Shown: piece after piece, positions 1-64,000 of the stretch | Layout: every line of letters begins with the position of its first letter | Position numbering within the stretch: position 1 is the stretch's first letter | From: Apophysomyces variabilis | Taxonomy: Eukaryota > Mucoromycota > Mucoromycetes > Mucorales > Mucoraceae | DNA: 64,000 nucleotides | NCBI GenBank assembly: GCA_002749535.1 | Contig: MZZL01000398.1 | Span: 248,001-312,000, forward strand | Reading direction: 5' to 3' | Program-made: the position numbers and the translations under genes | The notes under the pieces: model-generated | What the model saw: the letters and a program-made list of their open reading frames with translations, nothing else | Told to the model about the DNA's origin: nothing | The model's database searches: none

Positions 1-239
1 CCACTGTTCAATGTACATGGATGGTGCACGGTTTTTTACGAAAAAGGCTTGCAATGGCTTTCTGAGCAAGCTCATACTGTGGGTCAGTCACATCTTTTTA
101 ATCGCAGCTCGTCTGTGCTCTTTGCTGATGGTAAGAGTAAACACTAAGCTTTATCTTTCATTTCAAAGAAGAAAAAAAGACAAAAGCAATTAGCTCACAT
201 ATTATGAACAATCATCTTGCTAATATGTCTACAGCTTAA
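1..239 (+). CDS. 3' end of an unidentified spliced gene (partial)
   Basis: Reading frame 1 is open from the window edge to base 130 and gives a protein-like stretch with NVHGWCTVFYEKG and later FNRSSSVLFAD. It ends at a good donor (gtaaga, 131). With the acceptor acag at 231-234 the frame closes at once: Ala then TAA at 237-239. A nearer acceptor (tag at 191-193) would add only a few residues. This is therefore the last large exon plus a tiny terminal exon of a gene that begins outside the window. I do not recognise the family. The competing frame with Met at base 11 is less convincing because it reads through the donor. Confidence 0.5.
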
Positions 240-852
240 AAACTATCAAAATTGAGTTGCTTTTCCCTCTTTTTTTCTTATTCTTGTCAAACGAAATCGA
301 TCCTTGTATTGCTATTGTACTATTTCTCTATGCTTGTACTATGTAGGTTTTCATTCTTAACAGATAAAACCTTGACAAAACCAAAGTGCATAGTATCGAT
401 CTATGCAGTTCAGTGACATTGTAAAGCAAATAATTTATATTGCACGTAATAAACAAGGAAGTCCTGCGGTCTCAGTTCTATTTCTTCGATTCCTACAGCT
501 GATTTGCTACCGCTACCCCTGCTAGTTCTTTCCCATGACGTCCCCCGGTCTCCAAATGCGTTTGCGTAAAGGATGCAAATATGATCCCATTGAATTCAAC
601 AAAGTAAGAGAATAAGTTCGTTTACTCCAGATGTAAGTCTTATTGAAACTTTTAAACGACGGTCTAGACTTTTTTCTGTTGGTTAAATTGAAACCTACTC
701 AATGTGAAAAGCTGATTCGATATTTTTAGTGGGCGGGATAAAGTAAATTGAAACAGCCAAGATCAGGGAAAAAATTGGAAATAAAAAGGTTGTCCTGACA
801 GTGGCCTCTTTCTTGGGCTTTTTTCTTTATTATATAAAACACCAACATAATC
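240..852. other. spacer upstream of the GH17 gene
   Basis: No coding frame of note. It should contain the 3' UTR of the left gene and the promoter of the glucanase gene, including a TATA-like motif near its right end. Confidence 0.5.
831..838 (+). promoter_or_regulatory. TATA-like box before the GH17 gene
   Basis: The sequence tatataaa lies 15 bases before the start codon at 853. A pyrimidine-rich run (ctctttcttgggcttttttc) stands just upstream. The close spacing would give a very short leader or a start a little downstream, so this is a plausible but unproven core promoter. Confidence 0.3.
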
Positions 853-1925
853 ATGAAAGGGCTGTTCTACTTCGTATTGAGCATCCTGGCAGGCAGCTAC
901 TTTGTACAGGCCCAGAATGACTTCTATGGTTTGAACTATGGTGTCAATCGTGACGCTTGTCCCACGTTAGACGACCTCAAGCGCGATTTTTCCACTTTGA
1001 AACAATATACAAACCGTATCAAGACCTTCTCCTTGTCAGTGTGTAATCAAGGTAAAGAGAGCAGTAAACCATCATCGACTTTTGTTTCTGACTTTCTCTT
1101 TCTTTTGTTTGATTTCGCGTAGGTGATCTTGCTCTGCAGGCTACCCAAGCACTGGGTATGCGTATGTATCTTGGTATGTGGATCGATCGACCCGATACAT
1201 TCCAACAAGAACTGGACGCTTTGAATGCTATTTTGGCCAAACATGATTTAAGCAATGTGGATGGTATCGTGGTTGGTTCAGAGGTGTTGTATCGTAACGA
1301 TGCCGACGCCGCTTCATTGGTGGGCTATATCAACAAAGTGAAGACCTTGGTGAAACCAAAAGGTGTCAAGGTCACAACAGCCGATGTCTATTATAAGTTT
1401 CCTCCAGAAGTAGTTCAGGCCGTTGATTTTATTACAATGTAAGGGAAGGATTTGGCTGGCTAATACAAAACGCTCAATGGCTATTTTTTATTTCTTTAAA
1501 CACAGGAATGCTTTCCCGTACTGGGAAGGTGTTGCAGTTGAACAAGGTGCTGGTACGCTTATGGACCATTATCAGTCAGTGGTAGGCATAGCACAAGGAA
1601 AGCCAGTTATCATTGGTGAGACAGGTTGGCCAGCAGAGGGTGCTAACTTTGGCGCCTCTGTTCCTTCACCTGCCAATCAAAAACTGTGAGTATCAAAGTG
1701 GGAATTAAGTCATGAAATGGAAGCCTTATTCTGATCATCCCAAACGACAGGTATCTGCAGCAAGTTCTTTGCCAGGTTAAGCAGCAAAATATCAATATGC
1801 TCTGGTTTTCAGCAATAGATGAACCTTATCGCTCTGGCGTAGAAGGTCATTGGGGACTTTTAGATGCTCAGAGACAATTGAATGCCAACATTCCATCTGG
1901 TGTGTTGCAAAATCCATGTCAATGA
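853..1925 (+). CDS. secreted GH17 beta-1,3-glucanase/glucanosyltransferase (Bgl2/Scw type)
   Basis: Four exons join in frame: 853-1051, 1123-1438, 1506-1685 and 1751-1925, giving 289 residues. The product starts with a clear signal peptide (MKGLFYFVLSILAGSYFVQA) and continues with FYGLNYGVN, as in GH17 enzymes. The proton-donor glutamate is in VVGSEVLYR and the nucleophile glutamate is in IIGETGWP. The C-terminal half carries MLWFSAIDEPY and a GHWGLL motif typical of the family. These enzymes act in the cell wall on beta-1,3-glucan, cleaving or rearranging chains. There is no GPI-like or Ser/Thr-rich tail, so a soluble or wall-bound enzyme is likely. All introns are 64-71 nt with GT-AG ends. 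The length is slightly under that of yeast Bgl2 (313 residues). Function rests on family membership; the exact substrate mode is not shown. Confidence 0.9.
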
Positions 1926-2032
1926 AAAAGAAAACAAAGTTTAGAAGATAAAAAAAAGTATAAATTTTTCTAATACGTCTTTTATACAAGTTTCGCTCTA
2001 TACAACGTTCGAACAAAAAGAAAAGCACAATC

Positions 2033-2932
2033 TTAATCCTTCTTTGCTTCAGGCTGCTCAGCAACCTCAGATGGGACATTCACTTCTGGCTGCTGCTGAC
2101 CATGTGGTTCCTGTAGCCGTCCCGATTCAATCGTTGCTTCGGCCACACTGGTTGCCTGCGCATCACTCTGCTGTTTTTGTACTGGGCGAGCCCATTCTGC
2201 TGGGAAAATAAGTTTCTTCTTTGGTTGGGCCAAATTAAGAGGGATGTCCGCAAACGTATCGGTGGTATTCTATAACCAATTGGTTAACATAGGCATATTC
2301 CTTACTCCTTTTTGCTCGAATTTACCTTGGCCTCCGCTACAAGTTTGTCCAAAGTATCACTCACGTATTTCTTGTTCTGCTTGCGGTGCGGGAACTTCTC
2401 GCTGGACAGTTTAATTTCGTCCGTGTTGACGTCGTACCGTGGTCCGGCCAACAACAGCAGTTTGTGTCGTTCGGTGTCTTTCAATTTCAGGTCAGAAACT
2501 TTGACGGTCAAAACCACTTTGCGTTCGACAGGATGTCCTTCACCTAGGTAAGTGTGTGTTTTGAACTTCAAGATTTGATCGCTGGTAGGAGGGACGAACG
2601 GCTTTGCAAAAGCTGTCATACAATGTGCCATCAGTTCTCTCATGTCAACTAACAAGCGAGAAATGGTTACCACTTAGTTTAGGAAGCTCATATTCTGTCT
2701 TTCGCAGGTATTTTCTAACTTCTCGAATGTTCTCAAACAGTTCATGACCGATGGTAGTTTGATCGTCAAAGTCGAATTTCTCCATGTGGTTCACGTCGTA
2801 CTTCTTGTCCGGTCTTCTGAAACGGGCACCCTGACGGCCTACCATAGCTGCCGGAGCGGAAGAAAAGCTGCGACATACTAAGCCGGTCAGAACTGATGTC
2901 GTCCTTGCGATGCTCAACGAAGGTCTGGACAT
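2033..2932 (-). CDS. mitochondrial small-subunit ribosomal protein mS35 (Rsm24/MRPS35 family)
   Basis: Three exons on the minus strand (2932-2671, 2612-2326, 2269-2033) give 261 residues. The N-terminus (MSRPSLSIARTTSV, Arg/Ser rich, few acids) is a mitochondrial presequence. The conserved core follows: ELPKLSAFAKPFVPP, then FKTHTYLGEGHPVERKVVL and LLLLAGPRYDVNTDEIKLS, the signature of the MRP-S28/mS35 domain. The exon junctions were chosen because they restore these motifs: the first intron (58 nt) joins PKLS to AFAKPF, and the second (56 nt) joins AEAK to NTTDTFADIPLNL. The protein belongs to the mitoribosomal small subunit. The C-terminal tail is Gln/Glu rich and probably disordered. The gene is convergent with the GH17 gene, with 107 bases between stops. 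Confidence 0.9.
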
Positions 2933-5900
2933 GGTCTTTGTTTGAACCCCACCGGGTTGTTTTTGGACCTTGACATTGTGGAAAAAACAGGCTATTAAAA
3001 CCCAGAATTGTGACTTTCAAATCAAAGGAAAGGAGAACACCAGCTTTCCCTCAAACCGCCAGAAACTATTTCACTTGAAGAAGAAAAAGCAATGGCAAAC
3101 GATTGATGAATACACGACACATCACGTATGGATTACTTCCAGTTCTCACTTACCCGATGAGAGACAAGATGCTACTCATATTAGGATGCTTTATGTCGCC
3201 AGATTATAGAGGATAGATGGTAGATACGATGGATACATAGTCATGTGTTCACAGGCGATCGAGCTGAAAGTGGAAACGTACCCTGTATAGTCTATCACCA
3301 TCACAATGCCAAAATCAAAGTTATAGTACGTTCCTTATACTATCAATATCTATAAAAAGGCGAAAGGTTATTTATTATACCGGATACATGGCCGAACCGG
3401 ACGTTTCAGTGAATCAATAGAAAGCAAATGAAGCTATGCTTGGCTTTTATATAGAGATACAAAGAAAAGCATCCAACATGGCACACATTATTATCACTAC
3501 AAGATTCAACCCCAGAAAATGCAGATTACTTTATCATTCTGTAACATCTCTTCTTTTGCTATGAGCAAAGAACGTGATACTTTCGTACAAACGATAGGGA
3601 AAATAGCAGAAGATCTGCTAGCAGGGGTTTATTTCATTGTTAGCTACAATGCACGAACGCTCGAGAAGGAAAGCCGGTTTTCGGCAGAAAGCTTTCAGAT
3701 AGAAACTTGCAATTCATTGTCGATTAGTTTTTACTGCCGTCCGTTGTTTCGTGCTAGAGCTGCGGAGAATAGCGGAACAATCTCGTTTTGGTATAAAAAA
3801 ATCTTTGCTCAAAACCAGGAGTATCCTGAATTTAGATGACATCTATGCAGCTTTCCTTCATATTTTGCTATGCTGCCGTTAAAAATCGCTGAAGCAACAG
3901 TAGATCTAATCGTTTCAAAAAGGTTTGATCCATTTACATACGCATAAAGTGAAGTGTGTAAGGTTTGCGGGAACGAACCGTTCCAATCATACTCTGCAAT
4001 AAACTATCTCTGTCTCTATTTCAAAAAGGGTTTTCAGGTTCTGTTATTATAAGACTAACTAATGAAAGGAAAAGATCGAGGATACCCCACTCATCGTGAT
4101 CTTTCCCCATCATATCCATTTTCTTTTGACACTTGAAACCACATGAAAGCTATCGCAGCGGGCTCTTATGTCCGGTTCTTTCTGTATGCTAGACCGTCGA
4201 TATTTGGGAAGCTTTGCACATGTTGCTTTATTCAATATGTTTAACCCAAGATGAAAAATTACGTAGCTTTTTAGCGTGACCATGTACAACAATCATTCCA
4301 TTCCCGATTTAGATTAAGTTGGTTTTGACATTGATTGCTTTTGTAGTTGGTAGATTCTAAGGAACTTTGTATATTGTCACGGACTCATTAACCATCCATG
4401 GTATGACCAAAGTAACAGTGTGGAGACGCAGAAAGAGCAATCTCGTTTTTCATTTATGCTTAGTAAAACAAAGTTCAATTCTGAGGCTGATGCGCATACG
4501 TCAGCCTCATTCCCTTCAAGACATAATTTGGAAGTGAGGCACATCGGCGATTACTACATATGTTCTACTGTATCGGATTATCCATCGAAAGAGGTTAACA
4601 TCTGCATTTTTATAGTCCGTTACAATCGCCTACCGAGATCCGATACATTATTTGCCTACTGTGCATACACTTGATATTGTAACAGAAACTAAACTAATTT
4701 GTAAACCTGGCAATGTCGTTTCTATGCTGAATCAAAGTAATTTCATAACCCGATAAGAAGACGTGGCGTTCTCGTAAAGGCGAATTTTGAATTTCGAAAG
4801 GAAAGAATTTCGCAGACTAACAATGACAATTTCCAGTTCAAGTCTCACCCACTTGTCGCAGTGCTCTTATCTCGAAGGTTCCGGTCGAACTTCAAGCCAT
4901 ACCAGGTAATGTCTCTCATTGATATGGTAACCGTTCACAAATTGCACTATTGCAGCTAAATCGTAAAAGTATATTCCTTTATTGCATGATTCAATGGCGT
5001 ACAGGCTGCCGAAATTGGCTATATCGCGATTCCTAGCGTGAGAGATATCGGCGACATCACGCTGAAAAGTCCTACATGAAGCAACACAATCATGTTAGCC
5101 GTCACGATCAAGTACATCCAGCTGGACGATAAGGAAAAGAGCTCGAATCGTTGTTCTCACATGCAGGCGACTGGACCAAACAGATAGTTGACGAAAAAGT
5201 TAGAGCCAGCAGTATCATGCATATACATTGCCTACAAGAGCTTGGCATCGCCAATGATAGGTTCCTACGTTCCCTGGGCCTGCCTTTGCATGTGTTTTGA
5301 ACGATTGCTCTTTATGGAGGAAAGAAGCGAAACAAAGTTAAACGGTTATGTACTTTATGTACTCCTTGGATTGACAAGCTTTGTGCGACAAGACTTTCTG
5401 GATATGCGACAGTTGATTGTTAATGAAATTCTTCTTTTCCTTTTTTTGTGGGAATGTGGAATTCGAACTTACGAGAATCCCATATCAATTTCATTTCGGG
5501 GATGAAATTGCTTTCTGTAACGACCTTACCAAAGCGAGAGGCACTTTGTCTCGTACTTACTGATCTATGGTAACACAAGCCACGCACGAGTTTTCCGACG
5601 TGGTAACGCTAAAGCTACACAAGCATTACACGTGCGACATCGCACATCAACTTTACCAAGCCCATCAATCAGACATAGAATGATTTGTTCACAGCACGTA
5701 TACATACTCACGGATCAATTTGCAGATCGTGGGCATAAGTGATTCCCTCTTTCTGAACTGACATGATCGACCAATAAAAGACGTAATAGGTCTTTTTCTG
5801 CTATGTATATTTATGGTAATGATTCATGAGTGCTTTACGAATTAGACAGAAAGCAAAGGTTTTCGGTGTCCTTTTTAAATCACCGAGGTCGCTGCCCACG

Positions 5901-6730
5901 GGTTAATCTTAGGTTGTACAAAAGAAGTTGTTAATTCCTGAAACTTTGTCAAAACCTAAATAAAAGAAAAGGTGAAGTAAACGGGTATTGGTGAGCTTAG
6001 CTTAATATTGTCCTAAAAGAAAGAGAAACGGAAGTTCCGAAATATATTCGTGTGTAGAATGAGTGTGTGTATCGGGGTTACGAAAGAGTATTTCGGCATG
6101 TGGAGAGTTGTGTAACTTTTGTTATTAATTGACAAACCTTGACGAAGCTTTCCACCGTACCGCGGTTGTCACGTATGAAAGGAAAGATCAGAGTTCGTAG
6201 AAAGATTATTAGATCAGCAACTATTCATTTTTTGCTTTAAATATCAAGATTATCTAATTGTACGAAGGTGCAAATGTACTTAATATAAACAGATATCCGA
6301 GGATGAACCATGTCTCTCTATGGTAAAAATGCGTTTTACAGTTTTTACCAATCGTTTGTGTGGAAACTACCGGAATGCCATTGGCAAGGAGATGCTCGTC
6401 TAGCAAGACACAATTCTATACCTAGTAATTGCGAAAGATACACCACATCGTGGGAAAAGAAATTGAGCAGTAAATATGTTATGATGTTGGGAATCAAGCT
6501 ATGCAAGTGAGCATGGGCCTTGCATGATAGTTCTTCTTTGCGGACAAGGTTGAGCGTTGTTTATCCTGCAAAATTATTAACCTAAAATTTTTGATCGTCG
6601 TTAGAATTTGTTAGACTTTTATTTTTCCTTCTTTCTTTTCCTCTTTCCTTTCCTTTTCTTTTTTCTTCCTTACATTTAAAGTATTTCTTCTCTTACTGTT
6701 GGTTAAGCGTCTTTATTTAAGACAATCATT
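2933..6730. other. 3.8 kb gene-poor stretch with possible coding relics
   Basis: No intact gene is seen. Several ORFs of 60-106 codons occur (for example 3519-3839 and 5188-5505 on plus) but none has recognisable motifs or a good splice continuation. At about 5125-5300 (+) a better-looking frame reads KELESLFSHAGDWTKQIV and CLQELGIANDRFLRSLGLP, but an in-frame TAA lies just before it. A shorter piece near 4840 reads FKSHPLVAVLLSRR. These could be relics of a dead gene. The last 150 bases before 6731 are pyrimidine-rich (about 6615-6700), as expected for the promoter of the RGS gene. Confidence 0.4.
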
Positions 6731-8680
6731 ATGCCGAACACAAATAGTTCGCTAGCCACGTATACTACTATGATGCGGGTGACTACTACAGGACGACCCT
6801 ACACAAAGGTAATGTACCGGGGAAAATGACAGACATCATTGACAGCTGCCAATTGGCTTCAGGATCTACATGATTTATTTGCTGCTTTTATAATTCAACA
6901 ACCTCTGGGAGACCATAGATCATTTCTTCGTGTTTATCCTAGTACGTTCACAACAGACGAAGGCGTGGCTAGCATGGCCGAATTTAAGTTTACGCACGTC
7001 GTCCGCGGCCCTGATCCAAACGATCCTTCGCGGCAAGTTTCCACACGGACGACTACGACTTTCAGCATGTCACGGGAGATGGCTAAACTCCTTGGTATGC
7101 ACTTCCTTAACGCACGTCTTGTTGAAAACGCTGTGGATCCCCAGAACAGAACAATGAAAGATAAGGGAATTTGGTCTATAACGCCCAAAGGGAGATACAT
7201 GATTGAAGACTTCAGTCAGCGAGCTCAAGTGAAGATCAATCATATGAAACCCCATTTGGCCCGTATTGAGTCCTTCCAAGTTTTCCCCTTTGAACGTTTA
7301 GAAAATACTGACCAGCTTACCTTTTCACGACCGAACATGACGCAGGCATTCCAAACAATGATGAAATGGTTACCAGTAGAAAGCCTTCAAGCAGATGAAA
7401 TTGGGGGTAAGTTGTTTCTATTTTTTAATTTCTTGTGTATCAAAACACTTAATTAGACAGTTAACTAAACAGGACTTACCAAAAATGACCTTCACAAGTT
7501 GAAATATACTTTTTACGGATACCAATGCTTTGAGTGGATCAGCGAGTATACTACCGTTGTCAATCGCGACGAAGCATTGCTAATTGCTTCGGAATTTGTA
7601 TTGTATGGCTGGATTGAACAGATCCTAGACAAATCCGACAGAGCCAATAGTAAATCAAATGAAGATATTTTGTTCAGAATGGGACGAAATACATACTATT
7701 ATGTGACTGAACGCGGGCAGAAAGTACTTGGGTGGACCAAGGACGACAACACGGCGAACGCGGCAGCGGAGACAAGGAGTAATTACACCAGTAGACTTTT
7801 GCCCACGGAAGCTGATAATAGTTCGGTTGGGGTTCCGGAAGCTACGATCAGCCGTCAGCAAACAACTACGCAAAGCAGCAATAGTAGTAGCACATCTTCA
7901 GAAAATATGAACACCTCGACGTTGCTATATGATTTTGGGTTTGCAAATGACTTTCCAATGCTCTCGGATAAGCCAAGCAGAGACGATTCAACAGAAAAGC
8001 TACTTACGGCTCAATTACAACCCACTGTGTTTGAGCGGAGTCTTTCCAGTCATTCCCATACCTCGGTATCACAAGACAGTGGATCTGAAGTAGCGACTGC
8101 GGTAGCTTCTTCAACCAATTCACGCCCTCAATCCATGGATGAGAACGGTGAACCAAAAGACTCTCAATGGACACGTCTCCAACAGATCCTGGAAGATCCA
8201 TTGCTACGGATGTATTTTCGCGAATTCATGAAAGCAGGCTTCTGCGAGGAGAATATTGACTTTTGGACTGATTACAATGAGCTCCGGAAGAAACTCAAAA
8301 CTTCGCGAGACAGAGGTTCAAAAGATATTCTCGTCGACTGCTATGCAATTTATGAGTCTTATCTTGGATGCGGGGCGCCTTCAGAAGTCAATATCGATCA
8401 TACCTTGAGACAAGATATCATCCAGTTTGTTACGTCGACTTTTACGGTTCTATCGGGCGTTTCAAAGGACATCCCGTTTATGTCTCAAGCACATACGGGC
8501 CACGCTACGGTGACAGTTAACATTCCTGCCTCCCAATGCATCATAGCGCTTATACAACTTTATGATAAGGTAAACGACCATATCTGTCGAATTATGGCGG
8601 AGGATTCCGTACCACGCTTTATGAAGACCGCAAAATATCACGAAATATCAAATACTCTACGAAAGTCTTCCGACTCTTAA
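6731..8680 (+). CDS. DEP- and RGS-domain regulator of G-protein signalling (Sst2/FlbA type)
   Basis: Three exons (6731-6808, 6863-7406, 7473-8680) give 609 residues. The first intron (54 nt) joins TTTGRPYTK to DLHDLFAAF, matching the start of fungal FlbA/Sst2 proteins. Residues about 30-170 form the first DEP-like module (FTSDEGV-like region, SMSREMAKLLG-like region). Residues about 205-290 form the second DEP domain (LHKLKYTFYGYQCFEWI, then LYGWIEQI). A Ser/Thr/Gln-rich linker follows. The RGS domain (about 440-590) starts at LQQILEDPLLRMYFREFM and contains EENIDFWTDYNEL. RGS proteins speed GTP hydrolysis by G-alpha subunits; in ascomycetes this class dampens pheromone or conidiation signalling and sits at membranes through the DEP region. 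The RGS domain holds a longer insertion than usual around the glycine-rich part. The start codon is the first ATG after a pyrimidine-rich leader. Confidence 0.92.
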
Positions 8681-10021
8681 CCTGACAGGACGTGGCTCTC
8701 TTTGCCGTTAAATCTTTTTCTCCCTTTTCTTTTTGCCACTTTTTTCTTTCTCCGGATGTACTCTGTACTTTTTATGCTCAAATGCCCACCACATGTTATC
8801 GCCTACCGCAGATGGGCTATTTATGGTCTTTTATTATGGTTTCTTTCTTCTTCTGCGTTGCTTATGTTTGTTATGTAAATAGTGCGTTTATTGCTTGTTT
8901 TTTTCTTTACTTGGTATATATCTCTTGTTTTTCTGCCCAAAGCATTTAGATTAGCCTATGAACTTTTTTTTTTGCCCTCTTCGTAGAGCTGGTTTCGTAA
9001 ATAATTTTGTAATTTCAATTTAATTACTTATATGACTAACAATTGACATTTAATGGCTCAAATGCAGGCATTTGGTGTAGATAGAGCGTGTGATACTTTG
9101 TGGGTAAATCTGTCAAAAACGTTAAGCCAACAAGTAATGCATCTAATGCAAAGCCTGGTTAATGACATTGTTTGACAGGACAGTCTCATTTCGAGGAATT
9201 GGAAAGATACAGCGCTGTGGTACAGTGTTGTCTTTCTACTGTCCAGATCTTGTAGTGCAGTGTCAGCAACAAACGAAACGAAACGAAGTGTCCAATGGCT
9301 AATCCTAGAGAGCTACAAACTGCTACTCTCTGAAGGATTGCAAATAACATCGTAATCAGCTGATTCATCTCGTTACTACGTAGCGTTTTCGGGAACACAG
9401 TCATTGTATAGCTGACTTCCTTAGATAAGAGAGGACATAACCTGAAAAGCCTTCCCGTATCATAAGCATAAATTATCAATACTGACAAGGAAGAGGTGGC
9501 TGTGGCTAAGTTTACCCAACTTGCAGCTGAAGCAATCAATTTGGTACATTATCTCTTGTAAATCATCTCATTCTAACCTTATTACTTATGAACAAGCATT
9601 ACTTCTACTATTGCGACTTTTTCCATTTCCTTTTGACGCTGTTTGGCTACCGATATCGCAGTTTATGAACTTGTATGTCGCTCTCAAGATTCTTTTGTAC
9701 TGCACGGAAAATGATTGGCATGTAGTCAACGAGCGTAGTGAACCTAAGTCTGTGCTTGCCCACCCCATCAAGGCTTAGCTGCCGTGCTGAGTAATTACAA
9801 AATGAAGCTTCCGGATAAGGTTATCCACATATAACTATGCAAATAAACTATTGTTACCGGGGGGATCATATATAAAAAGTCATATAAAAAGCAAGACCTA
9901 TTGATGAATTGCTTCAAGTACCTTTTTAGTCTTGACAGAGTACTGAATGCTTAAAAGATGGAAAAAATGTGCTGGGCCGGTTCAAAAGCTTCATTCTAAT
10001 TGAGGCGTTATGAGGAAAAAG
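8681..10021. other. spacer, no clear gene
   Basis: The first 300 bases are T-rich and probably the 3' UTR of the RGS gene. Further on only short random ORFs appear (for example 9186-9539 on minus and 9521-9778 on plus, which overlap on opposite strands). No tRNA or repeat was recognised. Confidence 0.4.
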
Positions 10022-10330
10022 TCACCCATATTCCCGCAATTGGAACATCTTAATGACTTGTACTGAATCTCCAGTTTTTAGATCATCCGATTCAATTTTG
10101 TCATGGGATAAACCAGTAAGAGAATCAGATATACTACTATCCCGGTTCATAGCGCGCTGAAGGTATTTTATAGAGGCTTGGGATTGCTTTATTTGTTGAA
10201 ATGTTAGGTTTTGTGGAAGAGAAGTGAACGACTTTGGCAGCAACGTTAACTTTCGTTTAATTGTGGAAATTACACTTTTTATTTTTGAAATGATGTATAA
10301 TTGGATTGTTGTGTCGCTCGAAGAAGACAT
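10022..10330 (-). CDS. possible small protein of 102 residues
   Basis: A single open frame from ATG at 10330 to the stop at 10022 starts MSSSSDTTIQLYIISKIK and has a balanced, mostly helical composition (SIKYLQRAMNRDSS). It stands head to head with the Iml2-like gene (start 10521), leaving a 190-base shared promoter region. I see no domain, signal peptide or membrane segment. It may be a real small gene or a chance ORF. Confidence 0.3.
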   Translation of the reverse strand: MSSSSDTTIQLYIISKIKSVISTIKRKLTLLPKSFTSLPQNLTFQQIKQSQASIKYLQRAMNRDSSISDSLTGLSHDKIESDDLKTGDSVQVIKMFQLREYG

Positions 10331-10520
10331 CGGAAAAAGCTAGTTTCAATAAAAAGCCGGAACATTAGGACCGATGCGCAAATTGACAGCATTTTACTTG
10401 TTCCGGTCAAACGTTTTTCCACAGTCCGAAGGCAACAGTTCTATATAAGCAAGGGCCTTCATCTCCCCCGAAAAAAAGCTTGTTCTTTTTTAGTTCTTGC
10501 TTGATATAGCTTTATCGTCC

Positions 10521-12378
10521 ATGGCAAAACTGAAAGCGTCAAAAGGTCTATTTTTTGGCAGTAGTTCGTCATCGCTCGTCAAAGACACCACGCACTCATT
10601 CGAAGATGATCAGCTCATGACCGACCTTATTGCAGTACGAAGAGCACTAGACCTTTTTCTCGATTCACGTATAAAAGAGGCCGAAGATATCCTCAAACCA
10701 CGTCGAAAAATATCGATGTACCATGCTCTTGGCCACTCCTTTATCTTGTTCCTGAAATCTATGATGACTTTCGAAGAGTCAGACGTGCAACTTACCCTGG
10801 AAGCCCTTAAACGGACAATCCAACTCGCAAATGAACTGCGCAGGTCTGGAAATGGATGGCTTGATATTTCGTCCTGGGTCAAAACGTCCATACCATCGAT
10901 GACCTTTATTCAGCGTCACGCGGTAAACATGACAACAAACGCAAAACCAGCGGTTACTCAAGTGATATACTGTTGCTAGGAACTTGTCCATGCCGAAGCG
11001 TATCTTCTCAGAGCATTGCTTAATACCATTCATGACGACAGTGTCATGTCATTTCTGCGCGAGAGCTTAAATATTCGAAGCAGTTATAATACCTACTGTA
11101 GTTTAGAGAGTTATCTAAAGACCGGGGATGGCGATGAGCATTTCCAATCGGGTGTCGCACTTGGTGTCGGCTGTTTCAATTTGATTTTATCCATGTTGCC
11201 ACCCTCTGTGTTGAGAGTGGCCGAGTTCATCGGCTTTTCTGCGGACCGGGCACATGGTGTAGCGGTCCTTGAATCCGTGAGCCGTGCGTCAACAGAGCAA
11301 GGATTGCGACGACAGCTTTGTGACATGGTGATTATCCTGTATCACTTGATATTATCCAAAATAATGCCGTTAAACAACGTGGACGAGGTATTCGCGCAGA
11401 AATTATTGGATTATAACTTGGAACGATACCCGTCTGGAGTATTTTTCGTTTATTTCCATGGACGACAGCTTGCGAGTCAAGGCAAGCTAGACGAGGCCAA
11501 AGCAGCCTATCATAAGGCTATCGAGACACAGAAAGATTGGAAACAGCTGCAGCATATGTGTTTTTGGGAGCTTGGATTGATAGGGCTCGCACAACAAGAC
11601 TGGGGGAAATGTGTCGAAATGTTTGATATCTTGGCAAAAGAAAGTCATTGGTCCAAATCAGTGTACACGTATCTCAAAGCGTTAGCATTGTATAAGCAAG
11701 GAAAGGATGTGAAAGAATTGATGAAACAAGTAACAGCAAGAAAGCAAAAGATTGGCGGAAAGTCGCTCCCAATGGAGGTAAGATAGTAAGAGCGGATATA
11801 CGGCGGGATCGCCGAGACGGCTAATCGTTTCATGACAGAAATTCGTATCACGCAAATCCAGGAAATTCCTTGCCCAAGATGGATTAATATTGCCTGACTT
11901 GGAAATGCTCAGTGCCTTCTCTGTGCTTGACTTTATCCCAGAACAGCAATTACTGCAGAACCTTGATTCTATCAATCAAACAGTTGACGCCTTGGACCAA
12001 AACGCACACGACGATATCTGTTTAGCCCATTATCTACGAGCCCTGGTGGCACGGACATTAACTGAAAAATATACACGGGACATGCGAACATTACATCAAC
12101 AATCATTGGACATAGTATTTGCACATGCACCCAAGGTGCAATTAGATCATTACATCTATTATTTTGCTCACTACGAAAAAGCTCGCATGCTGATTCTCGA
12201 CAACCGGTTCAACGAAGCTGAAGCGGAGATCCAGGTGATCCTCCGCGCAGATGAAAAAGGAGTCTATAACGTGGGCGCAGGACCGCATGCGAAGAACAAA
12301 TATAGTCTAGCGAACGGATTAGTATTTAAATGCCACAACGCTATGACCAAGATCCAAAGCTTAAAAAAGAAAGAATAA
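10521..12378 (+). CDS. Iml2/TTC39-family TPR protein
   Basis: Three exons (10521-10922, 10980-11777, 11839-12378) give 579 residues. The first splice joins IQRHA to ELVHAEAYLLRALLN, a hallmark of the family, followed by FLRESLNIRSSYNTY and GVALGVGCFNLILSMLPP. The C-terminal half is alpha-helical with TPR-like repeats (GKLDEAKAAYHKAIETQKDW, SHWSKSVYTYLKALALYKQG). Yeast Iml2 has been linked to clearance of inclusion bodies through lipid droplets; animal TTC39 proteins are linked to lipid and ciliary traits. The molecular activity is not known. ATG at 10521 follows a T-rich leader and gives MAKLKASKGLFFG. The next gene begins only 131 bases after the stop. Confidence 0.88.
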
Positions 12379-12508
12379 TCTCTGCTTTAATATAAACTTC
12401 AAACTGCATACGATTTATTGTAATAAACCCCACATCCGCAAATTTCCTCTTCCGAACAAAATTTGCCTGTTGCTTCGATTATCCATTTTCGTCCTACACC
12501 CGACACCG

Positions 12509-14294
12509 ATGGCCTCTGTTGTTCATCGCTTACTGTTCCATTGGACACGAACTCATTTCCTGGTTGTGCTGTTGCTATTATGTACACTCATCACTACCTT
12601 ATTTTACATTCCGGAATCACCTATGGTCCTTCCATCGGAGGCTTCAGTGGTGAAACAGATTACTATTCCCATCGATCCTCCAACATGGCCAGCACAACTT
12701 TCGATGAAGCATCAGAGCATGTATACTCCTAGCATGTTTTTTCCTGAGCAACTCGAGTTAAACCGTTACAAACCAGTAACGGCCATCATTCGACGCGTGT
12801 CAAATGATCATGGTATCTATCATATTGTCGAACATTTGCGAAAATACCCGTTCATAAAAGAAATTATAATTGACAACCAAGTTCCGCAAGCATCACTGTC
12901 GCCTGAGGTTTGGATATAAATTCTGCTCGGAAAGAATTGATTTTGAAGTCCTTTTTTGTTTCCCTTCTAGCAATTCACCGCTAGTGTCCAGATTTATTCC
13001 GGGTCTCTGCAAACCATGGGTCGTTACACCGCATGTGCAGCAGCGGCATTTGATTCTTGTTATTTCCAAGACGACGGATGGCTCAATAGCTACCTAGACA
13101 GCACGTACACCCATTTTCTACGATATCCAGATACTATAGTAACGCATACAACGCCGCAGAATTACATTGACCAGTTGCATCGACGATTCGGTCATAAGGC
13201 ATGGTACATGCATACTGGATATGGAGATGTTAAATATGGCACGTTTGTTCCAAGATCCACTGTCCAGCAATTTTTGGAGCAGTTGGCACATCAGAACATG
13301 AACAACACTACACTTCTACTGGCAGATATTTATTTTACATTGTGGTCAAATGAATATCCTTGGTTGCTCTCCAACCCATTATTACCGTCCAAAGACGATA
13401 AATTAAAGAGTCAATTGACTCAACGCGCGTTGGATCGATATGTGGTAAGATTAACTGACGGTTAGATTCAGTTTCCTGCGTCTGTCCTCCGTGCTTTTTT
13501 TTAAAAATGAAAAATTTAGTATGACGCCGTCCATCGATTAGCGCAGGCGCTGAAAGATGGTGATATAGCGTTTAACCGAACAGAAGCCGAACCGAGTTTA
13601 GAAAAACGCGATGTCAGGTAAAATGGACAAAAACAGGATTTCGCATTTCTAACGTGGTAGGAAAAAGATCTTCATGCTCGAATGATCGATGCCTTTTCAC
13701 GACTAATATTGACCCTTTCCCTCTTCCTGAGTCTATCCAATTCAACCTCGAAAATATGACGAGTATAATACAGCTGGAAAGCTACTATGACGAACTGGAT
13801 GTTCCTACCAAAGATATGCAACATCGTGCCTACCATAAAGCTGTTGATCAAGATGCAGGATCTTGTTGGAATACGTATATCTGTAGGTGTTACTCAGTAA
13901 ACATAGCTTATCCACTTATCATCCTCACGCTTAGCGCCTCAAGCTGGTGATTATTTTGGCTTAAATATGATTGGCACAATCCATGCCAAAAGGCTGGTTA
14001 TATATGCCCGTCAAAAAGGACTGAATGCAACAATGTTCAGTGTATCGGTCCAGGAGAAGGAAGAATGGGTAAATACTGCCGTCTTTGTAGGAATTGAATC
14101 ATGATGACACTTTTGTGTAGATCAATTGCAATGCAGAGGATACTCGAACGCTGTCAGCGAATCAGCACCGTTTGGCCCTTGACCTCAATTGCCCTAACGT
14201 ACAAGCGTTCAGGGCAATCCGGATATCGTTTACAAAAGACCAACTGGAAGCATTCGATCTATGCGGTCTTTCGCTGGATAATTTCATGGTTTAA
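12509..14294 (+). CDS. type II membrane protein, putative fungal glycosyltransferase-like
   Basis: Six exons (12509-12907, 12971-13444, 13520-13617, 13668-13882, 13935-14068, 14121-14294) join in frame and give 497 residues. A short cytosolic N-terminus is followed by one hydrophobic span (HFLVVLLLLCTLITTLFYI, about residues 17-36), so a Golgi or ER type II protein is likely. The lumenal part has KPVTAIIRRVSNDHG and EIIIDNQ, like the start of a nucleotide-sugar fold, then CYFQDDGWLN, an acidic DD motif in the place of a DXD metal site, and LLADIYFTLWSNEYPWLLSNP. I recall this arrangement from uncharacterised fungal proteins but cannot name a family with certainty; exostosin/GT64-like is the nearest guess. 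The acceptor of exon 4 (aaaaag at 13667) was chosen to keep the frame RSSCSNDRCLFTTN. Confidence 0.7.
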
Positions 14295-14604
14295 CCCTAT
14301 TTATTGACTTAACAAGTAAGGTGTTTTGCTGCGCTAAGCTTCGGGCAGCTAGAAAAAACGGATGTGTTCTATTTGGGTTTCATATTGTATTGTACCTCAC
14401 CTCTACCCACCTGCATATGTTGCCTGGGGTTATTATTAAAACTTGCTTTTGTTTCCGGTTAGTTCTGGTGGCCTTTGTCCCTTGTGATTAGCTTGGCATG
14501 TCACCAGCCGCCTGACGGTTCTGCTGCTGTTCGAAATGCGACACGACAAAATCCTGCATTTGAGTAGTGCGCGTTCCCCAAATGATAGAGGGATCCTTTA
14601 ACAC

Positions 14605-15083
14605 TCACTGTATTCTCCCTGTCATAACAGGAACGAATTTTGAACGAATCTTTAACGTATTGTATCCGTCCACTCCTATAACTGCACATAAACTTTGTCC
14701 TATGTCTGAACTACCTTGCAATGAACCTCGGACACCGCTATTGTCCATTATACTCGCACAGTGTGGCGAAGGTGGCGTTCCTAACACAACAAGAACCTCG
14801 GACGAGGGATCAAACTGAAACTGCTACATAACAATGGTGGGCATGATGTAGATCAGGATATCGATCCAATTTTACTGCACGGACATGGCCAGACGGCGGA
14901 AATAATCTACGTCCAAGAAATATTGAGCTGATAGCAGAATTGTACCAGTATTTACCTGGCGGTCTCCCTAAAATACGTTTGGATGTTTAGACGAGCATTG
15001 ACCAAAGCAGTTCCCATTTCACAAAAAGTTTCTTCCGGCAGCTTAAAGGGGATACCAGACTCTGTGTATCCACCGCTCAGCAT
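14605..15083 (-). CDS. unrecognised spliced gene, C-terminal part
   Basis: On the minus strand, pieces join into one plausible protein. One exon gives MLSGGYTESGIPFKLPEE and ends ETAR at a gtaaat donor. A short exon reads LFPPSGHVRA. After a 61-nt intron the frame reads FDPSSEVLVVLGTPPSPH, then SSDIGQSLCAVIGVDGYN and ends GRIQ at a TGA (14605-14607). A donor overlapping this stop (gtgagt) might lead to a further exon ending near 14488. Upstream, a frame with CHNDHVSWSLVFW could be an earlier exon (about 15125-15175), so the true start is probably further right. I do not recognise the family and see no catalytic motif. It is convergent with the preceding membrane-protein gene. Confidence 0.45.
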
Positions 15084-15509
15084 GTGAATTTGCCTAGCGC
15101 TGGTCTTGTTCCAGCATCGCATATCCTACTACCAGAAGACGAGAGACCAAGAAACATGATCGTTGTGGCAAATGGAGTCCCTGCTTAAAATTTCTGTCAG
15201 CTGCAGTATTATAGAAAACATAAGCATCGGTTCTTTCTGGCTGACAACATTTCATGTACCGGTGTACCGTTCCCAAAAATGTGCTGTCAGTCTTTCTTTC
15301 CTTTCCTTTGGTCAACAGAGTATTTTCCGTGCTTGCTTTCTTTTATTTTCGCTTTTTATCGTGCAGATTCTACATTCATAAGCAGACGTGCGACTTGGAC
15401 AATGGACGGGAATTCCCGCATTGCCACCAACTTCTTTTGACTGCGAATCATGGTCAGTCACAAAAGTGAACTTGCTTTCTGCCAGCTTTTTTTCTTTCCT
15501 CTACCTTCA

Positions 15510-18370
15510 ATGGCAATGGCTGAACAAGAAAGGCGACCAGGACAGGCTTCTATTAAAGCCGAGTATATATTTAAGCTTGAAATATCAACAAGAGTCTAAC
15601 TTTATGCGAAGATTCCGAAAAGAAACATGGTTCGACGACGGCAAAGAAGAGGATATTCCTACAAGCTTTGGCGACGAGGAAGAAGAGGGAAAGAAATTCA
15701 AAGAAGAAGTTGGTATCGTTATCACTCAGCTATATATGCTTACATTCAGTAAAAGAATCCGAAGAAGCGAGTGCGTGGTGCTAACAAAGGCCAGCGGGGT
15801 AAGAAACGAATCGTGGATACCATCAAGGTAATATCATCCCGGGAAACCTTGCAAGTCGGTTAGCTAACGGTGAGATCGGTAGCTCTGCCCAAACACCGCA
15901 AGAGGAGATGACTGCCCTTTTGCTGAGAGGTAGACTTGCTGGGTTAGAAGGCAATGGGATATTGAGTTTTATGCTGTTTAGATGTCGATATTCGCACGAT
16001 CTGGAAGCTTATCTAGCAACAAAACCTCCCGACCTTGGAAATAAATGCGTCCAATTCGATTTATTTGGAGTGTACGACATTCATTTGTGTTTTACTTAGT
16101 GTTCTCAATTTCGGTTTAGTTGTCGTCGAGGATATAAATGCCGTTTCCTCAACGCTCACATGGACGAACACAAGAAACTCATCGTTAATGAAGAGGTAAA
16201 GAACAGGACCTATGTATGAATGCTTCTGATATTATTGGATGTATAGCTTGTAAAGAAGAACCCTGTTTACACGAAGAATGGAATTGGGGCAGAAGCACAA
16301 CGGGCATTGACAAAATTTACAGTAATTGCATCATAAAGTTCCTAACAGCAGAGCTGACATATACTATGCTTAGTATGAGTTCCCGAAGACGAAGGCGTAC
16401 ATGGTGGAAGTGGAAGCAGAGATAAAGGCTGAGGAAGAAATGAAAGCTGCTAATCGCAAGAGACGTTTGGGATTGGAGGATAATGCGGAGGGCGATGCAG
16501 CTGAGACTAGCGATGAACCTCCTTTAAAGAAAGAAAAGATCGAAGGAGAAGCGAGCGATAAAAAAGTAGTGGAGAAGACCGAATCTGCCATCACCGATGC
16601 TGTTCTCGAAGAAAAAAATGACGTACAGGAGAAAGAGAAGAGTTTACAAACTGCTCTTGACGAAGATCTTCCAGAAATTAATATGAACGTTGAGCCAGAA
16701 CAAAAGCCACTAGGCCCTATCGACGAACAGTATAGAAAGGTATGTTGAGTACACCTCTTTCTGAACTTTGGTCTTAAGAGAATGTCCATTAGATCATCGA
16801 CTTCAGCAATAAGATATATCTTGCGCCGCTTACTACAGCAAGTATCCTGCGTATAGGAAGACATAGATATAGGTCTTACAAGATTTTACCGCTGTTTAGG
16901 TTGGTAATTTGCCTTTCCGAAGGATTTGCAAAGAATATGGTGTGGATATAACTTGTGGTGAAATGGCAATGGCCAAAAATTTGCTTATGGTAAGTTACAT
17001 TATCAATAAAGAAGCGATTTCCTAATACTTTGCTTAGGGTCAACAATCAGAATGGGCTCTCACAAAACGACATGTTTCTGAAGATATTTTTGGTGTACAG
17101 GCAAGGAGAAACGGAAGCGTTCTGAAATGATTTTCTAATTGTGCAAATTTAGATCTGCGGAGGCAAAGTGGAGCAAGTGGTGAAGGCCTGCGAAGCAATC
17201 AATAACGAAATCGAGGTGGATTTTGTTGATCTTAATATGGGATGTCCCATCGACCTTGTGTTTAATTCTGTAAGGCCAAAGAAACAATGACAATTCGAAA
17301 GTAACCTCTTGCAATCTATAGGGCGCCGGTTCCGCTTTGATGGATGCCAAGGGCCGGATGAATAAGATACTGAAAGGAATGACTCGTGTACTAGACGTTC
17401 CAGTTACGGTGAAATTCAGAACTGGTGTCAAAGAAAACACACCTACTGCACATAAACTGATTCCTAGATTGGAAGAAATGGTACCAACACCTTTTATATG
17501 CTCATGTTCCTAGTCTAAGTGTGTTATTTGTTTAGAATATTGCACTCGGAACCGTAAGTATCGGTTAATTTAATCGAGATGCTAAAGTCTATTAGCTGCA
17601 TGGTCGATCCCGTATGCAACGGTACACCAAACTAGCAAATTGGGACTATATTAGCGAAGTGAAGAACCTGACAAACAATCTACCATTATATGGTAAGATG
17701 ATTGTGTAACTTGAGATGGGTATTGACAAAAGTAATTAGGCAATGGCGATGTTCTCAGTTTCGAAGATTACAATCGATGCAAGAGTAAAACAGGCGTTGA
17801 TGGAATAATGATTGGACGGGGGGCATTGATTAAACCATGGATATTTGAGGAAATCAAAACTCAACGACATTGGGACATATCTTCTCGTGAAAGATTTGAC
17901 ATGTTGAAGCGATTTTGCGACTATGGCTTAGAACATTGGGGAACGGATTCACAAGGCTTAAACATCGCTAGACGGTTTTTTTGCGAATGGCAATCTTTCC
18001 TCTACAGGTGCCGAGTCTTGTTGGTGTGTCATTCGGGACACTAATTGCTTCGAGCTTAGATATATCCCTGTTGGCTTACTAGAAGTGATTCCGCAGAAGA
18101 TGAACGAAAGAGCACCTCCTTACCAGGGTCGTGACGAGTTAGAAACTCTGATGGCAAGTCCAAAGGCATCCGACTGGGTCAAACTTAGGCAAGTACTTTA
18201 GCGGTTTACATAGTAGCTGATAATCATACATTATTTGTAGTGAATACTTTTTTGGTCCAGCCCCTGAGGATTTCAAATTCGTTCCCAAGCATAAAGCGAA
18301 CTCTTTCGAGGTACGTATTTCTAGTTTCTGCGACCGCTTTAATGAAATACTTCTACTATTCTAGGGTTAA
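15510..18370 (+). CDS. tRNA-dihydrouridine(47) synthase Dus3
   Basis: Dus3 reduces uridine 47 of tRNAs with FMN and NADPH. The start [19 protein letters not shown] fits the family. [16 protein letters not shown] basic stretch and two CCCH zinc fingers follow ([21 protein letters not shown] and [16 protein letters not shown]). An acidic/Lys linker (16401-16740) precedes the TIM barrel: [38 protein letters not shown] with the catalytic Cys, VTVKFRTG, and [13 protein letters not shown]. The last intron leaves only Gly plus the stop (18365-18370). More than ten short introns are needed. One at 16838-16899 has a GC donor (gcaagt). The junction after KAEYIFK (about 15571-15600) could not be resolved, so the extreme N-terminal model is uncertain. 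The gene is convergent with the Icp55 gene, with 20 bases between stops. Confidence 0.9.
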
Positions 18371-18390
18371 TGTAGAAAATTAAATAAACA

Positions 18391-20540
18391 TTAGCCACTA
18401 TTGGCACAGCAGAATTCGATATCAACTATTTCTTTGGGGGCGGTTGCTGTCAGTATGTAAGGGTCTGTTTCACCGACGACAACGTTATCCTCAATCCGGA
18501 TACCAATTCCCTGATATTCACGAGGATATCGGTCATCGTATGGTATATACAGACCAGGCTCGATGGTCACAACCATGTTCTTTTTCAATTTGCGTGAACG
18601 GGTGATGTCTGCTAGATCATGGACATCTAGTCCAAGATAGTGGCCCACATGATGCGGATACAGAGTACGTTGCAGATCCTAACTTAAGCATTGAGAACCA
18701 CTTCCAATATATCTGGTCCCTACTTACCCATGAATCCACTTTAAACCCGATACTGTGAAGTTCTTTCAACATGATCTTCACAGATTCTTCATGGATTTCA
18801 TGCAACGATCTGTTCGCTTCCTCTGTGCACATCTGTGCTTTGAGTTGAGTCTTCTTTTCGCTAATATGATTAAAGTTACCTTAATACATGCTTTGTTCGT
18901 GTTCAGTACAACCTGATAGAGATCTGCCTGAGGCTTGGTAAACTTTCCGTTGATAGGCCATGTGCGAGTGATATCACTTGCATAACCATTATACTCCCCG
19001 CCGCAATCAACGAGGACCAAATCTCCATCTCTACAGGTTTTTCAGCAAGATATAACCTCAATTTCAGCCCAAATACTTGCCTCATCACCATATCGTTGCG
19101 GACGTAGTGCAAAGATAATGCGTTAGGTCCGCCTGCCACCACTGGCACATATGCAAGCATACTTGATCCTTTCATACGACATTCATAATCAAGTTTAGCC
19201 CATAGTTGAGCTTCCGAAAATCCAGGTTTCGTCCATTTCATTGCCTAAGGCGTTCAATGAAAAATCTACCATGTATCAAAAGAAGGTATATATTTCACTC
19301 TCACCTCGATAAACGCCTTGGCGCTAATATAACCAGACTTCTTCATTAACTCAATTTCATTAGGGCTCTTGATTGCTCTCAATTCTTGGACAAGGACACT
19401 GAGTGGTTTCAGAGCAGTTGTCGTTTTCCCTAATATTTCCCTCTTTAATAAGCGCAACGTCCTTTTGATTCGTTGGACGCACCCCGACAAGACCCAAATA
19501 CACGTTCAACCCATGAACTGGTTACAGCTGCCTTACCAGTGTCAATCACACGTTTGTTCTTTTCCTCAGTTAAGAGTGATGGAGTCAGAGGAGGACTATC
19601 CAGGAACACATACTCGCCGCTGTTTAATGCATTCTTTAGAAATTGCGGGAAGCGTGCGTTGTTATATGCCTAGTTCAAAACAAGGATAAATCCTAAATCG
19701 AAGGGATGTAGTGTTTTGTTTTCGTCAACAGTACCTCATCAGCACCGAAAATTTCCTTGACACCTTCAATACCCGTCCGTGGACCATCCCATAATTCGGC
19801 TTGGGCGTTCTTTGGCAAGACAAACATTGTTTGTTTATACCCCCGTGAACAATTGTCTTTTTCTACTCCTCCATATTAATAGATTCATGAACGTTTGATA
19901 AAGAACCTACCGAGAATCATAGCAGCATCCGGCTCGTTAAAGCCGGAAAGATACCAGAAATCAGTATTTTGATGGAAAGGATAAAATATGTTGTTTGTCA
20001 TGTATCGTGTACTGTATCCTGCAGTAATTACTTTGCTTCCCACTGGTAATGATTGCATTAAATTCGCTCGACGTTGTTCATACTCAAACGCGGGAATGCC
20101 TGGTGTCACTAAAAAAGAGGCCGCAAGTTGTGTGAATAAAGTCATACCTCGAAAAATTTCACACCTTCGTGTTTCTCTATTAAATAAGGATGGGTATACG
20201 CTGTAGGCTGTCCAAACGATCTTTTATGGGTTTCCGGCACCTTATCAGACTGTGTAAGACTACCAAACGTACGATGTTGGAAGGAACTATATCCTGTCAA
20301 ACGGGTGGATCGCACGGTGCATAAACTCCTTTGCACAACTAAATCAACAAACGTTAGCCTTAATGATTTGCTTCGATTGCTTCTGTTACTTGCTGAAAAG
20401 ACTATTACGGAATACGCGCGGTTTAGCACCCAACATGTCAGTTTTCCTAATGACACAGTTCGATTACTCTCGGTTGGTTCGACAAGCCCTGTCCACTTAC
20501 TTGCAGTCACACTTCGTGTGAGTACCATTTGCATTTGCAT
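18391..20540 (-). CDS. mitochondrial intermediate-cleaving aminopeptidase Icp55 (Xaa-Pro aminopeptidase, M24B)
   Basis: The N-terminal 100 residues are basic and Ser rich with almost no acids, a mitochondrial targeting region starting MQMQMVLTRSVTASKW. The first intron (20164-20109, 56 nt) joins YLIEKHE to VTPGIPAFEYEQRR. The N-terminal pita domain follows with FWYLSGFNEPDAAMIL. The catalytic domain has all metal ligands: both Asp in VLVDCGGEYNGYASDITRTW, His in MGHYLGLDVHD, Glu in VVTIEPGLYIP and Glu in GIRIEDNVVV. Icp55 trims one residue from presequence-processed matrix proteins, stabilising them. About eight exons are needed; the one around 19440-19560 is the least certain. The gene shares a 938-base divergent region with the Vps9 gene. 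Confidence 0.9.
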
Positions 20541-21478
20541 GCGCGTGTCATTTGTCGCAACAAACTATTCGCATGGCAATCAGTACTCCACCGTAACTAG
20601 AGAATATTATGTAGCATTGCATTTAAACCGAAAATTGGTTTTTGTATAGAGATCACACAGAAGTTCCAAAGTTAAGCTAATAGCTTCAGCGGTTTCTGGT
20701 ACAAGATAGATTTTGTTGCTACTCTTTTTTGTAATATATGAATGCATCTTTGTCACAAGTTTATTATTAGCAATATCAGAGTCAAGTGTTTACTTCACAA
20801 ATGATCAGTTGGCTTTTAGCCCAAGCTTGATCCTTCCAAGAACGCAGAATTCATTTAGAATGGTGTAAAACAAGATTCACACTATAACCCATGTCAGTTG
20901 ACCAAGCCTAGAAAAGCAATTACGCTTTTTATCTATTTTCTGTCATCCATTATCTCTATACTAAGGCGCCCTTGCGTCTCATCTTCGACAAGCGAAAATA
21001 TTGACCGTTTCTAGAGCCTTCGGCTTGTTTCTGCATGTTCCGCGAACACAAATACGATCAGCTCATGTTTCAATCCTACTTCTCTTTTCGCTTTCGCGGC
21101 TCACAGAGAGATGAACTGATAAGGCCCTTTATGACGGGTGCTTGGGGATCTTTAGAGGGAAGATGAGATCAGATAGCAACAATAAATCAAAATGTAACGG
21201 ATTCTTGTGTGTTGCTGGGAAGATCAGACTTACATAGGCGCAGGGTGGTCTTTACCTTGACACCGAACGTGGCCCTTACATGTCATTAGGTCTAGTCCTT
21301 ATAGCGTAAATAATGTTCAATAAACATTATAGGATAGTTTTATGGTGCCAGTTGATGGTTTATTTTAACTTTCTGTTCTCCAAAGTGGATAGAATATGCT
21401 GTTTCCGGTGAGCGGAGTTACTTGAAAACGTCATTACCTTGTCTCTTTTTGGGCTTCGGTCGCTCACTCAGTCTTGCC
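20541..21478. other. divergent intergenic region (Icp55 / Vps9)
   Basis: No gene is seen. It lies between two outward-reading starts and should hold both promoters. No motif stands out with confidence. Confidence 0.4.
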
Positions 21479-23938
21479 ATGAATCCTGTTCAAAAACAAC
21501 CAATGGATGATAAATCCAAGTCAGCATCACCCGATCCAGATGAACTTGTCGATGAATATGACGAAAAGTTGGCTTTGCAGGAAGAAGAGAGTTCCAACGA
21601 CCATATAGATGAAAAGGAAGCACTTCGAAAGGAACATCAAGCGGAACTCGATGTGCTTTTATCAAAGTAAAGCAACATAACGGAAAGAGATAGTTTTTAA
21701 CTGAAAACACATATATGAAACAAAAAAGGCCTCATGGAGATGAGGCTGACGGTCAGTCCGCAGACACCCCACAGCAGGAACATGACCCTTCCACGCGCCA
21801 CGACGTTGAATTCCAACAGATTTTCAATCAGTTTGAAAACAAACCCGAGGATGATAAAGGTGAGACGCTATATTTTACTGCCTTTCTGTATATTTATTTG
21901 GATGGACAGTAGCTGAACAGGCATCGGAAACGAGCGGTCAACGACGACCATCGCTAACAGACATACAGAAAGCAAGTGATCATGCTAAAGGGCGCGAACA
22001 GCAAGAGATACCCTTTGATTTCAACAAGTTCTTAGAACAAATGAAACGTCGAAGTGCAATACCCATTACGCGTTATTTTAAGAGGTCTGAGGTATAAATA
22101 AGCCTGTGTAAACTGAACCGGGTTCCTCTACAGTTTCCTCCAGCGATTTCATCAACGCCCTTGGACAGTCAGCGAGCAAGTCACTATCATACAAGACTTT
22201 CTAAATGTAAGTGGTCGAGCTAGAGTTGCATGGATGATTTGATGCTAAGAAAAGTCCAGTTTATCTATGGAAAAATGCGCGAAAATGAAGTATGGCGAGA
22301 TGTGTCTGACCGGGAATTTGAAAATGCAAAAGAAGGAATGGAAAAACTCGTCATGAATAGGTTATATCCTGTGTAAGTTGACACTTGATGGATGACAAGA
22401 TACTTGTGTAGAAGAGGCAAGCGCTGAAATGATGAGGACTACAATAGAACTTTTTCTCCTGCGACGACAGATGATAAAGAAAGAGATGAAATCTTGCAAC
22501 AGAAAATTAGCATTTTTCGATGGGTTCGCGAAGAGCATCTTGATATACCCGTCACTGAGCATAATGAGTCATTCATGACATTTGCTGAGTCAGGTAAAGC
22601 AAGAGGAAAGGAACATTGTCGTGGTCATTAATTCCTACTAGAACTATTAAAAATTAATAACTACAAGGCGCCGCGGGATAAGCTTATCTGCATCTTAAAT
22701 TGTTGCAAAGTTATCTTTGGTAGGAAAGAAAAAAGTGTATACTCTTGTTCACTGTGGTTTGATTAGGGCTTATCAAGCATGTTGAAGGCGACACAGGGGG
22801 AGCTGACAAGTTTTTGCCTATTCTTATTTACGTGGTTCTTCGAGCTAATCCTGCCCATCTTGTATCCAATGTCCAGTAAGCGACCGAGAATGTATGAAGA
22901 CTAGCGTAGATTAATCATATCCATGTCAGGTATATTTCCCGGTTTAGAAATCCAGAGCATCTTCAGTCTGAATCAGGCTATTACTTAACCAACCTGGTAA
23001 GCAACCATGGCTTTGGAATGACAACTCTGACTGCTTCAGATGGGTGCAATTACGTTTATTGAAACTATGGAAGCAAAATCCTTATCAATCACCAAGGAAG
23101 AATTTGAGTTGTAATTATGATACGGCTATGGACGAGTATGATATTCATCTTGCATAACAGGAATATTGGACGAACCATGGACGAGTTGGATCATGAACGA
23201 CCGACGGTGTCTCAAGATAAACAGAAGATTAATTACGATAATGCAGTGCATCCATCACGCTCTCCACGAGCAACGACACAACAGCCCCTGATCGATCCCA
23301 TTAAAGCAGCGGCGTTGTTAGAGAAAGGCACCACGTTTGCTCAGAAGACGATGCAAAAACCATTGAATTTCGTAGGAAAAATCATTCAAGGACTGGGTGA
23401 GGGTAGTAGCCGACCAGATAGTCCAGAATACGATGAAGAAGGACGATATCGAGAAAGACAACCCGTATACTATTCACAACAACAGCAGCCTCCATGGAAT
23501 GGCCAGGAGACCTCGGCACAGTATGAAGCGCGGATCCATGGCTATGCGCCAGGCTCCCCATATTACCCTGACCCTAGCAATATACCGTCTCTTCCACCCC
23601 GCCCAATGGTACACCCGCCAACGACACCTGAGGCACTAGCTCAACAAGAAGCTCGCCGGTCCTTTGATGAAAGCTTGAAAACCATTACCAACATGTTTCC
23701 AAACGTTGAACCAGATGTTTGTTTCCTGATCCTTCAGGAGAATGATGGTCGTTTGCCACAAACAGTAGACATGTAAGTGATGCCTAACTTAGTGAGGCTG
23801 ATTTGATACTGACTGTTTACAATACCGATAGTTTACTCGAAATTTCTGACCCGGAAGCTGATAGGTCTTCCGATCCAATACCAAAGCAACTCGTCGAATC
23901 AACGGTAGCTACGGAACAACAACAACAACAACAACAAA

Positions 23939-23987
<49 letters not shown>

Positions 23988-24054
23988 ACATGATTTCAAT
24001 GCGAACTTAACAGAACAAGGGAAGAAGCAAGAAGAGGAGTTGATTAAATTGTAA
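21479..24054 (+). CDS. Vps9-type Rab5/Vps21 exchange factor with CUE domain and polyQ tail
   Basis: About ten exons (first: 21479-21666, 21729-21859, then from 21910). After an acidic disordered N-terminus the helical bundle before the VPS9 core reads [20 protein letters not shown] and [20 protein letters not shown]. The VPS9 domain has [37 protein letters not shown] with the key Asp preceding at GGADKF, and [16 protein letters not shown]. The C-terminal part is Pro/Gln rich and contains a CUE ubiquitin-binding domain ([20 protein letters not shown]). Such proteins load GTP on Rab5-class GTPases at endosomes, and the CUE domain couples this to ubiquitinated cargo. The order VPS9 then CUE matches yeast Vps9. 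A CAA/CAG tract encodes a polyglutamine run near the end, which is unusual for the family. Confidence 0.88.
23916..23989 (+). repeat. CAA/CAG trinucleotide microsatellite (polyQ)
   Basis: About seven CAA units, an AAG interruption, then an alternating CAG/CAA run of roughly 16 codons. It lies in frame in the last exon of the Vps9 gene, encoding more than 20 glutamines with one lysine. The antisense polycysteine frame is only its shadow. Confidence 0.9.
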
Positions 24055-25526
24055 AGTCTCCATTTTCCTTGCTGTATTCGCTCGTATTGTTGATATAATA
24101 CTGTTTATTGAAAAATCTGTTTACGCTTCAAGTAATTTATCTGTCCATGGAAGGGTTAGGTTTTTATGGCCTGTCGAAGATTTTGTATCATCAACGTAGA
24201 ATAGTTTTAGTTTGTCCCTAACTTGTTCCCTTGCAAAACCGGTCTTGCCTTTGAGAGGTATAAAGGACATGAGAATTAGGGAAAACTTTGTTTATTTGAA
24301 ATATGACAAATAAAGCGAGGCTTTCAAGAGCCAACCACATCCTTCAACTCCACTCCAACAACCTGTGCATTTACTAATGATGCATATTATTTCGTTTTTA
24401 GTGCAACCAACCCTTCCATGGACGCAAAATGTACTTGGGATAGCGTAAATGCGAAAACATAAGTATAACTCGAATATCGTACTCTGAACTTGCCAACGAA
24501 ATGGGTAACGATCTCCATATTCTTATCGGTACATGGGCGATGAAATGCCGTTTATCCATACCAGATCTTACAAGAAACGACTACCGCAAACAACACAGAA
24601 AAAATAAGAGTTGGAATTATAAACATTCGCTAGAATTATGTTAACACTAGTCGTTAACTGGTTTCAAGGACGGGAACTGTCTGGATTGACGGCATGAGCA
24701 CCTTTTCGTCGGTTGGCTCTGCTTCCTGTAAATATACGGGTAATCACTTGGCTTGATCATCCATGTAGACCACTCAAGCAACGCTTCTTTATCTATTTAT
24801 TATCCTACATCACCTTTCCAGCAGAAGCTCTTGCTTATATTAACAATTCATTCCGCACTTGGCAATCAAACCATGTCATGTATCAAACTATTTTCTAGAT
24901 CAATCAAAAACTGACCAGATATTGCATGATATCATCTCATTCTGCCATACCTTACAATTTTAGCTCCGGTGAAAGTGGCAGTCTGACCGCAATGTTTTCA
25001 TCCAATCATGCAAAATCATTTTTTGGATTTCGCAAAAACTTGAATCCCAGTCTGCAAATACAAATTAGAAACACGCAGACAAACAAGTAAATCTAAGGTA
25101 TAGTTCTGCCATGAACTAGGCCTTAGATCACGCATATTGTTTTTCTTTTTTCTTTTTCTTAGTGCCAGCATAGGGTTATTCAGTGTGGCAAATTAAAACT
25201 TTGTCCAATAAGCTGTACGCTAACCTGGATTAGCACCGCAAAAGTCGTGAAACTAAGTGAGCCCGCCAAGAGTTCTATTATCAGTGTCAGAGTGGATTGT
25301 CATGTGCAACGCCTTTCACCTTGCTTACCCGTCAGGGCTTTTTTTTTATTTCAGCCACTAGCGGAGTGTATAATGAGGAACGATGTGTTCATGGTTCCCT
25401 TCTCCGATCCTTTTAAACTTCCACTCTCCCCTTTTCCTTTAGTTCTAACCTTTTCTTCCCGCTTCTTCTTTCCCTTTCTTTTCGTTTGATCCTACATATA
25501 CAGATACATACATAAATATATACAAA
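24055..25526. other. 1.5 kb spacer, no gene recognised
   Basis: Only short random ORFs. The last 120 bases before 25527 are strongly pyrimidine-rich (cttccactctccccttttcc and on), typical of a well expressed fungal promoter and leader. Confidence 0.4.
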
Positions 25527-26863
25527 ATGTCTACAGCCGAAGGTGAAGTCAACAATGTCGATATGATACCTGTGGAACAAAAAGGTGCTTTCCATTCGTT
25601 CCTAAAGTCACTTGCTTCCTTTTCTGGTGACTTATCCTCTCTGACCTGTCCTGCGTTTCTTTTGGCACCTGTCTCATTAATCGAATATTCGTAAGCGAAA
25701 GAAGAAAGATGACGGATTCTTTTTTTTTTGGGTTTCTCACTCTTTTGACCTGTTATTCTTCCTTTTCCTTTTTGGCAGGGAGTACTGGACTCAGCAACCG
25801 GAGCTGTTCGCAGCCATACCAAAGTCGGACGATGAATTGGAGCGCATGGTGGCCTTTGTCAGATGGTTTATCTCATCATTGAATGCGTCATACTCAAGCC
25901 GTGTGCCCAAAGGAGAATGGGAAAAGAAACCTTATAATCCTGTTCTGGGTGAGCAATATTTTATGACTTGGGGCGATGTGGATGGCTGTGGTGAAACGAA
26001 AGTGACCTGCGAGCAAGTATCGCACCATCCACCGGTGACGGGTTTTTATATTCGTAACGAGAAGGCTGGTTTGACACTTAATGGCCACACTGGTCAGAAA
26101 ACTCGGTTTTCCGGTACTTCTTTGATCTGTGATCAAGTGGGTCAGAGTCTGGTCACATTGAACACCCGAAACGGCGAAACCTATATGTTTACGAGTCCCT
26201 CTTTGACAGTGAACGGCATTTGGTATGCAGGCAAGTACATGACTTCCTTTTGTTTTTGGCGTCTGCTTTTGTTTGGAAAATTAACCGATCTTGCTCAAAT
26301 TTGCAGCACCTTACATTGAGCTGACGGGTACCTCATATATCCAATCTTCGTCTGGCTTCTACGCCACTATCGAGTACTCCTCTCGTGGTTGGATTTCAGG
26401 CGAAAAGAACCATTTCAAATGCTACGTACGTAAGAATGCTGGAAGTCCTAAGGAATACGTATGCAAGATGGAAGGGCAGTGGAGCGCCAAGTCAACTTTG
26501 ACAAAGTATGGCAGCAAGACCTCTACACCCTTCCTGGACGTCACGCAGTTGAAACCAGCGCCTATGTTTGTAAAGGATATTGAGCAACAGGGAGAGATGG
26601 AGAGTCGTGTGATCTGGCAAAAGGTCTCCGATGCTATTCGTGCAGGTGATACCCAAACAGCTGGCGTAGAGAAAAGCAAGATCGAAAACCAGAAACGAGC
26701 GGAAAAGGCAGAAAGAGAGGAGAAGAATTTGCAATGGGAACCAAAGTATTTCCATTGGGTAGCTAATGAGCCTACCATTCAAGCTCATCAGCGCATGCTG
26801 GTGTCTGTTGTCAAGAACAAGTACGATCCTCCAACTGCGGGTAATTGGGTATATAAGGCGTAA
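25527..26863 (+). CDS. oxysterol-binding protein, Osh4/Kes1-like
   Basis: Three exons (25527-25690, 25779-26230, 26307-26863) give 390 residues, close to the size of the single-domain Osh4 class. The lid and first strands read FHSFLKSLASFSGDLSSLTC, then KPYNPVLGEQY and the family signature EQVSHHPPVTGFYI. The C-terminal part ends KNLQWEPKYFHW. These proteins exchange sterol for PI4P between ER and Golgi or plasma membrane. There is no PH domain, ankyrin repeat or FFAT-like motif, so it should act as a soluble shuttle. The second intron begins with gcaagt (26231), a GC-AG intron: only this junction keeps the frame WYA-APYIELTGTSY. A pyrimidine-rich promoter precedes the ATG. Confidence 0.95.
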
Positions 26864-28043
26864 AGAGGGGGAAAAGAAATAGAAAGAACGGATATGGTCT
26901 CATACGGACCAGTTCTGTTCTCTATTGGAAGACGAGCATTTCATATCCGTAGCTACACATTGCGCATAGAATTCCTGTTGTGCCAATGTCTACCCCTTCC
27001 TGTTTTGAGTTTCTGTTTCCTTTGTATATAAGCAGTGGCACTGTAGAAGTTCTATGGGTTAAACTTTTATTAACAAAGAAGTTCTTACAGTTTCTGATAT
27101 CTGTGTTTCTACAGAGTGAACCTGATAATCAAGTATTCGCCTTTGTCTTCTCTGGACAGGTCTCTTCTAAGAGATTCCTTTCTGGCGGAGTGGATGGCTG
27201 AATAAGGTTTTCATGCAATGATGAGGCAGAGAGAGAACCAGTTAGATTGTGCAATTCAAGCCTCATTCACTTTCGACGCCACACATGAGCAAGGGCTTTA
27301 CCGATGGATGACTATCCATGTTATGGCGTAGATAGTGTACTGAAAGGAAACTCGGGCGCACATGCTTTCCGATTTCCCGTTATTTTGGACAGGATGACAG
27401 CAATAGAGGGATCGCAATCAGATCATGATTTTAATTCTAGCGGGATCTTGATAGTTGATCATACTATGGTTTGGACCAGCAGTCCACAAAAAGCATGGCG
27501 TGGTACCCGCTTCCCAGAATCACCCGTCTTTGTCCTATTGGTAGGGAGAGCGGGATTCATTGACCGCATGATATGTTTTCGGGAGTGAGGAATAGGAAAC
27601 TCTTCCGTTGAATTAATGCAGAACCGACTTTCCCGGAGAGTCCATATACCCAGTTACCGTCATCAGTTCCTGTCAATCCAGTCAACTCACCATAAGAAGA
27701 AACAAGGGGAAATACAGCCTTCGTTCTATTCATTTAGTCTTTGTTCGTAAATGCAATTCGCTTCAATAAGCAATGAAACAATAAAATAATCTCTAATTCA
27801 TTTTGTTCTTGTACAGGCCATATACCAAGGTTAGCAGTAGGGTTAATGAACATACGGTAGTTTTTTTATTTTCTGAGATGACAGATGTCATCGGCTGATT
27901 ATTCTACCTTGCGGGAAATTTTGGCGGGCGGGAACCAAAACACCGACTGGTGAAGGCGGGGGGTTTTATATTTCATTTGCTTATCGGTCGTATCTTCCCT
28001 TCAACTTTTTCCTTTTTCTTTTTTCGCTTTTACTCCCTCTATC
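26864..28043. other. 1.2 kb spacer, no gene recognised
   Basis: A plus-strand ORF of 94 codons (27304-27588) has no motif or splice context. Just before 28044 the sequence is very T-rich (cttttactccctctatc), as in other leaders here. Confidence 0.4.
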
Positions 28044-29717
28044 ATGTCACAAGGAACAGAAGAGCAACTTCAAGCGCTCGAAGAACTACGACAACAATTC
28101 CATTTATCCGTGGAAGATCTGAAGGATGTCGCAAGCAAACTCCAACACGAAATGGACGCTGGTCTAAAACACGACCAGACTAACGTGGCCATGTTACCTT
28201 CATGGATTATGAAACATCCTACTGGTCAAGAAACAGGAGAATACCTTGGTCTGGAATTAAGTGGTAAGTGTGACATATTTATGGTATCGCTAGATCTGCC
28301 TCTCACCCACATCCTTAGGTTCTTACATTCGTATCTATCTTGTCAATCTCCATGGACAAGGACGTATCACCACTCGCCAACAGAAGTATTTGATTGATGA
28401 AAACCTGAAGAAGGGTCCAGTGCACAACATCATTGATTTCTTGGTCACTTCTGTCGACCATTTCCTTTCCTTCGTGGACAAGAACGATGTCACCGAACCA
28501 TTGCCTTTGGGCTTTGTCCTTTCCTTCCCTCTGCATCAGACAGCATTGAAAAAGGCAACCGTCATTCAGTGGACGAAAGACTTTGAAATCACTGGTGCTG
28601 AAAAGAAGGATATTGCCGAGCTGTTGCAAACAGGTCTAAGACGACGTCATATTCCCGTCGTGGTCGCCGCGGTGGTGAATGGCGCAGGTGAGAAGAACAT
28701 ACAAATACAAAAATGGAGGGGAAAAACCTAGTACCTGATACTTTCCATTCTAGTCGGCTGTCTGCTGGCACATAGCTACCGTAGTCTGGACACTTTGCTC
28801 GCATGTACCATCAGCACTGGAACTAATGCAGGTAAATAACCAATCTAATCATCAACATGTGTCATCTTAACGCCCATTTTCCCGTTCTGTAAGCGTACTG
28901 GGAAAAGCTGGAAAACGTCCAAAAATGCAAAGTGGCTGATCGTTCCGGCGATATGATTATTAACACTGAATGGGGTTCCTTTGGCGATAGAAACCCACAT
29001 TACCTTCGACGTACGTTCTACGACAACCGGGTCAACCGACAGTCGACCAACCCTGGCGTCCATCTGTTTGAGAAGATGATTTCTGGCTTTTATCTCGGTG
29101 AAATTGCACGCATTATCATCGTCGACTTTTTAGATCGTCGTTTGCTATTTGACTGCCAATACACCAAAGAACTGAATACACCTTATCGGTTCGAATCAGC
29201 CTACATGAGTGCTATCACTTCAGATGATTCATCGGACTTGGATGACGTCAAGCATATCTTAGAGGCCATTATGAACGTGCCATCTACAACTCTAGCTGAT
29301 CGACAAATCGTCAAAAAGATCTGTGATCTGGTTAGTAAACGAGCTGCACGATTGACTGCTGCAGCCATGAGTGCTATTATCGATAGCCGTAGTGCTCTGG
29401 AACAGGGTCTGACAATCAGTAAGTGTTTCAAGTGAAAAAAAAGAGAAGGAAAGAAAAGACTGAAATGGATATCGCATTTTAGGCGTGGAAGGTGATGTCT
29501 ACGTTCATTTCCCTAATTTCCCACGACGTGTCAACGATGCCTTGAGACAATTATACGGTGATAAGGTCGATCATATCAATATGGGTGTAAGTTAAATGCA
29601 GAAAATTGCTGTAGCTTGGACGCCAAACACTTAACCGTGAATATCTAGATTACTCGTGACGGAAATGGAATTGGTGCTGCATTAGCAGCCATGATCGCGA
29701 CTACTCACCAACAATAA
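28044..29717 (+). CDS. hexokinase-like protein with altered catalytic residues
   Basis: Six exons (28044-28263, 28319-28687, 28754-28831, 28894-29418, 29483-29586, 29649-29717) give 454 residues, near the usual 450-500 for a fungal hexokinase. The whole fold can be followed: LGFVLSFPLHQTALKK, QWTKDFEITG with Lys160 kept, MIINTEWGSFGD, LGEIARIIIVDFLDR and DGNGIGAALAAM. Three sites differ from active enzymes. The phosphate-1 loop reads LGLELSGSYIRI instead of LALDLGGTNFRV. The NDT motif that supplies the catalytic aspartate reads NGAG (residues 194-197). The adenosine-side loop reads ISTGTNAAY. Atypical hexokinases HxkC/HxkD in Aspergillus also lack conserved residues and act as regulators; this gene may be of that kind. 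It is intact, so it is probably a working non-catalytic or weakly catalytic protein rather than a pseudogene. Confidence 0.9.
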
Positions 29718-30126
29718 CCATCGTCAAACCGCCAGCAACCACAGTAAAACCAACCATCCTCCATCAGTTCTATTAAACTTGAACATATTGTGTAAAGGAT
29801 CAATAAAGAAATATAATTCCATATATCATATACTTAAAAGTATGTCCATACGATATTTGTAGTTTCACTAAGAGGGATGGCACAAAGATGGCTCGTGACC
29901 TAACCTTAATGCGTTCGTTGCGTCTTGGTCCGATCAACGTGTCCTAAAGCAGCAGTCCAAATAAAAGTCATGATTGATCGGTTTTGCAATCAACACGTCT
30001 TCTTCACGAGCTTTCACCATGTGGGAGGACAGAGAGCCAGATTATAACAATCAGTCATTTACCTCTACTGATAAAAGGTATTAAACTATGATTTATGTTC
30101 GTATACAAAAACAACAAGCACACAGT
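29718..30126. other. spacer between hexokinase-like and Mer3 genes
   Basis: Contains aataaa signals near 29800-29810 (caataaagaaatataa), the likely poly(A) region of the preceding gene. An in-frame upstream ATG at 30088 could extend the Mer3 protein by 13 residues. Confidence 0.4.
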
Positions 30127-33100
30127 ATGAGTATCTATAACCTTTGTCCTGCTGAGAACTTCGCTTCCGATGAAGATATCGGCCAGTGGTTGGCTCAAGA
30201 AGAAGCTTTTCTTGAGCAGCCAGCGTACCAATATGTACCCACACAGAATGTGGATGACAAATCTAGACTGGAGCTAAAAGTATTGTGAATCTAAACGTGA
30301 AAAACCGTCCTTAAGCATCCATGTTTAGATGGACCACGTTCCGAGTTCATCAAGCTACACAAATTCCATGCTCCTTACTCATGCTTCCGATCAGATGGCC
30401 TATAAGGAGCATTTGGTTGGAAAGGGAGGATCCTACCCCACCAATATCATACGTAATTGACCAAAGCAATAAGCATAATCCATACTAAATGCCATAAAAC
30501 ATACGATTCTCCATGCACAGCTGAGCCTTATCGTTCCATATTCCCTTTCAGCTCCTTTAACGCAATCCAATCTGAATGTTTCCACGAAGTAAGTGGTGTT
30601 ATTCTCAGTGATGGAAATCGGAATTGATCCCACTCACAATGACGATAGATGTACTATAAGGATACCAATGTCGTCATATCAGGTATCAGATGTTTCGTCC
30701 CTTTCCGTCAGGGCATCGAACTGATTCGTTCTTATGCAGCGCCTACTGGTTCCGGAAAAACGGTGCTGATGGAGCTTGCAATGTTAAGGATGATACAAAG
30801 TCAGCGAGGCGAAGCCAAGATCATTTATATGGCACCCACGAAGAGCTTGTGCACTGAAAGAGCGATTGATTGGGAAAGAAAGTTCGCACCTCTGGGCATA
30901 ACATGTAAACGTTGCTTGACACGGAAATACTCTTCTTATACTTTCAGCTTTTAGGCAAGGAGTATACGGGAGATACTATTCATACGGGTGTTGATACCAT
31001 AAGGAAAAGCACTATCATGTAGGAATAAATAACAGAACCGTGGACATTATCTCACAGTAATGCAGAGTAACCACACCAGAAAAATGGGACTCCATGACTC
31101 GGCGATGGATCGACCATAAATATTTAATGCAGCTTATCCGTCTTTTCTTGGTAATACATTATCATGTTACAACACTAAACTTGAGTATCAGATCGACGAG
31201 GTCCATATATTAAATGACCGGCGCGGATCTGTTCTCGAGGCATGTGTAAGCAGGATGAAGGTAATGGCTATTTCTCTATGCTTTCCCCTTATGTCTTAAC
31301 GTGTGCTCTTTGGAGACGATGGATCATTCGCTACGTTATGTAGCCGTGTCTGCAACTGTGCCAAATCTAGAAGATGTTGCGCACTGGATAGATGGAAAAG
31401 GTATGCATAGTCATTTGCCCAATGCAACCATGGGTTGACCTCCTATGGTTCTCCAAGCATTGTCATTTTCTGAAGATTACCGTCCTGTCCGTCTGAAGAG
31501 ATTTGTTTACGGTATTCCATTCAAAGGAGAGAACATGTTTCTTTTCGAGAAATCACTGGATTGGAAGTATGTACATGATACCGTACTGGCTATTGCTGGT
31601 TTTTGGAAGCGAAACAAATCAAATTTCTTTGGTGGTCAGACTTTTAGACATGATAGACAAGCACAGCGAAAACAAGCCTGTACTGATTGTGAGTAATAAT
31701 GACCGTGATGTAGTAAACCTAATCATGGTATATAGTTCTGTCCTACGCGAAAATCCACACAGGCTTCGTGTGAAACCTTGTTGAAAATGATGCAGAACCG
31801 AAAATACGGCGATTCCACGTAACTGCTTTACCGTTAAATTTCCCGCCTTTTCTTAACGTGTGATTTGTAGCGCAAATAAAGTACATTCAGCTGACATACA
31901 AGATAAGAAGCTTAAAGAATTTATCAATAAAGGAGTTGGTTTTCACCACGGTAAGTCATAGCTAGACCACAAAATTTTGCTCACCATAAAGAAGCTGGGT
32001 TGAGCTTCAATGATCGTCATACTGTGGAGAAGCTTTTCTTGGAGAGGAAGATTAAAATTATCGGTAAAGTCGACACAAGCAACGCTAAGAAATTACCCAT
32101 AATTGTTTGTTCTCTAGCAACGACATCAACGCTTGCTGCTGGAGTAAGTGAAACGAAAAAATTATACCATTGGCATAACGATAGCGTAACTTTATGGCCT
32201 AGGTCAACTTGCCAGCTCATCTTGTAATTGTGAAGTCTACAAAAGGTTCTTTGAAATGCTCGACACTATCTTATTTGCTAATGAAGGCTGCGCATGGTTA
32301 GGGTATCAGAACGGGAAGCTTTCTGAATATTCAGATATTGATTTGCTGCAAATGATGGGACGGGCCGGACGACCTGGTCTCGATGATTCAGGATGTGCTG
32401 TGATTTTGACAACGATGGACAAAGAAAACCACTATCGTGCTCTTGTAGCAGGTTCTAATAGCGTGGAGAGCAAGTGAGTACCGCTGATTGGGTGTGGCGT
32501 TAATTCAAGCTTATGGGTTGTAACATAGTTTGCACGAGAATCTTGTGGAGCATTTGATGTCAGAAGTTTGCCTAGGAACCATTGTGGATATGCAATCTGG
32601 CATTCGATGGTAAAACTTAGGTTGATAATATTGACATGATATTCATGTTTATTGGTAGGCTTCGATCCACGTTTTTATATGTGCGAGTTCAGAAAAACCC
32701 ATCTTATTATCAGTTGGCAGACTCCGCAACCTCTGAGCTGACACCAGACAGAATTCTTAAAGGTCGTTATGGTATTGAGAGATGTGGTTGCTACTTATAC
32801 TCTTTTAGATATCTGTATAAAATATCTGGATACATTGATTGATCATAAGCTTGTGCTAAAACAAACGTCAGCAACTGGTCATGCCAGTTTTGAAGCAACT
32901 GGTGAATATGCTACCTGGGACACATGGTTAGATCTATAGTTAACTTATTTTCTGTATTTTTGCGCAACGAAACAAAACACGAAAGAATATGGCAAAGCGA
33001 TGGATCGTTACTATATCAATTTCCAGACCATGGTCAATATTCTTACGGCAAAACCGTGCCATTCTGTTCGTGATGTGGTATGTAGCAACCTAATATGGAA

Positions 33101-35472
33101 TTTCTAATTGCTCATATACTGTGAAGCTTGATCTGGTTAGTCATGCACAAGAATATGAGTCTGTAAGATATGCTGCAGGCGAAAAACCATTTCTGAATTC
33201 GTTGCGAAACAATGCCAACATTATATACCCACCCAAAGGGAAGGTTACGGATATCGCTGACAAGATATCCCTAATGATCCAGGCATGATATCCAAATTGC
33301 GTTACAACAAGTATAAATATTTCACTTGATTTACAGTGTGTTCTCGGTGGCGTTTCACTTTATGATGTTACCGTGGGAAATAATCTAGTTTTATCAAGTC
33401 TTTCGGTGATACAGAACGCCAGTAGAATCACAAAGTGTAAAGACAAACATGGCAAAACACTGCGGTTATTTATGACGGCTACGATAGGCATTATTGACTG
33501 CAGTGTCCATAAGCAGAATGCGTCCTCTCTTAAGCACGCACTTGATTTCTACCGCAGCCTACAAGCCAAGCTTTGGTCTACATCACCATTCGTGTTGCGG
33601 CAACTGGATGGCATTGGACCCCAGCTAGCCAATACATTCTCTCAAGCTGGAATACATAGCCTTAGTCAATTGCAGGCATGCGATGCTAGACGTATCGAGT
33701 TAGTAAGTCTCCTACAAATGTAGCTAATACAATCCGGTATGGATTACTGCTCTTCCTTTTCATTTTGTTCTGCCGGCAGTTGACGCATCGAAATCCGCCG
33801 TTCGGAAACCAAGTAAGCCCATGTAGAAAATGGGCACTATTGGTTTAAGGCTTGATATGTAGATCAAGGATGCCTTGAATTGCATTCCTCAATTTGCTCT
33901 CGAAGCGCATCAGGTACCTGTAACTTTATTCTAACATTTCCTACTATAAACCTCCTCTATTTCTAGGAGAAATCAAGCCAAAGAAATAGCAGGGAGATAG
34001 CAATCGTGATCAAGTTGTCTCTGCTCAATACGAAATATAAAGATTCGAAAGGTGGCAGAGGCAGATATGCCATCTTCTGGGCGGAAACAAGTGAGCACTT
34101 ACTGTTGGATTTTCGTCGCATAACGCAAGTGCTCTTGCATGCATTCATACTAGTACTAAGTGCATGCAACTATAGAAATCAGAAGCTATACGAGCAAGCT
34201 CAAGGTTTTACTCTGCATGTCAGCATTACGTCTCTATCCACAAAGATCATATGTCACCTACAGAGCGAAGACTATGGTAGGTTTACTCATAATTCCGACG
34301 GATAATGTTTTGTAACTTTGTATGGAATTCTAGTTGGAGTTGAAGTACTCAAGGAAATCAAACCGGAAATTGATCCGATAAAGTTTATTACACTTACTGG
34401 ACCTATGCGTGCCAATGAAAACAAGCCTGCAGTGACCAAAGAGGTATACGTTTAAAAATCTAAGTCTACGAAGGATAAAAACGTTTCTCCTGTTTCCAAG
34501 GCTACCCACAGCGAGGAAATAGAACAGTTCAACGATTCTGATCAAGAATGGTGGACAGAACTAGCAAATGGTACTGGAAGAAAATGTAAGAGATATGCAC
34601 GATTGAACTTGCTTTTCGATGTAGCAGAAGCTGGGAGTCAGCGCATCGGAACTTGTATGAATTCTGAAACCCAGGAAAGGTAAGGCGGCTTTACCAGAAT
34701 TGACTCAATTTGAAAGACTGCAGGACAGCCACCACCATCAATACAATACCAAAGATATGTGCGTATTACTTTACATCGGAACGGTTCCTTCGCGATATTA
34801 ATGCACTATTATTAGCTGCACTCAAGAATACGACAAGCATGCTGAAATCAAAACAAAAAGAAAACAGGGTCTAGATGCGTCGCCGAAGATAGCAAAGCGT
34901 TCAAGAACTGAACGGTCTCGAGCAAAACAGAGCGCTCCCCTCTTTCAGGATCCTGGTGAACAAAACATAAAGAGACAGAACCGGAGACTCATCACTTTGT
35001 CTCTATGTTAGGATCAGAAGGACTTTCTCAAAGCTCAGAGATAGATGATATCGGAAAAAGCTCTATTAAAGCTGAAGAAGTCATAGTTCCCAACGATCTG
35101 CAGACACAGAGTTCGGTGCGCAGCTATGACCCTTGGGATTATAACGACATCATAGGTCAGTTCCTCTTGGATAAACCGGATATCAGAGAGAATCAGGGAT
35201 ACAGCACCGTTGATATTTCGCTTCCGGACGATGATGACAGTTTGCATGCTGTGTCAGAGACATCGGAGGACCCGGTTAATGTTTTGTGGGATAAAGCAGG
35301 AAGCTTCGCCTTTCACGCATTTAACAAGCCTCCGCATAGTATCGATGAGGAAGCTGAGTTGCTCCCAGGAAATGATAACAGCCAGACAGAGGAACAAATG
35401 AGTAGCTTTCAGCAATGGCTAAAGGAGAGTGTAATTATAGTGGACACTGAATGTACTAGCAACCATGTCTAA
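30127..35472 (+). CDS. meiotic DNA helicase Mer3/Hfm1
   Basis: A long gene with many short introns. After the N-terminal exon comes EPYRSIFPFSSFNAIQSECF, the Q-motif-like start of this Ski2-type family. Helicase motifs follow in order: SAPTGSGKTVLMELA (Walker A), STIIVTTPEKWDSMTRRW, IDEVHILNDRRGSVLEA (DEVH box), VAVSATVPNLEDVAHWI, LATTSTLAAGV and LLQMMGRAGRPGLDDSG (motif VI). The Sec63 module covers about 32990-34170, with a helix-hairpin-helix QLDGIGPQLANTFSQAGI. The C-terminal tail (from about 34600) is acidic and disordered. Mer3 unwinds recombination intermediates and promotes interfering crossovers in meiosis. All junctions I checked keep the frame, so the gene looks functional. The start is uncertain: ATG at 30127 or 30088. 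Its stop is 65 bases from the stop of the convergent coronin gene. Confidence 0.85.
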
Positions 35473-35536
35473 ATAGTGGGAGACGTTTGTCTATAGTAAT
35501 ACGTTATTGCGCAAAGATAGATACTTTTCAGTCATC

Positions 35537-38500
35537 CTACGGCTTGGCGTGAGTTGCAAATGTGACGAACTTCTCTACTCTTACCCATTCATCATCTGCC
35601 ACCTCTTGATCTTCCTTGGAGACTTGTTTAGTCTGTTGCTCAACTTCATCCACTTCTTTCGCAGTTGAGAACATCCTTTCCATCAATTGTTGTCGACGTT
35701 GGTCTTCGCTCACAGCCTTTTTACCCATCTCAAATTTCGCCCTGGCTGTTGCTTGTTGTGGAGGAGGTGGTGCACAAGATACTACAAGCAACGGTTCGTA
35801 TATAAAACAGCTGAACAACATCAAAGAATGGACTTACAGGGAGTCATGCCTTGAGGCTGCAGTGTCAAACGATCCAATGCTTTATTGATACCTTCAAACC
35901 AACTCGCGGCATCTTGGGAGGAGTGTTCAGTATCCAAAGTGTCTACAAATATGTCGTCTTGGAAATATTCAGGCTAAATTTGTAAGCATTAATATCAGTT
36001 GCATGATGCAGAAGTAGCGTTTTTCTTACTCGAGCACGAGGCACTCGTACACCAACAACTTCGATTGCCGTTGGTGTCAGTCGGTAGAACTTGTCAATTT
36101 CGATCTCTCGAACGTTACACATTCGTTTGGGTAAAAACGAGAAGCCTTGTTGAAGACGGCTTCCTTCTATCTTTGCAAGAGGCGTTAATTCCTTTTGCTC
36201 CCATTCATAAGTATGAATTGTTCGATCTCCCTGGGCAAATAGTAAGTTATCCTTTTCTCATGCAAAATAAGACGTACACGTCCAGCCACAAATAACAATC
36301 GACAATCCGGGTCATAATAAGCGCTCATCACGCTAGGTGACATATCAATGGTCCGAATTGCAAGTTTGGAAAGGTCAATGGCATTGAACAATAGAACTTC
36401 GCGCATCGAACCCTTGCCAAATCCGACGCTAACCAAGTGCTGATCATCCAACCAAAGCAGACGAGATGGCCGTACACTGTCATGGCAGTCGTTGCTAGCA
36501 AGGATCTCCCCTGATCGGGCATTCAACACTTGAATCTTCTTATCCTTCGTAGTTGTTGCAATCTTTGACCCGTCAGAACTCCATGATGCACTCAAAATAG
36601 TATCCGTATGGATACCTGTCAAGGTCACTTTAGCTGTATGTTCATTTATATCCCAAAGACGAATGGATGGATGGCCAAGGTCGTTGGAGACAGTCATCAA
36701 CACGTTCTTCGCTTGTGGATGGTATTGTATGATATGAACCTTGTCCATAGAGGGTGCTAGACAACCGTCAGATTAGCTTCGTTTAGGAGGTTGCTTCCTA
36801 TCTATACCTCCAAACGTAGCGAGTGGTTCAGCTAAATCTTCCTCTAGACCATGCTCCGGTATTTTCCATAACTTCACCTTGTTGTCTTCGGAGACTGCAA
36901 CGCATCATAATTAGTTAGTTCAGATCCTTTACAGTCTTCAATTACCTGTTGTCAGAATATGGTCATCAAACGGATCAAACAAGAAGCATGTTATAGGACA
37001 TCCGCTTACAATGCATGGGACCTGAGTTGGCAAACGACCCGATTTGGCTGTCGGGATGATACCTACACGACCTCCGGGCCCTGAGATCGGCACGGCAATA
37101 AATTTAGAATTGGCCTAATGGAATCCCCGATTGTCAGGATCTTGCAATTATTATATTGTATGTCACCTGAATCAGATCCATTGTGCCGCTCTTATCCATT
37201 GCCAGGCCCCTAAGGTCGTCATAGAACATATTTGGATGATACCACTTTCCAGAAATGTACTTATATGTTGAAACGTGCGTTGAACCATATTTTGGCAAAG
37301 ATTTTGAGGGAGTAGGCTTATTCACAGCCGCCACAACAGGCTCAGATTGACTTTTCTCTTTTGGCTCAGCTGTTCCTACAGAGAGTGCAGGTTCCTCGGT
37401 TCGGACAGTATATGACGCTGCAACGACTGACTCTTTTTGGCTTTCTTTTGTTGAGGGTGACGGAAAGTCGACCTGTTTGTTTCTCTTCGCTGGATCTAAT
37501 GATACTTTGGCAACTTCTGCGTTCTTTCCTTCTAACCATTCGGAGGCTTTTAGCGCTGGTTCTAAGAACTTGATGAGGTTTTTTCCCATTTAAAACAATA
37601 ATGTCAAATATGTACCAGTGCCTTTGGTGTCAGGAAATAGATCGGCATGAAAATCCAGGTGTTGCTGGGTTGACAATTTGAGATTCCATCCCCATATCCC
37701 CTTTGTAAATTATTTTTACCTTCCGAGGAACTTCGAAAGACACAGGCACAACTGCATTCTCCGTAACCCCCAATACCCTAGCAATTTCGGCAGACATCAC
37801 ATCCAATGATAATTTAGGAAGGAGAGCTGCACCATACAGTACATTTGTGCCACAGGCCATGTTCTCAGTCATCGATGGTTGGCTGTCCAGGTCAGATATC
37901 TGCATGGAACGAATCGTGCCATCGCCACGACCTACGAGATACATGGTGGCGGTATCCTCATCATAAAGCGGAATTACTATGCCTGTAGACTGACCCAAGG
38001 GATTCATCATAACAGGCTTTGACAGATCACGAACATCCCATATAGCACATTGACGGCTCCGAAGCTACGGCAACGCTTGCCTTAATATTCATCCAAAACC
38101 GGTTTCTCCGTTACCTTATCCATGCCAACCGTAAACAAACAGTTGGTATTTCCCAACCATTGAGCGCGTGATCCTTTAATACCCTCGTGACCCTTACCAG
38201 ACTATCTGGGTAATTAACGAAAAAACAAAGAATAACTTTGACATAATGGAGCTTTACCAAGATCAAGTTGTCTTGGGCTCTTGGATCCCATACAGCCACG
38301 GATCCTTTGCCAGATGTACCGAGGAGGGTACCGTCGGATTTCCAAGTAAATGAATGGAAGGGATTAGGTCCGCTGATATCCAGGCTTGTAGAGTTGTTAA
38401 TATCCCATACGCGCACCTTTTTCCCGTCGTTTCCCAAGGTTGTAACAATCTGAAAATCCAAATGAGATCACATTACTCTTTCCTCAAACACTTTGATGTT

Positions 38501-39104
38501 TTTCTTTTGAAACCTGATCCGCTGTGGGATGCCATCGGACAAGGTCGACGCGTCTGGATTGAATAGCCACAGTTGCTGAACAAACTGGTTCGGACCCTTC
38601 ATCCGGAATACTCCATACTTTAATCTATTGATGGAGTTAAGCTATCCGGTTATTTTTGCGATATATCATGTTACCATGCCATCTTCGGCACCTGTCACTA
38701 ATAGATGATCGGCGAACGGCGAAAAATGCCAGTCGGAAATAGTCGCACCGTGCGCATGAAATATGCAGGCCTCGGCGGAACAAGTCTTGCCTGCAGCTGC
38801 TAAGGGCAGCAAGCCCATGGATCCAGCTTCCATGAACCATATCAGTTTCAGGCTGTCTTGTACAACCGCTTAGACTTACATCCCGACCATTTGAGTGCTA
38901 TCCAACGTTGATTAACTTGAATAAGATTGCAAAGGTCTGATGGCGAGTTTGTTAAGGGAAGATCAGCATACCATTGCTTTTCGGAAGAGCTAAGCGTTAT
39001 TTTTTCCGGGATTTCTTTTATTTTAAGGACCACCGTACCTCCTTTTTGGCTACTTTGCCAATGACATTTCTAAACTTATTCACGTTCTGAAATCGTTTAC
39101 TCAT
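35537..39104 (-). CDS. coronin-7-type protein with two beta-propellers
   Basis: The first exon reads MSKRFQNVNKFRNVIGKVAK, the coronin N-terminal signature, then WYADLPL and RWIALKWSG. WD repeats follow (VRVWDINNSTSL, GSVAVWDPRAQDNLI). After a Lys/Ser/Glu-rich linker (about 37340-37590) a second coronin-type start appears: YKYISGKWYHPNMFYDDLRG. A second set of WD repeats ends with IRLWDINEHTAK and IQVLNARSGE. The C-terminus is acidic with EDQRRQQLMERMF and ADDEWVRVEKFV. Tandem coronins (Crn7, POD-1, villidin) act at the Golgi/endosome or with actin and microtubules, unlike short coronins, which end in a coiled coil. The acidic tail resembles that of CRN7. About ten exons are needed. The start is divergent from the Romo1-like gene, 205 bases apart. 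Confidence 0.85.
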
Positions 39105-39309
39105 GGAGGGGGAGGGGAGGGTTCAGAACAAAGGCTAGGTGCACCTGGTGTGACAGATCGTGACTTGACTGAGCACGCGGGGGAGGGGTTCCGACTTCGA
39201 CCTCTTTTTGTCTCGTAGGAGGTGAATCCTTAACTTTTTTCTTCCTCTTTCACTTTCTTCTATTTCACAGCTTTTGCTTTCTCTTTTCCACTCATACACA
39301 GATTCCCTC
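39105..39309. promoter_or_regulatory. shared divergent promoter region (coronin-7 / Romo1-like)
   Basis: Only 205 bases separate the two start codons. The plus-oriented half is very pyrimidine-rich (cttcctctttcactttcttc, about 39241-39260). A G-rich tract (atggaggggg aggggaggg) borders the coronin start. The two genes may be co-regulated; no specific binding site is claimed. Confidence 0.35.
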
Positions 39310-39802
39310 ATGAGGACAGACGATTTACGGTGGGCCAAAATGAAGCAAGGGGCCTTTGTTGGTGGCACTGTTGGACTTTGTGTCGGCATTGCTTTCGGCA
39401 CAGCCATAGGGTAACAGAGGGAAAAGTTAGACGAAAAAACGTTTGTAACTAACGAACCTTTTTCCTTCCTTTTTCTTTTTGTCTTTCGGCTTTTCTATCA
39501 TAGATATGGCGGTCGTTCTTATGTGCAAACAATTTCTCGTTATATGGCTCGTTCGGCCATATCTGTTGCTGCCTGGATGAGTAAGTCAATTTCCGTACCC
39601 TGTATTTAGCTCAATCTCAAATCACCAAAAAGGTATTCGGGGCTTTATTCCAACACAAGAACGGTTCCCCACCTTGCTCTATCAATCTGCAGCTGCGCAT
39701 GCCAATACTCCTCTTCAGCATCTACGGTTACTAAACAACGCACCTGGATCAATTTCCATGACAGCTCCTTTACCAATGTTTGTACATAGTCGATGCGCAT
39801 AG
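39310..39802 (+). CDS. Romo1/Mgr2-family mitochondrial inner-membrane protein
   Basis: Three exons (39310-39410, 39504-39580, 39633-39802) give 115 residues. The N-terminal half reads KMKQGAFVGGTVGLCVGIAFG, a glycine-zipper membrane segment, followed by YVQTISRYMARSAISVAAWM, the second span. This is the pattern of Romo1 (animals) and Mgr2 (yeast), small subunits next to the TIM23 translocase that gate lateral release and stabilise its link to TIM21. The C-terminal 50 residues (FIPTQERFPTLLYQSAAAHA and on) form an extension beyond the usual 80-residue core and are probably in the intermembrane space or matrix. Introns have GT-AG ends. Confidence 0.85.
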
Positions 39803-41538
39803 AAAACAAAGGCGCGGCCCCCGACCTCTGTTCATTGGAACGTAACACCATCGTCCTTTTTTTCTTTACCCTTTTCGTTCTCGCTCTTTGTTCTTTCCAC
39901 TTGTTGTACAGCGTATTCCCTTTCCCAGCATGCATTCTCCGATTTCCTTTGTTCCACGATACCCCCTCTCTCTCGATCGCATAGAATCTCTTAAAAAGAG
40001 AAACAGAAGAACTATCTCTCTACTTTCTCCTTTCCGTCAAAAAATGAAAATAAAATGCTTCCCCTAACAAAAAAAAGAAAAATGAACTCGTTTCTAAAGA
40101 GCCCCGTAAATCTGAAACGTGCCACTGTCAGAGAATGACTTTTACCTGCCTTCCCCTAAAATGTGAAGTTCCTGTGTTTAGCCGTTACGAAACTGCGTCA
40201 GCTGCATCAAAAGGGCCAAACCTAGTAATGAAGTCCACTAGCTTTAAACCTTGAGTTTATTTGCAATCATCATTCATTGGCACAGGATACCACATGGTAG
40301 ACGTATCAAAACTTGGTATCGAACATGCTCGAGATAACATAAAATAACCATGATCTTGGCCAAAGAAGAATACAGTTCAGGTGGAATTAAGCACTGTGAT
40401 ACATATGCTCTATCTCATAGCATTGTCAACATGCCCGAAACCATAGCAAAAACATGTACTGTATTGTTTGTACCGCGATATGTAGGTTTATTAGATCATT
40501 GACACCGACATCCACCGTTGTCCTGGCAGTGAGTTCGAATTTGCTTGTATTGACCTACTGAGTTCCCACCAAACTAAATAATTTAATACCTTTCATGCTT
40601 GGTAATGTCTTTACTATTGCCACGAGAAAAGTATATTATAGAAAGCATGTGAAGATGACGTTGAAATTATGGTTTGTTTTCCAAAATACACCTTACTTGG
40701 ACAGGTCCAAACTATTTTCGAAACACTGAAGCGCACAAAGGTGATGCATGGCGAAGATCTAGACAGGTATAGAATCCATTTGCTATTTTCTGCCCTCCAT
40801 TATTGACATGGGCTATTACCACTTCTGGATGAGATCAATTCCTTCAGGTGACACAACGAATAAATGCATGGACGGTCAAATAGATAGATTCTATCATTTG
40901 TATTCTGAAAGAAACGGTTGACGCAAGGAAACGCTGCACCTGCATGTAGATTTATTTTAATAATCAAAGTGCCGTGCGTCAAAACCAAGAAAAGGGACAT
41001 GAGGACATCAAGTCTCTCGGACCATGGGCGAGACGCAGCATGTTTCTCAAGCTTTCAAGTCCTTGCTAACATAAAAATGAGCGAAATATAGTTTATGTTC
41101 TGGGTCGAAAATAAGTGTGATATTTGAACTAAGCCAGTATGGAGCACTGTGTGACAGTCAGAGATTTACCATAGATCTTTTCTTTCATTATGCAACTTAA
41201 CCAATGTTTGAACCCATATTGATTTTTGGTAGAAGACGCCTTTCGGTGTGAAATAGGAGGATGTCTTAGAGCAACCAATAGAGTACAGTATAACAAATTC
41301 CTATAATAGGCATTGTTGTGAATCACACAATGAGACTGAATTTAAAAAAAGAAACCTGTTATATGTCCGTCATAGCGACGGATGCCGGTCTTCGCATCCT
41401 GTTTATAAAATAAGCAAATTACTTGTGCAGATAACTAACAGTAACACCTACCAGTATGGTGGCTTTCTGAAGACGACTGTACGCACCTATAGTAAAGATA
41501 TATTAGCTGTTAAAGCTGCCACACTTTAAATATGTCGG
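39803..41538. other. 1.7 kb spacer; 3' flank of the Fanzor gene at right
   Basis: No gene recognised. The left 250 bases are a pyrimidine-rich 3' UTR with A-rich runs (about 40040-40085). The right end contains the region just after the Fanzor stop, with a compact hairpin pair listed separately. I saw no clear terminal inverted repeat. Confidence 0.35.
41367..41399 (-). other. overlapping hairpins downstream of the Fanzor gene, candidate guide-RNA scaffold
   Basis: Read on either strand, CCGTC (41367-41371) pairs with GACGG (41377-41381), and GGATGC (41380-41385) pairs with GCATCC (41394-41399). The two stems share two bases, so they are alternative or coaxial. The site lies about 140 bases 3' of the Fanzor stop, where guide RNAs of TnpB/Fanzor elements are usually encoded. 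That it is transcribed or bound is inference. A splice model that extends the Fanzor protein could instead make part of it coding. Confidence 0.25.
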
Positions 41539-44500
41539 TTACCTTTGAACGGTGGTATCGGCAATATTGGATATTCCAGCGTCAAAATGGCTGGGATCAA
41601 ATGGTGGCAACGTTATCCTCTCTGCAGAAAAAAGGTTGCTGATCGCCGCTAGTCCGATGGCCACGGCGGCTTGAACGTCGCGATTTTGAGTCGTACGCCC
41701 TGCTTTAAAAGTAACACACTTCGAGTTGACGCAGCGCGAGCTTCCATTCATAGTACGCCATTTAATTTCCTTGTAACGACGCCCTTTTGGGTGAATTATC
41801 TTCTGAAAACAGAATACGCATGTTTGCGAGCTACGATGCTCATCTGTCATTGCCACTGGGGTGTACCTACGGTGTCTCGCCCGTAACCATTTGCCTCCAC
41901 GCTTAGGATGGCCTTTCAATCTGGACCCAACACACGTCCCTTGGGTGCCAATCGCCATAACTGGTATTACCCTCCTTCCGCTATCATGTGGCCCCGCTTC
42001 CATCGCGATCTTTCTTCTCTCGTTTGCAGCCACTCTATCGTATATTCTCTCCTTGTAGAGATCTTGTATCACCTTTTCTTTGTGCCACCTGTTTGAATGG
42101 TAAAAATCCCTGAGCGTCTTTCTACAGCTCCGACCAATCTATAAATGTGTATGTTATCGATAGTTGTCCAAAAAAGACTAACGATTACCTTTTGACAACG
42201 AATAATATCTTGGACTGACATAGCTTTCTCCATCGAGGCTTCTTTCAATTGCTCTTCGGCTGCAAGAACCTCTGTATTCGACTGTGGCAATTATCACATA
42301 AGCACAACATATTGTAGCTGGCTTATTTACCTTCTTTCGTCGCTCCCGTTTCTTGCGGAATGTCCTTGCAAGTGTTTTTTCATCGAGCGATTTTGCCGTG
42401 ATACGTATCGGCTTTGGTAGCTGGAGCATGTCAGTAGGAGAGACATCGATATCATCATCGTGATCATTGACGTTATTGACACCCAGCATCGAATATCGAT
42501 TGTAAAGCTGTAAATGGAAATCTGCTCTTTGTCTCGTAATAGGCACTGTAGTCGACAGCACTTGCAAACCGTAATCAGTGCCACTGAACGTTAGTACATT
42601 GTTCTGATCTTCTAAAAGTGGCCCAAGGTCTAGTCGGCCTACGCTGTCTTCACAGCCGGGGCGTCTCCCACTTTGGGGTCTGCACAGGCTATCCTCCTCC
42701 TCCTCCTCATCCTCCTCCTCATTTTCCTCGTCGTTATTGTCGTTGTGCTTGTCCTTCTTTTTCTCCTTTTCTTTTTTGTATTTGGTATCTTCTTCATCAC
42801 CGTCTGCTTCCTCCATTTTCTCGTCTTCTCCTCCTTTGCTTTTTCTCTCTTTTCTGCCAGCAGGACTTTTACCTTTTTTCTTTTGATGCGCTTTCACCAA
42901 CTGTACGATTCTGTATATTAATATACGCTTTTATGTTGATGCAAGTTTGTATTCAACGTTACCTGTTCCAACTTGTACTTCTTCCGTCTTGCATTTGCTA
43001 ACCGATCGTGTACTTGATTCAAAGCCATTTGTTGGTTTGACCAGTTCAATTTTGCAGCTTTTAAAGCTTCATAGCTCAGTTTCTGCTGTTGATATGCTGC
43101 TTCCTTTTCAGTAACGTTTTCATGTTTGTCTGCCTTTCTTTTGTCCCTTATGCGCTTTTGACAAATAGCTTGATTTTCCTGATAGCTAGAGCGCAAACCT
43201 GCAACTAACTTCGTGGCTTCTTTCACAAGCTTGGTGTGTTGACATTTCAACGTTTCAAGAGTTTTTACATCCTTCTTTGTATCATCGAGAGTCTTTGCTA
43301 ACTCAGGCGTGCTTTGTTGTTCGATGCTCGGCTCTTGGACGTAGGGTTCCTTTTTCCTATAATACTTCTTTCGTCTCGCCTCGTACCGTGATTCTATGGG
43401 TCTTCTTTGTTCACAAACGTTACCATCAATAATTGCTGTTTTCTGCGGAGTTACTGTGATGCGCCAGCGTGGTACCAACCCACGCTCCTTGCATGTTTTT
43501 TCAATAGCCTCTACGTTGAAAAACGATCCAATCACTGTTCGCTTTTCTGCTATTGCTTCGTCTCTGTTTGTGAACACTGAGCCGTCTGCCTTGTAAATAT
43601 CAAGCTGGGCATAGCTTGACCCAAACATTTCATACATGGCTACTGCATCTAGTGGTAGTGCGTGAACAGAAGCAGGGCTGATTGTGGGACATATCGAAGC
43701 AGTGAACTCTTGATATCCAATCGAACAGAGCAAAGCGTTCGCCAATACTACGAAATTGAGACGCAGCGGTATACAAGGAGCAATTTGTCCCCTAATGACG
43801 TACGGCCTTAATGCGTTTGCGATATTCACCACGGTATCGATTTCTTGAGGAGAAAATGCATCGTCCGCATGAGAGGTAGCTAGCACATCTTCCACTGTTA
43901 CATGGCCGCTGATCTTATCTGACTGTAGGAGGGCTTTGGTAATAGCTTGCAGGATACCGAGCTTTCGCCTGCTTGGCTCACTTGTCTCCTCCTTCTCCTC
44001 CTCCTCCAGTTCTTCTTCTATTTGTTCGAACACACCGATGTGTGTTTCACCGAGGGATATCAAAATCTTCGCTTGCTGCTCCTATTTTGCCACGTAAGCA
44101 TATATCCTAATCAATAATGAAGTTTACCTCTTCTTTTGTAACCGACGCTCGGTTGTTCATTTGCTCTACTTTTATTGATTTTGGGTTGGACCTGGACTCC
44201 GATCGCGCCAGCAATTGATTTTCGAGCCGTTCGATCGCCTCAGCACACGTCGCCGCACGCGTGGCTAGCCTTACCAAGATATCATCTTCTTCTTCCTGCT
44301 CGATCTGCTTCTTCAAGTTTCGCAATTGCTTTTTCTCGTTTTTTAATTTCCTTTTGATAGCTTTTTTCCGATATTGGTACTTGATCACTTGTTGCTGCTC
44401 GATTTCTTTTTCTCTTGCTAGTTTTGCCTTCTCTCTGATTTCTCGTACTTTTTCTTCACGCCTTGGTGCAAGATTAACACGGAGTAGAACACGCAATAAG

Positions 44501-45609
44501 TGATTCATGCTTCTGTTGTAAAGAGATCCTGCCCACATATTCTTTAAATTCGTCGAAAATTGCTTCATGTAAAAATGCGACGTCCTGCAAAGACCATCGG
44601 GAATTACAGGCTGATTGTCAAGAGTTTGATCATGGAACTGCATCCATAAGTAGTGTTTTTCTTTGCTCACGTTTCCTTTTGTGCCAAAATATAACCCGTG
44701 CAGAAATTGGATATGGTTCTCATTGAACATGGAAAGTAGATCGTTGTTTCGCCTGCCTGGCATCTCGTCAAGAAACTGCGAAAGATTATCTGGCATTCGG
44801 GCTACAGGTACAAAATAGTCATCTACCAGCATACTTTCGTCACGTAATTTTTCTTTGGGTACAACTGTACGGATATCGAAGCCAGTTGATGTTTGGTCCA
44901 ATTCAGCTTTCACTGAACCTGATGCTGGGTCTAGAGACAAGGAAACTGACACGTATTTCAACATGGTAGCACGTACAACAGTTGCCAAGTCGGACACATA
45001 ATCCGTCATTTGCACGGACGTCGACTCTACCGTGTGCATAAAAATCCTTTTCAGATTTTCGTCAAGATCCGGCCGCAGTACGGATTTCAAAGGAACTGTA
45101 CATGTCCTGAAAAGGTTATCCGAGTCTTCATCTTTCTTTTTGGGTCTGTTCTGCTTTCCTTCAGCTTTGACCACAGCCAAGACATCATCGAAGTTATCGA
45201 CCGCGCATTGTCTCCAAAATTCGCCTGTTTTATGGGACGACGAGAGTCTAGAACGTATCTGTTTCTCTATTGTCCCTTTAGGGACGCCCGCTTTTTTGTC
45301 TGCTTCCTCAAAACTTCCTCGAGGGATTCTGTCTGCTTTTTCAAGAGCTTGTCGCAAACGATTCATCCTTTTTTCTTGAGCCTTCAGTCTCTTTCCTTTT
45401 GTTTTGGCAGACTGTTTTCCTTTCTTTGTTTTTCTAGAATTTTTTGTCTCATTTTTCCACAGTTCGTTTGCTATAGTACTCTTCAACTTCTGTAAAAGTA
45501 CTCCAAGCAAGGTATTTTTGGCTTGATCGTAGGATATCTGAGGCTCTGTTTGCCTTTTCCTTTTTCTTCTGGCGCTACCGCGTGGTGTAGGTAATTGTAT
45601 TTCGTTCAT
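41539..45609 (-). CDS. Fanzor: eukaryotic TnpB-like RNA-guided nuclease homologue
   Basis: Five exons on minus (45609-44128, 44081-42963, 42900-42331, 42281-42189, 42138-41539), all in phase 0, with introns of 46-62 nt, give 1,287 residues without a break. The C-terminal third is a TnpB/Fanzor nuclease. RuvC-I Asp is about residue 976 (TFSGTDYGL). The zinc ribbon has CVFC (1195, 1198) and CVNSKC (1224, 1229). The second acidic residue lies in TDEHRSSQTC (Glu about 1188), the rearranged position known for Fanzors; the usual RuvC-II site reads VMAIGTQG without Glu. RuvC-III Asp is about 1242 (TQNRDVQAAVAIG). The N-terminal 860 residues are Lys/Arg/Glu rich with coiled coils (about 410-470 and 750-860) and basic stretches (SARRKRKRQ) suited to nuclear import and nucleic-acid binding. 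Fanzors cut DNA guided by an RNA encoded next to the gene. No transposase lies beside it. The acidic tract about residues 890-935 precedes RuvC-I. Confidence 0.85.
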
Positions 45610-48048
45610 AAAAAATACAAGAAATGTTGGATCTAGTTCTCAAAAGTAGAACGGAAAGGTGATATGCGAATTGTTCTCTGAACTGTTGTCCAATTTTCAC
45701 TTGACAGATTGGACTGCGAACTTTTCTGATAAAAAAAAAACTGAAACTTTATCACTTTATTTATCGTGGCTAGCTCTCATGTAGTTGAAAAGGAGAAAGA
45801 AGATAACGAGAAAAATTCGATTCGGACAACAGAGAAAAAATGGACAAGTCTTTATAACGGTTGGCAAAGAAGGGAAAGACCAAGGATACAAAGTATAAAG
45901 AACCTAGGTTATAGTGATTGCTATTGAGAAAGAAGCGGCAATATGAATAAAGAAAATCACAGGGAAACAAGGGACAAAGGTTAAGCTGACTGGAATATAC
46001 ATGATCGCACTCCCACTTTTATTTCTTACCTTTTACTACCTTTATATCCAACCAATCTTGGTTCATGGAAAAAGACGGAAAAGGTTCGCTTGCAACGTAT
46101 CAGCGAAAGAAGAAAACAAAGTACGAGAGCAGAAAAGGCACACAATTAAATGTCTTTGTGTCGGATACAGGCCGCATAATTGCTCCAGTTGGTTGGGTTG
46201 ATTTAGCCTTGCATCAAAAGATCGATAAAAGCCGGGCACTTGCTGTACCCTTCCATCTCAAAATCAAAGACCTGCATGCTCCAGAAATCGCGTGGCCTCT
46301 GTTCGCAGTAACATCGTACATTGCAACAGAAATCTCATACAGTTGCGTAAACGCGCCTCCGTGTTTACATAAAGGTAATACATGGACAAATTGAGCGGTA
46401 CTTCACATGTATAATCTTTTTGGATTGCCCCCATCAACGGTCGATGTAATTGTATTTTTTCTCATAGACTTGTGAATGATTTTTACTCTGCTGCCACATC
46501 TTCAAGTCCTTCTCATACGAATGCCGATGTGAGTGTAATCTCAACGCTGTTTGAGTAAAGTAAAGACGGCAATCAACTTTTACGTACGAATCCCCCGTAA
46601 AATGTCCAAATTGCTAAGGTGTACCGTCGTTTTCTTTGGGATATCCTTGTATGGAAACCACTTCTTCAAGACTAAGTTTTGCCTTGATTACGATGTGACC
46701 ATCTGCGTACTGCTGACCGCTACGATAGACCTACAGAAAATTCAGCAAGAAAATGCGTCCTACGGTTTAAATAAAGAATGAAATAGTAAGCACGTTATCA
46801 TGAATTGCTTTCTGTTTCGATTTATATTGCGCTTTTGTGTTCGAGCTCTGCATCTCCGTTTTCAAACTCAATGCATGCACCACAACTTCATGGTCCCGCA
46901 TACAGTTTTGAATCGACTCCTATAATGCAGGCTCAATAGCATCAGCACTACTGCTTGCAACCGTTAGAGGGATATCTTCCTGCTGTTAGTCTGGGGTACA
47001 TGCTTCGGAGGCACTGCTGTTGAACGATAATATTTGGAACGTTCGATGTAGTGCTTCACTAGCCTTTTAAAGATCTAGTTATCAAAAACTTTTAAGGAAA
47101 AAGGAAAGGAAAAGAAGTACATTTACAATCTTTATATAAAGAACAGCCATTTTGGGGAAAACGTACCCGGTTCGTTGATATATCCCCGCCATTACTACAC
47201 TGTCTTATCTAAGTCAATAAAAACTTAACTTTAACTAGGAGATTTTCTCCAAGTTCAAAGAACCAAATACGGCCAGCTTCCAGATTTCTGATTATGTGAA
47301 GCTATGGTACTTTGTAAAAGGTATTTAAAAAGCTTAACACCTCGCTTATCAGTGTCAATGTATATGACTGAAAGCCCGAACTACTGATGATTTGATTCCA
47401 TTTTGCGTTTAATAAGGGCAGCGATGTGTTGCAAATTCTTGCTGGCACACGACAATAGGCATGTGTGTGGAAGAAACGCTATACTACAGATTAACCGAAT
47501 GCTAAATAGATAACCCATTCAAACAGAAGCTTACTATAGTTTGAATTCGATCTGTTCTTTCTCTTTGTTTTTTAGCTTCCATTTCTTTTTTTCTCCAAGA
47601 AGATTAAGAAGACAATGGTGAATGAAGCTCACATTATCATTAGTTTATCCACAGTTGTCTGCTTTGGATTCCTGTTGTTATGTTCCCTTTTCTTTATATA
47701 TTTTTTTACCTTATACACCTAACCTTATCTGAATTTAGATTTAGGTGGAAGTGACACACACAGAGATACTGTGAAGAGAGAGTTTTTGAAAATGTACGAT
47801 CCCTGGATCATGGCCGGTCTTGTTGAGTATTTCAGTCTGGTCACAATTTGACTGGTGACCTAAGTCATGACCCACTCCCTGTTATACCCTAACAGTACCT
47901 TCCTCTCCAGCACTCCGCCGACCTCTCTTTTTGGCAATATGTGTGACTGTCATAAGAATCCCTGTGCTGGGGAAGAAAAAAAAATGACAAGGCTTTGTGG
48001 TGGGTTTCTTTTTTTCCTTATTCCCTTCTCGCTAGACAATATTAGACT
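45610..48048. other. 2.4 kb spacer with weak ORFs
   Basis: Upstream flank of the Fanzor gene and promoter region of the acyltransferase gene. Apart from the ORF at 46065-46394 nothing is supported. Pyrimidine-rich and A-rich tracts alternate. No tRNA, and no inverted repeat matching the other side of the Fanzor gene, was seen by eye. Confidence 0.35.
46065..46394 (+). CDS. uncharacterised ORF, possibly a retroelement protease-like fragment
   Basis: A frame of 109 codons has a basic start (TYQRKKKTKYESRKG) and then VSDTGRIIAPVGWVDLALHQ and FHLKIKDLHAPEIAW. The second part recalls the strand following the active site in retropepsin-like domains of Ty3-type polyproteins, where a GRIIxPxGWxxL pattern is common. 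There is no catalytic DTGA-type triplet and no flanking gag or pol, so at best this is a fragment. No satisfactory splice to downstream frames was found. Confidence 0.25.
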   Translation: MEKDGKGSLATYQRKKKTKYESRKGTQLNVFVSDTGRIIAPVGWVDLALHQKIDKSRALAVPFHLKIKDLHAPEIAWPLFAVTSYIATEISYSCVNAPPCLHKGNTWTN

Positions 48049-49424
48049 ATGCCGCCCGAGGAGCCAACCCTATCCATAGCTGAGATAATTGATAACAATA
48101 TCCAGTCAATGGTCCTGTTAAATAAGCCGGATCATAAAATGTAAGCGATGTCTATTCTATACCTTGTTCCTTTTTCTTTTGCATACTGATAATCTCTGAT
48201 AGATATACCCGCGATCAGTTGGTAAGCCACAAAGGACAAGTCTCCTTGAATACAGGGATTTATTTGGTTTATGGATACAGCTATACTATGCTAAATGCTT
48301 TGCCACCGATACGCACGTTCGACAACTAAGCAGCCTCCCTGGAGCTCTCCTTCGCTACGGCATCGTTTTTCCTATACGACTAGTCACCCTAAGTGCAGCC
48401 ACAGTTGCCTTTTTCGTATCCTTGCCTGTCGCTGTGGCCCTTAACAGCAATGCCATGGTGGTAAGATAGCTGAATTCATTGCTTACGTGTCTCATTGATC
48501 ATCGGTTCGAAAGTCCACCTTAGTCAAGTATTACTGCAAAGGTATCCTGTTCTCTCTTGGAACAAAAGTGCAATATCACGGTGCCAAACCTCAGCTGGAA
48601 GAACCTCATGTGTTTGTGGTAAGGCGTTTGGGAGAGAAAGTTGGATAGTTTAGAGTTTAACAGAACCTAGGCCAACCATACATCTTATCTTGACTATATC
48701 CTTGTCAGCGCACATAGGTTTCCAAATGCTGTTGTCATGGCACGCCACGGTGGAGCATTAGGTACGCAGCTCGGTTAAATTGGTTTCCGACAACTCATAG
48801 GTCATGCTAGGCTTCCTGCAAAACTATGGCCTTAACTTCCTGAATTCCATGACCTTCGATCGATCAAATACAGAAGAGCGCAAGGCCCTGGCGGCAAGAT
48901 TGAAGAAACATGTGATGAATCCCGTTAGCTGGCCAAACCCGATGATTTTGTTTCCTGAGGGTACCTGTGTTAATAACAAATATGCCATTCGATTTCAGAA
49001 AGGTGCTTTCGAATTAGGCGTGAAAGTTTGTCCTGTTGGGATCAAGTAGGGAAAAACAGTTATGTTTCTTCGAGTTTTGTAAACTGATCCTTTTGTTGTT
49101 AGATATGACCGTTACTGGGGAGAGCCTTATTGGGATACACGGAAGGTAAATGAAGCAGCCCTATATATTCCTGGTCATCGTATACTAATTAGATCCGATT
49201 CACAGGGCTTTTTGTATTATGCCTTTTACCGAATGACGCGTTGGGTGACACCAGTCGATGTATACTATAGTCCTCCAGTCGATCCTTATCCTCATGAAGA
49301 TGCAGTGGAATATGGTGAAAGAGTGAAACGCATAATTGCATCAAGTGCAGATTTGGAAATAGAAAACTTCAACGGCATGGCAAAGCGAGATCTTTTGAAG
49401 GTTTTACACGAAGTCAAAGCATAA
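48049..49424 (+). CDS. glycerol-3-phosphate/lysophospholipid acyltransferase (GPAT3/4-LPCAT type)
   Basis: The catalytic HX4D motif is in ANHTSYLDYIL, followed by RFPNAVVMARHGGALGFLQ, and the substrate motif in MILFPEGTCVNN. Two hydrophobic segments precede the active site (RYGIVFPIRLVTLSAATVAF and FVSLPVAVAL), as in ER-bound members of this PlsC family. The protein ends NFNGMAKRDLLKVLHEVKA with no ER-retrieval signal. It transfers an acyl chain from acyl-CoA to glycerol-3-phosphate or a lysophospholipid; the substrate cannot be settled. Exons include 48049-48140, a 19-nt micro-exon 48203-48221 (YTRDQL), 48281-48460 and a fourth from 48529. The micro-exon is required to keep the frame into LYYAKCFATDTHVRQL. 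Confidence 0.85.
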
Positions 49425-49623
49425 TATCATGCTGGACATGATGAAACAAACTGTAAATATGGTATATAGACTTAGAAAAAGTTCATTAGAATAACAAGAA
49501 AGAAAAAAGCAAGAGAAACAAAAAAAACATCAGATGTGAAATGAAAAGAAACGTCAAAGACAGTGAAACATCTCGTCTTAGAACAGGCAGCCTCGGCCGC
49601 GACTATATATGTGTAGTCACAAA

Positions 49624-52204
49624 TTAATAGTGAGCTACTCTAACGTACACATTCGTTTCTGCTTTCAAGCGTCTTAAAAGAAGAATGGTTTTGGTGATGA
49701 CCTGTGCTGGGTGAAAGGGAGAGTTATCGAATACAAAAGCCCAATGCGAGCGCCAGATATTCATCGTGACGCAGGTAACGAAAGTTAAGAAGTCGATAGA
49801 AGCATGTTCCTGCAATGGCAAAGGTGGTGGATCAACTGTGAAGATAGAAGCAGACGTGAGGTGTGAGAGGCTGACTAGAAAGAGATTGGTCAAACGTTGC
49901 CAAACAGGTTGTTTGTATGGGAAGGACCACAAAAGATGTTCTTGAGATTCGACCAGGCCACAAATAGGGGCAAAAGGCGATGTAAAATGAGCAGGCAGCA
50001 GTTCGTGGAGGCGCTGACGGTACGGTAGACTATTGTGATAGTCTCCAAAGAATTGTGTGAGCTGTGTTAGGTAAGCGGGCGTTCCAGAATCCGGTCCAGG
50101 CTTTCTTGGTGGCTCGTGGGTAAGTGGCATGTAAAGTATCCAAAGCCGGTAGCTGAGCTAGGCGAAATTCAGAGCGCGAGATAGAAACAAGAGATAAACC
50201 GGATTGGAGATTAGGTGAGACAATTGCAGTAAAATCGAACCCGGACTTCAGAGTGTTATCATCCCCTGGAATAGAAGTGTAGGTTAACAAGGCTTGGAAA
50301 AAGGGAGCCAATCGCCACGAGCCGTCTGGAGCAATTGCTCTGAGAAATGCAATGACCTTATTCCGTTGCCTTCCACTTTCGGAGGCGGTTTGAGGACGTA
50401 AGCTGCGTAGTAGCGGATCAGAGATATAGACTTCTTTCACCAGTGACTTTCCCCAGTCTGGTTTCAATCTTGGAGGGAAAGAGCCGACAAAAGAGCAAAT
50501 GCGGCCCAGCGGGATTTCGTGTGCCGTGAGATGATTGAGAGCGGACCAGTTCGGCTGAAGTCTAAGGGAATCCATAGCGCGGAAGAGTGTACGGAAGTGT
50601 CCTAAATCCAGCAGAGACGGGGTTCGGCGTTCGGGAATAGTGCTAAGAGGGAGGGGGAAGGGCATTGAGAGTATAGGATCAAGCAGAAGTATAAATATGG
50701 ATTCGCTAAGACGAGCGGAGTGGTGGTGGGGAGGGGGGACAAAAGCCTAACAATGGGAGAATCCAGCGAAGCTGCAGAGAGTTATGATGACCCAACGGGT
50801 CCAATATCCCCAAGCCGCCCTGTGCGCGAGGACGTATACACGTATCGAAACTTACCCTTGGGAATGAGCGACCGTGTAAGAATTTCCCAACGGCAGAACG
50901 TATTTTTTGCAGGAAAACAAGAGGGACTGATAGGATACGTATGGAATACCGGATACGACTGAGGGGCAATGAGTTTGCGAGAAGGGCTTTATCACGAATG
51001 GATAGAGCGCGCGACGACAAGAGGCATGAATATGCTTCTACCTTGGCAATCAGTGATTAAAGAAAACGATCCAACTGTTCAGAAGAGCCAGTAAGGGGGA
51101 AACCTAGGTAGATCGAGGCAATCGGAGAGTCCCTATCATGCCAATTGCATATGTTATGTCGCAGAAGCGCTTGATGCCATTTCGTGGACACCACACCATC
51201 GAGGGCGATTGGAACAGTTTTGGAGCGATTGACGCGGGCATTAGACGCCCTGCCGTATGTGACGAGCAGATCAATAAGATAGTCAGCTTCCTGTGGGATG
51301 TTGAGAAAAACGAAGACATCATCTGTATAAGCTAGGCATTTAAGTGGTGTCGGTGGTGGTATCGGCGGTGAAATCAGTGTAGTGCTAGGGTTGGCGAAAG
51401 AAAATCCTTGAATCAAAAAAGATGAGTGAATAACCCGTAATAACGGTTCCAAGACTAAGTTAAACAGGAGCGAAGAGAGCGGGTCGCCTCGCCGTAGTCC
51501 ACGACCTGGTTTGCAAGGTGCTGATAAATGACCGTTGATGTTGATACAAATAGAAGTTTGAACGAAAAGATTCGAAAGCAGCCGGCGAAATGTATGAGGA
51601 AACCCAAAGCGTCCGAGACAAGCATCCAGATATTGTGGGTGGACCCGATCATATGCTTTTCTTGGTCCAGTATTAAGCCGACTCCCGGTATGTTGTACTT
51701 CTGAGCGATGGACAATGCCAACCGAACGAGCAATCCATTGTCGGTAATAAATCTTTGACGTAAAAAGCATGTCTGGAAAGGATTGATCAACCGTTCCATA
51801 AATGCTGCTATGCGACTGGTTAGTAGCCTGGCAAAAACTCTGGCATCAGAACAAATGAGAGAAATCGGTCGCCAATTCCGCAAGAGGGATCTATCGCCTT
51901 TTTTCGGTAGAAGCACCACTACGGAGCGTTGCCAGGTGGCTGGGAAGCGCTGGTGAGACAAGGCTTTCTGAAAAACGTTAGTGAGCAGCCGTCGTATAAA
52001 AGGATATTCAAAGATAAATCTCAGGAGTTCATATGGTATTCCATCAATGCCGGGGCTACTTCGTTGGGCTGTTCGTGATAAACCATGCAGGATCTCTTCT
52101 TCCGTCCACGGAGCCATTAAGGCGCTTGCATCAGGAGTTGAGAGTTGGCTGTCAGGCGGTATATGTTGGATCATCGCGTCAATGGCCGAGACATCGACTT
52201 CGTG
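49624..52204 (-). mobile_element. degenerate non-LTR (LINE) retrotransposon, 5' truncated
   Basis: On minus, from about 52204 the frame enters a reverse transcriptase: SSPGIDGIPYELL, FPATWQRSVVVLLPKKGD, NWRPISLICSD. A one-base deletion near 51655 separates ILDQEK from AYDRVHPQYLD. Then come GRGLRRGDPLSSLLFNL and the catalytic box, here YTDD instead of YADD. An in-frame TAA stands at 51057-51059. Further breaks divide the C-terminal part, which carries a zinc-knuckle-like RT region (FAPICGLVESQEHLLWSFP) with two cysteines lost. The endonuclease domain is missing, so the copy is a 5'-truncated dead LINE. No poly(A) tail or target-site duplication was found. Confidence 0.88.
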
Positions 52205-52247
52205 AATTTATTGCAGCTAGTTAAAGAAGCCGAGTTTCCGGAGTCGT

Positions 52248-52547
52248 TTGATGGAATGGACAAGGTGGCAGATTGTTAGATTTTTGGTGGGAGTTGGTGG
52301 TATGTGTTTTGTACTCAGATATGCAGGCTTAATGGCTAAAGAGTTGGTTCAGATACGTGTGGAGAATGCAGTTCGTACGATTGAAAAGTTAAAAGAGGAG
52401 CATGCAACCACATTACGTCGCGCACATGTCTATAATGAGCCTTTGCCCGATCTTCGCATGCAGGTCAATGAGACGGTTATTGATCTTGTAAAAAAAGATA
52501 CCACGGGCATACAGCAGTGTGCTCCGAAATCTCCTTACCGAATCTGA
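52248..52547 (+). pseudogene. orphan coding-like fragment beside the LINE
   Basis: Directly right of the LINE end, a frame reads LLQLVKEAEFPESFDGMDKV (about 52210-52268) and then stops. A second frame continues with MAKELVQIRVENAVRTIEKL and PDLRMQVNETVIDLVKKD to a stop at 52547. Both look protein-like and could be consecutive exons of one gene whose 5' part was displaced by the LINE. I do not recognise the family. Confidence 0.35.
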
Positions 52548-53756
52548 ATATGACATTGTCCCTTTTGTGTGCATAGCATTTCCTTCGCTCATTAATGACA
52601 AGCAATATCCGCGATGTATATCTGCATTTTACCATTCAACTTACGGACATGTTATTGTACATTTTACACTCATCTTTTTAACACTCATCCGATGCACAAA
52701 AAAGAAGTCTTGTTATTGATTAAAATAGCATGAATCATGAAACTGTATGTGACAGTACTAAATTTTCGGTTTCTGAGTATCGTCGGGATGCAATGGTTAA
52801 AGAAACAATAATGAGGCACATAAATACTGTCCTCTTCTCTTTATTGAATATACCATGTGGGCAATGAAAGAGGCTTGCCGTGGTATGACCACCGTATGAG
52901 GATTTGCCGATAGCGGTGGGTGCCAAATTTCAAAACGTTAATATAAAAATAATCAGTCTATATATCAAAAACCAATAGTGTTCATTCACCTGGAGAGAAA
53001 GAGGCCGTTATGTCTACGCAAGTATGGAGGCAAGACCATCCCGCTCGCAGCACGCAGTACACTTGAGGGTAGCAAGTACACAGTCAGTGTAGGATGCCTT
53101 TGTCATGACTAGGATGTCACCAAGCTCGCGGGATGCTCGCGGCCGAGACGCAGTTGTACCTTCCAACGTCCTTCTGTACAAGGATCTCCGGTTGTCAACC
53201 AAAGCCACGTTTTGCGATGCATGTCTTTTTTTTACTATACTCCACATTATTCACATCAACTCATAGATTATAATTACTTTAGCTTAAAAACAAACGTTAC
53301 CTTCAGTTCCCAGATTACAACGGAAATATCGACTCCAGAGGCCACACGGCCAAGCTGGGAATCCTCACCAACAGAGGTTCTCAAAACTGTGACTTCTCTT
53401 TCTTAGAATTGCAACCAATGAGATTAGTAAACCGCGACTTGGCTGAACTCAATTGTGCCCTCCTGCTTTGACTGCACTTTGAGCAGTTTTGGTAAATAAT
53501 ACGTTAACAAAGCCTTAGATTCATCTGAACTCGTTGATTTCTGTCATAAATCGATCTTGTATATCTCTAGGATACAAATAGAAACGAAGTTTACACAGCG
53601 CCTTTACATTATCGAAGCGGAGCCAAGGATATCGTCAATAAATGCGGATTAATACAACAGTTACAAAATGATCCAGATTAAAAGGACGTAAATAATAGTT
53701 CAGGGTAAAAAAGTTCTCCACATATAGCAGGGATTTACATGTTTGCAAGCTCTGCT
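52548..53756. other. spacer between the orphan fragment and the Tc1-like element
   Basis: A minus-strand frame at 53014-53247 reads RELGDILVMTKASYTDCVLA and is richer in GC than its surroundings; it has no known motif. Nothing else is supported. Confidence 0.35.
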
Positions 53757-55089
53757 TCAGAGATCTCGTTCTTCATTCTTACAATGAGGAAAGAATGATA
53801 TTGAATGCTTAATCCAGGCTTGGCAGTCTGATCTGGTCACTTTGCTTACTGAATCAGAAATCCGATCTGTGAGTCTATCATCAGCTTTCAGTGCATTTCT
53901 CCTGATACCTGCTTTTACCTTTGACCAAAATTCTTCAATGGGATTTAGAAACGGGGAATATGGCGGTTAAGTACAGGCATTTATAGCCTCTGCTCTCAAT
54001 CGGATTGCGAACAACCACGATATAATGACCTTTCATATCACGTGTATCCAGCATGTCCATCACGTTTGATATATAGGACAGGAAGTGCTCTGTTCATGTA
54101 CCAATCCGACCATTCACTGCCTTTGTTTCTTTCCCGTTAAGCTTTCTCTTTTTGAACACAGACAGCCTGAGGCTTTCTCAAAGATATATCTATCACTCCA
54201 GCCTCAGATATGGCACCTAAAATACTAGTTGTAACTCCTTTTCCAATTGGTATAGTGCCTTTTTGCTGGCGTGCCTTTCACAGAACGACCATAATTTCTT
54301 TGAGTATGCAGGTTGAAACCAGCTTCGTCGATGAAGACACAGTATTTAGTGAAGTCTAAGTCTTGCATCTTTTCCCACTCTTCGACTTTTTCCTTTCGCA
54401 ACGTTATTACTCGATCGGAATTCCTTGCTGCGGGAAGCTTTTCCAACTTTTTCAAAGTTATACGGCAATTACTGACTAAATGTCTATGCAACGCCGATTC
54501 TGAGATAGTTAACCCTGCAAACGCCTCACATAAGCTTTTATTTATGTCAGTCAGAATAGCAGTCGGATTCTTATCAATGTAATCTACAAGCAACTGGGAG
54601 TCAGCTTCGGTCAGCTTGCCATAACATCTAGCACGAATCTTCCTCTGAACTCCAGGTAGACGTCTTTCTTTGTCCCGATTGTACGTTTTGATACGACGTT
54701 GAGCAGTTCGAACATTTATACCTGTGATTAGCGCTGCCTCCTTTGCTGTTCGGCCCTCTTCAATCACTAAATTAAACAGCTTTTCTACTTGCTGCGGGGT
54801 ATACCGTCTGTATGATCCTCTTGCTCTAGCTTTAGTCACCTGTTCATAGTCTCGTTTTCTATGTGGTCTGTTTAGAAAAACTAGGTCTTGCTATACTTTT
54901 CTCTTCAGTATCATCAGTGGATGATCCGGCTTCTGACAATGTACGCATACACACAAAGGCACCATCTACATGATAAATATCTTTCCGCCATCTTTCACTC
55001 AAAATAGCTGCAGTTGAACGAGACAATCCTGCCCACTCATTTGGTTCATCATCCTCAGGACATGTCAACGTCAAATGAAGTAGCATCAT
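53757..55089 (-). mobile_element. decayed Tc1/mariner-type transposase
   Basis: On minus the frame runs FVCMRTLSEAGSSTDD, is cut by TAG and TGA codons near 54850-54885, then continues in a long open piece (54839-54225): GSYRRYTPQQVEKLFNLVIE, a helix-turn-helix with TGINVRTAQRRIKTY, and the first catalytic Asp in YCVFIDEAGFNLHTQ. After a frameshift near 54235, remnants read HYIVVVRNPIESRGYKCLYL and PPYSPFLNPIEEFWSKVKAG, ending near 53757. The second catalytic Asp (usually in a DNAPIH motif) is gone. The element is dead. At least two stops look like C-to-T changes of CAG or CGA codons. Confidence 0.88.
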
Positions 55090-55241
55090 TTAGTTTTCAC
55101 GAAGCATCTTTACTTCCATGTATTCACAAAAAATCATTCAACATATTCAAAAGATGAGTTATCTTTCGACTCATCACCCCATTTTTTATACGATAACACA
55201 TGTCGGACTTTCTAATTTTTTGGCAAACAGCCGAGTTTTTA

Positions 55242-55327
55242 CAGCGCAAAACAGCGCAAAGTTTATTCCCAGCCAATGTAAATATGATCTATTGGTCAGC
55301 GCAAAAATCATATTCAAGCAGCGCAAA
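55242..55327 (+). repeat. four copies of CAGCGCAAA beside the Tc1-like element
   Basis: Direct repeats at 55242-55250, 55252-55260, 55297-55305 and 55319-55327, upstream of the transposase gene. Clustered short repeats near an element end often serve as transposase binding sites. A single CAGCGC at about 53597 on the other side may be related, but no full inverted repeat was found. Confidence 0.45.
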
Positions 55328-55633
55328 GTCACGTGCAAAACTAGTATACTCAAAATCATAAGCTTCATTCTTCACATAAAAAAAAAGTATACTTCAAATC
55401 CTGCAGCTTTATATCTTTATCATTCGCTACTAGACATAGCAGATCCACTATATATATAAACTCTGTTTAACATTCCTTAATACACCTTACAAATGGCCAA
55501 CGGGTTGAAATCCTAGGCTTTTCCTCATCAATGCCTCCCAAGTTTGTGTGACCTGTACGCTTTCAATGACAAAACAGAGGTCACACGATAAGGCCGAAAT
55601 CACCGAAGAAGGAAACTTGATAAACCTGTGCAC

Positions 55634-58600
55634 ATGCCACCGTCTGGATCACCGTTGGAATGGACAGTTAAAGATGTTTTTCAATGGGCTCTGTTAAATT
55701 TACATGTAGAAGTTGCGCATAAATTAAAAGGTTGGTATTGACATTTGCAAAAGTGAGTCAAATGCCTAATAAGAAAACTGAAGCGCGCCATTGTGACGGA
55801 CGAGCCTTACTTCTTTTGGACCCGATCGCGCTTTCCACTGTATACAATGTGAAATCAAAATCGAGACGCAAAACAACCATGAATAGAATCCGTGCTCTCC
55901 GTAAAACCATCGATGGTAATAACGTCTGAGGCAGAGTTGAAAGAAATAGATCGTAACGCACATATAGATGCAGGCGATGGGAAAACGGAGAGTATCCTAC
56001 AACCACCCTTAGATGATTTCTGCTGCATGGATCCGACATTTGCCAAATTTAAACGAGCATTACCAGATATGGGAAGCGATCGAACAGAAATTCCACTTCG
56101 CAGGGTGTTTGACCAAGACGTCGTATATTCTGAATCATTTATGCCATGGCCAGAAGCATTGATACCTCGTAAAGTTGACGGCTACATTTCATTTCCTCAC
56201 TTCGATGTTGTTACTATCAGTGCTGGTCAGAAAAGACGACTGGATGCTAATCCTATCGAAAGCAATAAGAGACAAACAATAAGCAACACTCCACCATCAC
56301 CTTCGCCATCCACATCAACATTCACATTATCAACAACATCATCATCATCAACAACAACGACACCCTTGATTGCGATTAATCCAGCGTTCCCTCAAAAAGC
56401 AATTTACATAGACCCTCGATTTCTGCGACATTTAAAGAAGCATCAGGTAAAAAAAAAGGAAGTAAAACCTCGTCTTCACTTCTAAATCGGTTACAGATAG
56501 ACGGTGTTCGCCATCTATGGCGTCAAGTCGTGGAAGCAAAACGTGGATGTGTACTTGCACATTCCATGGGATTGGGTACGAATGATAGTGGTTCATTTTC
56601 ATGTGAATTTATTCATGGAGCTGTCTACAGGGAAAACGTTGCAGAGCATTGTGTTTATCACCACCTTATTGCAGGAAGCTAACAAACATAACCAGGACAT
56701 CCCGGTATATTTACGGGTATGTTTTGATAAAGATCGTACTATTCGAAGCAGCTCATTATTTCATAAAAGGGGAAACGTATCCTTATTCTTGCACCCCTCA
56801 CCACGCTGGATAACTGGGTGAATGAGTTTTACCATTGGCTTCCTTCCGATCTCCAGACAATTGTTGGACCCATATACAATTTCTGCGGTTAGTACCAGGA
56901 TAAGATTAAATAAGCTTATATGTTAAAAAATTTAAAATAGATGTTGGCTTGGCTAGTACCAGTGTTGCTAGAAAAATGTCCATACTACGAAACTGGCATA
57001 ACGTTGGAGGAATATTGTTGATGAATTATGACCGTTTCCGGACGTATTTAACCAGCAAGAAAAATAGCGATTCCACAAACGAATTGCTGGCAACTTATCT
57101 GTTAGACAGCCCATCATTGGTTATTGCAGATGAAGGGCACCGATTAAAGAATCAAAACGCTTTGATCACTTCAATCCTCAGCCAAATACGCACTCCAGCT
57201 CGCATATGTTTGACTGGGTATCCATTACAAAACAACTTGCTGGAATATTACTGCATGATCGATTTCGTTTGCCCAGGATTCCTTGGAGACAAAGACTCCT
57301 TCAGAAAGGAGTATAGAAAGCCAATTGAAAACATATATGCCGATTCATCCAATGCAGATAAGCTGCTAGCCAAGCGCAGTCTTCTAAAGATCCAATTACT
57401 CACCATTGACATCATTCACCGGTAAGTTAAAAGAAAGGGCAGAGGGAGTGATTCCTTATCCGCAAATGCGCAGACGCGACGCAAGCATTCTGCAAGTAGA
57501 TCTGCCTAAGAAAACAGAATACTATATTTATGTTGGGTTAACTCCTACACAATATCTTGCATACGACCGATTCTTGAAGGATGTTATGGCGTTCGATACC
57601 GACCATTCTCCACTTATCAGCCTTATCTTATTACGATCCATTTGCAACCATCCATCTGTTTTTCGAAAAGTATGTCACACTGAGCAAGAGATTAATATGA
57701 TAACAACAAACAATAGATGGTACATAATCGGCAGGATAACAAAAAGGGACCAGAAGCGGGGCTTGAAGAAGATGAACATATAGAGCCAAACAAGCGGGTA
57801 GAAGCAAGGCAGCAGAGTGCTGTGGATGACGATGAGGATCTCGTGGATGAGAATGAATTTGCTGCAATAGCATCTTGGAGGAAAGACCGTCCGTTGGACT
57901 GGACTGAATCATTTTTCCAGGCTATCCATGGTAGGGCAATACAGTTTTTGAATGATACCAATGCAATTGCGTATCTTAGAGTTGGATAAACCTGAATTGT
58001 CGAACAAGATGATAATTACGGCTCAGATTATCAAATACTGTAAGGATTTTGGAGAAAAGGTTCTCATTGTATCACATAGTCTAGCCTGTCTTGGTAGGTT
58101 CGAAGCAGATTGTCTGTTTTCAGACTGACATTGGCTCAACAGACTATATTCAGCAATATCTATCATCACTTGAATACAACGTCATTCGAATTGATGGTCA
58201 AACTCCACAACCGGTAGGGACATGTTCTTCTCTGTTAACCGAACTCACACAGTATGCTAGGACCGACAACCAATGATTAATCGGTTTAACCAAGAGGATA
58301 ACCAGAATGTTATACTTCTCTCAGCAAAGGTAGGAATAAGCCGTGCCACATGCTGAAAAATAACATCCCTTTTTTTAGGCTGCTTCGATTGGTGTCAACA
58401 TAGTTGGGGCTAGTCGGGTCATATTATTTGACTTGGACTGGAATCCATGTTATGATGAACAGAGTATTGGGCGGGTGTACAGATATGGACAGGTCAAACC
58501 AGTATACATCTATCGCTTGGTGACCTATTCCACGATTGAACAGCGAGTGATGACACAAAGTGTCCACAAGCGAGGAATATCCAGGTAATTTGAAAGTTCA

Positions 58601-58958
58601 AGGCAGAGTGCATCGAGTGCTAAATTTCCAACTCAGTCGTGTGGTTGATAACTTGATGGTGGCAGCTCAGCTTCGTGCCGATTTTCGCGATTATTACAAA
58701 CTGCCTGACAAAACTGCCAAAGCTCTTGATCCTAAAACCGTAAACCTGCAGGACAGTTTGATGCAAGCAGTACTGGATAACAATCCAGCAGCAGTTATAG
58801 ATATAAAGTTAGAAGAAGATATAGTACATAGTGATGTCGACCACTCTGGACCAGATCTCCATCCAGATGTGATCGGCAAAGTTCGAACAGAGGTTGTGAT
58901 GGAAAAGAGAAAATACCGGAATCACATAGCTATGCAGCGGGATATTCAAGGCTTTTAA
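55634..58958 (+). CDS. SNF2-family remodeller, ATRX/ARIP4-like, with N-terminal SAM domain
   Basis: The N-terminal 75 residues look like a SAM domain: WTVKDVFQWALLNLHVEVAH, then CDGRALLLLDPIALSTVYNV and KTTMNRIRALRKT. A Ser/Thr-rich linker follows (56280-56375). The ATPase starts RFLRHLKKHQIDGVRHLW and has LAHSMGLGKTLQSIV (motif I), NVGGILLMNYDRFRTYL, VIADEGHRLKNQNA (motif II, DEGH) and LTGYPLQNN (motif III). The second lobe has GEKVLIVSHSLACLD, LLSAKAASIGVNIVGASRVI and IGRVYRYGQVKPVYIYRL (motif VI). AHSMGLGKTLQ and the GGILL block are typical of the ATRX/ARIP4/Rad54-like branch, which moves or unwinds nucleosomal DNA. About a dozen introns, all with consistent phases where checked, so the gene seems intact. 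Confidence 0.85.
56283..56366 (+). repeat. low-complexity CCA/TCA/ACA tract in the SNF2 gene
   Basis: Short imperfect repeats of cca, tca and aca codons encode a Ser/Thr/Pro-rich linker between the SAM and ATPase parts. Confidence 0.7.
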
Positions 58959-59030
58959 CTGGAAGCATAAATAGCATTAATAACGATATACATGTTTATA
59001 TAACACATTTTTTCCATGCTGTTGATTAAA

Positions 59031-61212
59031 TCATGCGGTTTTGGAACTTTGCTGCCAGTATGCTTTGATAATATCTTCACATTCTTTTTCCGTTCCGTTA
59101 GGATTCTCCAGTTGCCAAATCATAATCTGTTTCAGCAATTGCGTCACAACTGGCCCGGGTTTAATCCCAAGAAGTTGCGTCGCACGCTTACCCTATAAGT
59201 GATGACAGAACATATGTGTTATATGCTAAGGATAGGTGGCAACCTGTTAACTGTAAAACTCACGTCAACAATGTATTTCCATTTATAGCACTCGTCAATC
59301 TGGTACTCTATCGCCTGTTTTACCAGTGCATCGTACTTTCTTGATATGTCTGAAGCCACATCGGCTAAAATTTGATTTCAATTCAAACAGGTCAAAGGCA
59401 TATTTACTGAGAAAGCTTACCTTCTAACAGATCTGGTTCACACCAGTTGATACCATTTTGAGTTTCAAGAAGCTCGTTTACCATTGCCAATGTGGTTACA
59501 GACCTCCATAGACTACCTAGGTCACGGATAATCATGCCTGTTCGACAGTTAGTATTGTCTTGATCTTGTTAGTTTTAGGTACCTAGATCGGACCGAGAAA
59601 TGGTGTTTTCAGCATTTTTCTCGACAGCTTCTCTCAGTTTTGGAATTCCCCGGAAAAAGGTAGATATTGTGTTGATATCAGCGTTGGTTGCCTTGATATT
59701 AAGTGGCTGTTAATGCAAACAATGAAAAGAATATTGGATTCTCTTTTTACCTTGATCGAGTCCCGCAGTACAACCTGTACGGCAGGCACTGTTCTTTTCT
59801 TCTGCTCAGTCTCAAGCCTTAGGTAAGGTAAGAGTATGGCACTGAGGTATAGGATTCTAAGCTCATCTTGCGATCCGAGTCTTAGCGGTGATGACTGAAG
59901 TAACGCGTTGGTTGAATACCTGTCATCAGGAGTAATTAAGCAATAGGAAAACTTTTGTCTATATATATCTCACCAGCGTATAATGCCGGCTGCCTGCACA
60001 GCGGACAGGGAAGGTGCAGGAGATCCATTCATGCCAGCTGGAGGATTAAACACCACGGGATACAGATCCAGCTCGTGAATCAACCGGATAGCCATAAGTG
60101 GTGATGGTCCCTTCAGCATCTTATCCAATTCTGTCCCTATTCTTTCTCTGCTAATCTTGGTTTTTAAGGCCTCTCTAATGACAGTATTCTTGGCAGCATA
60201 ACGGAGTTCTGGGACCATCTCAAAATTAAAGCGGCTAGCAAACCGGATGCAGCGTACTACACGCAATGGATCATCGCGGAAAGTTTCAAATGCTGCTAAG
60301 GGTGTTCGAATGTAACCTTCTTTCAGGTCAGCGATACCCTGTATCACTTCATTAAGCTAAAGATCTCTAAACTGGCCCTTCACGGGGATTCATATACCTG
60401 TTCAGTAAAATCTTCCACAGAGCGTGTGTGTACGTTATAAAACAAGCTATTGATAGTGATATCACGACGATAGGCGTCTTCCGTAGGTGTACCAAAAGTC
60501 TGATGGATATTAATTGACTGAATTTCAACGGAACCGCAACACACGTACGATTTCTGAAGGTATCCGGCTATCCTCGCTATATACTTCCGTCCTCAAATTG
60601 CAGAAATCAATCTCCAGGTCGAATAGCTTAGTGGTTGCTGTCTCGAGATGCTTGGATTTTTCTGGATTACTGTCGATTTTTGCAACGGAACGCGTACTAC
60701 AGCCATTCGCTTCAAGATACCGGTTGATGTACTGCGCAAATTCGTAACCCATCATATCATTCACGGCAACGTCCAAATCATGACAATCTTTCCTAAGAAG
60801 CTACAAGGTCATTCTTTTTTTAACAACCGTATCTTCTCTTGCTCTTTGCACAATTTACCTTGTCTCGAACCCAGCCACCCGCAATTCTTGACTCGATGCG
60901 TGGAAGATCAGGACGTTCACGCGCAATATAATCGGAAACTTTTTCCAATAGGTCGCATATCTTTTCTTCCTTCTCAGACAATACAACTTTCAATTCCGTT
61001 CCAGTCTTTGCAAAGCCATATGATATTTCATCACTGTGCAGTCGCTTTGGCGGTGGAGGATTCGCCATGTCAGTTGCTCGTTTTTTGCTGTACACTGTTG
61101 TAAAAAGAAAACGTGAAGTAGCCGACGCGTGATTCAAGGGCCAGTTTCGATTAGCGGATCGTGATAATAAGATTCTGAAATTGAGATGCTGTCGCAACCT
61201 CGATCTCAGCAT
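59031..61212 (-). CDS. tRNA nucleotidyltransferase (CCA-adding enzyme)
   Basis: The catalytic core is clear: SRIAGGWVRDK, LLRKDCHDLDVAVNDM with the two metal-binding Asp, FGTPTEDAYRRDITINSLFY, and DPLRVVRCIRFASRFNFEM. The C-terminal region ends GIKPGPVVTQLLKQIM, then EKECEDIIKAYWQQ. The enzyme adds CCA to tRNA 3' ends without a template. The ATG at 61212 gives a basic, acid-free leader (MLRSRLRQHLNFRILLSRS), a mitochondrial presequence; a second ATG at 61068 (MANPPPPKRLHSDE) would give the cytosolic or nuclear form, as for yeast Cca1. Ten or so short introns. A LINE lies 77 bases upstream of the first ATG. Confidence 0.92.
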
Positions 61213-61288
61213 GCAACTCAAAGCAAAACGTTCGAAGTCTTATACGTATGGCCATTGCTGCGCTTTGACTTGCAATGACTCCGATTGA

Positions 61289-61303
61289 CTGCTATTCACT
61301 TAC
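61289..61303 (+). repeat. target-site duplication, left copy
   Basis: The 15 bases ctgctattcacttac are repeated exactly at 63068-63082. They bound the second LINE and mark its insertion site. Confidence 0.85.
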
Positions 61304-63067
61304 GTTGGTTTTATTTAACGCCTCTATTTGAACACAGCGTCTGTGACAGACATGTTTTGCTCGAGACCGCTCAAAAAAGAAAAGGTGGAATAAAAACCCT
61401 GCGGATGAGGCAGGGAAAAGGTCGAAAGAGTGACGTAAAAGAAATATAGAGGAATAAAGAAAAACATATAATGAAATAGAAAGGAAACGAAAAAAGGAAA
61501 AACAGGGAAGAAGAGGGAGTCAACTTTGATGTGCCTAGCTTGATTGAGGAGGGAGAGCATCGAGCCATTCCAGAACGGCCTTTCCCGGATCTGGGTCATG
61601 GTATTGTTGTGGATCTGATCCCGGATGCTGGTGAGCATCGAGTTCGGCAAGAATTGTGCATACAACTGACCATATTGTGCGGATCTGTTGGCGACGGCGG
61701 GTGAATCTGGGGATCGAATGCGGGAGGAGGTTGAGGCAGAGGGACATTGGATCGTCAGTCTGTTGGCGGGTAATGCCTAGGCGGTCATGCATACGGAGAC
61801 AGTCAATGGCGTGCTTTTTGGTGAGGTTCAACATAGCCGCAGGTAATGCAGGCATTTTTCTTGCCACCGGGTAGCTACGCTAGTCGCCAGCGGATACACC
61901 TGCTGTGGTCTCGTCTCGTCATGGGTAACCACAATTTTGGGTCTATGCATAGCGTGGATCGGCATGCTGCTAGGATCCGTGCGCCAGTAGCGGCTGATAT
62001 TATCGTCGTATGTGCGTGACGCAGGTATTGTCTGATTGTCGCTGGGAAAACCTTGGCCGAGGCTTCTTCTTGTGGTACCTCGATGCTTTGCCAGACGGGT
62101 GTGCGGCAGAGTTTGTTCCAGTGGGAGGTCGAAGAAGAGAGAAGTAAGGGCAGAAGTGTGGTGAGTAAGGCGTCCCCCGGAAGATGTCCGGCACGACGTA
62201 GGAATTTTGCTTGTAGGGTACCTGTTCGCTCTTGCATGCTAGGTAGCTTGGCCACGTGTCGCATCACTTTGGTTTCGGAGTGGGGATGGGCACCATAGAT
62301 CATACGAATACAAGTGTTCTGAGTACTTTTGAGTTCCTTGAGCTGAGTTTTGGTGAACGGGACAATTGCTAAACCATATTCCAACTTCGGCCGGATGAAT
62401 TGGGCATACAGCCTGCTGGGTAAGAGGCGTGAAAACCTGGAAGGGTTAAGGCCGATGTGGTTGACGATGCGCATGCTGGTGAGTGCTGATGACGAATTTC
62501 GCGCGATCAATTGTTTAGCATCTAATCGGCCACGGTTGTTAAATGGAACACCAAGGTATGCGAACGAGGAGGCAGCCGGTATTGGTGTGTCATACAAGTG
62601 ATAAATAAGAGCAGATCGAAAAGGCTGTATTATTACGCACTTTGCAGGATTCCAACAATAGCCTAATTGTTTGCTGTGGTTCTCGCAGAGCTCAAGTAGT
62701 TCATGCATTTCTTCTGAAGTTCCAAGTAGCGCAACGTCGTCAGCGTATAGAAGGCACTGTATGCTTGGTGTTGTTGTTTGGTCAGATCTTTCGCTCCTGA
62801 GCAGCGTAGGCAGGCTATTAATGTAGAGGGAGTATAAAAAAGGGGATAATATTAAACCTTGTAGAACGCCAGTTGTAGGAGAGAATCGATGGGACACTGC
62901 GTTCGAGATAAGGATTGCTATTAAGTCATCATCAAATAAGTTTTGAAGTAAAGAGAGTAGGGGAGGGGGGAGCAAGGAAGAAGGAACAAGGAGTTTCCAA
63001 ATAATGTTACGGTCGACTGTATCATATGCGGATTTGATGTCCAGAAACGCTAGAGTAGGAGGAGAAC
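61304..63067 (-). mobile_element. 5'-truncated LINE retrotransposon with target-site duplication
   Basis: The minus-strand frame begins inside the reverse transcriptase (SPPTLAFLDIKSAYDTVDR) and continues open for 366 codons: GVLQGLILSPFLYSLYINSL, the catalytic LLYADDVALLG, and a thumb/connection with FAYLGVPFNNRG. It ends with a TAG in place of Trp after CIRWRLA (61875). A frameshift follows in the zinc-knuckle-like end (NACITCG, then HAIDCLRMHDRLG in another frame). The 3' part after 61535 is T-rich non-coding and ends gttaaataaaaccaac. Exact 15-bp repeats flank 61304 and 63067. Endonuclease and N-terminal RT are absent, so this is one truncated insertion. Confidence 0.9.
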
Positions 63068-63082
63068 CTGCTATTCACTTAC
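63068..63082 (+). repeat. target-site duplication, right copy
   Basis: Exact copy of 61289-61303, directly abutting the 5' truncation point of the LINE. Confidence 0.85.
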
Positions 63083-64000
63083 AGTAACGGGAGAGATTGT
63101 TTTTCTGCCATAGCCATCTTCAAAGAAAATCCCATAAAAAATATTCATAGACTATGGCGATAAGTAGCAATGAACAGTGGTGTAAGAATTCACTTAGATT
63201 GTAAAGTAGGATACGTTTTCAGAGATCTATTAACAAAGAGGGTCAATAATAATATCCTCTGAGACCATTGTAAAAGCCATGGGGAAAACCCTAATAAGAT
63301 CTATATGGACAGAGGACAATTCAGCTTTTATATTCTTTATTAAGTCCTGTTTAGCAGCCTGCCTTTGCTTATAGCTGGTAGTTGCCATAGGAAACAAGTC
63401 CGTAAGCGTTCTCTTTCCAAAAGCCGATTCTAGGACGGAGCTTATCTCTCATACTGTGGTTATCAGCTGGTATATGTCATTGATTTAGTGAAGTACGAAC
63501 ATTAAAGTTTTCATGCGACAGGCCATAAAGTAGTACACCGTTTCCACCGTTTGTTATACAATGATCAGGTGTGATAACAATCACCTCATGAGCCATCATC
63601 CGTCTTGTCAATGTTTCCAAACTAAAACGATGCAAAGATCATTTGATTATCAAAATATTTATATTTTCATAGTTTTGCGCATCTTTGTTGTTGTTATACT
63701 CATGACTTATAACCGAGCCACCAAAGTTGTAGTGCGTGAGATTATTGTTGTCTATTTGTTTTAGCATGTTCAGGTGTGATGAAATGGATCCTGCGTTCCT
63801 GATCAGCGTAAGTGGTATGTATTATACTTAGCATGACTTATCAGACAAGAACCAAGCAAGAAGGGCGATCCACTTTGGGCATGATTTGCAGCTTGCATGG
63901 CGTGTTTGGCAATCGTAAAATATTCTGCATGAATGTCGATAGCCGGAGTTGAACGGACAATTAATTCCTTCTGGTACGGATCAGGCTAAAGTGCATGTCA
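63083..64000. other. right-end region, no gene recognised
   Basis: AT-rich sequence with short ORFs only (the longest, 63561-63764 on plus, is hydrophobic and without motif). A string caggtgtgat occurs at 63566-63575 and again at about 63771-63780. Otherwise nothing is supported. Confidence 0.4.

Follow-up and report, generated by a model that had tools for sequence, protein, structure and literature searches.

The window, a 64,000-nucleotide stretch of Apophysomyces variabilis DNA, carries on its reverse strand a mobile element that is probably a Crypton-type (tyrosine-recombinase style) transposon which carries a large Fanzor1 nuclease gene and no longer has a recombinase of its own. In gene orientation, this element, here called family A, begins at 47894, ends at 41287/41288 and extends 2.3 kb upstream of the Fanzor gene. 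A Fanzor1 gene beside a Crypton recombinase relic was described in 2013 for MCi-2A of Mucor circinelloides (Bao & Jurka, PMC3627910), so the kind is already known; what is new in family A is the size of the protein, the ends and the tail.

41287 to 47894, reverse strand: whole family A element, ~6.6 kb, bounded where homology to other copies stops and the flanks differ

An intact Fanzor1 gene under selection

A sequence-only reading had proposed a gene of five phase-0 exons with 1,287 unbroken codons, and re-splicing and translation confirmed it. All introns are GT..AG and phase 0, and the spliced frame of 1,287 codons ends in TAA.

44128 to 45609, reverse strand: Fanzor exon 1, residues 1-494
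42963 to 44081, reverse strand: Fanzor exon 2, residues 495-867
42331 to 42900, reverse strand: Fanzor exon 3, residues 868-1057, with an acidic/Lys linker and the RuvC-I Asp976 (TDYG)
42189 to 42281, reverse strand: Fanzor exon 4, 31 codons, equal in length in family B
41539 to 42138, reverse strand: Fanzor exon 5, with the rearranged Glu1188, the C4 zinc ribbon, the RuvC-III Asp1242 and the stop

The exon model is supported beyond one sequence, because a sister family (family B) and an annotated protein agree with it. Family B encodes a protein of 1,257 residues, 44% identical to that of family A, and its frame is open and divided into five phase-0 exons as in family A. P0005, an annotated protein of Apophysomyces ossiformis, aligned with spliced family B over 1,251 residues without a gap, at 99.76% identity. 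D976, E1188 and D1242, together with C1195, C1198, C1224 and C1229, were invariant across the proteins of family A, family B, P0001 and P0002; the catalytic residues and zinc-ribbon cysteines reported as kept are shared with three relatives.

We searched the PDB with a profile of the family A protein C-terminus, at E values up to 10. Two distinct sequences matched, SpuFz1 (E=7.3e-5) and PpFz1 (E=0.079), and nothing besides these Fanzor1 sequences was found at that threshold. The proposed Fanzor identity thus stood, as the search did not place the C-terminus outside Fanzor. E1188 aligned with the DE of both proteins, and the zinc ribbon was aligned too. Bao & Jurka (PMC3627910) give the Fanzor1 signature as a C-terminal D, then [TS][TS]xx-C4 zinc finger, then an RD motif; family A has D976, RSSQT-C1195..C1198...C1224..C1229 and R1241-D1242, its rearranged Glu stands immediately before the zinc ribbon, and the gene is carried by a eukaryotic transposon. 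SpuFz1 (Spizellomyces punctatus, 8gkh) and PpFz1 (Parasitella parasitica, 9cf0) have the same rearranged Glu, C4 zinc ribbon and RuvC-III RD. In contrast, most Fanzor1 proteins are given as 600-700 aa (PMC11423790) against 1,287 aa here, and the RuvC Asp lies at residue 976 rather than 383 as reported for SpuFz1 (PMC10432273).

The whole-length profile had no PDB match up to E=1. The Pfam TNB model scored below cut-off for the family A Fanzor, also on single exons, where the remaining matches were weak and mostly coiled-coil or low-complexity; the only relevant NCBIfam match among six members was TnpB, in one of them at E=1.3. The AlphaFold model of a relative (P0007) had a mean pLDDT of 48, too weak for fold search. 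Homologue searches scored about 8,000 candidates each, and closer named relatives may exist. The 860-residue N-terminal extension, suggested as a possible seat of new functions, had been called Lys/Glu-rich, a description that fits mainly the linker at about 868-950; in the remainder, identity between families A and B is 38% (residues 1-494) and 44% (495-867).

Family A has 13 full-length copies that are 98-100% identical and lie in differing flanks; it has recently amplified. Among 15 copies, the distinct coding variants comprised 70 nonsynonymous and 32 synonymous changes and 2 stops, which with an N/S site ratio of 3.67 gives a dN/dS-like value of about 0.6. Between families A and B, pN was 0.38 and pS 0.85 (saturated); for the N-terminal 494 residues alone, these values were 0.42 and 0.83. 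The gene had been suggested to be either recently active or under selection, and both apply, the within-family ratio lying away from 1.

These data bear on whether the Fanzor is passive cargo, copied along and no longer used, with intact frames that only reflect recency. The frame is broken in 5 of the 13 full-length copies (open in 8), and selection within family A is mild, as this explanation would have it. The strong purifying selection between families and the guide-RNA-like tail retained in both speak against it, and we regard it as quite improbable. A decayed copy (L028, 88-91%) entered the intactness count and the tail alignment only. On sequence grounds, family A holds an intact Fanzor1 gene, for which expression and cleavage activity are predicted.

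Element ends, target sites and the recombinase relic

Site pairing covered 12 family A copies and the left-flank comparison 14; the pairs leave out L012, which lacks its right end, and L029, whose right end was not found in the fetched stretch, and L009, L014 and L017 contributed right ends only. The right ends of C44 and C52 were considered as solo ends and rejected, being contig ends.

47895 to 47900, reverse strand: target-side half-site AGGTAC adjoining the upstream end (consensus A[T/G]GTAC from 14 left flanks)
47888 to 47894, reverse strand: 7-nt spacer TGTTAGG, from comparison of the ends
47880 to 47887, reverse strand: upstream recombination arm GTATAACA, an inverted copy of 41288-41295
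41288 to 41295, reverse strand: downstream recombination arm TGTTATAC, from comparison of the ends
46016 to 47172, reverse strand: CryptonF tyrosine recombinase relic, N-terminal half, with stops and frameshifts and lacking the catalytic C-terminal part

All 14 left flanks end in AC and 11 of them in TAC, and the spacer reads TATTAGG in 8 of the 12 paired copies. The right and left bases agree in 12/12 copies at spacer position 1 and in 9/12 at each of positions 2 and 3. The ends of family A resemble tyrosine-recombinase sites in their sequence: the inverted arms and the direct repeats are short, and the spacer is 7 nt long. Such sites typically have arms of 11-13 bp and spacers of 6-8 bp, as described in PMC3212892; the arms are shorter in both families (8 bp in A, 5-6 in B), as is the 5-nt spacer of family B. 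This sister family consists of 12 near-identical copies of a ~5 kb element with the same layout, with left flanks ending in ACC in 12/12 and right flanks showing G directly after the ATACC arm in 11/12.

For the insertion at L019, at least 16 matching places were found (40 of 98 candidates scored), and the five fetched were all empty, with neither element nor duplication. Since these empty copies already carry the motif, at L019 it is target DNA. About 20 nt from the junction, the empty copies have 29 alignment columns that are missing from the L019 flank, and spacer position 1, A in the empty copies, is T at both L019 junctions; therefore, the exchange was not a simple single crossover. For the other 11 insertions, there was no empty relative among the matches listed (40 of 98 candidates scored). 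The 12 paired sites are all different, so no homing is shown here.

The empty copies of L019 led us to reject a classical DDE transposon with target duplication. An ordinary cut-and-paste DNA transposon with a 4-6 bp duplication, moved by a DDE transposase in trans and resembling recombinase sites by chance, would account for the frequent match between bases inside the left end and outside the right end at spacer positions 2 and 3, and 9-bp duplications are described for other Mucorales Fanzor1 elements, the MuDR-type ROr-4, PBl-3 and MCi-4, which also have MuDR TIRs (PMC3627910). However, the T at L019 does not come from the target, copies about 99% identical would not show so many mismatches at positions 2 and 3, and the target motif is strict and accompanied by a Crypton relic; unlike the MuDR-type elements, family A shows no duplication at L019, and its ends share only the 8-bp arms. 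We consider this explanation unlikely.

Cryptons, CryptonF among them, are described as ending in direct repeats of 4 or 6 bp and lacking long inverted repeats (PMC3212892). Both families likewise have direct repeats at both ends (TACT, often TACTAT, in A; ATACCG in B) and no long TIRs, and target duplication is absent at one insertion, L019, against five empty copies. Unlike CryptonF, family A has a Fanzor in place of a working recombinase. The relic was 45% identical over 215 aa (with stops) and 59% over 92 aa to recombinase pieces of another locus in tblastn (L052; Pfam NDC10_II and GCR1_C), whereas the catalytic C-terminal piece had no meaningful match in the element (best E 2.5). The upstream ~2.2 kb was also considered as a second working gene; this was rejected, the region being this relic, with stops in the family consensus. 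Recombinase frames are open elsewhere in the host genome, where one bearing the same two ends as family A was not found; for the L052 Crypton, a right end was looked for and not placed. Because a working recombinase is missing, "Crypton-derived" describes family A, not complete Crypton.

Alternatively, the giant Fanzor itself could move the element, its N-terminal extension being or recruiting a recombinase in a single-protein autonomous transposon. Outside the Fanzor gene, open frames in family B do not exceed 131 codons, and neither of the two main recombinase pieces matches the element; family B nevertheless has its 12 near-identical copies, and the extension is conserved between families. 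Yet the extension has no recombinase or transposase match in Pfam, and the open recombinase frames elsewhere could act in trans. We find this possibility very improbable.

A candidate guide RNA in the 3' tail

Downstream of the gene, the tail folds into a candidate scaffold whose fold was equalled by 2 of 200 shuffles.

41287 to 41390, reverse strand: candidate guide (omega/f) RNA scaffold, -24.9 kcal/mol, z -2.59
41366 to 41382, reverse strand: core hairpin (stem-loop 1), UCCGUC-GCUAU-GACGGA, with compensatory changes against family B
41350 to 41363, reverse strand: terminal stem, 5' strand, from the fold and the tail alignment
41289 to 41302, reverse strand: terminal stem, 3' strand, holding most of the downstream recombination arm

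The family B hairpin, CCUGUC-GCUAU-GACAGG, differs from that of family A by two pairs changed on both sides. Variable tail columns numbered 9/173 through the hairpin and 14/79 past it, mostly in the loop, and one hairpin stem column varies in two family A copies. The family B terminal stem had z -1.42, with 24/200 shuffles equally good. A scan for GCTAT-like loops found the guide hairpin in 0/7 other Fanzor tails, so it is restricted to families A and B as far as tested, and an Rfam scan of the window at the gathering threshold gave no matches. The omega-RNAs of SpuFz1 and PpFz1 are described as having a stem-loop 1 and, between it and the guide, one stem-loop 2 (PMC11423790), an arrangement like that of the candidate tail. 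From its predicted fold and covariation, the 3' tail is probably a guide RNA scaffold in both families.

Proposed mechanism and related systems

For the Crypton-derived element, we propose that a CryptonF recombinase from another locus of the genome would excise family A as a circle and, in trans, insert it at A[T/G]GTAC. The tail would act as scaffold of the guide RNA, with a terminal stem built from the element's own recombination arm closing it and flanking DNA past 41287 as the guide. The TAC-side motif would also be the TAM of the Fanzor, which would cut the empty site; repair of the cut would copy the element back and offset loss by excision. For TnpB, cutting of the empty site has been proposed to offset element loss in this way.

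It is possible, though doubtful, that a eukaryotic transposon of the tyrosine-recombinase type and an RNA-guided nuclease have here merged their signals. One sequence would then serve both as recombinase arm and as guide RNA terminal stem, another both as recombinase target half-site and as nuclease TAM, and each insertion would therefore automatically direct the nuclease to the empty form of the site it occupies. In the boldest form, the giant N-terminal extension would also do the work of the recombinase, and this would account for a recombinase gene that is dead in family A and not found in family B.

In IS607/IS605 TnpB elements, as described in PMC10711439, the nuclease gene is likewise followed by a right-end guide RNA and the element end, and the TAM is the insertion motif, as it may be in family A; family A differs in being eukaryotic and spliced, with tyrosine-recombinase-like ends. 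MCi-2A is also similar: in its description (PMC3627910), it is a Mucorales Fanzor1 element with a ~6-kb near-identical part (11 MCi-2 copies in all) and a partial upstream Crypton recombinase, lacking ~200 C-terminal residues. By the same description, MCi-2A and 2D have 11-12-bp target duplications (ATAATTNNNN), whereas family A has none at L019; MCi-2 subfamilies differ in their 5' regions, whereas full-length family A copies share one; and MCi-2 was left unclassified, whereas the ends and target motif of family A fit a tyrosine recombinase.

For one family, these results bear directly on a question left from 2013, namely whether Fanzor1 elements associated with a Crypton also recombine in the Crypton manner. 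Family A supplies a concrete and testable layout: where the element ends, which motif it targets, and which sequences may serve as TAM and guide RNA. The host genome holds two recently expanded families, whose proteins of 1,287 and 1,257 residues are about twice the usual Fanzor1 size. It also contains about 103 clusters of Fanzor-like matches, many of them broken; with the two giant families, these make the host a good setting for the role of Fanzor in eukaryotic transposons.

The giant Fanzor gene and its surroundings

We found that the Fanzor gene of family A, on the minus strand, comprises 1,287 codons from five phase-0 exons, as the sequence-only reading had proposed; the translation, GT..AG borders at all introns, and a TAA stop agree with this model. 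The catalytic and zinc-binding residues that it had described as kept were confirmed: D976, E1188, D1242, and C1195/C1198/C1224/C1229 are invariant across family A, its sister family B in the same genome, and the relatives P0001 (Mortierella alpina) and P0002 (Actinomortierella ambigua). A C-terminal profile was built from the last 339 residues of the family-A protein and five relatives. When searched against PDB up to E = 10, this profile retrieved exactly two distinct sequences, the Fanzor1 proteins of Spizellomyces punctatus (SpuFz1, 7.3e-5) and Parasitella parasitica (PpFz1, 0.079), consistent with the proposed Fanzor identity. In the profile alignment, the family's tDEhrsS-C sits on DEYKTSS-C of SpuFz1, and RD on RD. 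The whole-length profile had no match in PDB up to E = 1. The Pfam TNB model gave E-values of 0.14 and 0.23 on the family-A protein, below its cut-off, and reached 4e-4 in the best of six family members. On these sequence comparisons, we accept the family-A protein as a Fanzor1. Most Fz1 proteins have 600-700 residues (PMC11423790). Large Fanzor1 proteins are not confined to this host genome, because relatives from Mortierella-group fungi are also large (P0001, 1,346 residues; P0002, 1,467; P0006, 1,541).

Three further features were identified in the window, as follows.

51057-52207, minus strand: two overlapping frames, both matching reverse transcriptase
54225-54890, minus strand: helix-turn-helix frame of 221 codons, matching Pfam HTH_32 and HTH_28, both below cut-off
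61875-63074, minus strand: LINE-type reverse-transcriptase frame (RVT_1, 2e-19), open over 399 codons

The pair at 51057-52207 is probably a frameshifted LINE copy. Nearby LINE copies had been described as full of stops, which fails for the open frame at 61875-63074 and so does not apply to every LINE piece. The Tc1-type transposase label for 54225-54890 comes from the sequence-only reading.

Copies, selection, and the sister family

A search of the host genome (38.7 Mb, 126 contigs) yielded 13 full-length or nearly full-length gene copies at 98-100%, together with several partial ones. Homology among family-A copies reaches from 2.3 kb before the start codon to 252 bp past the stop, and outside these limits the flanks differ for each copy; in the window, the element spans 41287-47894. 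The presence of copies in different flanks shows that the family-A element is mobile. This count is a minimum: copies are cut off by the ends of contigs C44 and C52 and by the starts of C15, C48, and C112, so the element probably interrupts the assembly, and the count falls short of the real number. The frame is intact in 8 of the 13 copies (the window copy, L009, L010, L012, L019, L020, L022, and L023) and broken in five; L009 is open despite an in-frame 3-nt deletion. When five additional partial or decayed copies are counted, the frame is intact in 8/18 examined. L012 stops near GCCTATT, lacking its last bases including the downstream arm, and its Fanzor frame is still intact.

The distinct variants that separate 15 copies from the family-A consensus comprise 70 nonsynonymous, 32 synonymous, and 2 stop changes (N/S sites = 3.67), and dN/dS is ~0.6 under a model that leaves out transition bias. 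Among those present in the 8 intact copies, the ratio of nonsynonymous to synonymous is 29:12, versus 70:32 over all 15. Variable columns among 14 copies number 102/4,071 in the gene, introns included, versus 131/2,289 upstream. Family A is under mild purifying selection, in keeping with the earlier suggestion of selection on this gene, and comparison of A with B gives pN 0.38 and pS 0.85 (saturated). For the N-terminal 494 residues alone, pN is 0.42 versus a pS of 0.83; therefore, the large N-terminal region is under selection and is not filler.

Family B comprises 12 equal-scoring copies of a ~4,960-bp element, whose gene has five phase-0 exons, as in A, and encodes a 1,257-residue protein that is 44% identical to that of A. 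Whole-length comparison of four copies gave 99.86-99.9% to the first, and the two ends were compared across all 12. The Apophysomyces ossiformis protein P0005 has 99.76% identity to family B over 1,251 residues, which suggests, on the evidence of a mobile gene, that the host is probably an Apophysomyces (Mucorales). With exon 5 as the tblastn query, the host genome returned 115 matches, grouped in 103 clusters and often interrupted by stops; judged from these matches, Fanzors and their remnants abound in it. The ~103 clusters fall into several families and, besides A and B, include five identically scoring places at 37% (C27:199898, C95:3320652, C107:34935, C110:80543, and C79:226340).

Element ends, insertion sites, and recombinase relic

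In gene orientation, the upstream junction of family A consists of target-A[T/G]GTAC, a 7-nt spacer, and GTATAACAGG, with other target forms in 3/14, and the downstream junction consists of GGAATTTGTTATAC, then T, then target. The inverted arms are GTATAACA and TGTTATAC. The left spacer is TATTAGG in 8 of 12 paired copies. Right and left spacer bases are equal in 12/12 at position 1, in 9/12 at positions 2 and 3, and in 2-5/12 at positions 4-7; where the left spacer is unlike TATTAGG (four copies), its base equals the right-side base in 4/4. The left junction of family B is mostly GAAATACC, spacer GAGTG (11/12), and GGTATTCCC, and the right junction is CAGATACC, then G (11/12), then target. 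No homing was seen in the paired sites, as 12/12 insertion sites differ. In copy L021, the downstream arm is followed directly by TATTAGG, whose seven bases are those of the common element spacer, as though it had stayed behind at the right junction.

The insertion of family-A copy L019 sits in a repeat, and at least 16 other places, from the 40 of 98 candidates that were scored, align with its flanks through the site. All five that were fetched run through without element or duplication, with ATGTAC-AAATAAATG in three and ATATAC or ACGTAC in the other two. The TAC side of this site belongs to the target, and no target duplication accompanies the insertion. Both filled junctions have T at spacer position 1, where the empty copies have A; the filled site is thus a mixture of element and target bases, as would be expected had repair resolved a short staggered exchange. 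This difference, together with a 29-column stretch missing from the L019 flank ~20 nt from the junction, speaks against a tidy picture of the site. Cryptons lack TIRs, carry terminal direct repeats of 4 or 6 bp, and have been proposed to pass through a circular intermediate, and tyrosine recombinase sites have two inverted arms of 11-13 bp flanking a 6-8-bp segment (PMC3212892). Compared with such typical sites, the arms here and the B spacer are shorter.

The DNA upstream of the A Fanzor shares ~70% identity, over 1.7 kb, with loci that lack a Fanzor-gene match. At one of these, L052, frames match GCR1_C and, in two pieces (4e-23 and 2e-35), NDC10_II, which marks them as a CryptonF tyrosine recombinase. 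The alignments of its N-terminal pieces to the family-A consensus (45% over 215 aa, 59% over 92 aa) are interrupted by stops and frame changes, and nothing in that consensus corresponds to its catalytic C-terminal piece (best E 2.5). Family B (L032) had no match to the two main L052 recombinase pieces at E 1e-3. The upstream terminal sequence is alignable across A and loci L024 and L053; L052 aligns more loosely. Other parts of the genome hold recombinase-like frames that are open over the matched stretch, which makes mobilisation in trans possible. Three related CryptonF-like loci (G000:C77:596978-598054, C10:29526-30344, and C120:74020-75096), with long open frames of 610, 355, and 389 codons around the match, are possible trans-acting recombinases; the C120 locus has a stop in one piece. 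Bao and Jurka (2013) described Fanzor1 families in Mucor, including MCi-2A, which carries a truncated Crypton recombinase and which they could not classify (PMC3627910), and a 2023 paper counts Crypton recombinases among Fanzor1-associated transposases (PMC10711439); Crypton-associated Fanzor1 is thus a known kind.

The 3' tail and a proposed mechanism

The last 104 nt of A have a predicted fold of -24.9 kcal/mol (z -2.59; 2/200 shuffles as good), with a hairpin, UCCGUC-GCUAU-GACGGA, followed by a long stem; the 3' strand of this stem is supplied by the end of the element itself and takes in most of the recombination arm. The B hairpin, CCUGUC-GCUAU-GACAGG, has an unchanged loop and, relative to A, two pairs changed on both sides and none broken. 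The B terminal stem is again formed by B's own, different end, with a z of only -1.42 and 24/200 shuffles as good. The hairpin starts ~96 nt (A) and ~125 nt (B) before the element end. Among 16 A copies, substituted columns number 7/148 up to the hairpin, 1/17 within it (a stem position, in two copies), one in the 8 columns between those parts, and 14/79 past it, the majority of them in the loop that separates the two stem strands. This predicted layout can be likened to the omega-RNAs of SpuFz1 and PpFz1, which have one stem-loop 2 between stem-loop 1 and guide (PMC11423790). Transposon ends are predicted as part of the scaffold in other Fanzor1 reRNAs (PMC10711439).

We propose a mechanism in which an exchange of the tyrosine-recombinase type, a well-supported step, would occur at a TAC-type site with a recombinase presumably supplied in trans. 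The 3' tail would yield a guide RNA with the flank as guide, which the predicted structure supports, and the TAC-side motif may serve as the target-adjacent motif (TAM). By analogy with TnpB, the nuclease would then cut the empty site, and the element would be restored. Literature searches pairing Fanzor with either Apophysomyces or Mortierella turned up nothing. Within the accessible literature on Fanzor with Apophysomyces, Mortierella, Crypton, or tyrosine recombinase, we found no prior report of the end structure with empty sites, of a tail RNA common to two families, of Fanzor1 proteins this size, or of this genome's Fanzor load.

The A/B hairpin is absent from seven tails of more distant Fanzors. 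In a Fanzor group with exon 5 ~40% identical (L058, L059, and L060), a G+C-rich 3' tail is conserved among all three, which diverge past a shared end, AATAAACAGTA or AATAATCAGTA; this tail is possibly a different guide RNA.
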